A DNA stretch of 43,981 bases from assembly GCA_947471905.1 (NCBI GenBank), contig CANIZT010000004.1:1-43981 (forward strand), given 5' to 3'. The number at the start of each line of letters is the position of its first letter. The stretch's first letter is position 1. Source of the DNA: Verrucomicrobiaceae bacterium. GTDB taxonomy: Bacteria; Verrucomicrobiota; Verrucomicrobiia; Verrucomicrobiales; Verrucomicrobiaceae. Under the pieces are notes generated by a model. The model was given only the letters and a program-made list of their open reading frames with translations. It was not told the DNA's origin and made no database searches. Both the position numbers and the translations under genes were made by a program. Of this stretch, positions 1-43,981 are shown one piece after another.

Positions 1-1
1 C

Positions 2-361
2 AACATCGCCAGCTACTTCTTGAAGAGCTTCGGCCGCGCCGACCGCGTCGCCACCTGCGAATGCGAGCGCACCAACGAACCCAGCATGGCCCAGGCCCTT
101 CATATCGCCAACGGCGAGACCTTCAATCAAAAGCTCGCCCAAAAAGACAACCGTCTCGACGCCCTGCTCGCCAGCAAGCAACCCGACGCCAAGATCATCG
201 AAGAAGCCTATCTTTTGACGCTGACTCGCGAACCCACCGAACGCGAACTCACCAAAGCCACCCAACTTCTCACCACCGCCAAACCCGAAGACCGCCGCAC
301 CACGCTTGAAGACATTTTCTGGAGCCTGATGGGATCGAAGGAGTTTTTGTTTAATCACTAA
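2..361 (+). CDS. DUF1553 (PSD1-type) protein, C-terminal end only
   Basis: Only the last ~119 codons are in the window; the frame is open to the left edge and begins NIASYFLKSFGRADR. The segment has the typical end of the large secreted DUF1549/DUF1553 proteins of Planctomycetes and Verrucomicrobia: a Phe-Gly-Arg plus Cys-rich CECERTNEPSMAQALH stretch, an LTREPTERE helix and a final DIFWSLMGSKEFLFNH segment. Their biochemical role is not established; they are commonly paired with cytochrome and sulfatase or oxidoreductase genes in polysaccharide-use loci. The gene ends 34 bases before the cytochrome/WD40 gene on the same strand, so the two are probably co-transcribed. The family call is confident from the C-terminal pattern; the domain content upstream cannot be seen. 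Confidence 0.85.
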   Translation, partial: NIASYFLKSFGRADRVATCECERTNEPSMAQALHIANGETFNQKLAQKDNRLDALLASKQPDAKIIEEAYLLTLTREPTERELTKATQLLTTAKPEDRRTTLEDIFWSLMGSKEFLFNH

Positions 362-395
362 ACCAAGAGCACGCAGCCCTCACCTCATCCTTCCC

Positions 396-3300
396 ATGCG
401 TCTCATCACCCCCATTCTTTTCGCATTGTTAACGGTGGCCACTCACGCTCAAACCGTGGACTACACGAAGCAGATCGCTCCGCTTTGGGATACTTACTGC
501 ATCGACTGCCACAGCGCCGATGATGCGGATGGCGAGTTTGTCTTGGACTCCTTCGCGGCGCTGATTAAGGGCGGCAAAGAAGGTGCCGCCATCGTCGCGG
601 GCAAGGGCAACGAGAGCATGCTGGTGAAATTTCTCGAAGGCCGTTCCGGTCGCGGCGGGAAGAACGAATTCATGCCGCCGGGCAAGCGCGAGAAGCTGAA
701 ACCGGAGGAGATCGCGCTGATCAAAGCGTGGATCGATGCGGGTGCGAAAGGTCCGATCATCGCGGAAGGCAAACCGATGCCGAAGGAGGTCATCACGCCG
801 AAGATCATGCCCACGGTGCCTCCGAAGCGCTCGATCCAGGCAATGGCGTTTTCGCCGAAGGTGCAGATGATCGCGGTGGGACGTTATGGTGAGGTGGAAC
901 TGCTCAATCCGGTCACGCGGGCGGTGATTCGCAAGCTCACCGGCATTAAGGGCAAGGCCAACGCGGTCGCGTTTTCGCCGGATGGTGACGCTGTGTATGC
1001 CGCCGGCGGCGAAGCGGGCATCGTGGGTGAAGTGAAGCGCTGGAAGACGAGCGACGGCACCTTGCAGCAGTCGTTTGAGGGTCATCTCGATGCCGCGTAT
1101 GCGCTCGCGGTTTCGCCGGATGGCAAATTGATCGCAACAGGAGCCTACGATCAAAAAATCCGACTCTGGGACACTGCGACGGGCAAGGAAGTCGCGCTGC
1201 TCAAAGGCCACAACGGCGTGGTGAACGGCCTCTCGTTCCGCCCCGATGGCAAGGTGCTCGCCAGCGCCAGCGCGGACCGCACAGTGAAGCTGTGGAGCAT
1301 TCCGACCGGCTTACGACTCGAAACGCTCTCGCAGCCGACGAAGGAACAGACCAGCGTCGTCTTCAGCGCCGATGGCAAACAACTCTTCGGCGCGGGCTCC
1401 GACAATCGCATCCGCCTTTGGAACATCAGCGCCGATGCCAAGGAAGGCACGAACAAGATCGTCACCAGCCGCTTCGCGCATGAAGGCGGCATCTTGCGGC
1501 TCGCACTGTCCCTCGACGGCAAACTGCTTGCCTCCACCTCAACTGATAAGTCGCTCAAGCTCTGGAGCACCGCAGATCTTACCGAAAAATTCCCGCTCGA
1601 AAAACAGCCCGACTGGTCCTCCGCGCTCGCCTTCACCGACAAAGCGCAGCTCGTCGCCGGACGCATCGACGGCAGCCTCAGCGTCTATGAATCGACCACT
1701 GGCAAGGCCGTGATGGCTCCCGTGCCTGCCAAGCCAGTCGCCGCGAAAAAAGCCGCGATGGCTGCCAAACCAACAATCACAACCATCACGCCACGCGGTT
1801 TGCACAGCGGCATGGAGCAGCAGTTGATCATCACCGGCAAAGAACTCGCGAATGCCACGGTGCAGTTCGCCGATGCACGTCTCAAACCTACCATTGATGC
1901 CGCCGCCAGTTCGCCGACAAAGCTCGTGTTCAAAGTCAAAGTGCCCGCTGAACTGCCGCGCGGTGATTATGAAGTCTCCACACGCACCGCTCAGGGCGAG
2001 ACGGAGAAAGTGAAACTCTTTGCCGATGACATCGCGCCCACGACCTCCACCGCGGCTGATTTCAAAGCCGCGCCCGTCGTTGTCGCCAAACTGCCCGCCA
2101 GTTTGTGGGGCACGCTGATGGAGATCGGCCAGCACGACGCGTACCGCATCCACGCAAAGGGGGGTGAGGAACTCGTGCTCGATCTCGCCGCCGCGCAGGT
2201 CGGCAGCACGGCGAAATCGCCGGCGTTGGAGATCATGGACACGAATCACACGGTGCTCGCCGTGAATCGCGGCCTCGACAGCGGCAGCGATCCCTTCCTC
2301 GCTTGGAAAGCACCTGCGGATGGCGATTACATCGTGCTTGTGAGCAACACGACGATGGATGGCAGTGCCAACCACATCTATCGCCTCACCATTGGCGCAC
2401 TGCCGTATGTGACCGCGTGGTCGCCACTCGCCGCGCAGATCGGCCAGGACACCAAAGTCACGCTCATCGGCCATCATCTCGGCGATAAAGCCACCGTAGC
2501 GATGAAACCCGACAAAGAAGGCATGATCAACGTGCCGCTGGATGTGAAGGCGCTGCGTTTTCGCTCTATGCCAGCGCTGCGTGTGAGCGGACTCCCGCAG
2601 ATCGAAGAAAAGGAAGACAATGACGACGTGAAGACGGCGCAGATCGTGACGTTGCCCGCCACGGTGAATGGCAGGCTCAAGAAGCAAGCAGCCGCCGACA
2701 CCGACCACTTCGCCTTCGACGCTAAAAAAGGCCAGACGTGGATCATCGAGACCGTTGCCGATCAAGCGGGCTCGCCTGCCGACACGAAGCTCGACATCCT
2801 TCATGCCGATGGCCAGCCGGTGCAACGCGTGCTGCTCCAGGCCGTGCGCGACAGCTACAACAACTTCCGCAGCGTCGATGCCAACAACCCGGACATCCGC
2901 CTGCAAAACTGGGAGGAGATGGAGCTCAACGAGTTCGCCTATTTCAGTGGCGACGTGATGAAGATCTTCCGCATGCCACGCGGTCCTGACGGCGGCTGCT
3001 TCTTCTACACCTCCGGCGGCAAACGCAGCGCTTACTTCGACACCACCGCGAACTCGCATTCGCTCGATGAACCCTGCTACATCGTCGAGCCGCGCCCCAT
3101 CGGCAGTCAGATCGTGCCGAATGGACTGCCCGTCTTCACTTTGAATTACAGCAACGATGACAGCGGCGACCGCAAGCTCGGTAGCGACTCGCGTCTTACC
3201 TTCACCGCGCCTGCCGATGGTCGTTACGTCATCAAAGTCACCGACACTCGCGGTTGGAGTGGCGAGCGTTATGTGTATGCGCTCACCATCCGCGAGCCGA

Positions 3301-4022
3301 AGCCCGATTTCAGCGTCAAATTGGCCGGCATGAACCCGATGGTCATGCCCGGAGCCTCCATCGGCTTCTCCTTCCGCGCGGATCGCGTCGATGGCTTCGA
3401 TGATCCGATCCAGATCGACATCACCGGCCTGCCGCAAGGGTATTTCGCCTCCTCGCCGATCCTCATCGAGGCCGGGCACGATTTGATCAGCGGATCACTC
3501 CACGCCGCGCCCGATGCCAAAGCGGATGCCGATTGGAGCAAGCTCAAGATCACCGCGAAGGGCAAGAGCATCACGCACGACGCCGGAAACTTCGGCAAAG
3601 TCACGCTCGGAGCCGCGCCGAAGTTCATCATCGTCATGGAGCCTGACAACGGCGGCAAAGCCGTCATGCGCGAGAGCAAAGACGAAACCAAGCCCCTCGA
3701 AATCACCCTCGTCCCCGGCCAGACCGTCAAAGCCTGGATTCGCGCCGTTCGCCTCAAAGACGACGGCATCATCAACCTCGACGTGCATGGCTTGCCGCAC
3801 GGCGTCATCGTCGATGACATCGGCCTCAACGGCGTGCAGATCCGCGAAAAGGAAAACGAGCGCCCCATCTTCTTCCGCGCCGCCAACTGGGTCAAAGACC
3901 AGGATAAACTTATCCACGCCGCCCTCAGCTCCGCCCGCAACGAACACGACAGTGCCGGATTGCAGACGTGCTTTCCACTGCTGCTTAAGATCCGGAAGAC
4001 GGCGGGCGTGGCGGTGAAATGA
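396..4022 (+). CDS. Exported planctomycete-type cytochrome c / seven-blade WD40 / PPC-domain protein
   Basis: A 1208-residue protein with a signal peptide (residues 1-18, ending ATHA). A haem-binding CIDCH motif at residues 35-39 and a distal FMPPG (possible Met ligand) form a PSCyt1-like domain. About seven WD40-type repeats follow at roughly 145-440 (recurring SPDGK...LW), enough for a complete beta-propeller. Next come an Ig/IPT-like segment starting TITTITPRG and two regions resembling bacterial pre-peptidase C-terminal (PPC) domains, the second opening EEKEDNDD. The neighbours are a DUF1553 protein upstream and a Tat-exported oxidoreductase 39 bases downstream. By family knowledge it is a periplasmic or surface protein; a redox or scaffold role in polymer breakdown is inference. 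ATG at 396 is chosen because it gives the signal peptide directly. Confidence 0.88.
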   Translation: MRLITPILFALLTVATHAQTVDYTKQIAPLWDTYCIDCHSADDADGEFVLDSFAALIKGGKEGAAIVAGKGNESMLVKFLEGRSGRGGKNEFMPPGKREKLKPEEIALIKAWIDAGAKGPIIAEGKPMPKEVITPKIMPTVPPKRSIQAMAFSPKVQMIAVGRYGEVELLNPVTRAVIRKLTGIKGKANAVAFSPDGDAVYAAGGEAGIVGEVKRWKTSDGTLQQSFEGHLDAAYALAVSPDGKLIATGAYDQKIRLWDTATGKEVALLKGHNGVVNGLSFRPDGKVLASASADRTVKLWSIPTGLRLETLSQPTKEQTSVVFSADGKQLFGAGSDNRIRLWNISADAKEGTNKIVTSRFAHEGGILRLALSLDGKLLASTSTDKSLKLWSTADLTEKFPLEKQPDWSSALAFTDKAQLVAGRIDGSLSVYESTTGKAVMAPVPAKPVAAKKAAMAAKPTITTITPRGLHSGMEQQLIITGKELANATVQFADARLKPTIDAAASSPTKLVFKVKVPAELPRGDYEVSTRTAQGETEKVKLFADDIAPTTSTAADFKAAPVVVAKLPASLWGTLMEIGQHDAYRIHAKGGEELVLDLAAAQVGSTAKSPALEIMDTNHTVLAVNRGLDSGSDPFLAWKAPADGDYIVLVSNTTMDGSANHIYRLTIGALPYVTAWSPLAAQIGQDTKVTLIGHHLGDKATVAMKPDKEGMINVPLDVKALRFRSMPALRVSGLPQIEEKEDNDDVKTAQIVTLPATVNGRLKKQAAADTDHFAFDAKKGQTWIIETVADQAGSPADTKLDILHADGQPVQRVLLQAVRDSYNNFRSVDANNPDIRLQNWEEMELNEFAYFSGDVMKIFRMPRGPDGGCFFYTSGGKRSAYFDTTANSHSLDEPCYIVEPRPIGSQIVPNGLPVFTLNYSNDDSGDRKLGSDSRLTFTAPADGRYVIKVTDTRGWSGERYVYALTIREPKPDFSVKLAGMNPMVMPGASIGFSFRADRVDGFDDPIQIDITGLPQGYFASSPILIEAGHDLISGSLHAAPDAKADADWSKLKITAKGKSITHDAGNFGKVTLGAAPKFIIVMEPDNGGKAVMRESKDETKPLEITLVPGQTVKAWIRAVRLKDDGIINLDVHGLPHGVIVDDIGLNGVQIREKENERPIFFRAANWVKDQDKLIHAALSSARNEHDSAGLQTCFPLLLKIRKTAGVAVK

Positions 4023-4061
4023 CGAGAGACGCTTCATTGGTGCCGCGTTCAGTGCTGCACC

Positions 4062-5435
4062 ATGAACCGCCGCCATTTCCTCCAGCAATCCCTCGCCGCC
4101 TCCGCTTACGTTTCTGCACCCGCCATCTTGAGCGCGAAGTCGCCGAACTCGATGTTTCAGGTGGCTTCCATCGGTGTCGGCGGGATGGGCGGTGTCACGA
4201 TGATGAGTGTGCTGCAGCATCCGAAGGTGCGCCTTGTCGGCATGTGCGATGTGGATGCGAAGACGCTCGAATTGGCACGGGGTGGCAACGCGACTCGTCG
4301 CAAAGAGTTGCAGGACCCCGATGCGGCGGTGCGGCTGGTGGATGCGGCGGCGTTTCGCGATTATCGCGAGATGCTGGCGAAGCTGGGCGACAGCATCGAC
4401 GCGGTGACCATCGGCACACCGGATCACATGCATGCGGCGATGGCGGTGACGGCGTTGCGGGCGAAGAAGCATGTCTATTTGCAGAAGCCGCTCACGCATC
4501 ACATCCACGAGGCGCGGATTCTTGGCGCTGAGGCCGCGAAGGCCGGCGTGACGACGCAGATGGGCACGCAGGGGCATTCAAGCATCGAAACCTCACTCGC
4601 GGTCGATCTCATCAAGAGCGGGGCAATCGGCAAGGTGAAGGAAGTCATCTGCTGGGAGAACAAGAAGGCCAGTTGGTGGCCGAAAGTGACCGAACGCAAA
4701 GCGCAGGCCGATCCGGTGCCTGCGAACATCGACTGGAACCTGTGGCTCGGTGTCGCGAACGAGGTGCCGTTTCTCGATGGCGCCTATCATCCGTCGATGT
4801 GGCGCTCGTGGGTCGATTTCGGCGTCGGCATGATGGGCGACATGGGCTGCCACTACTTCGACGTCGTCTTCGCCTGCCTCGGTCTCGCCGCGCCGACGCG
4901 TGTGCGCTGTCTCGATGAAGGCAGCAAGGGCGACCTGTATGCACAGAAGCGCCACCTGGAGCTCGAATTCCCCGGCACACCGCTCACGGCGGGCGACAAG
5001 ATCAAGATGACCTGGAGCGACGGCGGCTATCCTTATGACTCACGCGTTATCAAGCCCAGCGTGCTCACCAAAGATGCCCCGAGCGGCATCTTCTTCATCG
5101 GCGAAAACGGCGGCATCTTCAAACCGCATAGCCAGCGCCCGTGGCTGGTGCCGGAGGAGAAATTCAGCGGCTTCACCTATCCGAAGACCCGCATCGCCAA
5201 TCACTACATCGACTGGGTCGATGCCTGCATGAAGGGCGCGAAAGCCGCCACCGATCTGCCGACCTACGGCTGCCCCGTGACCGAAGCAGTACTTCTCGGC
5301 GTCCTCGCTGAGCGCAATCCTGGGGATTGGATCGAATGGGACGCCACAGCGGGCAAGATCACGAACAAGCCCGAACTCAACGCCCAGCTCACGCGGAAGT
5401 ATCGCGATGGTTGGAGTGTCGAGGGCTTGGGTTGA
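4062..5435 (+). CDS. Tat-exported Gfo/Idh/MocA family oxidoreductase
   Basis: 457 residues. The N-terminus MNRRHFLQQSLAASAYVSA is a twin-arginine signal, so the enzyme is probably folded with its NAD(P) in the cytoplasm and then exported. The Rossmann motif VASIGVGGMGG follows at about residue 34. The family motif around the catalytic Lys is QKPLTHH (in place of the usual EKP), and the C-terminal Gfo/Idh/MocA domain contains GDMGCHYFD. Members act on sugars, inositols or their derivatives; the substrate cannot be read from sequence. It lies directly downstream of the cytochrome/WD40 gene in the same direction, a common arrangement in Verrucomicrobia and Planctomycetes carbohydrate loci. Confidence 0.9.
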   Translation: MNRRHFLQQSLAASAYVSAPAILSAKSPNSMFQVASIGVGGMGGVTMMSVLQHPKVRLVGMCDVDAKTLELARGGNATRRKELQDPDAAVRLVDAAAFRDYREMLAKLGDSIDAVTIGTPDHMHAAMAVTALRAKKHVYLQKPLTHHIHEARILGAEAAKAGVTTQMGTQGHSSIETSLAVDLIKSGAIGKVKEVICWENKKASWWPKVTERKAQADPVPANIDWNLWLGVANEVPFLDGAYHPSMWRSWVDFGVGMMGDMGCHYFDVVFACLGLAAPTRVRCLDEGSKGDLYAQKRHLELEFPGTPLTAGDKIKMTWSDGGYPYDSRVIKPSVLTKDAPSGIFFIGENGGIFKPHSQRPWLVPEEKFSGFTYPKTRIANHYIDWVDACMKGAKAATDLPTYGCPVTEAVLLGVLAERNPGDWIEWDATAGKITNKPELNAQLTRKYRDGWSVEGLG

Positions 5436-5481
5436 GGCTCGATGCCTTTTGCTTAACCTCCACAAAACAACCGCAGAAAAC

Positions 5482-5512
5482 AGCGCAAGATGATCATCGC
5501 CGACGTTGCGCT
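5482..5512. repeat. Inverted repeat with a palindromic loop, between oxidoreductase and zinc-ribbon genes
   Basis: AGCGCAA (5482-5488) and TTGCGCT (5506-5512) are perfect 7-base inverted arms. The 17-base loop itself holds a perfect 10-base palindrome GATGATCATC (5489-5498). No T-run follows, so a classical intrinsic terminator is not indicated. It could be an operator-like site or a transcript hairpin. Confidence 0.4.
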
Positions 5513-5542
5513 TATGCAATGCCGCCGTAGCATCCGGTGTCC

Positions 5543-5779
5543 ATGAGCGCGCACGAGCACAAACCAGACTCACGTCTGAAGCAGGCCGAGAAGATCGCCA
5601 CCCATCCCGAGCAGTACAAAGTCTGCGAAGGCTGCGGTTCCATCGTGGTCACGCGTGCCGTCACCTGCCCGAGCTGCCATGCCTACATGTTTGACAATAC
5701 GCCCGTGCGTGTGATCGCGCAGGCGAAGGAACTGGCTCTACGTGCCGCGAATTCGGTGCTGGCTTCGGACTTGTCGTAA
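5543..5779 (+). CDS. Small zinc-ribbon protein
   Basis: 78 residues from the ATG at 5543; an in-frame GTG two codons earlier is a less likely start. Two CxxC pairs, C28-E-G-C31 and C42-P-S-C45, are spaced 10 residues apart as in a rubredoxin/zinc-ribbon knuckle. They are flanked by a short charged N-terminus and a C-terminal amphipathic helix (AQAKELALRAANSVLA). There is no signal peptide, so it is probably cytoplasmic and may bind nucleic acid or a protein partner. The function is unknown. Its stop codon touches the stop codon of the convergent glycoside hydrolase gene with no base between them. Confidence 0.75.
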   Translation: MSAHEHKPDSRLKQAEKIATHPEQYKVCEGCGSIVVTRAVTCPSCHAYMFDNTPVRVIAQAKELALRAANSVLASDLS

Positions 5780-7012
5780 TTAGGGTTTGCGCTTCGGCAT
5801 CTCATCGTCCGTTTCGCCTTGTAGCAGCTTGCCGAGCATGCCAGTGAGCCAGAGATAGTGGTCGTTTGGCAGATCAGGCTCGGCGAGGAATCGACTGTCA
5901 CCCGCCGGAGGCTGATTCATCGTTTTGAAAATGGCCGTGCCTTCATCCAGCTCATCAAACATGGCCACATAGAGCATCTGCGAGCTGGCTTGTTTCGCGG
6001 CAACAGCCTGTGACCAAAGGAAACGGCCGCCAAGACGTGGAATGGCATCGAACTTGGCCTCCTGGCCGCGTGACTTGGAGAGATTGGTCCAGCTAAAGCC
6101 GGGAAAGATCACGGGCAGGTAGTCGATCTTGCGCTTTGCGCACCAGGCAACGTCAGGTTTCAAAGTTTTCTCGACTCGATTCTCTGCGTCCTGTGGCGTG
6201 CCGAGTCTTCCCACGGTCCAGGGACTGACGATGTCGGCTCGGGCGATGAGTGCGTGGAGTTTGGGGTCTTTGATACAATCGTGGTCAAGCGTGCGCCAGT
6301 AGTAGGGCACTCCGAGCATGATGGCACATCCGTCATCGTGCAAAAACGTGATCAAACGCGACCATTCTTCGAGCATGGGCGCACGGTCGTTGAAGCCGAG
6401 GCCCCATAGAGCGACGAGCGGCTTGCCGTGATGGTGGAAATAGGCGGAGCTATCACGGTCGAGGCGCTTTTCGGTGATGAGGCGTTTCCAGTCGTCGATC
6501 ACAAGCTGGATGCCGTCCTCTTTGATGCCGCTGAGGTCATACATCAGCGTCCAGCCGCGTCCGTTCGCTTTGGCCGCGGTTTGGCAGTGCGCCAGGACCT
6601 GATCCATCGGCTCACGGAAACGTTTATCGTGAGTGGTGGTGATGAAACGCTGCACGAAGGCACCGTCGATGCCGTAATCGCGCATCCATTTGAAATGAAG
6701 CTGCACGACGGACTCGCGAACGGAGCTGAAGACCTCGGCAATACTGCCATCGGCTTGCTTGAACGGCGTGGCGAAACGATCCCGCGGAGGGATTTCACTC
6801 ACATCCGGCCACATCTCGATGTGCGCGTGTCCCGGCTCGAATTTCCCGCCTGCGGCGTAGTGATGCCAGCCGTTGTTGCTGCCATCGCCCTCGCAGCGGA
6901 ACCAGCCCTGATAACCACAGACGACTTTGCCGATGAGTGTGCTGGTATCGACAGTTTGGGCACTAAGCCGCATGACTGAAAAAGTGGCGAGAAGTAACAG
7001 AAGGTATCTCAT
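5780..7012 (-). CDS. Exported glycoside hydrolase family 71/99-like protein
   Basis: 410 residues from the ATG at 7012, which gives a clean signal peptide MRYLLLLLATFSVMRLSAQ; the longer reading to 7081 adds a non-hydrophobic leader and is rejected. The mature protein opens GKVVCGYQGWFRCEGDG and has HFKWMRDYGIDGAFVQRF and the late segment WSQAVAAKQASSQMLYVAMFDELDEGTAIF. These are the landmarks of GH71/99-like (beta/alpha)8 proteins, which include endo-mannanase- and alpha-1,3-glucanase-like enzymes. Acidic residues in DYGIDG and MFDELDEG are candidates for catalysis, but assignment needs a structure. It is divergent from RidA upstream. Family is confident, substrate unknown. Confidence 0.82.
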   Translation of the reverse strand: MRYLLLLLATFSVMRLSAQTVDTSTLIGKVVCGYQGWFRCEGDGSNNGWHHYAAGGKFEPGHAHIEMWPDVSEIPPRDRFATPFKQADGSIAEVFSSVRESVVQLHFKWMRDYGIDGAFVQRFITTTHDKRFREPMDQVLAHCQTAAKANGRGWTLMYDLSGIKEDGIQLVIDDWKRLITEKRLDRDSSAYFHHHGKPLVALWGLGFNDRAPMLEEWSRLITFLHDDGCAIMLGVPYYWRTLDHDCIKDPKLHALIARADIVSPWTVGRLGTPQDAENRVEKTLKPDVAWCAKRKIDYLPVIFPGFSWTNLSKSRGQEAKFDAIPRLGGRFLWSQAVAAKQASSQMLYVAMFDELDEGTAIFKTMNQPPAGDSRFLAEPDLPNDHYLWLTGMLGKLLQGETDDEMPKRKP

Positions 7013-7096
7013 GGCATGAAGATGATAGATGAATGTCACTGTTTGCCAGTTTTCGTTTTCCAATTCGTATTTTGTGTTCACTTCTCATTCCCAACC

Positions 7097-7537
7097 ATGA
7101 CTCCCCAACAAAAAGCAGAATCCCTCGGCCTCGTTTTCACAAAGCAACCGCCCGCTTATTTGAACCTCTGTATCCGCAGCGGCAATCAGCTCATCACATC
7201 AGGCCATGTCAGTGACTTGAAGGGCAAACTGGGCGCGGGTGTCTCGACCGAAGATGGCTACAAGGCGGCGAAAAACTGTGCGGAGAAGGTGCTGCGCTCG
7301 GTGTGGGACACGCATGGCACGCTGGATGGCCTGAAGGTCATCAAGGTGCTCGGCTGCGTGAATTCGACGTTGGAATATAGCGACCAGCATCTGGTGATCA
7401 ACGGTTGTTCAGACCTGCTGCATGAGATTTTTAGCAAGGAAGGCGACGGCTACCACGCCCGCAGCGCCCTGGGCTTTGCGCAGCTCCCCACGGGTGCCGC
7501 CGTCGAGGTCGAGGCGATCTTTGAGATCAAGGTGTAG
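7097..7537 (+). CDS. RidA/YjgF-like protein
   Basis: 146 residues from ATG 7097; the upstream reading to 7016 runs through hydrophobic codons shared with the divergent gene's leader and is not used. The sequence has the Rid-superfamily landmarks: SGNQLITSGHVSD near the N-terminus, a central KNCAEKVLRSVWDTHGTLDGLKVIKVLGCVN segment, and ARSALGFAQLPTGAAVEVEAIFE at the C-terminus. Classical RidA deaminates reactive enamines/imines from PLP enzymes and carries a catalytic Arg in the final RxA-type motif; here ARSALG supplies an Arg at about that place. This longer YjgF-like subgroup is less well characterised, so the reaction is inferred. It lies 47 bases upstream of miaB. Confidence 0.85.
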   Translation: MTPQQKAESLGLVFTKQPPAYLNLCIRSGNQLITSGHVSDLKGKLGAGVSTEDGYKAAKNCAEKVLRSVWDTHGTLDGLKVIKVLGCVNSTLEYSDQHLVINGCSDLLHEIFSKEGDGYHARSALGFAQLPTGAAVEVEAIFEIKV

Positions 7538-7584
7538 CGGGTTGTCTTTGGAGCGGGCGTGGGTATTCTCCGCGCCCCGCAGAC

Positions 7585-8934
7585 ATGCCACGCGTCCATA
7601 TCAAGACTTACGGCTGCCAGATGAACGAGCGCGACACCGAACAGGTGTCGCAGATGTTCGTCGAGCGCGGCTATACTATGACGGGGACGGATCTGGACGC
7701 GGATGTGGTGCTGATCAACACCTGCTCCGTACGCGATCAGGCCGAGCAGAAGGCGCTGGGCAAGATGGGCATGGTGCGGCGGCGCAAGGTGCCGCTGGTA
7801 ACGGGTTTCATGGGCTGCATGGCTCAGAGCCGCGGCAGTGAGCTGGTGGACAAGGCGAAGGTGGATCTCGTGGTCGGCACGCAGAAGTATCATCGCGTGG
7901 TCGAGTATGTGGACGAGATCATTCGCGCCAAAGAAGCGAAGCAGATGGATGAGGAGCGTTTTTCCATCGTCGATGTGGATGAGGAAGAAGCTTCACAAAA
8001 TACGATTCGGGATCACACGTTCAAAGAGAAGCAAGCGAGCGCCTTTGTAAGCATCATGCAGGGCTGCAACATGAAGTGCACTTTCTGCATCGTGCCCTAC
8101 ACGCGAGGTGAGGAGCGCGGGCGGCCTATCGCCGATATTGTGGAGGAGGTTAAACGCCTCGCGGACAGTGGTGTTAAGGAAGTGACGCTGCTGGGGCAGA
8201 TCGTGAATCTCTACGGCAGGCATGAGTTTCCGGCTGTGGATGGTAAAAGCCCCTTTGTGCAGCTTTTGGAGGCCGTGCATGAGGTTTCAGGCATCCAGCG
8301 CATCCGTTTCACAAGTCCGCACCCGATTGGTTACAAGAAGGACCTTATCGAGGCCTTCACCTATCTGCCCAAACTGGCTGAGCATGTGCATCTGCCGGTT
8401 CAAAGCGGCAGCGATGCCATCTTGAAGCGAATGCACCGTCCTTACACGACGGCGAAGTTCACAGAACTCGTAGAACGCATTCGCGAAGCACGCCCAAACA
8501 TCGCGGTGACGACCGATGTCATTGTTGGCTTCCCCGGAGAGACCGAGGAGCATTACATGGAGACTCGGAAGCTTTTTGAAGACATCCGTTTCGAGAACGC
8601 CTTTGTTTTCCGCTACTCCAAACGCCGCGGCACACTGGCTGCAGAGATGGAAGAATCCTCGCAGGTGCCGGAGCGCGTCAAAGAGGAGCGCAATCAGGAT
8701 CTGCTCTCGCTCGTGAACAGCATCGCGCTACCGATGTATGACGCGCTCGTTGGTAAAGAGGTGGAAATCCTCTGTGAAGGCCCGAGCAAGACGAATGAAA
8801 TGCGTCTCACGGGTCGCACGGGCTCAAACCGCATCGTGGTCTTTGAAGGCAACATTCATCGACATGTGGGTGAAATCTTCGACGTGAGAATCACGGAGGC
8901 GGCCAATTTCACCTTATTTGGTGATCTGGTGTGA
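7585..8934 (+). CDS. miaB: tRNA-2-methylthio-N6-dimethylallyladenosine synthase MiaB
   Basis: 449 residues, the usual MiaB length. An N-terminal UPF0004 domain carries auxiliary-cluster cysteines C11 (TYGCQMNERD), C47 (INTCSVRDQAEQK) and the GFMGCMAQ cysteine. The radical-SAM triad is C161-NMK-C165-TF-C168. A C-terminal TRAM domain ends with the strand FTLFGDLV. MiaB adds a methylthio group to i6A37 in tRNAs reading UNN codons; the INTCSVRDQAEQK and QGCNMKCTFCIVPYTRG segments favour MiaB over MtaB or RimO. It is convergent with the FHA-cyclase gene, 21 bases apart. Confidence 0.95.
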   Translation: MPRVHIKTYGCQMNERDTEQVSQMFVERGYTMTGTDLDADVVLINTCSVRDQAEQKALGKMGMVRRRKVPLVTGFMGCMAQSRGSELVDKAKVDLVVGTQKYHRVVEYVDEIIRAKEAKQMDEERFSIVDVDEEEASQNTIRDHTFKEKQASAFVSIMQGCNMKCTFCIVPYTRGEERGRPIADIVEEVKRLADSGVKEVTLLGQIVNLYGRHEFPAVDGKSPFVQLLEAVHEVSGIQRIRFTSPHPIGYKKDLIEAFTYLPKLAEHVHLPVQSGSDAILKRMHRPYTTAKFTELVERIREARPNIAVTTDVIVGFPGETEEHYMETRKLFEDIRFENAFVFRYSKRRGTLAAEMEESSQVPERVKEERNQDLLSLVNSIALPMYDALVGKEVEILCEGPSKTNEMRLTGRTGSNRIVVFEGNIHRHVGEIFDVRITEAANFTLFGDLV

Positions 8935-8955
8935 GTTTCACAACCGGATTTCCAA

Positions 8956-9882
8956 TCAGATCGACACTGTTGGGAAATCCAGCAGCGAGTAAACTTCAAC
9001 GGGATCAGGCTGGCCTTTCACTGGATGAATACCGGCGTTTTGATAAAGCTGCAGGCCCTCAGGCCAGTCTTTAAGAAACGGTGCACCTGCGAGTACGGGC
9101 ACCTGCAATTTGCGGGTGAGGCTTTCGATGCGGAAGGTCACGTTCACAGCTTCGCCGACAGCTGTGTTGTTGCCACGGCCCATCGCTCCGAGTGCCACAT
9201 CACCAATATTCATACCAATATGACAGTGAACTTCGAGGTTCATGTTGTCTCGCAGCCATTTACGCTTGGGAGATTCGTGAGCTTCAGGACCGCTGAGAAG
9301 TTTGGCCGCCTCGGTGGCCTTGATGCGTGTGGAGATATCGTCACCCATCCAGTAGGCAAAGACACCGTCGCCAATGAATTTGTCGATGATGGCATCACGT
9401 GTTTTCAACACCTGCTCGCATTGCGCGTACCACTCGCGGAGCATGGCGGCGACTTCTTCTGCACTGAGTTGGGCGGAAATCGTAGTGAAATTGCGCAGGT
9501 CACCGACGAGCAGAGTGGCACGGAGCGTCTTGACTGGTAAAGCAATGGTGTGAAGCGACTGGGTGCTGACGTTGCTGGACTCACTGGGGGGGCGTTCTTC
9601 CTCCTGGCTGTCGAATATGAAGCTGCTGGTGCCAAATTGCACGCGATCACCATGCCGTAGCGCACGTGCGGTGGTCACGGCGACATCGTTGACGAAACTT
9701 CCATTCGCACTACCGAGGTCAGAGACCCAGAAAAGCTGGCCATCGCGCCTGATCGTCGCATGTTGACGCGATACCCCGCCGTCCACCAAGCGAATGCTGG
9801 CGTCCGGGCTGCGGCCGATCAGGTTGAAGTCCTCGAGAACAATCTCGAGCTCTTTTTCCAGCGATTTAAGTGTGGCTCCCAT
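8956..9882 (-). CDS. FHA-domain class III adenylate/guanylate cyclase
   Basis: 308 residues from ATG 9882; a GTG at 9924 would add 14 residues without a domain. An N-terminal FHA domain (about 5-95) shows the phosphothreonine-binding set GRSP...DGGVSRQHATI...SDLGSANGSFVND. A class III cyclase catalytic domain (about 115-300) follows, with the metal-binding Asp in VGDLRNFTTIS, the Lys-and-Asp motif DKFIGDGVFAYW, GMNIGDVALGAMG, and the transition-state Asn and Arg in EAVNVTFRIES. The key residues look intact, and the Lys of DKFIGDG favours ATP over GTP. No membrane segment is visible, so it is probably a soluble cyclase docking on a phosphorylated partner. No kinase gene is adjacent. Confidence 0.9.
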   Translation of the reverse strand: MGATLKSLEKELEIVLEDFNLIGRSPDASIRLVDGGVSRQHATIRRDGQLFWVSDLGSANGSFVNDVAVTTARALRHGDRVQFGTSSFIFDSQEEERPPSESSNVSTQSLHTIALPVKTLRATLLVGDLRNFTTISAQLSAEEVAAMLREWYAQCEQVLKTRDAIIDKFIGDGVFAYWMGDDISTRIKATEAAKLLSGPEAHESPKRKWLRDNMNLEVHCHIGMNIGDVALGAMGRGNNTAVGEAVNVTFRIESLTRKLQVPVLAGAPFLKDWPEGLQLYQNAGIHPVKGQPDPVEVYSLLDFPTVSI

Positions 9883-10082
9883 GTGGGTGATTAACTGAAT
9901 ATCCTTTTGAAGCAATTTGCGCACTCTAAGTCAAGCGCGGTCGTGTTATAGCTACAAGGTTTTTCGCAGGTTCTTTCTTGGAGAAATATTTCCAGTTTGA
10001 AAATCAATCCATTAATTCGTTCTGAATTCAACTTCTGGCGACGATGCATTTGCCATTGCCATGGGTATCTTCACCATGCGCC

Positions 10083-10823
10083 ATGCTTTCCCGAATTTTC
10101 CGCAGGCGAGTCTTAAGCATTGTCTTTTCGGTCTTAATGACAACCGCTGTCGTGACGTGGGCCCATGTAGTCCCAAACATGACTATCGAGGCAGATTTTG
10201 GTAATGACCGAAGTTTCTCGCTGCGAATCAATGTCGATCCTCGCACTTTCCTAGCCGCCGACCCTACGACATTGCCACCCGTACCTAGCTCTTGGTATCG
10301 AGAGCAGACGCCGGAGCAGAATGCCGTCACGCTTCAAAAAGCACAAGAATACCTCTCCAACTCTCTTGGCGTGCTTTTTGGAGGTCAGAAAATTGCTTTG
10401 CCCGAATGTGAGATGCAGGCGATCGACGGTGCCGATAATACGCTGCTCAAAGCAGAAACCCAGGAAGTCCATCTGCTTGCCACCGCCACCGGCCGGGTTC
10501 CTGAAACGGCGAACACCTTCCAAATCGAATTCGCCAAAGACTCGAATACCAGCTTGATTCTGTTGCACACTCAGGCTGGAAAATCCGAATTGAGGCCACA
10601 AGTGATTTTCCCGGGTGAGACAAGTCGAGCGTTTCAACTTAAGACCACTTTGCCTGAAAGTCCTAGTCCAGCCCCAATATCGCCGCCGGCGGTATCAAGT
10701 CCCGTTTTCACCCTCGTGGTTCTATCCATCGCAGTCATCTTAGGCATCGTGGCGAGACAGATGCTCAACCGCCATCGGCACCATCACCGTGCCCATCGCA
10801 AACCGGACTCTGGTGGATTGTGA
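10083..10823 (+). CDS. Membrane-anchored periplasmic protein of unknown function with a His-rich tail
   Basis: 246 residues from ATG 10083, chosen because it opens a basic-hydrophobic leader (LSRIFRRRVLSIVFSVLMTTAVV, cleavage perhaps after WAH). I do not recognise the family. The body (~30-190) looks like a beta-rich extracytoplasmic domain followed by a Ser/Pro linker (PESPSPAPISPPAVSSP). A C-terminal transmembrane helix (VFTLVVLSIAVILGIVA) and a short basic, His-rich tail (NRHRHHHRAHRK) end the protein. The topology would be a periplasmic domain tethered by a C-terminal helix. It is divergent from the cyclase gene with a 200-base spacer and precedes dnaE by 86 bases in the same direction. 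Confidence 0.7.
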   Translation: MLSRIFRRRVLSIVFSVLMTTAVVTWAHVVPNMTIEADFGNDRSFSLRINVDPRTFLAADPTTLPPVPSSWYREQTPEQNAVTLQKAQEYLSNSLGVLFGGQKIALPECEMQAIDGADNTLLKAETQEVHLLATATGRVPETANTFQIEFAKDSNTSLILLHTQAGKSELRPQVIFPGETSRAFQLKTTLPESPSPAPISPPAVSSPVFTLVVLSIAVILGIVARQMLNRHRHHHRAHRKPDSGGL

Positions 10824-10850
10824 ACAACTAGACCTTGTTCATGGCCAGCA

Positions 10851-10868
10851 AATCCTGTTAATCCTGTC
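10851..10868. repeat. Two tandem copies of a 9-base unit (AATCCTGTT / AATCCTGTC)
   Basis: AATCCTGTT at 10851-10859 is followed directly by AATCCTGTC at 10860-10868, in the short spacer upstream of dnaE. The two copies differ at one base. No further copies were noticed in the window. It may be a remnant of a dispersed short repeat. Confidence 0.5.
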
Positions 10869-10909
10869 CCTCCCGGCTGATGCCAAGCTGGGTAGTTTCG
10901 AACCCCCGA

Positions 10910-13900
10910 ATGCCCGACTCCTTCGTCCATCTCCATCTGCACACCGAATACTCGCTGCTCGACGGTGCAGTGCGGATCGACGCGCTCATGAAACGTGTGA
11001 AAGAGTTGGAGATGCCCGCTGTGGCCGTCACCGATCATGGTAATCTTTACGGCGCTATCGACTTCTACATGGCCGCAAAGAAGGCGAAGACGAAGGCCAT
11101 TCTCGGTTGCGAGGCCTACCTCGCCCCCGGCTCGATGTTCGACAAAAATGAGGTCGCAGGCCGCAAGCGTTCATCGCATCTCACGCTTCTCGCCACGAGC
11201 AACGAAGGCTTCGATAATCTCTCCAAACTCATCACTAAAGGCCACCTTGAAGGCCAGTGGTACAAGCCCCGCGTCGATAAAGATGCCCTTCGTGAGCATG
11301 CAAAGGGCCTCATTTGCCTCAGCGGCTGCATCAACGGCGAGATTAATGAATTCCTGCTCTCTGACCGCAAAGATGAGGCTGAAAAGAGTCTGCAGGAATT
11401 TCGCGACATCTTTGGCCCCGAAAATTTCTACCTCGAAATCCAGAATCACAACATGGAGGCGCAGCGCAAAAGTGCTAGCCAGATGATTGAGTGGAGCAAG
11501 CAATATGGCCTCAAGACCGTCGCCACCAACGACGTCCACTTTCTCAACCGCTCCGATCACGAGTCGCACGACATCATGATCTGCATCGGCACCGGGGCGA
11601 GCATTTACGACCAGAACCGCATGACTTACTCACCGGAGGTCTATTTCAAGACTGCCGAAGAAATGCGGGCGCTCTTTGCTGAAGTTCCCGAAGCCTGCGA
11701 TGCCACACTGGAGATCGCCGAGCGCTGCGATGTCAAAATCCATCTCGATTCGACCTCCATCGACCGCTACCCGCAGTATCCGATGCCTGAAGGTGGCGAC
11801 CGTAATGAGTACCTGCGCAAGCTGACGATGGAAGGCCTTGAGCGTCGTTACGGACGTGACCGTGCGCTCAATGATGAGGCGCTGCATCAGCGCATGGAAG
11901 TTGAACTTGCTTTGCTCAAGGAGAAAAACTTCACCAGCTACTTCCTCATCGTCTGGGACTTCATCAACTGGGCACGTGAGCATGACATTCCCGTCGGCCC
12001 TGGTCGTGGTTCAGCCGCAGGATCGCTCGTCGCCTTCTGTCTTGGCATCACCGACATCGATCCACTGCGTTTCGAGCTCGTGTTCGAGCGATTCCTCAAT
12101 CCAGAGCGTGTCAGTCCGCCTGATATCGACATCGACTTTTGCCAGACACGACGGCCGGAAGTCATCCAGTACGTTCGCCAAAAATACGGTGATCTCAGTG
12201 TGAGCCACATCATCACCTTCGGCACCATGGGCGCTAAGTCCGTCATTCGTGACGTCGGTCGCGTGCTCGGCTGGAGCTATGGTGACAGCGATGCGCTGTC
12301 GAAGATGATTCCGAATGAGTTGAACATCGACCTCGAAGAGTCGGTGAAGAAAAACCCCGATCTCGCCGCGAAACTCGAGGCTGATACTAACGCGCAGGAA
12401 CTCTGGCGGCACGCCACCTTCCTCGAAGGTCTCACGCGCGGCGTCGGTGTCCATGCTGCTGGCGTCGTTATTGGTGATCGCAAGCTCGACAATTTTATCG
12501 CCCTCACACGAGACAAGGAAGAATCCATCCTGTCGCAATACGCGATGAAGCCGCTCACTGAACTGGGCATGCTGAAGATGGACTTCCTCGGCCTCAAAAC
12601 GCTGACGGTGATTCACGAGGCCGAGTATTGGATTAACAAGCGTGTCCCTGGCTTCAGGGTTGCCGATGCGCCACTCGAAGACACGAAGACCTTCGAACTC
12701 ATCAAACGCGGCGAAACGGTCGCGGTGTTCCAGATGGAATCTGGCGGCATGGTCAACACCTGCAAGCAGCTCGGCCCGGATACCATCGAGGAAATCATCG
12801 CTATCCTTGCGCTGTATCGCCCGGGCCCGATGCAGTTCATCCCTGACTACATTAAACGCAAAAAAGGCGAGGAGAAGGTAGAGTATCCGCATCCGCTGCT
12901 CGAAAAAATCGCCAAAGAGACCTACGGCATCTTGGTTTACCAGGAGCAGGTCATGCAGGCGGCCAACGTCCTCGCTGGCTTCTCGCTCGGCCAAGCTGAC
13001 TTGCTCCGTCGTGCTATGGGCAAGAAAGACGCCGCCGAGATGGCCCGTCAGCGTCTCATTTTCGTCGAAGGCTGCCTCAAGACGAACAACATCTCCGATA
13101 AGCAGGCCAACGCGGTCTTCGACTTGCTCGAGAAATTTGCGCAATACGGCTTCAACAAATCGCACTCCGCTGCCTACGGAATTGTGACGTATCGCACGGC
13201 CTACTTGAAGGCGAATTACCCCGTCGAGTTCATGGCGGCAGTGCTCAGTTACGAAATCAGCAATCCCGACAAGATCGCCAACTTCGTCTCTGAGTGTTTC
13301 GAGATGGGCATCAAGGTCCTGCCGCCCGATATCAACAAATCGTCTCTCAAATTCGCCCCCGAACGCTTCGAGACCGAGGATGAAAATCCGAACGCAATTC
13401 GCTACGGCCTTAGCGCCATCAAAAACGTCGGCGAAGGTGCCATGGAGGCTGCGATCGAAGAGAGAACCAAGAACGGTCCGTTCACCAGCCTCGAAGATTT
13501 CGCCGCACGCCTCGACAACCGTGCGGTGAACAAGAAGCTCATGGAAGCGCTCGTGAAATCGGGAGCTTTCGACTACACCGGCGAGCTGCGGGCTGTCATG
13601 TTCGCCAAATTAGAGCAGGTGCTCGCATCGGCCGCGTCGATGCAGAAGGACAAAAAATCCGGCCAAGGCGGTCTCTTCGATGACTTCGACCTTGCGAGGC
13701 CTAAATCGAAGAAAAACGAACCTGAAACACCCTCCATCGTTTGGAGCACCGATGAGGTGCTCGCTTTTGAAAAAGAACTGCTCGGATTCTATGTCAGTGG
13801 TCATCCGCTCGACAGTTATCGCGGTCATTTCGACTCAGTGAAGCTCACTAAGATCGCAGCCATCGAGGAAATCGACACCAAGGAGAAGCCCAGCACGATC

Positions 13901-14428
13901 ACCATTGCCGGCATCATGAGCCAGCTAGAAGTGCGGTACTCGAAAAAGGACAACCGGCCCTTCGCCACCCTCAAGGTGGAAGACTTCACCGGCGTGCAGG
14001 AGATGATGTGCTGGAGCGATGACTATGAGAAGCTCAAAGACGTGCTCGCCGACGGCGCGGTACTTTGTCTGCGCGTTCGTGTCAGCAAAGATCAAAAGAC
14101 CGACGGCAATCGCGTCACCATGAACGACGCGAAGCCGCTCAAGCCCAAAGCAGCCAAGCCGCGCAATGCCGGGGATCCTGATCCTTCGCTGCCACCGCCG
14201 CCGAAACCTCCGGCTCCGCCCAAACCCATCGTCCTGCGCCTCAACACCCGTCAGCACGACGAAACAGACCTTGAACGCATCCACGAGGTTCTCTCTCAAT
14301 TTCCCGGCACACTCCCAGTTTTCCTCGAAATCTCGCAAAATGGCCACAAAGCTCGCCTCGAAGTTGGTGACGAACTCCGTGTGACCCCAGGTCCAGATCT
14401 GCGTCGTGCGCTGACCGTTTGGCTTTAG
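10910..14428 (+). CDS. dnaE: DNA polymerase III subunit alpha
   Basis: 1172 residues from the ATG at 10910, which places the PHP domain (FVHLHLHTEYSLLDG) right after the start; the longer reading to 10880 adds ten unlikely residues. The catalytic Asp triad is visible: D405 and D407 in PPDIDIDF and D558 in MDFLGLKTL, matching the known positions in the E. coli enzyme. GPGRGSAAGSL is the palm/PHP-side motif, and NKSHSAAYG and the C-terminal helix-hairpin-helix and OB-fold (ITIAGIMSQLEVRYSKKDNRPFATL) are present. A Pro-rich linker (SLPPPPKPPAPPKP) precedes the last ~60 residues. This is the replicative polymerase of the DnaE1 type without a fused proofreading exonuclease. It ends one base from the convergent SanA-like gene. 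Confidence 0.97.
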   Translation: MPDSFVHLHLHTEYSLLDGAVRIDALMKRVKELEMPAVAVTDHGNLYGAIDFYMAAKKAKTKAILGCEAYLAPGSMFDKNEVAGRKRSSHLTLLATSNEGFDNLSKLITKGHLEGQWYKPRVDKDALREHAKGLICLSGCINGEINEFLLSDRKDEAEKSLQEFRDIFGPENFYLEIQNHNMEAQRKSASQMIEWSKQYGLKTVATNDVHFLNRSDHESHDIMICIGTGASIYDQNRMTYSPEVYFKTAEEMRALFAEVPEACDATLEIAERCDVKIHLDSTSIDRYPQYPMPEGGDRNEYLRKLTMEGLERRYGRDRALNDEALHQRMEVELALLKEKNFTSYFLIVWDFINWAREHDIPVGPGRGSAAGSLVAFCLGITDIDPLRFELVFERFLNPERVSPPDIDIDFCQTRRPEVIQYVRQKYGDLSVSHIITFGTMGAKSVIRDVGRVLGWSYGDSDALSKMIPNELNIDLEESVKKNPDLAAKLEADTNAQELWRHATFLEGLTRGVGVHAAGVVIGDRKLDNFIALTRDKEESILSQYAMKPLTELGMLKMDFLGLKTLTVIHEAEYWINKRVPGFRVADAPLEDTKTFELIKRGETVAVFQMESGGMVNTCKQLGPDTIEEIIAILALYRPGPMQFIPDYIKRKKGEEKVEYPHPLLEKIAKETYGILVYQEQVMQAANVLAGFSLGQADLLRRAMGKKDAAEMARQRLIFVEGCLKTNNISDKQANAVFDLLEKFAQYGFNKSHSAAYGIVTYRTAYLKANYPVEFMAAVLSYEISNPDKIANFVSECFEMGIKVLPPDINKSSLKFAPERFETEDENPNAIRYGLSAIKNVGEGAMEAAIEERTKNGPFTSLEDFAARLDNRAVNKKLMEALVKSGAFDYTGELRAVMFAKLEQVLASAASMQKDKKSGQGGLFDDFDLARPKSKKNEPETPSIVWSTDEVLAFEKELLGFYVSGHPLDSYRGHFDSVKLTKIAAIEEIDTKEKPSTITIAGIMSQLEVRYSKKDNRPFATLKVEDFTGVQEMMCWSDDYEKLKDVLADGAVLCLRVRVSKDQKTDGNRVTMNDAKPLKPKAAKPRNAGDPDPSLPPPPKPPAPPKPIVLRLNTRQHDETDLERIHEVLSQFPGTLPVFLEISQNGHKARLEVGDELRVTPGPDLRRALTVWL

Positions 14429-14429
14429 G

Positions 14430-15083
14430 TCACTCTACCGGCGCCGCGACCTTCTCGCCGAGAAACTTCGGCTGCGTACCAAGCACGTTTACGTCGAGCA
14501 CCGCCTTCACGCAGGCCAGTTTTTCGCGCAGAAACGTCTTCATCGACAGCGCCACCGGCACGTCCTTCGCGTTCAAGCCCCAAGCCTCGATTCCAAAGGC
14601 TCGTGCCAGGTAAATCGCCCGCGCATTGTGAAATTGTTGTGACACGAAAATCACGCGCTGCTGTCCGAACACCTCCTTCGCCCGCACCACCGAATCCAGA
14701 GTGCGGAATCCGGCATAATCACAGATGATTTTCGCCTCAGGAATGCCCAACTGCACCAACACACGCTTCATCTCCGTCGGTTCATCGTAGCCTTGAGTGC
14801 CGTTGTCGCCGCTCACGATCAGCGCCTTCACCTTGCCTGCTTTGAAGAGCGCCGCAGCCGCCTCCATACGTGGCAGAAAAAACAAATTGGCTCTGCCATC
14901 GGCCAATCGAGCCGAGGTGCCCAACACCAACGCTACCGGCATCTCGGGCAGTGCATTCACCTCATTCACGCATCTTCCTTCTGCTACCGCTGCGATGCGC
15001 CACTCACAGCCAAAAATCAAGCCAACGCCAAGAGCGGCCAAAACAGCAACCCACAGCCAGCGGCGTTTCCAGTTCATCTTCAT
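14430..15083 (-). CDS. SanA/YdcF-like membrane protein (DUF218)
   Basis: 217 residues: an N-terminal basic stretch and transmembrane helix (WLWVAVLAALGVGLIFG), then a DUF218 domain with VALVLGTSARLADGRAN, ALIVSGDNGTQGYDEPTEM, and DYAGFRTLDSVVRAKEVF. The SGDN and DYAGFRTLDS motifs match the E. coli SanA branch (vancomycin sensitivity at high temperature, envelope barrier function) better than YdcF or ElyC. It is probably periplasmic and anchored. The biochemical activity of this family is unsettled. ATG at 15083 or 15077 are both possible. The stop codon is one base from the dnaE stop. Confidence 0.85.
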   Translation of the reverse strand: MKMNWKRRWLWVAVLAALGVGLIFGCEWRIAAVAEGRCVNEVNALPEMPVALVLGTSARLADGRANLFFLPRMEAAAALFKAGKVKALIVSGDNGTQGYDEPTEMKRVLVQLGIPEAKIICDYAGFRTLDSVVRAKEVFGQQRVIFVSQQFHNARAIYLARAFGIEAWGLNAKDVPVALSMKTFLREKLACVKAVLDVNVLGTQPKFLGEKVAAPVE

Positions 15084-15169
15084 GCGCGATTCCTCCCCTC
15101 ATTTCATTCAAGCATCAATCCCATAATCTGCTCTTGCCACTTTACCTTGTCCTCGCATCCTGATCCCAC

Positions 15170-15739
15170 ATGCGTCCCCAACAACCCATCGCCCGGCAGA
15201 ACCGCCACTCCAGCTCCGACAATAAGGTGCGCATCTATGAGGAGGGCGACATCGCCACGCTGCTCGAAGGCAAAGAAAGTCCGCTCGTGCTCATCCTCGA
15301 CTGCGTCCAGGATCCGCACAATCTTGGGGCCTGCCTTCGCACTGCCGATGCCGCCGGTGTCTGCGCCGTGATCATGCCGAAGGACAAAACCGCACCCGTC
15401 AGCGAGACCGTCGTCCGCGTGGCCTGTGGCGGAGCCGAGAACATCCCGCTCATCCGCGTCACCAATCTCGTCCGTGCCATGGACAAGCTCAAAGAACTCG
15501 GCATCTGGCTCGTCGGCACGGCCGATGAAGCCACGCAGAGCCTCTATGACATCGACCTCAAAGGCGGCATCGGCATTGTCATGGGTGCCGAAGGCCCCGG
15601 CATGCGCCGCCTCACCGGCGAGCATTGCGATTTCCTCGTCAAGATACCCATGAGTGGCAAGGTCGAATGCCTCAACGTCTCCGTCGCCACTGGCGTTTGC
15701 CTCTTTGAGTGCGTGCGGCAGCGGCAGGGGAAGAAGTAA
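15170..15739 (+). CDS. RlmB-type TrmH/SpoU rRNA 2'-O-methyltransferase, short form
   Basis: 189 residues. The SPOUT knot domain is nearly textbook: [23 protein letters not shown] (motif 1), [14 protein letters not shown] (motif 2), and [22 protein letters not shown] (motif 3), with the PKDKTAPV insert of E. coli RlmB. RlmB methylates the ribose of G2251 in 23S rRNA. RlmB is usually about 240-250 residues with an L30e-like RNA-binding domain in front; here only about 40 residues precede motif 1 ([19 protein letters not shown]...). The catalytic family is clear, the exact target less so because the recognition domain is missing. Confidence 0.85.
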
Positions 15740-15742
15740 CCG

Positions 15743-16462
15743 CTACCTTGGCCGTGGCCCAGGCGGCGGGCCTTTCCTGCGCTGCTCGGGATCTTCCGGC
15801 GTCATGCCGATGACGATGTCCCATGTCGCCAGCAAGTCCTGGCTGTCCGTGCTCTTTGGTTTGAACTCGCGGATCACCGAGAGCCGCTGCGCTTCATCGC
15901 AAATGCTGCGCAGAATGCCATCCTTCTCGTTCTGAGGTTCTCCTGCGACGTAGAGCTGCGTGGTCAGCATGCGTTTGCCATTTTGCAGCACGGCGAAGTG
16001 ATAATGCCGGGTGCGGCCAGTATAGATCGCCGGCTGGATCGTGCGAAAGCGGTATTCGCCCGTCGCATTCGTGGTAATCTTACCAAAGCCCTGAAACTGT
16101 GGATCACGCTCCTTGCCGCGCTGTGTACCTTGGCTGTGGATGTAGCAGCCGTTGATGTCCGCCTGCCACAGTTCGATCACCGCATCGTTGATCGGCTTGC
16201 CATCGACATTGAGCAGACGACCGCCGATTTCCATCACGATACCGCTCGCTGGTGCCTTGCCGCCGATGATCTGCGTCAAATCATTGTCCTGATCCAAAGG
16301 CAGATGATCGGGGTAATAGGGCCCTTCCGTGGCCCGTGGCGTCAGCGTGAGCGCCTCGGCATAAATGTCACTCGTGATAATGCCGCCCGTGGTAAGCAGG
16401 AGGCTGCGCAGAAGTGTTCGGCGGCTCTGTGGGATGTGGAAGGGCTGCGTGAAGGTGTTCAT
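15743..16462 (-). CDS. Exported intradiol ring-cleavage dioxygenase-like protein
   Basis: 239 residues from ATG 16462. The N-terminus SRRTLLRSLLLTTGG suggests a Tat-type or lipid-anchored leader. The catalytic core has the non-haem Fe(III) ligands of the protocatechuate 3,4-dioxygenase fold: a Tyr in GCYIHSQG, a Tyr in AIYTGR, and the H-x-H pair in TRHYHF. The EIGGRLLNVDGKPINDAVIELWQAD strand pattern is typical. Exported relatives in Verrucomicrobia and Planctomycetes are often of unknown substrate; catechol-type aromatics are the family expectation. It is 54 bases downstream of the small cytochrome gene on the same strand. The C-terminus is Pro/Arg-rich (KGPPPGPRPR). Confidence 0.85.
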   Translation of the reverse strand: MNTFTQPFHIPQSRRTLLRSLLLTTGGIITSDIYAEALTLTPRATEGPYYPDHLPLDQDNDLTQIIGGKAPASGIVMEIGGRLLNVDGKPINDAVIELWQADINGCYIHSQGTQRGKERDPQFQGFGKITTNATGEYRFRTIQPAIYTGRTRHYHFAVLQNGKRMLTTQLYVAGEPQNEKDGILRSICDEAQRLSVIREFKPKSTDSQDLLATWDIVIGMTPEDPEQRRKGPPPGPRPR

Positions 16463-16516
16463 GGCTATGGATGGCACCACAAACACCCCATCGGCACTTT
16501 GGTTGCTTGCTTTTGA

Positions 16517-16936
16517 CTACGGCACCTTCGGCTTCGCGTGCTGCACCGATAACGCACCGTCCTTGCCCTCGGGCCATTTGGCACCTTCGGCGATCCATTG
16601 GCGTATCGTGCTCACCTCATCCTTCGGAATGCGGTGGCCGGTGGCGGGCATGGCCTTCTTGTCCTTTGGCGGGAGTGTAAGCGCGAGGTAGAGCATGCTC
16701 TTCTCCGGCGATCCAGGAACGATGGCCGGACCGGCTTTGCGCTTGCTGAAGGCGTGTTCGCGGTTTTGCAGATTGAGTTCGCCCAGCAGCGTTTCGGAGT
16801 TGTGACACTCGACGCAGCGGTCGGCGAGAATCGGTTTGATTTGCTTCACGAAATTCACCGGCGGCTCATCGGCGGCCTGGAGAACGGTGGTAAGGGAAAG
16901 GCAGGCGGCGAGGGCGGTGATGTGTTTCATATTCAT
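16517..16936 (-). CDS. Small exported planctomycete-type cytochrome c
   Basis: 139 residues: a signal peptide (MNMKHITALAACLSLTTVLQA), one haem motif CVECH, a FVKQIKPILADRC lead-in, and an ATGHRIPKDEVSTIRQWIAEGAKWPEG C-terminal helix, as in the PSCyt1 domain of the large cytochrome/WD40 protein. It probably carries electrons in the periplasm. Its place just upstream of the dioxygenase on the same strand suggests the two are co-expressed, though intradiol enzymes do not themselves need a cytochrome. The fused-domain gene at 396 carries a longer relative. Confidence 0.85.
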   Translation of the reverse strand: MNMKHITALAACLSLTTVLQAADEPPVNFVKQIKPILADRCVECHNSETLLGELNLQNREHAFSKRKAGPAIVPGSPEKSMLYLALTLPPKDKKAMPATGHRIPKDEVSTIRQWIAEGAKWPEGKDGALSVQHAKPKVP

Positions 16937-17049
16937 GGTGCTAGCATCCTTGGTTCGCGTCAGGGCGTCAATGCCTCACTTGGGACACACTGTGCGCATC
17001 TTGTTGCCTTCGCGGTTGCTCCTGCGGGTGTGCGCCGCATCATGCACCC

Positions 17050-17394
17050 ATGAGCATCGAACAAATCACCGCGCGCATCTGCGCGTTTCGCGACGCCCGG
17101 GACTGGATGCAGTTTCACAGCCCCAAGGAACTCGCCATCGCCATCACCGCCGAGGCGGGTGAGTTGTTGCAGCACTTCGTCTGGCAGCAGCCGGGACAGA
17201 TCGAACAGCGGGTGAAGGACAAAATGCCGGAACTGAAGGATGAAATGGCCGATGTCGGCATTCTGCTGTTTGAACTGGCCCACAACCTCGGTGTCGATCT
17301 CGGTCAGGCGATGCTCGACAAGGTGGAGCGCAATGAAACGCGTTATCCCGTGGCAAAAGCACGTGGTTCCAACGCCAAATACAACGAGTTGTGA
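17050..17394 (+). CDS. MazG-like nucleotide pyrophosphohydrolase
   Basis: 114 residues. The all-alpha NTP-PPase motifs are visible: AEAGELLQHF (ExxE-type helix) and DEMADVGILLFELAHNLGVDL (ExxD-type helix), with KPxELAIAI before them. This single-domain arrangement is that of the MazG-like/RS21-C6 (dCTPase-like) group that hydrolyses NTPs or dNTPs to NMP plus pyrophosphate with Mg2+; the preferred nucleotide is not readable. The stop overlaps the GTG start of the RsmH paralogue by four bases (GTGA), so translation of the two is probably coupled. Confidence 0.87.
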   Translation: MSIEQITARICAFRDARDWMQFHSPKELAIAITAEAGELLQHFVWQQPGQIEQRVKDKMPELKDEMADVGILLFELAHNLGVDLGQAMLDKVERNETRYPVAKARGSNAKYNEL

Positions 17395-18431
17395 GCGAGA
17401 CCGACGTTCCAACGCCGCATCGCCGCCGTCCGCGTTACTCGGGCAAGAATCCGGTGCGCTTTGAAGACAAGTACAAGGAGCTGAACCCGGAACTTCACGC
17501 CGAGACGATCGCGAAGGTGCGTGCGTGCGGCAAAACACCTGCCGGGCAGCATGTGCCGATCCTCTTGAAGGAGATCATGGAAATCCTCGCGCCACAGCCC
17601 GGCGAACGCGCCGTGGACTGCACGCTCGGTTACGGCGGACACGCCAGCGCATTGCTGAAAGCCGTTCAGCCCGGCGGTACGCTGCTGGCGCTCGATCAAG
17701 ATCCTATCGAGATCGTGCGCACCGAGGCGCGTCTGCGTGCCGGTGGCTGCGAGGAATCCGCGCTCGTGGTGAAACGCATGAACTTCGCTGGGTTGCCGCG
17801 CGCCCTCGCTGAATTGGACTGGAGCGATGGCGTGGACGTGCTCCTGGCCGATCTCGGCTGCTCCTCGATGCAGTTCGACAATCCCGCCCGTGGTTTCAGC
17901 TTCAAACACAACGGCCGGCTCGACATGCGCATGAATCCGCAGCGTGGCATGGCTGCCCGTGATCTGCTGCAAAAGCTCTCCGCCGCGAAGCTCAAGGTGA
18001 TCCTCGAAGAAAACGCCGACGAACGTCACGCCGCCTTGCTGGCCGATGCACTCGCTGGCACTGATCACGCCACCACACGCTCGCTTGCAGAGGCCGTTCG
18101 CCGTGCTTTGCCCCATCGCATGGATGAGGAAGAACGCGAGACCACGGTGCGGCGCGTGTTTCAAGCCCTGCGCATCGCCGTGAACGAGGAATTCACTGCT
18201 TTGGACACCTTTCTGCATCAATTGACGAACAGCCTGCGTCACGGTGGCCGTGTCGCCATCCTCACCTTCCATTCCGGCGAAGACCGTCGCGTGAAGCATC
18301 TCCTCCGCGATGCCTTGCGCGGCGGCATCTTCAGGGAGGCGAACGACGAGGTGATCCGTCCTTCATCGCAGGAAATGCGAGATAATCCGCGTGCATCTCC
18401 GGCGAAGCTGCGCTGGGCAATTAAAGCGTGA
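17391..18431 (+). CDS. RsmH-family methyltransferase, divergent second copy
   Basis: 346 residues from GTG 17391. Class I SAM-methyltransferase motifs of the RsmH (MraW) family are all there: HVPILLKEIMEIL, VDCTLGYGGHASALL, LDQDPIE, DLGCSSMQFDNPARGFSF, FQALRIAVNEEF, and a final DNPRASPAKLRWAIK. The usual HSLEDRIVK becomes HSGEDRRVK. A basic 55-residue N-terminal extension (PHRRRPRYSGKNPVRFEDKYKELNPE) precedes the core. RsmH makes N4-methylcytidine at C1402 of 16S rRNA; since the dcw cluster carries the canonical copy, this one may have another target. It overlaps the MazG-like gene by four bases. Confidence 0.88.
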   Translation: MSETDVPTPHRRRPRYSGKNPVRFEDKYKELNPELHAETIAKVRACGKTPAGQHVPILLKEIMEILAPQPGERAVDCTLGYGGHASALLKAVQPGGTLLALDQDPIEIVRTEARLRAGGCEESALVVKRMNFAGLPRALAELDWSDGVDVLLADLGCSSMQFDNPARGFSFKHNGRLDMRMNPQRGMAARDLLQKLSAAKLKVILEENADERHAALLADALAGTDHATTRSLAEAVRRALPHRMDEEERETTVRRVFQALRIAVNEEFTALDTFLHQLTNSLRHGGRVAILTFHSGEDRRVKHLLRDALRGGIFREANDEVIRPSSQEMRDNPRASPAKLRWAIKA

Positions 18432-18461
18432 TCCCGGCAGTGTTCGGTGAGCGAATGATGG

Positions 18462-18479
18462 ACTCATCCTCGTATGAGT
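18462..18479. repeat. Inverted repeat just before the LamG-protein start
   Basis: ACTCAT (18462-18467) and ATGAGT (18474-18479) are perfect 6-base arms around a 6-base loop. The second arm ends five bases before the ATG at 18485, in the place of a ribosome binding site. It could be an operator half-site pair or an RNA hairpin hiding the start; the arms are short and chance is not excluded. Confidence 0.35.
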
Positions 18480-18484
18480 GAGCC

Positions 18485-21400
18485 ATGTTCGAACCGTCCC
18501 GCTTCATTCTTCTATGTGTTCTGTGTTTTCCGTGGGTCACTTATGCAGCGCTGCAGGAAACCTGGGAGAGCGGTTACACCAAAGACGATGCCAATGGGTC
18601 GCATGTGCTGGGTTATTGGAAGTTTGATGAGGAGGCGAAGGATGTGAAGCTGCATGGGGCGGTTTTGAACCCCAAAGGCAAGTTTGGTGGCGGGCTTGAG
18701 TCGTTTCCGGGGTTTCCGGTGCAGGACAAGCGGCATTCGGCGCTTGCAGCAATGAATCCGAAGCTGTCACCGAAGGGGGCGTTCACGCTGGAGATGTGGA
18801 TCAAACCGAAGGCGGAGTTTGAGGCGAAGCTGCGCTGTTTCCTGCTCGACAAGAAGTACGTCGATCACACGGATTACCAGTGGCAGATCGGCGATGCGGA
18901 TAAAGGCGGTCTGCGGCGCATGTGGGTGACGCTGGGCTTCGGCGCGGAATCGAAGACGATCACGTCGCAGGCACTGAAGCTGGCGACGGATGCGTGGCAG
19001 CATGTGGCCTTCACGTATGATGGCGCGGGCGAGGGGAAATTTTATCTGAATGGCGTGGCAGCGGGCGGGATGAAGTTGAACGGCTATGGTGCGGTGGTGC
19101 CGGGGACGAAGCCACTGAGCATTGGCGATCGGCTGGGCAGCAACTACGGCGGGTTTCCAGGGCTGATCGATGAAGTGCGCATCTGCGAGGGCGTGCGCAG
19201 TTTTGAGCAGGTGACGATGCAGATCGTGAGCAGCCGCAGTGTGTGGAGACGCATGGAGCCAGCGAAGACGGTGGAGGTGGTCTGCACGAACCTGCGGCGT
19301 GAAACGATGCAGGCGGCGAAGCTGACACTAAATTTTGGCGGCAAGGAGGAGAATTTCATCGTGCCGGATCTGGCGGCAGGAAAGAGCTTCACAGCGAAGT
19401 ACACGGTGAATACGGCGCTGAAACAGGAGCGTTATGTGATGCGCGCGAAGTTTTCGATCGGCGACTATGCGACGGAGCAGACGGCGGAGTTTGAAATCGT
19501 GCCGCGTCTGGTGCCGCGCATGCCGGTGGTGATGTGGGGCGCTAATGCGGAGGAGATGGACCGATTGAAGGACATCGGCTTCACGCACTTCATCGGCTTG
19601 GGAGCGGATGCGGGCGAGATTTGGACACAGAAGAAGGTGGTGCCGCCGGGCAAGCCCGAAGTGATCGAGCGTAACCGCCGTCATCTCGATGAAGCCTTGG
19701 CGAAGGGACTGGAAGTGGTAGCGAGTTTGTCGCCAGCGAGTGTGCTGGAGAGCGAGCCGAAAAATCTGCGCGTGGATCGTGCCGGTAAGCCGTATGCGCG
19801 GCAGGACATCGACGCTGCAATGCCGGAGTTTGCGCCGTTTTTCCAAAGCGTGGGCATGAGCATGGCGAAGGCGTATGGCGACCATCCGGCCTTCACCTCG
19901 GCACTGATCGACTCGGAGGTGCGTGACAACAATCAGGTGAGCTTTAACACGGTGGATGTGGAGGCTTACCGGAAGTTCGCTGGCGCGGACATACCCGCAG
20001 AGGTGACGGCGAAGTGGGGCTTGGACTGGACGAAGCTAAAGGACTTTCCGGCGGATCGCGTGATTACCGATGATCATCCGATTTTGAAATACTACCGCTG
20101 GTTCTGGACGATGGGCGATGGTTGGAACGGCCTGCACACGTCGCTGAGTCGAGGGGTGAAGAGCGGCAGCAAGGTGTGGACGTTCTTTGATCCGGCGGTG
20201 CGGCAGCCGAGCATCAGCGGCGCGGGCGGTGGCGTGGATGTGATCTCGCATTGGACCTACACTTATCCCGATCCGCAGAAGATCGGCATGTGCGCAGACC
20301 AGCTTTTCGCGATGAGCGCTGCCACGGGCAAGAACCAGCGCGTGATGAAGATGACGCAGCTCATTTGGTATCGCTCACAAACCGCGCCGATTGGCAGCAA
20401 GGCACCGGGCGATGTGGTGGCTTGGCAGGATCATGATCCCGAGGCGGCTTACATTACGATTGCGCCGATGCATTTGAAGGAAGCGCTGTGGACGAAGATC
20501 GCGCGGCCCATCCAGGGCATCATGTATCACGGCTGGCAGTCGCTGGTGCCGACAGACAGCACAGGTACCTATCGCTACACGAATCCGAACACCGTGCATG
20601 TGCTCAAAGGTTTGATTCACGACGTGATTGAGCCGCTCGGGCCGACTCTGATGGCGATTCCCGATGAACGCAGCGAGGTGGTGTTCCTGGAGAGTTTTAC
20701 ATCGCAGATGTTCGCACATCGCGGTGGTTACGGCTCCAACACCGACTGGGCGGCGGATGTTTGGCTCGCGCTCCAGTATGCGCATGTGCAAACGGACATC
20801 ATGTATGAAGAAACGCTGCTAAAAAACGGCCTGAGCGGCCGCAAGGTGCTGGTGATGCCCTACTGCGATGTTTTGACGAAGGCCGTGGTCACACGCATCC
20901 AAGACTGGCAGAAGAAGGGCGGTAAGATCGTGGCGGATGAGTTCCTGTGTCCGGCGTTGAAGGCGGATTTCACCCTGCCGAGTTTCAAACGCGTCAAAAA
21001 AGCCGATGAGGACAAAGCGCAGGTGCTGGAGCTGGCGAAGACCATAGGCGGCTTTGCCCTGCCGCAGAAGGTGATGTGCGACAATCCCGAAATCATTGTG
21101 CGTATGCGGAAGTTTGGTGACGCGACGTATGTGTTTGTTGTGAACGACAAACGCGAATATGGCACCTATGTCGGCCAGCATGGCTTGGTGATGGAAAACG
21201 GGTTTCCCTCGAAGGGAATCGTGAGTTTGAAGGCGGAATCGGCGAATGTTTATGAACTGACGGGCGCACAGTTCATCGTGCCAAAACGCGGCGAGGACGG
21301 GTCAATGAGCTGGCCGGTGAATCTAGGCCCGTGCGACGGAAAAATCTTCATGGTCACAACGAAACCGCTGATGGGAATCAAGCTTGAGGCGCCGGAGAGC

Positions 21401-21670
21401 GCGGTGGTTGGCAACACCGCCAAGATCACGGTTCAAATCACCACCACGCAGGATGCGCCGACGAAAGCCGTGATCCCCGTGCGCGTGGAGATTCGCGATG
21501 CGAGCGGGAAATTAGCTGAGGGCAGCGGTTTTTTTGCTGCGGAGAACGGCATCGTCGATTTGCAGTTGAATCTGGCTCCGAATGAAGATCCGGGGACTTG
21601 GGAGATTCGAGTGAAGGAACTTGCCAGTGGAATGGCGGCGACGAAGTGGATGAAAGTAACCTCGAAGTGA
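18485..21670 (+). CDS. Exported LamG-domain / glycoside hydrolase-like protein
   Basis: 1061 residues with a signal peptide (SRFILLCVLCFPWVTYAA). Residues ~30-250 form a LamG/concanavalin-like jelly roll (VLGYWKFDEE, FTLEMWIKP, DAWQHVAFTYDG, FPGLIDEVRI). A beta-sandwich linker follows, then a TIM-barrel-like region from about 345 (PVVMWGANAEEMDRLKDIGF...YGDHPAFTSALIDSEV). Towards the C-terminus is a flavodoxin-like segment (KVLVMPYCDVLTKAVV...WQKKGGKIVADEF) like the trimerisation domain of GH42 beta-galactosidases, and a last beta domain. No GH family is assigned with certainty. It is likely extracytoplasmic and acts on, or binds, a polysaccharide. Its stop lies ten bases from the tRNA-Val 3' end. 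Confidence 0.75.
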   Translation: MFEPSRFILLCVLCFPWVTYAALQETWESGYTKDDANGSHVLGYWKFDEEAKDVKLHGAVLNPKGKFGGGLESFPGFPVQDKRHSALAAMNPKLSPKGAFTLEMWIKPKAEFEAKLRCFLLDKKYVDHTDYQWQIGDADKGGLRRMWVTLGFGAESKTITSQALKLATDAWQHVAFTYDGAGEGKFYLNGVAAGGMKLNGYGAVVPGTKPLSIGDRLGSNYGGFPGLIDEVRICEGVRSFEQVTMQIVSSRSVWRRMEPAKTVEVVCTNLRRETMQAAKLTLNFGGKEENFIVPDLAAGKSFTAKYTVNTALKQERYVMRAKFSIGDYATEQTAEFEIVPRLVPRMPVVMWGANAEEMDRLKDIGFTHFIGLGADAGEIWTQKKVVPPGKPEVIERNRRHLDEALAKGLEVVASLSPASVLESEPKNLRVDRAGKPYARQDIDAAMPEFAPFFQSVGMSMAKAYGDHPAFTSALIDSEVRDNNQVSFNTVDVEAYRKFAGADIPAEVTAKWGLDWTKLKDFPADRVITDDHPILKYYRWFWTMGDGWNGLHTSLSRGVKSGSKVWTFFDPAVRQPSISGAGGGVDVISHWTYTYPDPQKIGMCADQLFAMSAATGKNQRVMKMTQLIWYRSQTAPIGSKAPGDVVAWQDHDPEAAYITIAPMHLKEALWTKIARPIQGIMYHGWQSLVPTDSTGTYRYTNPNTVHVLKGLIHDVIEPLGPTLMAIPDERSEVVFLESFTSQMFAHRGGYGSNTDWAADVWLALQYAHVQTDIMYEETLLKNGLSGRKVLVMPYCDVLTKAVVTRIQDWQKKGGKIVADEFLCPALKADFTLPSFKRVKKADEDKAQVLELAKTIGGFALPQKVMCDNPEIIVRMRKFGDATYVFVVNDKREYGTYVGQHGLVMENGFPSKGIVSLKAESANVYELTGAQFIVPKRGEDGSMSWPVNLGPCDGKIFMVTTKPLMGIKLEAPESAVVGNTAKITVQITTTQDAPTKAVIPVRVEIRDASGKLAEGSGFFAAENGIVDLQLNLAPNEDPGTWEIRVKELASGMAATKWMKVTSK

Positions 21671-21680
21671 TCTCAAAAAA
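21671..21680 (-). terminator. T-run after tRNA-Val
   Basis: On the minus strand the encoded CCA is followed at once by TTTTTT (21680 down to 21675) and then GAGA. No separate hairpin lies between; the folded tRNA acceptor/T arm would have to act as the stem. Plausible but unproven. Confidence 0.35.
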
Positions 21681-21755
21681 TGGTGCACGGAGAGGGATTC
21701 GAACCCCCGACCAACTCGGTGTAAACGAGCCGCTCTACCACTGAGCTATCCATGC
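21681..21755 (-). tRNA. tRNA-Val (anticodon UAC)
   Basis: Read on the minus strand, the acceptor stem is GCATGGA paired with TCCGTGC. The D arm is GCTC-AGTGGTA-GAGC. The anticodon stem GCTCG/CGAGT encloses the loop TTTACAC with anticodon TAC. The T arm is GGGGG-TTCGAAT-CCCTC. The 3' CCA is encoded (21681-21683). All four arms close, with only G-T wobbles. It decodes GUA and related Val codons. Confidence 0.96.
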
Positions 21756-21798
21756 GTTGGGTGTAAGGCGATGTATCGCGAAGATGAGCGATGTGCAA

Positions 21799-22854
21799 TC
21801 ACACATTTGCGCGAAGCCAAGCAAAACTGCGCTCGGCTTCACCTTTTTGGTAGGCGATTTCGGAGTTTTTTTTGCCCGGGCCGTCGGGGGCTTTGAAGCT
21901 ATCGATTTTTTTGCCACGCTTCGCCATGTCGAGCCAGGCTTTGAACATGGGGGTGTCGCGGTGATTGGGGAAAATCTTCCAGAACTCGTCCTTCTGGTAC
22001 TCAAATGGGCGTGCGAATCCGGATATAGTTTCGACTTGCAATGGAACACCGGGGGCGAGTTCAGCGAAGCGTTTGGCGTAGGCTTTGTAATCGACGAGGC
22101 CTTCCCCGATGGCGGTCCATTGGACGACAACCGCGCCTTTTTCATCCTCCCAGAGCATGCTGTCCCGCACGCTGCTACAGATGGTGAGAGGTCCGAGTAC
22201 GTCGAGATGTTTCATTGGCTCTTCGAGCGCCCAGATGGCATTACCGGGGTCGATGTTGGCTCCGACGTAGCCTTTGCCGGCGGCTTCGATGAGCGCCTTG
22301 AGCTCGTGCGATTGCATGTCGCCCGCGTGATTTTCGATGGCAATCTTGATGCCTTCACCCTCGGCGCGGGATTGGTTGGCCTTGATGCTCTTGATGGTGT
22401 TCTCGATGTGCTTCTCGATGCCGCCGTCAGTGCTACGGTCTTTTTGATTACCGAGATAGCAGCGTGCCACGGGCGAGCCAAGCGTCTTGGCGATGCCAAT
22501 AGTGAGGGCGAGGTGTTCCTCGGGCGTGCCGTAAATGTCCTTCCAGGTGTTGGAGGTTTTGCACACACTGCCGGTGCCGACGTAGAGCTTCAGTCCGGCA
22601 CGGTCGGCCTGCTCTTTGAGGCTTTTCAGGTAGGTCTCCTCGAAGTTTTCAAACACATGCAGTTCGGAGATGAACATGGTGTCGAGTTTCAGCGACGCGG
22701 CATAGTCGATGAACTGCGCTGCCTTCCAGCCTGTGGCGCGAACGGAGAAATGGTCGAGGCCAATGGCGAGTTTTCCGCCCTGAATGGCGGCTCGTGAGAA
22801 CGAGGGAGTCGCGGTGGCAGCAAGCGATTGCGCGAGGAAGTAACGACGATTCAT
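21799..22854 (-). CDS. Tat-exported sugar phosphate isomerase/epimerase-like TIM-barrel protein
   Basis: 351 residues from ATG 22854 (a second ATG three codons earlier is also possible). The leader MNRRYFLAQSLAATATPSFS is a twin-arginine signal. The body is an AP-endonuclease-2/xylose isomerase-like TIM barrel: DTMFISELHVFEN, an IAIENHAGDM strand carrying the conserved Glu and Asn, VGANIDPGNAIWAL, and LQVETISGFARPFEY. The His/Glu/Asp set typical of metal-dependent members is partly visible (IENH, DPGN, VETISG). The substrate is unknown; exported paralogues act on or bind sugars, or support inositol/keto-sugar routes, by family inference. It is read from the same strand as the tRNA. Confidence 0.85.
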   Translation of the reverse strand: MNRRYFLAQSLAATATPSFSRAAIQGGKLAIGLDHFSVRATGWKAAQFIDYAASLKLDTMFISELHVFENFEETYLKSLKEQADRAGLKLYVGTGSVCKTSNTWKDIYGTPEEHLALTIGIAKTLGSPVARCYLGNQKDRSTDGGIEKHIENTIKSIKANQSRAEGEGIKIAIENHAGDMQSHELKALIEAAGKGYVGANIDPGNAIWALEEPMKHLDVLGPLTICSSVRDSMLWEDEKGAVVVQWTAIGEGLVDYKAYAKRFAELAPGVPLQVETISGFARPFEYQKDEFWKIFPNHRDTPMFKAWLDMAKRGKKIDSFKAPDGPGKKNSEIAYQKGEAERSFAWLRANV

Positions 22855-22911
22855 GACGCGCATGCTAGCGGAGCCAGTGGTCCTGTCGATAGCGAATCAT
22901 TGGGTGATCAA

Positions 22912-23571
22912 TCAGCGAATGATCAGCTTCACTGCGCCCTGACCTTGACGGTCATCAGCGGAGGAAACGAGAATTTGCGCTAAGTGATGACCAGTCCGCC
23001 ACGGTGCGCCGTTGATGGGTTTCACTTGGAGCAGGTAGGCACCAGTGCCGACGTTGCGGAAAGAGGTGACGTTGTTGCTGAAAGGAGCTTGTTGGCCTGG
23101 AACTTCGAAATATTCCATCAGCGTGAAGTGGTCTTTGGTAAGGTCGGTCACGGGCCAACCACCGCTACTGACGAGCACGAGAATGTTGGCGGGATGCGTG
23201 CTGCCATTGGCAGCGGCTCCAGCTGAGGCCTGGGCGGCGACGGTGAGAGATGCGGCACCTCCTGCGCCGGTTTTCATCACAATTTTGGGCGCTGCGGGAG
23301 ACGGCGGTGGTGGCGCTGGCTTGGGTGCCGGTGTTTCAAAGACGGGCTTCAACACGGGTGCTGGCTCGGGCATTTTGGCTGGGGCAACTGGCTTGGGCTT
23401 GGATGGCGCTTTCGTTTTCACGGCCACCGGCTTCTTTTCAGGCGCGGTTTTTTTCTTGGGAGCGGCTGCTTTCTTTACCGGCAACGGCTTCTTTTTAGCA
23501 AGGGTTGGCTTCTTGGCTGAAGCGGGCTTGTTATTCGCTGGTGCTTTTTTGGGAGCAGGTTTTTTGGCCAT
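22912..23571 (-). CDS. Lys/Ala/Pro-rich protein with a C-terminal beta domain, unknown function
   Basis: 219 residues. Residues 1 to about 95 are built from KKPAPKK/AAPKKK-type repeats like the tails of histone H1-like and other nucleic-acid-binding bacterial proteins, then a Pro/Ala run (APKPAPPPPSPAAPK). A Gly/Ala-rich stretch leads into a C-terminal domain (ILVLVSSGGWPVTDLTKDHF to VKLIIR) that looks like a small beta sandwich with an APW-x-TGHHLAQILV motif. There is no signal peptide, so the protein is probably cytoplasmic and basic. It is the last gene before the dcw leader, transcribed away from it. I do not recognise the family. Confidence 0.6.
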   Translation of the reverse strand: MAKKPAPKKAPANNKPASAKKPTLAKKKPLPVKKAAAPKKKTAPEKKPVAVKTKAPSKPKPVAPAKMPEPAPVLKPVFETPAPKPAPPPPSPAAPKIVMKTGAGGAASLTVAAQASAGAAANGSTHPANILVLVSSGGWPVTDLTKDHFTLMEYFEVPGQQAPFSNNVTSFRNVGTGAYLLQVKPINGAPWRTGHHLAQILVSSADDRQGQGAVKLIIR

Positions 23572-23873
23572 GGTGGTTGGTGGGTCGGAATTGTTTCAAT
23601 TTCCGCGAGGCTAGCAATATTCCCTGCCATCTGTCGAGATTCCTCTTGGTATGGTGTCGTTAATTATTGTGAGGGCGCCGGGACAATTGATGGTGATTGG
23701 TCTCTCTCAGACTGTGTTGCAGCAGTTCATCGAAAGTCGCGAGACTCCTTCGTGGGATTGCTAGAAGGCAGATCATGAAACTTAGTTTGAGGGTAAATCT
23801 AAAACCTCCAGTTGATCGAATGAACAGCTTTGGAGTAATTCTATTTGGAAGCAAAAATTCTGAAAATAGAGGA

Positions 23874-23902
23874 TTGCCAAGGCGGCACCCCCTAGATTAT
23901 AA
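23874..23902 (+). promoter_or_regulatory. Candidate sigma-70-like promoter for the dcw operon
   Basis: TTGCCA (23874-23879) and TTATAA (23897-23902) are separated by 17 bases. They lie in the AT-rich part of the spacer upstream of rsmH. A transcript would start near 23910 and carry a leader of about 340 bases. The call rests on resemblance to -35/-10 consensus only. Confidence 0.35.
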
Positions 23903-24175
23903 GGATTAGTTAAGTTTTTAGTCCGCGCGCTGTCTGTCACCCTTTTTCGCTTGGATGACCGATTCGTTTTCTGCTACTCCTATGAACGCGCTTCCCGCAG
24001 TTGGATTCTCCCTGCCGCGCCTCTTTAACCGGCCAAGTCGGAAGGGGCGGTTGTTTGTGCGATCATGGCTGAGTGAGATTTCCACACTGATTGGATTTTC
24101 TCAAGTGGGTGGCTGGCCTTGGTTTGGCACTGCTGACGCGATGGATGATCTCATGCCGTGGGGGCGTGGCACTTT

Positions 24176-24240
24176 GGTTACCCGACCGGGTACCGGGGGA
24201 GGCGGGGGCTCGCTCGAACCTAGTCCTCCCGAACATTTTT
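24176..24240 (+). promoter_or_regulatory. Two tandem RNA hairpins with a T-run just before rsmH (attenuator-like)
   Basis: The first hairpin is 24176-24194 (GGTTACCC, loop GACC, GGGTACC; one bulged T). The second pairs GGGAGG (24197-24202) with CCTCCC (24225-24230) over a 22-base loop, and GAACA plus TTTTT (24236-24240) follows. This is the layout of an intrinsic terminator or attenuator nine bases upstream of the rsmH ATG. A perfect palindrome TTTCGCGAAA (24238-24247) then abuts the start. No ligand-binding motif is recognised. Confidence 0.4.
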
Positions 24241-24248
24241 CGCGAAAT

Positions 24249-25172
24249 ATGCCTTTTTATCATGCTCCGGTGTTGCTCGCGGAGGTGATTGAGCTGCTTC
24301 AGCCCGCTCCCGGCAAGCTCATGTTTGATGGTACACTGGGTGGTGGCGGGCATTCTGAAGCACTGCTGCAATATGGTGCACGCGTCGTCGCGATGGATCA
24401 GGATGTGAATGCGCTCAAGCATGCTACGGAGCGCCTCAAACCCTACGCGGCTCAATTCTGTGCGCTGCGCGGTAATTTCCGCCACTTCCCGCAGATCGTT
24501 GAAGAAACAGGTGTGTCAGGTTTCGATGGCATGTTGGTGGACATAGGTGTCTCGAGTCATCAGCTCGATGACGCCGCACGTGGTTTCTCGTTCATGCGGG
24601 ACGGTCCGCTCGATCTGCGCATGGACACAGATTCGCCACCCACAGCGGCGGATTTGGTGAACACCGCAGATGAGGCCGAACTCATGCGCATCTTCTTTGA
24701 CTACGGCGAGGAGCCAAACGCACGCCGCATTGCACGTGCAATCATCAAAGCCCGCACCGCACATCGCATTCAAACAACCTTGCAGTTCGCGGACATCGTT
24801 GCCGCCGCATCGCCAAAGCGCGGCAAGCGTCATCCCGCTACACTCGTTTTTCAGGCGCTGCGCATCGCGGTGAATGACGAACTGGCCGCGCTGCACGATT
24901 TTCTCGCCGCAGCACCGCGTTGGTTGAAACCCGGCGGCAGGCTGGCAGTGATCTCCTTCCACTCGCTGGAGGACCGCATCGTTAAACAAACACTTCAGCA
25001 TCTCTCGGCACCGTTTATCGATCGCCCAGAATGGCCCGAGGCACGCAAAAACCCCGATTGCCTGCTTAAGCTCATCACTCGCAAGCCGGTTCAAGCATCG
25101 GCACAAGAAATTGAACGCAACCCTCGAGCTCGCAGCGCCGTGCTGCGCGTCGCCGAGCGCCTTCCTACATGA
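24249..25172 (+). CDS. rsmH: 16S rRNA (cytosine(1402)-N(4))-methyltransferase RsmH
   Basis: 307 residues from ATG 24249, which starts right at the conserved MPFYHAPVLLAEVIELL and gives the usual family length. An upstream in-frame ATG (23955) would add 98 low-complexity residues and is not favoured. Motifs: DGTLGGGGHSEALL (SAM binding), MDQDVNAL, DIGVSSHQLDDAARGFSF, FQALRIAVNDELAAL, HSLEDRIVKQ, and NPRARSAVLRVAER at the end. It is the canonical first gene of dcw clusters. Its stop overlaps the ftsL-like start (ATGA). A divergent paralogue lies at 17391. No Shine-Dalgarno sequence is seen; the start sits beside a palindrome. Confidence 0.93.
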   Translation: MPFYHAPVLLAEVIELLQPAPGKLMFDGTLGGGGHSEALLQYGARVVAMDQDVNALKHATERLKPYAAQFCALRGNFRHFPQIVEETGVSGFDGMLVDIGVSSHQLDDAARGFSFMRDGPLDLRMDTDSPPTAADLVNTADEAELMRIFFDYGEEPNARRIARAIIKARTAHRIQTTLQFADIVAAASPKRGKRHPATLVFQALRIAVNDELAALHDFLAAAPRWLKPGGRLAVISFHSLEDRIVKQTLQHLSAPFIDRPEWPEARKNPDCLLKLITRKPVQASAQEIERNPRARSAVLRVAERLPT

Positions 25173-25546
25173 AACCAAGTCAACGCAATCGCTACCGCAA
25201 CAACCTTGGACTGCCGGTGATCACGGCGATCCTGCTCGTCGTTGCATCGCTGGCTCTCGCCGGTCTAGGCATTGTCGTGAGCAAAAACCGCGTGCGCGCC
25301 CTTGGTGAAGAACAGCGCAAGGTCGAATCCGAGGCACGCCTGCTACAGGCCGAAATCGTTGCCTTGAACAACCGCATCGAAACAATGCTCACTCGTGATC
25401 GCGTGCAGCCGCGTCTGACCAGTTCTGGCACACTACTGCGCCCGATCACCAAACACAGCCTGCTCATGCTCAAACCGCTTCCGCAGGCCACCGCTTCGAT
25501 CACATCTGATCCATCCATCGCACAAACCATGCCTCAGCATCCGTGA
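25169..25546 (+). CDS. ftsL: FtsL-like cell division protein
   Basis: 125 residues: a short basic cytoplasmic tail, one transmembrane helix (about 15-37, LPVITAILLVVASLALAGLGIVV), and a coiled coil (about 38-75, RALGEEQRKVESEARLLQAEIVALNNRI), then a Pro/Thr-rich C-terminus. FtsL has little sequence conservation; the call rests on topology, size and its position between rsmH and ftsI. It would join the FtsQLB divisome complex that activates FtsWI. The ATG overlaps the rsmH stop (ATGA), and the stop overlaps the ftsI GTG (GTGA). Confidence 0.8.
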   Translation: MKPSQRNRYRNNLGLPVITAILLVVASLALAGLGIVVSKNRVRALGEEQRKVESEARLLQAEIVALNNRIETMLTRDRVQPRLTSSGTLLRPITKHSLLMLKPLPQATASITSDPSIAQTMPQHP

Positions 25547-27405
25547 GCCAGCCTCTACCAAATCAAACGCAGATTCGTCGTGACCGCCCAGTGTGCCGTC
25601 GCATGCTTCTGCTGCTGTTTGCGCTGCTTGCGGGCTTTTCGCTCGTGACATGGCGTCTTGCCTTCGTCCAGATCAAGGAAGCGCCGCGTCTCACGGCTCT
25701 CGCCGCGAAAAAGTACCAACGCCACATCGTGTTGCCCGCGCATCGCGGTGCCATCAAGGACTTCAACGGCGAATACCTCGCGCATGACGAGGACGTGAGT
25801 GAACTTTACACCGACCGCACGCATTTGCGTGAGATCATCACAGTGCGTCATCATCTCGCAGCCGTTCGGGGCATGCGGGCCGTCGATTTGCGTGCGCAGC
25901 TCAGTGAGACTGAAACCATCGCCGCTTATCACGATCATGTTGCCAAGGTGCTCGCAGGCATTCTTCCGCTGCCTGAGAAAGAAATTCGCCAACAAATCGC
26001 ATCTGACACTCCGGAGATCGTGCTGGCCAAACAAATCGAGGAGGATCAGGCAAAGCTGTGGGACATTTTGTTCAAGGCCGAGCACATCGTCGGCCTCCAT
26101 CTGCGTCCAACCATCGCGCGTCGTTTTCCTGCACGTGATCGTCTCTCTCTTGTGCTTGGGGACACGGATACAAGCAACAAAGGCCGCTGGGGCGTCGAGC
26201 GTCTCAAGGATCGCGAACTCACCGGCATCCCTGGTGAGCAGTATATTGAGCGCGACAAGTCCGGTCACGAACTTCCAGCTTACCGTGGTCTAGTCGTCGA
26301 GCCCAAACACGGCAGCGATGTGCATCTCACCATCGACATGCAGCTTCAGGATAACGTCGAAGCCATCTGCGAGCGAGCATGGAAAGCCAACAAAGCCCGC
26401 CGCGTCGTCATTGTCGTCACCGAGCCCGCCACCGGCACCATTCTGGCGATGGCCGCACGTCCGCATCTCGATGCGAACAGCCCCGATGTCAGTACCTGGA
26501 CCAATCACGTCATCGCTGACCCCTATGAGCCCGGTTCCATCTTCAAGGTGGTTACGCTCGCTGCCGCGCTCGACAACAACAAGGTCACACCCAACGACAA
26601 GATCGATTGCGGCAACATGTTCTATGAAGACCCCGTGCGAAAAGTGAAGCTCAGCGACGATGAACCGCTCGGCATGCAGACGGTCAAAGGCGTGCTCGTG
26701 CATTCCAGTAACATTGGCATGTACAAAATCAGCAAGCGTGTCGGTCAGGACATGATGCTCGACTATGCTTCACGCTTCGGTTTTGGCAGCGTTACTGGAC
26801 TCGGTCTCCTCGGAGAAAAAGCCGGTTACTTGAACACTGGCAAGTGGAGCAATACCACCTACTCGCGCATGCCCATCGGCTATGAGGTCTCGGTCACGCC
26901 GCTGCAAATGTGCTTGGCCTACGGTGCCATCGCGAATGGCGGCGTGCTCATGAAGCCGCGCCTCATTGACCGCGTCGTGAAGCCAAACGGCGATGTCGAA
27001 ATGACGGCGCCGCAGCCCGTGTGGCAGGTTTGCACCGCGAAGACGGCCGCTTCTCTGCGTGATTTCCTCGAAGGCGTCGTGCTCGAAGGAACCGGCAGCC
27101 GCGCGGCCTTGCCTGATGTGCGTGTCGCTGGCAAAACCGGCACCACGCGTCGCTATGACCCCGAAAAGCGGCGCTATATCGAAGGCTCCTATCTCACTTC
27201 CTTCGTCGGCTTTGCCCCCGTGGAAAAGCCGCAGGTCGCCTGCCTCGTCATGCTCGATGATCCGAAGGCCGAGAGCGAAAAAATGATCCGTGGCGGTCGT
27301 GTCGCCGCGCCCATCTTTGCCGAAGTCGTGCATGAGACGCTCGATCACCTCGCCATCCGTCACGAGCGCCCGATCAAGGTCGCAGCGAAAGGAGATGCCC
27401 CATGA
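25543..27405 (+). CDS. ftsI: Peptidoglycan D,D-transpeptidase FtsI (PBP3-like)
   Basis: 620 residues from GTG 25543. An N-terminal helix (MLLLLFALLAGFSLVTWRLAFV) anchors it; a pedestal domain follows (HRGAIKDFNGEYLA). The transpeptidase motifs are in order: S332-I-F-K335 (active Ser), S388-S-N390 and K531-T-G533. No PASTA domain follows, so it is a class B PBP of the division type. It crosslinks septal peptidoglycan with FtsW. It overlaps the ftsL stop (GTGA) and, at its own stop, the murE start (ATGA). The coding sequence at its end also carries the murE ribosome binding site. Confidence 0.95.
   Translation: MSQPLPNQTQIRRDRPVCRRMLLLLFALLAGFSLVTWRLAFVQIKEAPRLTALAAKKYQRHIVLPAHRGAIKDFNGEYLAHDEDVSELYTDRTHLREIITVRHHLAAVRGMRAVDLRAQLSETETIAAYHDHVAKVLAGILPLPEKEIRQQIASDTPEIVLAKQIEEDQAKLWDILFKAEHIVGLHLRPTIARRFPARDRLSLVLGDTDTSNKGRWGVERLKDRELTGIPGEQYIERDKSGHELPAYRGLVVEPKHGSDVHLTIDMQLQDNVEAICERAWKANKARRVVIVVTEPATGTILAMAARPHLDANSPDVSTWTNHVIADPYEPGSIFKVVTLAAALDNNKVTPNDKIDCGNMFYEDPVRKVKLSDDEPLGMQTVKGVLVHSSNIGMYKISKRVGQDMMLDYASRFGFGSVTGLGLLGEKAGYLNTGKWSNTTYSRMPIGYEVSVTPLQMCLAYGAIANGGVLMKPRLIDRVVKPNGDVEMTAPQPVWQVCTAKTAASLRDFLEGVVLEGTGSRAALPDVRVAGKTGTTRRYDPEKRRYIEGSYLTSFVGFAPVEKPQVACLVMLDDPKAESEKMIRGGRVAAPIFAEVVHETLDHLAIRHERPIKVAAKGDAP
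27388..27396 (+). promoter_or_regulatory. Strong Shine-Dalgarno for murE inside the ftsI end
   Basis: AAAGGAGAT lies five bases before the murE ATG at 27402, within the last codons of ftsI. Most genes in this window have no recognisable Shine-Dalgarno, so this one stands out and supports the overlapping start. Confidence 0.7.
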
Positions 27406-28958
27406 CACTGCGCGACCTCATACCGAATTTTGGCAAACCCGCTGTTTCCGGCAGCCTCGACACCGAGATCACCGGCCTTGCGTACGATTCACGCAAAGTC
27501 GGTCCCGGCATCGCCTTCGTCGCGTTGCGTGGCACGCATGCAGATGGACACGACTTCATTCCCAAAGCCATCGAACTCGGTGCGGCGGCGATCATCGCTG
27601 AACAAGCTCCGCCGGATGATGTGACCGTGCCGTGGGTGCATGTGCGCCACTCGCGCATCGCTTTGGCGCAAGCAGCGGCGGCTTTGCAGGATTTTCCGGC
27701 CAAATCGCTCGTCATCGCCGGTGTCACCGGCACCAATGGGAAGACCACCACGGCCTTCCTCATGCATCATCTGTTCAACACCGCCCAGATGCGCAGCGGC
27801 CTGCTTGGCACGGTGTTTTACGATCTTGGCAATGGCGAACAGTTGCCGGCCACGCACACCACGCCTGAGTCGCTAGAAATTCAGGGGTTGCTCGCCGACA
27901 TGCGTGACAATGGCTGCCGTGCCTGTGCCATGGAGGTCTCATCGCATGCGCTCGATCAAGATCGCGTCTTCGGTCTGCCGTTTGCCGCCGCCGTATTCAC
28001 GAACCTCACGCAGGATCATCTCGATTACCACGGCACGATGGAGAATTACTTCGAGGCCAAAGTGCGTCTGTTTGAAATCACCGCCGAATCAAAACGCTCG
28101 GCGCTGATCATCAACGGCGACGATTCCTGGGGCCGCAAACTGGCCCAGCTCTTTGAACACACCGGTCGCGTCACACGTTTTGGTTTCGGTGTGGGTCTTG
28201 AATTCCGCGCCATCAACGTGCGCTACGATCTCACCGGCACCACGTTCGAACTCGAGGCCAAAGGCCGCAGTTTCCTCGTGCGCCTGCCGCTCATCGGCGA
28301 TTTCAATGTGTATAATGCCCTCGGTGCCCTCGCCGCCGCGCACGGCGTCGGTTTGAATCTGCGTGAGGCCATCAAGCATCTACAAAATGCCCCGCAGGTG
28401 CCAGGACGCATGGAACGCGTCTCCGAAAACTCACGCTTCCAGGTCTTCGTCGATTACGCGCACACGCCTGACGGTCTCGAGAATGCGCTGCGCACCGCTC
28501 GTGCGCTGCGACCGCGCCGCCTCATCACCGTGTTTGGCTGTGGTGGTGATCGTGACCGCACCAAGCGCCCGAAGATGGCTGCCGCTGCCGAAGCTGGCAG
28601 CGACATCTGCGTGCTGACCTCAGACAATCCGCGCACGGAAGACCCCGAGCAGATCCTGAACGACGCGAAGGTCGGTTTCAAGAGTCCGCAAAAACACGCC
28701 ATCATCGCCGACCGTCGCACTGCGATCCACACCGCGCTCGAAAACGCTTGGGAGGGCGATCTCGTGCTCATCGCCGGCAAAGGACACGAAGATTATCAGG
28801 ACATTCAGGGCAAGAAGCATCCCTTCGACGACCGCAAGATCGCCCGCCACTTCCTCCACGAGCTCAAAGCCACCCGCGCGCAGGAGCGCGAAGAAAAAGC
28901 CGCTGAACGCGAAGCCATGCGCGGCGGCTTTGATCGCCCAGACCGTTTTGATCGATGA
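27402..28958 (+). CDS. murE: UDP-N-acetylmuramoyl-tripeptide synthetase MurE (meso-DAP type)
   Basis: 518 residues. Mur-ligase domains in order: an N-terminal UDP-binding domain (SGSLDTEITGLAYDSRKVGPGIAFVALRG), the ATP loop GVTGTNGKTTT, the central HTTPESLEIQ and EVSSHALDQDRV, and the C-terminal domain with D408-N-P-R411. The DNPR signature indicates meso-diaminopimelate as the amino acid added to UDP-MurNAc-L-Ala-D-Glu. The C-terminus is a highly charged tail (RAQEREEKAAEREAMRGGFD) beyond the usual end. ATG and TGA overlap with ftsI; its own stop overlaps the murF start. Confidence 0.95.
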   Translation: MTLRDLIPNFGKPAVSGSLDTEITGLAYDSRKVGPGIAFVALRGTHADGHDFIPKAIELGAAAIIAEQAPPDDVTVPWVHVRHSRIALAQAAAALQDFPAKSLVIAGVTGTNGKTTTAFLMHHLFNTAQMRSGLLGTVFYDLGNGEQLPATHTTPESLEIQGLLADMRDNGCRACAMEVSSHALDQDRVFGLPFAAAVFTNLTQDHLDYHGTMENYFEAKVRLFEITAESKRSALIINGDDSWGRKLAQLFEHTGRVTRFGFGVGLEFRAINVRYDLTGTTFELEAKGRSFLVRLPLIGDFNVYNALGALAAAHGVGLNLREAIKHLQNAPQVPGRMERVSENSRFQVFVDYAHTPDGLENALRTARALRPRRLITVFGCGGDRDRTKRPKMAAAAEAGSDICVLTSDNPRTEDPEQILNDAKVGFKSPQKHAIIADRRTAIHTALENAWEGDLVLIAGKGHEDYQDIQGKKHPFDDRKIARHFLHELKATRAQEREEKAAEREAMRGGFDRPDRFDR

Positions 28959-30325
28959 TTCCCGTCTCACTCCAGACTCTCGCCCAATTCGCCGCAGGTA
29001 ATCTGCGTGGCGATGGCACGCGTCTGGTCACGAATGTGAACACGGACTCGCGCAAAATCACCGCAGGCGAGGTTTTCGTCGCGCTGGTCGGTGACAAGTT
29101 CGACGCACACGATTTCATCCCGCAAGTCGCCGCCGCTGGCGCTGCTGCCGTCGTCGTCAGCAAGGTCAATCCTGCCTGGGGACCACTGCCGTGTGCCGTG
29201 ATCGAAGTGGGCGACACTTTGCTCGCATTGCAACACATGGCGCGCGGTTATCGCCAGCATCATGCGCCGCTGATCATTGGTTTGACCGGCAGCAACGGCA
29301 AGACTTCGACTAAAGACCTCGCCGCCATCGTCATGGCCCGCAAATGCCAGACGCGCGCCACCATTGGCAATCTGAACAACCACATCGGCCTGCCGCTCAC
29401 GTTGTTGTCCATGCGTGAGGGCGATCAATGCTGCGTTGCCGAGATGGGCATGAATCACGCCGGTGAAATCAAAGTGCTCACGGACATCGCCCAGCCGGAT
29501 GCCGGCATCATCACCAACATCGGCATGGCCCACATCGAGTACCTGGGCACGCAGGATGCGATTGCGTGGGAAAAAGGCACGCTGGCCGCCAATGTGCGCG
29601 CCGGTGGTGTTGTCGTACTCAATGCGAACGACAAATACAGCGAAGTCATCGCCCGCCACTGCCAGGCCACCGTTTCGACGGCTGGGGTGGGATGTGGCGA
29701 TGTTTCCGCCTCCAATTTGCGTGCTGACGCGACCGGGACGACTTTCACGCTCGATTTCGGCGGCGAAAAAGTTGAAACGCGGCTGCCCATACTCGGTGAG
29801 CACATGGTCGGCAATGCCGCGCTCGCCGCATGCATGGGCTGGCGGCAAGGCATTGCACCGGCGGACATCGCGGATGCTTTGAACCATGCGAAGCTCACGG
29901 GTGGCCGTGTGGAACCCAAAGTCATCGATGGCATCCAGTTCATTGACGATTCCTACAATGCGAATCCCGACAGCATGATTGCTGGTCTGCGCACGCTTAG
30001 TGTGTTGGGTAAAGCCCGTCGCGTGGCCGTTTTGGGCCGCATGGGCGAGTTAGGAGACATTGCACAGGCCGAACATAGACGTGTCGGTGAATTCGCCGCC
30101 TCCCTTGATCTTACCGCTGTCTTCACCGTGGGTGGCGATGAGGCTGCTCTCATCAGCGATGCCGCCGCACGCACGAACAGCAGCCTGCAAGCCCGCCATT
30201 TTCCCGATCACGCCTCATGCGCCGCACGTCTGCGCGAATGGTTGCGTGAGGGAGACGTGGTGCTGCTCAAAGGCAGCCGCTCCGCGCGCATGGAACAGGT
30301 TCTCACGCACTTCTCCGCCTCATGA
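28955..30325 (+). CDS. murF: UDP-N-acetylmuramoyl-tripeptide--D-alanyl-D-alanine ligase MurF
   Basis: 456 residues, normal length. The N-terminal domain has VNTDSRKITAGEVFVALVGDKFDAHDF; the ATP loop is GLTGSNGKTSTKD. The central domain has EMGMNHAGEIKVLTDIAQPD, and the C-terminal domain FIDDSYNANPDSMIAGL, the MurF hallmark. It adds D-Ala-D-Ala to the UDP-tripeptide, finishing the soluble precursor that MraY takes. The start overlaps the murE stop (ATGA), and the stop overlaps mraY. No Shine-Dalgarno is visible before it. Confidence 0.95.
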   Translation: MIPVSLQTLAQFAAGNLRGDGTRLVTNVNTDSRKITAGEVFVALVGDKFDAHDFIPQVAAAGAAAVVVSKVNPAWGPLPCAVIEVGDTLLALQHMARGYRQHHAPLIIGLTGSNGKTSTKDLAAIVMARKCQTRATIGNLNNHIGLPLTLLSMREGDQCCVAEMGMNHAGEIKVLTDIAQPDAGIITNIGMAHIEYLGTQDAIAWEKGTLAANVRAGGVVVLNANDKYSEVIARHCQATVSTAGVGCGDVSASNLRADATGTTFTLDFGGEKVETRLPILGEHMVGNAALAACMGWRQGIAPADIADALNHAKLTGGRVEPKVIDGIQFIDDSYNANPDSMIAGLRTLSVLGKARRVAVLGRMGELGDIAQAEHRRVGEFAASLDLTAVFTVGGDEAALISDAAARTNSSLQARHFPDHASCAARLREWLREGDVVLLKGSRSARMEQVLTHFSAS

Positions 30326-31467
30326 TGTACTGGCTCTACGAACTCAGGGAATGGCTCACCGCTCATCAATGGATCAGCGAAGACGCCGCTCTGTATAAAA
30401 TCCTCAATCTGTTCCGCTACCACACGTTCCGTGCCGGCGGTGCCGCTGTGACGGCTTTTGTGCTCTCGCTGATGTATGGCGACCGATTGATCCGCAAACT
30501 GATCTCACTCAAGATCGGCCAGCCCATTCGCTCCGCTGAGGAAGTGCATAAACTGCACGAACTGCATGGCAAAAAGGCCGGCACGCCGACGATGGGCGGC
30601 ATTCTGATCCTTGGCGCGATCGTCATCGCCACGCTTATGTGGGCGAAGTGGGACAACATCATGGTGTGGATCGTTCTGTTGACGACCATCGGCCTCGGTG
30701 CGCTCGGTTTTCGTGACGACTATCTCAAGATCAGCAAAAAGAACTCCAAAGGTGTCAGCGCGCGCACCAAGCTCATCTGGCAGACTTCGGTGGCGGTGCT
30801 GGCGGGTCTGTTGTTCGCGTATGCAGTGCCTGGCGACAACGGCATCACGCTGCGCGCGCTCTACATTCCCTTCGTGAAGAACGCGGTGATATCTGACATG
30901 CATCTCTTTGCGGTACCGTTTTTTGCCATCATCATCGTCGGTGCTTCGAATGCGGTGAACCTTACGGACGGCCTGGATGGTCTCGCTACCGGCTGCTCTG
31001 TCACCACGGCGCTCGCGTATGCCGCGTTTGGCTATATCTGCGGCAATGCGCGTTACTCCGACTACCTCGGCGTGGCGCACAACAGCCTCGCGAACGAACT
31101 GCCCATCGTCGCGATGGCGATGGCGGGTGCCTGTCTCGGCTTTCTTTGGTTCAATGCGCATCCGGCCAAGATGTTCATGGGCGACACGGGTTCGCTCGCG
31201 CTCGGCGGCTGCATTGCGACGCTCGCCATCGGTTGCAAGCAGGAGATCGTGCTCGCACTCGTTGGCGGTGTGTTCGTGATGGAGGCGATGAGCGTCATTC
31301 TTCAAGTCTGGAGCTTCAAGAAACGCGGCAAGCGCATCTTCCGCATGGCTCCGATCCATCACCACTTTGAACTCGGCGGCTGGCACGAGAATCAGGTCAT
31401 CGTGCGCTTTTGGGTGCTCTCACTGCTCTTTGCCATGCTCGGTCTCGCCACGCTCAAGCTTCGTTAA
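30322..31467 (+). CDS. mraY: Phospho-N-acetylmuramoyl-pentapeptide-transferase MraY
   Basis: 381 residues, a polytopic membrane enzyme with about ten helices. Motifs: ELHGKKAGTPTMGGILI, the FRDDYLKI catalytic-Asp segment, NAVNLTDGLDGLATG, FMGDTGSLALGG and the HHHFELGGW loop. It moves phospho-MurNAc-pentapeptide from UDP to undecaprenyl phosphate, giving lipid I. It follows murF with an ATGA overlap and is 3 bases from murD. The N-terminal ~25 residues (MMYWLYELREWLTAHQWISED) are a soluble lead-in, common in MraY. Confidence 0.96.
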   Translation: MMYWLYELREWLTAHQWISEDAALYKILNLFRYHTFRAGGAAVTAFVLSLMYGDRLIRKLISLKIGQPIRSAEEVHKLHELHGKKAGTPTMGGILILGAIVIATLMWAKWDNIMVWIVLLTTIGLGALGFRDDYLKISKKNSKGVSARTKLIWQTSVAVLAGLLFAYAVPGDNGITLRALYIPFVKNAVISDMHLFAVPFFAIIIVGASNAVNLTDGLDGLATGCSVTTALAYAAFGYICGNARYSDYLGVAHNSLANELPIVAMAMAGACLGFLWFNAHPAKMFMGDTGSLALGGCIATLAIGCKQEIVLALVGGVFVMEAMSVILQVWSFKKRGKRIFRMAPIHHHFELGGWHENQVIVRFWVLSLLFAMLGLATLKLR

Positions 31468-31470
31468 TTC

Positions 31471-32775
31471 ATGAAATACGCCTCACAACGTTTTGCCATT
31501 CTCGGTGCTGGACGCAGCGGTCTTGGTGCTGCGCGTCTGGCGCGGATGCATGGCGCGGATGTGACGATTTTTGACGAAGGTGACAAGGCGAAGCAGGTCG
31601 AGGACTTCAAATGCGTACTTGGGCAGTCCGCACGTGATCTCGTCGTCAAACCCGGTGATTTTGATCTCGTCATCATCAGCCCCGGCTTGGACGAACACTG
31701 GCCATTGCCGAAGAAATTCACGGATGCAGGTGTTCCACTCGTCGGGGAAACCGAATTTGCCTTCAACCTGACCGACATGCCGATGGCTGCCATCACTGGC
31801 ACCAACGGCAAGAGCACCTGCACCGAACTGATTGCGGCGCTGTTCAACGGCTGCGGCATGAAATCGCTGCCCTGTGGCAATCACGGCGTGTCCTTGAGCG
31901 AAGTCGTCGCCAGCGGCGTGCGCTACGATGTGCTCGCGCTCGAAATCAGCAGCTTCCAGCTCGAAACGATCAAGAACTTCCGCGCGAAAGCCAGCCTGTG
32001 GCTCAACTTCGCGCCGGATCATCTGGATCGTTATCCAAACATGGAGGCGTACTATGCCGCGAAGGCGCGCATCTTTGAAAACGTCACATCGGACGATGTT
32101 GTCATCGTGCGTGCGGGTGAAACCGTCTCAAGCGGCAAAGCGCAGCGCTGGACCTTCTCCGCCTATGGAGCCGAGGCTGGTTACACTTATAGCGCGGGCA
32201 AATTTTACCATCTCGGCCAGGAAATCGGCAGCGCAGCAGATTTGAAACTGCGTGGCAAGCACAATATGGAAAACGTGCTCGCAGCGCTGATGACAGGTCA
32301 AGTGTTCGGCTTGAAGTTCGCTGTAATGCTGAAGGCGCTCGAAATCTATGAGCCGCCACGGCATCGTTGTGAACTGGTGCGCACCTTGCATGACCGCGAG
32401 TACATCAATGACTCCAAGGCGACGAATCTGCATGCGCTGGTGGCGTGTTTGAAATCGCAGGAGCGCCCCATCGTGCTGATCGCCGGCGGCAAGGACAAGG
32501 AGCTCGATTACACGCCGCTGCGTGCCGAATTGAACGGCCAGGTGCGTGCGATGGTGTTCATCGGCGAGATTGCCGGCCAGCTTGAGCAGACTTTTGGCGA
32601 TCTGCTGCCCTGCCAGCGCGCCACCGACATGGCGGATGCCGTGCGTTTAGCCACCGCTGCCTCGCAGGTAGGTGATGCCATCATTCTAAGTCCCGGCACC
32701 TCATCCTTCGACATGTACACCGGCTACGCCCAGCGTGGTGACGTGTTTCGAGCCGCCGTGGAGGTCTTAAAATGA
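31471..32775 (+). CDS. murD: UDP-N-acetylmuramoyl-L-alanine--D-glutamate ligase MurD
   Basis: 434 residues. The N-terminal Rossmann segment is FAILGAGRSGLGAARLA, the ATP loop ITGTNGKSTCTELI, the central motif ALEISSFQLETIKNF, and the C-terminal motifs YINDSKATNLHAL and LIAGGKDKELDYTPL. It adds D-Glu to UDP-MurNAc-L-Ala, the step before MurE. It lies 3 bases after mraY. The stop overlaps the start of the LysM gene by four bases, so the two are probably translationally linked. Its last codons carry the LysM gene's ribosome binding site. Confidence 0.95.
   Translation: MKYASQRFAILGAGRSGLGAARLARMHGADVTIFDEGDKAKQVEDFKCVLGQSARDLVVKPGDFDLVIISPGLDEHWPLPKKFTDAGVPLVGETEFAFNLTDMPMAAITGTNGKSTCTELIAALFNGCGMKSLPCGNHGVSLSEVVASGVRYDVLALEISSFQLETIKNFRAKASLWLNFAPDHLDRYPNMEAYYAAKARIFENVTSDDVVIVRAGETVSSGKAQRWTFSAYGAEAGYTYSAGKFYHLGQEIGSAADLKLRGKHNMENVLAALMTGQVFGLKFAVMLKALEIYEPPRHRCELVRTLHDREYINDSKATNLHALVACLKSQERPIVLIAGGKDKELDYTPLRAELNGQVRAMVFIGEIAGQLEQTFGDLLPCQRATDMADAVRLATAASQVGDAIILSPGTSSFDMYTGYAQRGDVFRAAVEVLK
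32760..32765 (+). promoter_or_regulatory. Shine-Dalgarno for the LysM gene
   Basis: GGAGGT, six bases before the ATG at 32772, inside the murD 3' end. It settles the long start of the LysM protein over the internal ATG at 32820. Confidence 0.65.
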
Positions 32776-34004
32776 ATTTTAAATCCCCAAAGTCCGACAA
32801 TCCTACGCTCCGAGTTCTTATGAAGACGAAACCACAGCCCAAAGAAAAGAAACTGCTGCTGAACCTCATGTCAGGCGAGCGCCAGCGTCATCGCGTTGCG
32901 CTCGTCACGGAAGAAGGTGAATGGAACCAGCATGAGCCGAACTCCGGCATGGCGCGCATGTTTGTCGTCATGCTGCTCATTCATGTCGTGCTCATCAGCG
33001 GCATCATCTTTTATGATTACATGGGCGACGACGAGACGCCGCAGCAGACCGTGACGCAGGCCGCGCGTGCGATGAGCAGTGCCTCGGGCCTACCACAGGC
33101 AGCACCCGAAATCGTCAACGCTCAGGCGCAAGCGGCAGCGGACACGCAGCAGTTTGACAACTATGAGATGCGCTCCGGTGATTCCATCAAGAGCATCGCG
33201 GCCAAGTTCGGCGCGACTGAGGCGGAAATCTCCAAGATGAACATGATCGACAAAGGACTTCAGATCGGTCCAGGCACGATGCTACGTGTGCCGAAGCAAC
33301 CGGTGCCGAACGCCATTCCGGTTGACCCGAAGACCTTGAAACCAATGGTGGTCAGCGACGACGTGCCCAAGGCGCTGCCAGTGAATCATCAGCCACCGAT
33401 AACGAAGGTGCCGAGCGAGGCAGTGAAGCCCGCCGATGCACCGGCCAGCTTGTCTGCTGCGGCCATGACACCGATGTCTCTGATGGCACCGCATGAGGAA
33501 CCACCCTCGACTTCATCACTCGCCGCCGCCGCCGACACGCCTGCCACAACCTCCCCGCTTGTGGCGAATGTGGCCGCGTTGCCACCACCTGCCAATCCAC
33601 GCGCCGTTTCATTATTGCAGGAAAATGCGCCGGTTGCCAGCAATTCGACTAAGACCGTGGTCTCAAAGCCCAAAGATGAACCAAAGAAGGTTGCCAGAGC
33701 CGAGCCCAAAGCATTGGTCAAACCCAGCCCAGTGCCACCGCCTTCGCAGATGCTGAAAAAGATTGCTGACGCGCCTCCCGCCACGAAAAAAACCGAGTCA
33801 GCGAAAAAGGTCACGGCTGATGCGCCGCCGAAAAGCGTCGCCAAAGCTGCTCCGGTCCGTTCACACACCCTCAAGTCCGGCGAGACACTCTACCGCCTAG
33901 CAACGAAGTTTGGTGTCAGTGTGGAGGCCATCCAGAAGGCGAACAACATCAAGAACCCCAACTCCATGCGTGATGGCATGAAGCTAGTCATTCCGGCCAA
34001 GTAA
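32772..34004 (+). CDS. Bitopic LysM protein within the dcw cluster
   Basis: 410 residues. A cytoplasmic basic segment of about 60 residues precedes one transmembrane helix (about 62-81, RMFVVMLLIHVVLISGIIFY). A first LysM domain follows at about 130-176 (MRSGDSIKSIAAKFGATEAEI...RVPK). A long Pro/Ala/Lys/Ser-rich linker leads to a second LysM at about 363-410 (HTLKSGETLYRLATKFGVSVEAI...LVIPAK). No hydrolase domain is present, so it probably binds peptidoglycan and may recruit or regulate others, as SPOR- or LysM-type divisome factors do. It sits between murD and ftsW, overlapping the murD stop (ATGA) and 18 bases from ftsW. No standard dcw gene matches; function is inferred. Confidence 0.82.
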   Translation: MNFKSPKSDNPTLRVLMKTKPQPKEKKLLLNLMSGERQRHRVALVTEEGEWNQHEPNSGMARMFVVMLLIHVVLISGIIFYDYMGDDETPQQTVTQAARAMSSASGLPQAAPEIVNAQAQAAADTQQFDNYEMRSGDSIKSIAAKFGATEAEISKMNMIDKGLQIGPGTMLRVPKQPVPNAIPVDPKTLKPMVVSDDVPKALPVNHQPPITKVPSEAVKPADAPASLSAAAMTPMSLMAPHEEPPSTSSLAAAADTPATTSPLVANVAALPPPANPRAVSLLQENAPVASNSTKTVVSKPKDEPKKVARAEPKALVKPSPVPPPSQMLKKIADAPPATKKTESAKKVTADAPPKSVAKAAPVRSHTLKSGETLYRLATKFGVSVEAIQKANNIKNPNSMRDGMKLVIPAK

Positions 34005-34022
34005 TTTATTGCTTCAGGCTCC

Positions 34023-35168
34023 ATGGCCAAACACTCAATCATCCTTCTCATCCTAGCGGTGCTGTCGTTGATCGCCTTGGGCATCACGATGCTCGCGAGC
34101 ACGACGTTTGAGATCGCGCAGGAGGGGACGCAGGATTACGTGACGTTGTGGCGGCAGTTGGTCTGGCTGGGTGTTTCGGTCGTCGCATGCGTGATTGCAG
34201 CGCTGTTGGATTACAATGTCTGGCTGCGCTGGCGCTGGCGTATTCTAGTCACTGCAGCGGTGCTGCTGGCGCTTTGCTACGTACCGATGATCGGCGTGAA
34301 GATCAATGGCTCGAAGCGCTGGATCGGTGTGTCGTCCTTGCGGTTGCAGCCGTCGGAGTTTGCGAAGATCGCGTTGATCATCGCGCTGGCAGGCTGGTAT
34401 GCGACGCATGAAGCGATGACCCGCACGTTTTTGCGCGGTTTCTTGCTACCTGGACTTCTATTGGCGGCGATCGTGGCGTTGATCGGCTGCGAGTTTGACC
34501 TTGGCAGCGCCCTGCTGGCCTCGGCCGTCGGTCTAGGCGTCATGTTTGTGGCTGGCACCAAGATGCGCTATCTCGCCATCATCGTGGTGCTCTGCGGGGG
34601 CGGCTTGTGGGCGGGAATTAAATACCTGCCGAATCGTCTCGAGCGTGTGATGGTGGTGTTCGACCTCGAAAAGCACAAAGAAGACCTCGGTTTGCAGCAA
34701 TGGGTGTCCAAACTGGCCTTTGGGTCCGGCGGCATCGAGGGGCGTGGTCTTGGCGAAGGCCGGATGAAGCTGTCCTATCTGCCCGAAGCGCACACGGATT
34801 TCATTTTCCCGATGGTGGGCGAGGAACTGGGCCTGCGCGGCACGGCGGCTGTGGTTTTTGCTTTTGCGGTGCTGGTGATGGCCGGGATGGTCGTTTCGTC
34901 CTATGCGCCGAACCGGTTTGGCAAGCTTTTGGGGGCTGGATTGACATTTTTAATCGGAATGGAAGCGCTCTTGAACATGGCCGTGACCACTGCTTTGCTG
35001 CCGAATAAGGGATTGCCGCTGCCTTTCGTAAGTTACGGAGGGTCCAGTCTTGTCGCTGCGATGGTCGCAGTGGGCATCCTGATCAATATCCATCGCCAGG
35101 GCGTGCATCTGACGTGGGATCAACTACCCGTGATCCGCAGTAAGCGCCGCTGGACTCCACAGCTTTAG
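34023..35168 (+). CDS. ftsW: Lipid II polymerase FtsW (SEDS family)
   Basis: 381 residues with about ten membrane helices. SEDS motifs: VKINGSKRWIGVSSLRLQPSEFAKIALI, the large periplasmic loop before SYLPEAHTDFIFPMVGEELGLRGT, and LPLPFVSYGGSSLVAAMVAVG at the end. It polymerises lipid II into glycan at the septum with FtsI, which is in the same operon. FtsW rather than RodA is favoured by its dcw position. It is followed 14 bases later by murG. Confidence 0.93.
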   Translation: MAKHSIILLILAVLSLIALGITMLASTTFEIAQEGTQDYVTLWRQLVWLGVSVVACVIAALLDYNVWLRWRWRILVTAAVLLALCYVPMIGVKINGSKRWIGVSSLRLQPSEFAKIALIIALAGWYATHEAMTRTFLRGFLLPGLLLAAIVALIGCEFDLGSALLASAVGLGVMFVAGTKMRYLAIIVVLCGGGLWAGIKYLPNRLERVMVVFDLEKHKEDLGLQQWVSKLAFGSGGIEGRGLGEGRMKLSYLPEAHTDFIFPMVGEELGLRGTAAVVFAFAVLVMAGMVVSSYAPNRFGKLLGAGLTFLIGMEALLNMAVTTALLPNKGLPLPFVSYGGSSLVAAMVAVGILINIHRQGVHLTWDQLPVIRSKRRWTPQL

Positions 35169-35182
35169 CCTTTTGAATCTCA

Positions 35183-36298
35183 GTGAAACAGAAAAATTCG
35201 AAGTCCATCCATGTGCTTATCGCATGCGGTGGCACCGGGGGGCATTTGTTCCCCGGCATTGCCGTCGGTGAGGTTTTGGCCTCACGCGGTCACGATGTGA
35301 CCCTCCTGATCAGTGAAAAGAAGATCGACACCCTGGCCGCTTCCGGACACCCGGAACTGCGGTTTGAGAAAATGCCGTTCCTCGCCATGCCGAAACCGTG
35401 GTCGCCGAAGATGATCGGCTTCCTCAAAGGGCTCTGGCAGGGCACGAAGGCCTGCCGCAAGCTCATCCGCGACCGTGAGGTCGATGTCGTGCTCGGCATG
35501 GGCGGGTTCACCTCCTTCGCACCGTTGTATGCCGGACGCAAAGAAGGCTGCACCACGCTCATTCACGAAAGCAACGCCATCCCTGGCAAAGCCAACAAAC
35601 TCAACGCTCGCTACAGCGACATTGTTTTGTGTGGTCTCGATGCGTGCAAAGCGCACTTTCCGAAGCATAACGATGTTCGTGTCGTCGGCACGCCGATCCG
35701 CAGCAGCATGCGCAAACAGAACACCGACGATCCACGCGCCTTTTTCAAGCTCGACAAGGACAAGCGCACGCTCTTGATCATGGGCGGCAGCCAGGGCGCA
35801 CGCGGCGTGAATCGCGCGGTGGGCCAGGCGCTTGATCAGTTTGAAGCCATGGGCATCCAAGTGCTGCACATTGCCGGTCCGACCGATTACGAGGAGGTGC
35901 GCGACGTGTATGCGAAGATTCCGCTGCTCAAGCAACACGTCGCCGCGTTCTGCCACCGCATGGACCTAGCTTACCGTGCTGCTGACCTCGCCATTGCACG
36001 TTCAGGAGCCTCGTCGATGGCAGAACTGGCCTACTTTGGCGTGCCGAGCCTGCTCGTGCCGTATCCCTTCGCTGCCGAGGATCACCAGACCCGCAACGCA
36101 GAGATTTTTGACAAGGCCGGTGCCGCACGCCTGATGCGGGAGAAGGATCTGAACGCCGACACGCTTGCCGATGCCGTGCGCAGCATCTTCAACGACCCGC
36201 GCAAGGCAGGCGAGATGAAAAAGGCCGCCCAAAAGCTCACGGTGAAAAATTCGGCGGAAAAGATCGCCGATCTGCTGGTTAAAGAGGCGGGGAAATAG
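35183..36298 (+). CDS. murG: UDP-N-acetylglucosamine--lipid I GlcNAc transferase MurG
   Basis: 371 residues from GTG 35183. GT-B fold with the N-terminal glycine loop IACGGTGGHLFPGIAVGEVL, HESNAIPGKANKL, the second-domain loop IMGGSQGARGVNRAV, and the UDP-GlcNAc site ARSGASSMAELAYFGVPSLLVPYPFAAEDHQTRNA. It makes lipid II from lipid I on the inner membrane face. It is the last recognisable dcw gene; the next gene is unrelated to cell wall synthesis. Confidence 0.95.
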   Translation: MKQKNSKSIHVLIACGGTGGHLFPGIAVGEVLASRGHDVTLLISEKKIDTLAASGHPELRFEKMPFLAMPKPWSPKMIGFLKGLWQGTKACRKLIRDREVDVVLGMGGFTSFAPLYAGRKEGCTTLIHESNAIPGKANKLNARYSDIVLCGLDACKAHFPKHNDVRVVGTPIRSSMRKQNTDDPRAFFKLDKDKRTLLIMGGSQGARGVNRAVGQALDQFEAMGIQVLHIAGPTDYEEVRDVYAKIPLLKQHVAAFCHRMDLAYRAADLAIARSGASSMAELAYFGVPSLLVPYPFAAEDHQTRNAEIFDKAGAARLMREKDLNADTLADAVRSIFNDPRKAGEMKKAAQKLTVKNSAEKIADLLVKEAGK

Positions 36299-36325
36299 AT
36301 TCAGCCCATTAGCTCCGCCGATTTT
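36286..36325 (+). terminator. Possible intrinsic terminator of the dcw operon
   Basis: GGCGGGG (36286-36292) can pair with CTCCGCC (36313-36319) with one G-T, over a 20-base loop that spans the murG stop codon, followed by GATTTTG. The loop is long and the T-run is only four, so it is weak, but it is the only candidate before the aldo/keto-reductase gene. Confidence 0.28.
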
Positions 36326-36424
36326 GCCAATTCTTGTGCCCGTCGCGTGGTGCCTGCGATCCTCGTTTGAAACGCAGAGCGGACTCGTTATGTATCAATC
36401 CCTCAAAACCCAACCCGACACTTT

Positions 36425-37543
36425 ATGAACCTGACACGAACAGCCTACGGCACTTGGAGCGGCGGACGCTTTATGCATTATGGAGAACAGCTCTCCGAGG
36501 AGCACTACATGCAGCTCATGCGCGATTCGTTCGTGAAAGGTGTTCGCACCTTCGTCACGGCGGACGTGTATGGCGTAGGCCGTGCCGACGCACTGTTGGG
36601 CGAGGCGCTCAAAGGCATCCCGCGTGAGGAGTACTGCCTCGCTGGCATCATCGGGCATGATATTTACGAGGGCATTCGTCAGGGATCAAAGGGCTATCCA
36701 CGCTTCACCGATCCTGCGCTGCGTGGGCCGGACAAGTATTACGATTACCTCAAAATGGCAGCGGAAAAGAGCTTGGAGCGCTGCCAGACCTCGAAGTTTG
36801 ACCTGCTGATGCTTCACAACCCGGATAGCATCGCCTACACGAGCGAAAAAGTGTGGGATGCCTTCACCGCGCTGAAGACAGAGGGCCTCACGGACCGCCT
36901 CGGCATTGCTCCTGGGCCTGCAAACGGCTTTACGCTCGACATGATCGAGTGCTTCGAGCGTTTCGGTGATCGCATGGACTGGGCGATGATCATTCTGAAT
37001 CCCTTTGAGCCGTGGCCCGGCCAGCATGTGCTCGGCGCGGCGGAGAAGAACAGTGTCGATATTCTGGCTCGTGTGGTCGATTACGGCGGTCTGTTCCACG
37101 ATGACGTGAAGCCCGGCCACAAGTTCCGCGATGGCGACCACCGCACGCATCGTCCGGGTGACTGGATCGAGCACGGCGTCGAAAAACTCGAAAAAGTGCG
37201 TCCCTTTGCCGAAAAATACGGCCTGACCATGCTCCAACTGGCCTGCCAGTGGACGCTGGGGAACAAGGGCGTAAAAAGCGTGGTGCCCACCATGATTCAA
37301 GAGCACGGCGAAGGCGCGCGTACCATTGAGAGCAAGCTCGACGATCTCGCGGCCCTGCCAGAGCAGCGTCTGACTGTCGAGGATGTCGAAGCGATCCGAC
37401 AGATCGGCGATAACACGGGCTGCATGGCGCTGAAAGGCGCTAGCAAACGCCACGAAGGTCAGGAACCGCGTGCCGATGAGTGGCCACTGCGTCCTGACCT
37501 GCTCGATCTCGCGACACGCTGGAGTTTGGGCACGGCATGGTAG
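36425..37543 (+). CDS. Aldo/keto reductase-like protein with an altered catalytic tetrad
   Basis: 372 residues with an AKR-type TIM barrel: TFVTADVYGVGRADALLGEAL, FDLLMLHNPD, TDRLGIAPGP, and the C-terminal GVKSVVPTMIQ. The usual active site is Asp-Tyr-Lys-His. Here Tyr49 and His131 are kept, but the position of Asp (fDTA..Y) is Val44 and the β3 Lys (ATK) falls on about Ile75 (LAGIIGHDI). It may therefore not be an ordinary NADPH-dependent reductase. There is no signal peptide. A C-terminal ~40-residue tail is longer than normal AKRs. It lies after murG and 41 bases before nadB, same strand. Confidence 0.78.
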   Translation: MNLTRTAYGTWSGGRFMHYGEQLSEEHYMQLMRDSFVKGVRTFVTADVYGVGRADALLGEALKGIPREEYCLAGIIGHDIYEGIRQGSKGYPRFTDPALRGPDKYYDYLKMAAEKSLERCQTSKFDLLMLHNPDSIAYTSEKVWDAFTALKTEGLTDRLGIAPGPANGFTLDMIECFERFGDRMDWAMIILNPFEPWPGQHVLGAAEKNSVDILARVVDYGGLFHDDVKPGHKFRDGDHRTHRPGDWIEHGVEKLEKVRPFAEKYGLTMLQLACQWTLGNKGVKSVVPTMIQEHGEGARTIESKLDDLAALPEQRLTVEDVEAIRQIGDNTGCMALKGASKRHEGQEPRADEWPLRPDLLDLATRWSLGTAW

Positions 37544-37584
37544 CGCCTTGCATGTGAGATCATCCGCACCGACAGACAGCATCC

Positions 37585-39189
37585 ATGATCGAGGCGGATT
37601 TCATCATTGTCGGAACCGGCGCAGGTGGCTTGGTGGCTGCCCTGCATGCTTCAGAACATGGCAACGTCGTGATGGTCACGAAGCGTGGGGCTTTGGACTC
37701 GAACTCGAACTGGGCGCAGGGCGGCATCGCCTGCGTCACGGCTGAGACGGATTCGATCGAGAAGCATGTGAGCGATACGCTGATCGCTGGTGCTGGTCTT
37801 TGCAAAGAACAGGCAGTGCGCACTATTGTGGGTGAAGGACCGGCCCGCATCGCTGATTTGGTGAAGTGGGGTGTGCATTTCGACCAGCGTGAGTCGGAGA
37901 GTGGTCATCTGGAGTTTGATCTGACCAAGGAAGGTGGACACACGGCGCGACGAGTGCTGCACGCTGCCGACGCTACGGGCCGTGAGATCACGGAAAAGCT
38001 GCTGGCTGCCGTGCGTGCGAAGCCAAACATCAAAATCTACGAGAATCATTACGCCATCGACATCATCACGACGGCGAAACTCGGCCTCGTTTCCGAGGAT
38101 CGTGTGCTCGGGTTGTATGTGCTCGATGAAACTAGCGGAGATGTGCACACCTTCCGCTCTGATCGTGTGATCCTCGCCACCGGCGGTTGCGGACGTGTTT
38201 ATTTGTACACAACGAACCCTCGAGTTGCGACGGGTGACGGCGTGGCGATGGCTTGGCGTGCCGGGGCGACGATCTCGAACATGGAGTTCATCCAGTTTCA
38301 TCCGACTTGCCTTTACCATCCGCAGAAGCGCTCGTTTCTCATCACCGAGGCGATGCGTGGTGAAGGCGCGCGATTAATCGGCAAGGACGGCCAGGAATTC
38401 ATGCAGCGTTATGACAAGCGTGGCTCGTTGGCACCGCGTGACATCGTTTCGCGTGCCATCGACCATGAGATCAAGCGCACCGGCGGACCATGCGTGTATC
38501 TCGACATCAGCCACCGGCCAGCCGACTTCATTGCGAGTCATTTCCCGAACATCCAGAAGGCCTGTCTCGAAGTCGGCATCGATATCACGAAAGAGCCAAT
38601 TCCCGTTGTGCCTGCCGCACATTACCAATGTGGCGGTGTGCTTACAGATGTGAATGGCGCTACGAGCATTCGTGGCCTTTGCGCGGTGGGAGAGGTTGGC
38701 TGCACTGGCCTGCATGGTGCCAACCGTCTCGCTAGCAACTCGCTACTCGAATGCTGTGTCACGGCACAGCGTGCGGTGGCGCATTTGCTCAAAAAGATGC
38801 CACAGGGAAAAATCGCCGAGCAAAGCTACGAACTCCGGCCATGGGAGACCAGCGGCGATGTGGAGAATGACGAACTCGTCGTCATCTACCACAACTGGGA
38901 TGAAATCCGCCGCTTGATGTGGGACTACGTTTCCATCGTGCGCACCAACAAGCGCCTCCAGCGCGCCGCTGCCCGCCTGCGCAATCTCAAGCGCGAGGTG
39001 CAGGAGTTTTACTGGAACAACCACGTCACCAGCGAAATCCTCGAACTGCGCAACCTCGTCGAAACCGCCTCCTTGATTGTCGAGTGCGCCATTCGCCGTC
39101 ACGAAAGCCGGGGCCTGCACTACACGCTGGATTATCCCGAAACAGATAATGAGCATGCCCCGCAGGATTCCACCCTGCGCCGCTATTGA
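37585..39189 (+). CDS. nadB: L-aspartate oxidase NadB
   Basis: 534 residues. FAD-binding GxGxxG is at the N-terminus (IIVGTGAGGLVAAL), then SNSNWAQGGIACV, the substrate-side GGHTARRVLHAADATGREI, QFHPTCLYHPQ, LITEAMRGEGARL and YQCGGVLTDVNGATSI-type motifs, and a C-terminal helical domain ending ESRGLHYTLDYPE. It oxidises L-aspartate to iminoaspartate in de novo NAD synthesis. nadA and nadC are not in the window. No start conflict: ATG 37585. Confidence 0.95.
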   Translation: MIEADFIIVGTGAGGLVAALHASEHGNVVMVTKRGALDSNSNWAQGGIACVTAETDSIEKHVSDTLIAGAGLCKEQAVRTIVGEGPARIADLVKWGVHFDQRESESGHLEFDLTKEGGHTARRVLHAADATGREITEKLLAAVRAKPNIKIYENHYAIDIITTAKLGLVSEDRVLGLYVLDETSGDVHTFRSDRVILATGGCGRVYLYTTNPRVATGDGVAMAWRAGATISNMEFIQFHPTCLYHPQKRSFLITEAMRGEGARLIGKDGQEFMQRYDKRGSLAPRDIVSRAIDHEIKRTGGPCVYLDISHRPADFIASHFPNIQKACLEVGIDITKEPIPVVPAAHYQCGGVLTDVNGATSIRGLCAVGEVGCTGLHGANRLASNSLLECCVTAQRAVAHLLKKMPQGKIAEQSYELRPWETSGDVENDELVVIYHNWDEIRRLMWDYVSIVRTNKRLQRAAARLRNLKREVQEFYWNNHVTSEILELRNLVETASLIVECAIRRHESRGLHYTLDYPETDNEHAPQDSTLRRY

Positions 39190-39398
39190 GATTATTGCCA
39201 CTGCTTCCAAGTGAAGGGCGAAAGACTCCTTCCGGAGGGTTTTGAACGACGCAAAGTTCGTTTTGTCGATGCAATAGCATGTTACTTCGCAAACCAAAAC
39301 CATCAGGCTTGCAAAGAAACGGTGCCGCACACGACGAATTACAGATTGCGGTTCGCCCTGTGAAGCTGCTACAATTCTGCTCAATCGGACCCAACCCC
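39190..39398. other. Spacer between nadB and the RlpA-like gene
   Basis: 209 bases. It holds a 4-base hairpin CTCC-TTCC-GGAG (39226-39237) followed by GGTTTTG, and GAAC...GTTC arms with GTTTTG just after, either of which might end the nadB transcript weakly. No promoter is convincing, and no gene is seen. Confidence 0.3.
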
Positions 39399-40385
39399 AT
39401 GAATGCCGAACGTTTATTCAGTTCTTTGATCGTCGCCGCGTGTCTAGCGACGGCGAGTTCGGCGTTGGGTCAGGGCGTGTCTTCGGTTTCAGCAGCGGGA
39501 GCTGTCGCGGCATTAAAAAAGCGTGATGCAGAACCGGTGGTGTCGAAAAGCAAATCATCTGCTGCGGCTGTAACCAAGCGCGAGGCTCCTCCATCGACCA
39601 AGCCTGAACCGCAGCCCCGGAGCATTACTTCCTTGGTGCCTAATTTTAATTCATCCTCGATGCCGCAGACCGGTTACGCCCGGTATCCTTGGAAGCTCGA
39701 GATCATGGCCACCGTGTTCTGGGTAGGAGAGCAGCCGACAGAAAACAACCCGACGCCGAACGACAAAAGCTCATGGGACACACAGTGGATGCAAAACTTC
39801 GGTGGTTACGACGATCCTGATCCCACTAAGCGCACAGATAACTTTACGCCAATCGGCTTCACGCCACGGCAGAACCCGTTTTATGTGGCGCTGCCCTACA
39901 ACGACTGCGTTGATTACAACTCTCACAAGCCGGAGGCCTCCAAGGTCATACCGTGGTTCAAGCAGCGCTTCGTCCGCTCTGGCAAAACGGTGCTCAAGGG
40001 GCAGTGGATCGCCATTCGCTACGGCAACCGCGTTTGCTATGCACAATGGGAGGACTGTGGCCCCTTCGTCACCGACGACCATGAATATGTCTTCGGCAGT
40101 TCCCGCCCCAAGAATGCCAGCAACCGCGGGGCTGGTCTCGATATTTCCCCTGCCGTGCGCGATTACCTCGGCATGTCCAGTAGCGGTCGTTGCGACTGGC
40201 GCTTTGTGGATGTGACCGAGGTTCCCGCCGGGCCCTGGCGCAGCCTCGGCGACAACAACCACTTCGTCCGCAATCAAAAGATCGAAGCCGCCAAAGAGCA
40301 TACCGCGATTTCTTCCCGCCTCGAAGAACTCCGCCGAATGCGCGACGATTACTTTAAGCAGAACGGCACTGGAGCGGTTCGCTGA
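39399..40385 (+). CDS. Exported RlpA-like / double-psi beta-barrel protein
   Basis: 328 residues from ATG 39399, which gives the signal peptide MNAERLFSSLIVAACLATASSALG; the longer reading to 39279 is rejected. A Lys/Ser/Pro-rich linker runs to about residue 75. The C-terminal half has RlpA/DPBB features: WIAIRYGNRVCYAQWED219-C-G-P-F223 and NRGAGLD248-ISPAVRDYLGM, like the DRGPF and DLS..AA..LGM motifs of RlpA, a septal glycan-binding lytic enzyme. Here the Arg of DRGPF is Cys, but Asp is kept. It also has two YNDCVDYN/WQ-type aromatic stretches of its own. Cell wall action is inferred. Its stop touches that of the convergent Hsp70. Confidence 0.7.
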   Translation: MNAERLFSSLIVAACLATASSALGQGVSSVSAAGAVAALKKRDAEPVVSKSKSSAAAVTKREAPPSTKPEPQPRSITSLVPNFNSSSMPQTGYARYPWKLEIMATVFWVGEQPTENNPTPNDKSSWDTQWMQNFGGYDDPDPTKRTDNFTPIGFTPRQNPFYVALPYNDCVDYNSHKPEASKVIPWFKQRFVRSGKTVLKGQWIAIRYGNRVCYAQWEDCGPFVTDDHEYVFGSSRPKNASNRGAGLDISPAVRDYLGMSSSGRCDWRFVDVTEVPAGPWRSLGDNNHFVRNQKIEAAKEHTAISSRLEELRRMRDDYFKQNGTGAVR

Positions 40386-42116
40386 TCACACCAGTCCGCG
40401 CCGGACCAGCGATTCCTCCATCGCACGTTCGATCAGCATCACCGCAAGAGATTGTGTGGCATCATCCAGTTTTTGATTCGCCGCCTTGAGTGCTGCGGCA
40501 TTGTGTTCGGGGGAATCGAGCAGGCGGCGTACTTCAGCGGCGCACTCACGCACTTCGGTAGATTCACCGAGTTGTGCCAACGCGGCATCAACGGCGGGCA
40601 GCAATTCCTCGGCTTTGAGCTTCGCCTCGGTCCAGATGCGCTCGTTCATGTCCTCGAAGGCAAAATCGACGCTCTCGGCGATCATCTGCTCCACTCGTTC
40701 GTCCTCGACATCAATGGCCGTGCCACTGATTTCGAGGGTGGAGTCGGTATTCGTCGCGGTATCACGAGCGAGGACATTCAAAATGCCATTGGCGTCCAAA
40801 CTGAACTGTACACCGACGCGTGCGCTGCCTTTGGGGCCGGCAGGGAAGGGAACTTCGATGCGGCCGAGCTCCCAGTTGTCCTTTGCCAGTTCACGTTCGC
40901 CCTGAAGAATGCGGATGAGCATATTGTCCTGATTGGCGACAGCATTGGTGAACATCTCGCCGGCCTTGGCGGGAATCGTCGTGTTGCGCGGGATGATAAT
41001 GTTCATCAAACCGCCAAAGGTTTCGATGCCGAGCGAGAGCGGTGTGACATCCAGCAGTAAGACCTGGCGCAAACTGCCGCCCAAAATGCCAGCTTGAATG
41101 GTGGCGCCGAGCGCAATGGCTTCGTCGGGATTTTGGGAGGTGTTGGGCTCACGCTGGAAGAGTTCGCGCACGTAATCACGCACGAGTGGCATGCGTGTGC
41201 TGCCGCCAACGAGAATGACTTCATCAAGCTGCTCAGGCTTAAGGCCCGCATCACTCAGCGCACGCAGGCAGTGCAGGCGCGTGCGTTCGATCCAAGGGCG
41301 GGCAATTCTTTCGAGCTCGGCACGCGTGATGTGCAGACCATGGAAAGAGGCCGTTTCGTCGTTGGAGAGCCGCTTTTTGACTGATTCGGCTCCTTCGAGC
41401 ACGCGGATGTCATTGGGAGGCAATTTGAGGCGATCGGAGATGAATTCGGCAAGCAGGCGGTCGATGTCATCTCCACCGAGTTGGGTGTCACCGGCGGTGG
41501 AGAGCACTTGAAAGGTGCCCTCGCGCATTTCGAGCACGGAAATGTCAAACGTGCCGCCGCCGAGGTCAAAGACGGCCACTTTTTGGTGCTCGCCAAGCTT
41601 GTCGAGGCCATAAGCGAGAGCGGCTGCGGTCGGTTCACTGAGAATGCGGAGGACCTCGAGTCTGGCGAGTTCACCTGCGCGCCTGGTGGCGTTGCGCTGC
41701 GCGTCGTTGAAATAGGCGGGCACGGTGATGACGGCGCGTGACACCGGTTGTTCCAACGCGCGCTCAGCGACGGCTTTGAGATGTTTTAGGATCTCCGCTG
41801 AAACTTCAACGGGCGATGTTTTGAGATCACTCAGAGAATAAGGCGGCGTCCATCCGGCTTCTCCTGGCCTGCGACCAATGAGACGTTTCACCGAGGTGAT
41901 AGTGCGTGTGGGATGCAGGGCTCGTTGCCGCAATGCTACAGCGCCGACACTGATTTTCCCATCTTCAGCGAGGCCGACGACACTCGGCGTGCTGCGGCTG
42001 CCAGTTTCATCGGCCAGCAGAATGGGGAAGCCGCTATCGACCACACCAACGAGCGAGTTCGTGGTGCCGAGGTCGATGCCGAGAATCGGTTCTGATTTCA
42101 AAGTTTCAGGTTTCAA
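40386..42116 (-). CDS. Hsp70-family chaperone (DnaK/HscA-like)
   Basis: 576 residues. The ATPase domain has GIDLGTTNSLVGVV, AVITVPAYFNDAQR, VFDLGGGTFDISVLE and ILVGGSTRMPLVRDYV; the substrate domain begins VLLLDVTPLSLGIETFGG. It is shorter than DnaK (~640) and lacks a disordered acidic tail; size and the short C-terminus are like HscA, but no isc/hsc gene or J-protein or GrpE is near. It is read away from trpD, 43 bases apart. A client specialisation is likely but not readable. Confidence 0.92.
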   Translation of the reverse strand: MKPETLKSEPILGIDLGTTNSLVGVVDSGFPILLADETGSRSTPSVVGLAEDGKISVGAVALRQRALHPTRTITSVKRLIGRRPGEAGWTPPYSLSDLKTSPVEVSAEILKHLKAVAERALEQPVSRAVITVPAYFNDAQRNATRRAGELARLEVLRILSEPTAAALAYGLDKLGEHQKVAVFDLGGGTFDISVLEMREGTFQVLSTAGDTQLGGDDIDRLLAEFISDRLKLPPNDIRVLEGAESVKKRLSNDETASFHGLHITRAELERIARPWIERTRLHCLRALSDAGLKPEQLDEVILVGGSTRMPLVRDYVRELFQREPNTSQNPDEAIALGATIQAGILGGSLRQVLLLDVTPLSLGIETFGGLMNIIIPRNTTIPAKAGEMFTNAVANQDNMLIRILQGERELAKDNWELGRIEVPFPAGPKGSARVGVQFSLDANGILNVLARDTATNTDSTLEISGTAIDVEDERVEQMIAESVDFAFEDMNERIWTEAKLKAEELLPAVDAALAQLGESTEVRECAAEVRRLLDSPEHNAAALKAANQKLDDATQSLAVMLIERAMEESLVRRGLV

Positions 42117-42159
42117 GTTCGAGGGTTGCTAAACACGGGACGGCATTCAAAATCAAATC

Positions 42160-43197
42160 ATGGAATTGCTCACCAACCAGCTTCACTCCAAAACGGACCT
42201 CAACAATACCCAGATCGCGGAAGCGGCGGCGTGTTTAGTTGATCCGGCCTTGGCTTCAGGTGTGAAGGCTGATTTTCTGCGCGCCTTGGCGAAGAAGGGC
42301 GAGACACCGACGGAGATCGCGGCGTTTGTGCAGGAGTTTTTGAAGCTGGCGGTCGATCCGAAGCTGGAGCCTGCGAAGTTGCCGGGGCCGATGCTGGATG
42401 TCGTTGGCACGGGTGGGGACAAGCTGCACCTCTTCAATGTGTCGAGCACAACGATGTTCATTCTGGCTGCCGGCGGTGTTTGTGTGACGAAGCACGGCAA
42501 CCGTGGGATCACTTCCAAGGCGGGCGGCGCCGATGTATTGGAAGCGCTCGGCATCAAGATCGATCTGCCCGTGCAGAAAGTCGTGCATGGCATCGAAACT
42601 ATCGGCCTCGGGTTCTTTTTTGCGCCGCTGTATCATCCGGCGTTCAAGGCGGTGGCGGAAGCGCGGAAGCTGCTCGCAGCGGAGGGGCAGCGCTCGATTT
42701 TCAATGTGCTAGGCCCGTTGCTCAATCCAGGAAGGCCAGACTATCAACTCATCGGCGTATTCGATCCGAAGCTGACGCGGGTGTTTGGCGAGATTCTCGT
42801 CAAACTGGGCCGTAAAGGCGCTTGGATTGTGCATGGCAGCGCAGGTGAAGGGCAGGGGATGGATGAACTCTCCACGCTGGGGTTGAACGAGGTCTACCAG
42901 CTTGCGGATGGGAAGCTTAGCGAGATGAAGGTTGACCCAAAGTCGCTCGGTTTTAGCAACGCGAAGCTTGAGGATCTCGTTGGCGGAGATGCGGCAGAGA
43001 ATGCCATCATTCTCGAAGGCGTTCTGGCGGGAACCATCAAGGGAGCGAAGCGTGACATCGCAGTGCTGAATGCGGCGGCCGGGTTTGTGATCACGGGCAA
43101 AGCGGGCGATCTGGCCGCAGGGAAAGAATTCGCAGAGGAACTGCTCAATCGCGGCGCGGCACATGCGAAGCTAATGGCGATGCAGGACTTGTGCTGA
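42160..43197 (+). CDS. trpD: Anthranilate phosphoribosyltransferase TrpD
   Basis: 345 residues. PRPP site VVGTGGDKLHLFNVSS, then TKHGNRGITSKAGGADVLEALG and VLGPLLNPGRPDYQLIGVF, DELSTLG, all in the order of TrpD. The canonical GTGGDG and KSGSAD are replaced by GTGGDK and KAGGAD. It transfers phosphoribose to anthranilate in tryptophan synthesis. No other trp gene is in the window. It is divergent from the Hsp70 gene with a short shared spacer, and the next gene begins 57 bases after its stop. Confidence 0.92.
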   Translation: MELLTNQLHSKTDLNNTQIAEAAACLVDPALASGVKADFLRALAKKGETPTEIAAFVQEFLKLAVDPKLEPAKLPGPMLDVVGTGGDKLHLFNVSSTTMFILAAGGVCVTKHGNRGITSKAGGADVLEALGIKIDLPVQKVVHGIETIGLGFFFAPLYHPAFKAVAEARKLLAAEGQRSIFNVLGPLLNPGRPDYQLIGVFDPKLTRVFGEILVKLGRKGAWIVHGSAGEGQGMDELSTLGLNEVYQLADGKLSEMKVDPKSLGFSNAKLEDLVGGDAAENAIILEGVLAGTIKGAKRDIAVLNAAAGFVITGKAGDLAAGKEFAEELLNRGAAHAKLMAMQDLC

Positions 43198-43254
43198 GAT
43201 TTTCGTGCGAGACAGCGCGGCGGGAGGTGTTACGATGCGCACAATTATTCTACC

Positions 43255-43981
43255 GTGCCACTGCCCTCGACCAGCGAAGTGATCGACACTTTCCAAAAGC
43301 TGCCCTCCAGCACCTTGGTGACGTGGGGAACCATCGGCCTCATGTGCTTTGCGGCTGGCATCGCTTTTGTGAAAGGCGTGATGCAGCAGATCATGAGCGT
43401 GCTGACTTTCGCCATCTCGGTGGGAGCGGGTTATTATGTGTTTCGGCATCGGGGGCCGATCTTTGGTGCTTCTGGCATCAGTACGGACCATCTCTTGATA
43501 CTCTGCGTTGGTGCTGGACTGCTGACTTACTTTGTATGCCGAAAAGGCCTGCTGCTCCTCGCTGGGTTTGGCTTTCTAAAACTCGCTGGTGGTATGAACG
43601 GCTGGAAGGGCATGCTTATGAGCTTCCTGCCCTCGGGCGCATTGCTCTGGATCGGTAGCTTGGTGCTGCGGCTGCTAGGCAATCTCGAAGGCATGGAAAG
43701 CGCTGCCGAGATGATGAAAAAGGGCGGCGCACTGGAGAGTCAGGCCAAATCCTTCCTGCACAGTCTCAGCCAACGCATGGATGGCACGCCCTTCGGCAAA
43801 CTCTCCTCCAAGTTTGATCCTTATGACCTCAAGGCCACTGCCAATCTCGCGCGGCTACTCATCCTGTGGCCCGAAGGCAGCATGTGGCAGCGCCTCGCTG
43901 CACAAAGCCCCGCGACAGCTAATGCGCTCAATCATCCGCTCATCGCAGCCCTCGGCAACGATCCCGAGGTGCGCAAAGCCA
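43255..43981 (+). CDS. CvpA-like membrane protein, cut by the window end
   Basis: At least 242 codons are open from GTG 43255 to the edge; no upstream ATG or GTG is in frame. The visible part begins VPLPSTSEVIDTFQKLPSSTLV, then several hydrophobic segments (TIGLMCFAAGIAFVKGVMQQIMS, VGAGYYVFRHRGPIFGASG, LLILCVGAGLLTYFVCRKG, LLLLAGFGFLKLAGG, GALLWIGSLVLRLLG), followed by a soluble C-terminal region with FGKLSSKFDPYDLKATANLARLLI. The first helices resemble CvpA-family proteins, but this is tentative. A function is not assigned. Confidence 0.6.
   Translation, partial: MPLPSTSEVIDTFQKLPSSTLVTWGTIGLMCFAAGIAFVKGVMQQIMSVLTFAISVGAGYYVFRHRGPIFGASGISTDHLLILCVGAGLLTYFVCRKGLLLLAGFGFLKLAGGMNGWKGMLMSFLPSGALLWIGSLVLRLLGNLEGMESAAEMMKKGGALESQAKSFLHSLSQRMDGTPFGKLSSKFDPYDLKATANLARLLILWPEGSMWQRLAAQSPATANALNHPLIAALGNDPEVRKA

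Follow-up and report, generated by a model that had tools for sequence, protein, structure and literature searches.

It is still not understood how PVC bacteria divide, or how the Chlamydiota manage division when FtsZ is lacking, and the dcw cluster of one Verrucomicrobiaceae bacterium bears on this question: what does a membrane-anchored LysM protein do between murD and ftsW? The window analyzed here is a 43,981-nucleotide stretch of contig CANIZT010000004.1 (assembly GCA_947471905.1). All on the forward strand, the cluster runs mraW, a short bitopic frame, ftsI, murE, murF, mraY, murD, the LysM frame, ftsW and murG. The LysM frame (32772-34004, 410 aa) sits between murD (31471-32775; Pfam Mur_ligase_M/C) and ftsW (34023-35168; Pfam FTSW_RODA_SPOVE, 4.6e-85), and ftsW is followed by murG (35183-36298). 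The short bitopic frame between mraW and ftsI (25169-25546, 125 aa) has no Pfam match and occupies the place of ftsL. The first-pass annotation of this DNA described a two-LysM membrane protein at the murD-ftsW junction with nothing catalytic about it. The open frame, its Pfam domains and an AlphaFold helix bear out that description.

The same annotation placed the start at an ATGA overlap with murD, behind a good Shine-Dalgarno sequence. Both GGAGG and ATGA are indeed present in the window, but the GGAGG is part of murD codons and, among the relatives, just the nearest one (L008) has the same arrangement. More than 10 of the 24 congeners compared, including L012 and L014-L021, have in-frame stops between the aligned overlap point and Met17 of the window frame, and the congener alignment turns strong at that methionine, with MK(T/M)KPKPKE(T/K)KLLLNLMDGERHRHRVALVTEEGEWNQHEPNSGMARMFVVMLLIHVV. 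Because of these upstream stops, the conserved start likely lies at 32820, which would give a protein of 394 aa (32820-34004) after a gap of about 44 nt from murD. No clear Shine-Dalgarno sequence was seen ahead of 32820. The 16 codons before it (32772-32819) probably fall outside the conserved gene, although translation in the window and in L008 may yet begin at the upstream ATG, which would add 16 residues. The stops in relatives mean that translational coupling to murD is not a common property, ruling out the ATGA overlap as a conserved device. The suggestion that it would fix the ratio of the two products finds no support either, since the conserved start lies 48 nt downstream.

In the numbering of the 410-aa frame, Pfam (PF01476) identifies LysM 1 at residues 131-174 (33162-33293) and a C-terminal LysM 2 at residues 365-408 (33864-33995), with a whole-protein E-value of 1.8e-20, and detects no catalytic domain. 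A single hydrophobic helix (MFVVMLLIHVVLISGIIFY, 32958-33014), recognized from the comparison of relatives and from AlphaFold, lies ahead of LysM 1 at about residues 62-82 and contains a conserved histidine (codon 32982-32984). Arg precedes the helix and Asp-rich sequence comes after it, so we expect an N-in orientation. The predicted cytoplasmic tail (32820-32957), with the motif RHRVALVTEEGEWNQHEPNSGMAR, is well conserved in the genus and can also be made out in several further genera of the family. Between the two LysM domains lies a linker of about 190 residues (33294-33863), rich in Pro and Ala and predicted to be disordered. The AlphaFold model was made from a single sequence and reaches confident values just in part of the helix (59-83) and in LysM 2 (pLDDT ~87), with a pTM of 0.22 and linker values mostly below 50. 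In a fold search, the best structural neighbors in the PDB were mostly LysM chains, at E-values no better than 3.6e-3.

The gene is under purifying selection, with a pN of 0.026 and a pS of 0.23 against the 94% identical relative L008. When more distant congeners are compared, the linker evolves fastest, and either the tail and helix or LysM 2 evolves slowest as a rule. Across 50 family members, the mean majority-residue fraction is highest in the helix (0.75) and the inner half of the tail (0.67), followed by LysM 2 (0.64), LysM 1 (0.56) and, far below, the linker (0.29). A domain-family search of 75 members returned no catalytic or LytM/Peptidase_M23 domain. We also considered a catalytic domain hidden in the linker, and rejected it given the lack of any family match in these 75 members and the low-confidence, disordered appearance of the segment.

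LysM domains in general bind peptidoglycan without septal preference. The protein might therefore be a general tether that binds the wall all over the cell and clamps it to the inner membrane or helps elongation, its place in the dcw cluster being kept only for co-expression with precursor synthesis. We consider this unlikely. A mere anchor would not need so conserved a tail and helix, and the polar residue within the helix likewise exceeds the demands of a tether.

The distribution of the gene bears on the same issue. Using FtsW as an anchor in 195 genomes, we took 80 loci and called their junctions with a LysM model that was built in this analysis and iterated. ftsW is immediately preceded on its own strand by a LysM frame in 67 of the 80 loci, corresponding to 33 of the 41 families sampled from the window's phylum, Verrucomicrobiota. 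At one locus the contig ends before the site, and some other contigs end near it. Absence of the gene from this site in all relatives would, by the first-pass annotation, have told against its reading; the comparison instead places it there in most of the families. Its description as "lineage-specific" proved too narrow, as the gene spans almost the whole phylum as well as the Chlamydiota, and a similar gene occurs in many Planctomycetota. Nor is the position a matter of chance: just five LysM-bearing frames occur in the window's own genome, and still the gene turns up next to ftsW or murD across the phylum. Even where murD has left the cluster (L093, L094, L104 and L142), the LysM gene stays between mraY and ftsW, which again argues against a general tether.

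Ten loci have no LysM gene at ftsW despite a sufficiently long contig, and in these ftsW lies outside the murD cluster. Five of the genomes, from five families (G180, G228, G149, G107 and G192), carry the LysM gene directly after murD in another part of a split cluster; these lineages had initially been scored as lacking it. That the gene has kept company with murD and not ftsW in these families is a point in favor of the tether. The other five genomes (families f14 and f19) have a similar multi-LysM gene unlinked to either murD or ftsW. Two 0.9-Mb genomes (G103 and G124, family f7) retain a decayed remnant between intact murD and ftsW (L101:5192-5990 and L102:3675-4180), in which the helix part survives in one frame, joined in G103 (L101) by a LysM end just before ftsW. 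Since the gene has decayed there while ftsW is intact, it is dispensable at least in these organisms. Thus, the LysM gene is near-universal in our sample but can be lost. Its family plan is an N-terminal hydrophobic anchor with two or more LysM domains, only one of which was scored in 7 of 68 phylum members. As a separate observation, the murD match in the complete genome of an order-mate (G088) consists of two overlapping pieces (L087:3897-5170), a possible frameshift or split gene.

Members of the family differ in their anchors. A histidine lies inside the hydrophobic segment in 60 of the 68 phylum members, including all 28 that have no following cysteine, the bitopic type to which the window protein belongs. 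The motif [GAS]C, often as PGC or QGC, occurs shortly after the segment in 40 of the 68, and all eight members without the histidine are lipobox-like. Judging from this motif, the protein may be a lipoprotein in the many families where (P/Q)GC follows the helix, and the case for a contact between helix and FtsW would be weaker there; the abundance of lipoprotein-like anchors among relatives also suits a general tether. In L090-L092, L106, L107, L117-L131 and others, PGC or QGC comes after a segment containing the conserved histidine and might be a lipobox of a non-classical kind. If it is one, the histidine would be kept inside a cleaved signal peptide. The likely history is that of a family whose anchors could be exchanged, with a cytoplasmic tail acquired in the window's order.

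We reached the Chlamydiota through records matching a Chlamydiales 16S signature. All 24 junctions readable in full (G301, G302 and G288 are outside this count) have a two-LysM gene with an N-terminal helix between murD and ftsW, and murG comes next in nearly all. The encoded proteins are 203-251 aa long, and the genomes include Chlamydia-sized ones of 1.0-1.2 Mb. An asparagine occupies the helix in 25 of 25 proteins of the Chlamydiota-type set, and a search of three Chlamydiota genomes for an M23 domain found none. We compared LysM models by nearest neighbor and model fit, the domain being too short for firm orthology by tree: the first chlamydial LysM fits the middle model best and the last fits the last model in 17 of 25, with the reverse comparison ambiguous. 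One metagenome-assembled genome labeled Verrucomicrobiota (G271) has a junction protein of chlamydial type (L286:5779-6489, 237-aa frame, Asn in the helix), so its label may be wrong or its lineage intermediate.

Going by gene order, we take the chlamydial gene at this place to be CT759/Cpn0902, annotated as NlpD or "muramidase", and its position and domains lend good support to equating it with the published chlamydial NlpD. CT_759 is called a "muramidase" in PMC6956083. A 2026 paper describes Cpn0902 as misannotated as NlpD and states that chlamydiae keep no LytM-type NlpD or EnvC (PMC13104611), and NlpD is among the proteins that a 2016 review records for Chlamydiae and Verrucomicrobia (PMC5147048). 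The NlpD of Waddlia, the one chlamydial protein for which both properties are reported, is said to sit at the septum in a manner dependent on wall synthesis (PMC5147048, PMC6956297) and to bind E. coli sacculi (PMC6635528). A cell-wide tether fits poorly with this septal localization. The earlier view of a membrane-tethered, non-catalytic, predicted peptidoglycan-binding protein tied to the division and wall cluster is thereby supported, in that the same-place chlamydial gene matches a septal, peptidoglycan-binding NlpD. The family is thus partly known already, and the bitopic, tailed, long-linker form in the window is a variant of it.

The chlamydial literature also introduces another explanation. 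PMC5147048, PMC6956297 and PMC13104611 cite reports of endopeptidase and of carboxypeptidase activity of chlamydial NlpD in vitro. The window protein might then regulate or activate septal hydrolases such as amidases or lytic enzymes, in the manner of NlpD without its LytM domain, or itself be a hydrolase as reported for the chlamydial protein. An amidase_3 gene is present in 14 of 16 genomes tested and is absent (G124) or marginal (G103) in the two where the LysM gene has decayed, although a coincidence seen in two small genomes counts for little. M23 and amidases are encoded by separate genes in the window genome, and the lack of catalytic and LytM domains in the 75 members tells against either form of the idea, which we find rather improbable.

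Outside these two phyla, about 13 of 25 planctomycete loci have a helix-plus-LysM gene beside ftsW and murG, mostly between the two. Proteins with a helix and one or two C-terminal LysM domains are encoded between ftsW and murG in L368 (1428-2318), L430 (4672-5430), L432, L439, L440, L446 and L448; in L437, L441 and L445, a gene for a helix and one or two C-terminal LysM domains comes after murG. The two-LysM bitopic proteins of L368, L430, L432 and L440 resemble the window protein in their helix, their two C-terminal LysM domains and their place beside ftsW and murG, but they lie on the other side of ftsW and their LysM domains are of a longer type. The planctomycete gene could be a counterpart of the murD-ftsW gene or an independent insertion. 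No LysM gene was found in 11 dcw clusters from other phyla (two Poribacteria, Acidimicrobiia, Halomonas, Oscillospiraceae, Hydrogenedentota, Pollutimonas, Streptoalloteichus, Ignavibacteriae, Muribaculaceae and one unnamed).

To which neighbor, then, is the protein most closely tied? Its pairwise sequence distances track those of FtsW better than those of MurD, MurG or MraY whether computed over the whole set, the window's phylum or the Chlamydiota (Spearman 0.76, 0.55 and 0.73, respectively), a correlation to which vertical descent contributes and which is no proof of contact. This preference for FtsW is a further point against the general tether. FtsN, DamX and DedD recognize the septal wall through SPOR. 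Our search found no SPOR domain in 96 genomes of the window's phylum or in 50 Chlamydiota genomes, and was positive in six control genomes (E. coli, B. subtilis and four others). In addition, there is a precedent for a LysM protein acting at FtsW: B. subtilis YneA consists of one helix, which binds transmembrane segment 7 of FtsW, and a LysM domain that binds peptidoglycan (PMC13396833).

Based on the absence of SPOR, the FtsN-like plan of the protein, the distances that agree best with FtsW and the YneA precedent, we favor an FtsW-associated reader of the septal wall. Specifically, we put at roughly 55% the probability that the window encodes an FtsW-associated, septal wall-binding division protein, belonging to an ancient family, encoded in the dcw cluster of Verrucomicrobiota and Chlamydiota, whose members are anchored, non-catalytic and equipped with several LysM domains. 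Within the inner membrane, its helix with the conserved polar residue would bind the septal synthase, FtsW being the likeliest target, and the long disordered linker would give the LysM domains access to freshly synthesized septal glycan. Cytoplasmic division proteins may recruit the conserved tail or receive signals from it. In this way the window protein would couple FtsWI to the wall just made, which is the job of SPOR-domain FtsN in Proteobacteria. The protein's anatomy, its place and distribution, the lack of SPOR and the selection on tail, helix and LysM are observed; septal localization in the window's own lineage, contact with FtsW and the direction of the effect are what we infer here. 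A bolder version makes the protein the FtsN-equivalent of the window's phylum and of the Chlamydiota, in neither of which SPOR was detected: docked on FtsW by its polar-residue helix, it would read new septal glycan and license septal synthesis, having been in the division cluster of the common ancestor and kept when the Chlamydiota lost FtsZ. We offer this version tentatively, and with more doubt than belief.

The LysM protein is probably an overlooked standard part of the division machinery of these bacteria. In their main texts, neither an essential-genome study of V. spinosum (PMC12283558) nor an earlier dcw survey (PMC1845146) mentions LysM or NlpD; what looks like a near-universal component of the cluster thus seems to have escaped notice in both. 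The tie by position and domains gives the chlamydial "NlpD", which is considered misnamed, a likely origin and a free-living model that permits deletion, and it suggests that LysM takes the place of SPOR as septal wall reader. Targeted mutagenesis exists for V. spinosum (PMC12283558), which makes the idea directly testable.

Among known systems, E. coli FtsN shares the layout of a short cytoplasmic tail, one helix, a disordered linker and a C-terminal wall-binding domain. It differs in that SPOR rather than LysM binds the wall, its sequence is unrelated and its gene does not lie between murD and ftsW; with LysM in place of the C-terminal SPOR, the window protein is not a member of the FtsN family. 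E. coli NlpD is likewise anchored, LysM-bearing and division-related, and the lipobox-like anchors of some relatives add to the likeness. NlpD, however, activates AmiC through its own degenerate LytM (M23) domain, which the window protein does not have, and the absence of M23 from 75 members excludes the family from the LytM-type amidase activators NlpD and EnvC.

YneA shares the single helix, the C-terminal LysM and, if our reading is right, action at FtsW (PMC13396833). These likenesses raise the possibility of a brake that binds FtsW and slows septal synthesis constitutively rather than in the SOS response. We regard it as very unlikely: YneA is a short, SOS-induced inhibitor from the Firmicutes with one LysM, encoded outside the dcw cluster, whereas the window protein has a fixed place inside the cluster, several LysM domains in its family and a long linker. 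It scores 27.1 bits against the YneA model (NCBIfam NF010723), through its LysM part only and below the curated cut-off of 60 bits.

The chlamydial "NlpD" proteins (CT759, Cpn0902 and Waddlia NlpD), matched to the junction gene by position and domains, have the same place between murD and ftsW, an N-terminal helix, two LysM domains and no LytM. The window protein differs from them in its length (394 versus about 205-255 aa), its conserved cytoplasmic tail of about 46 aa, the histidine in place of asparagine in the helix and the long linker between its LysM domains.
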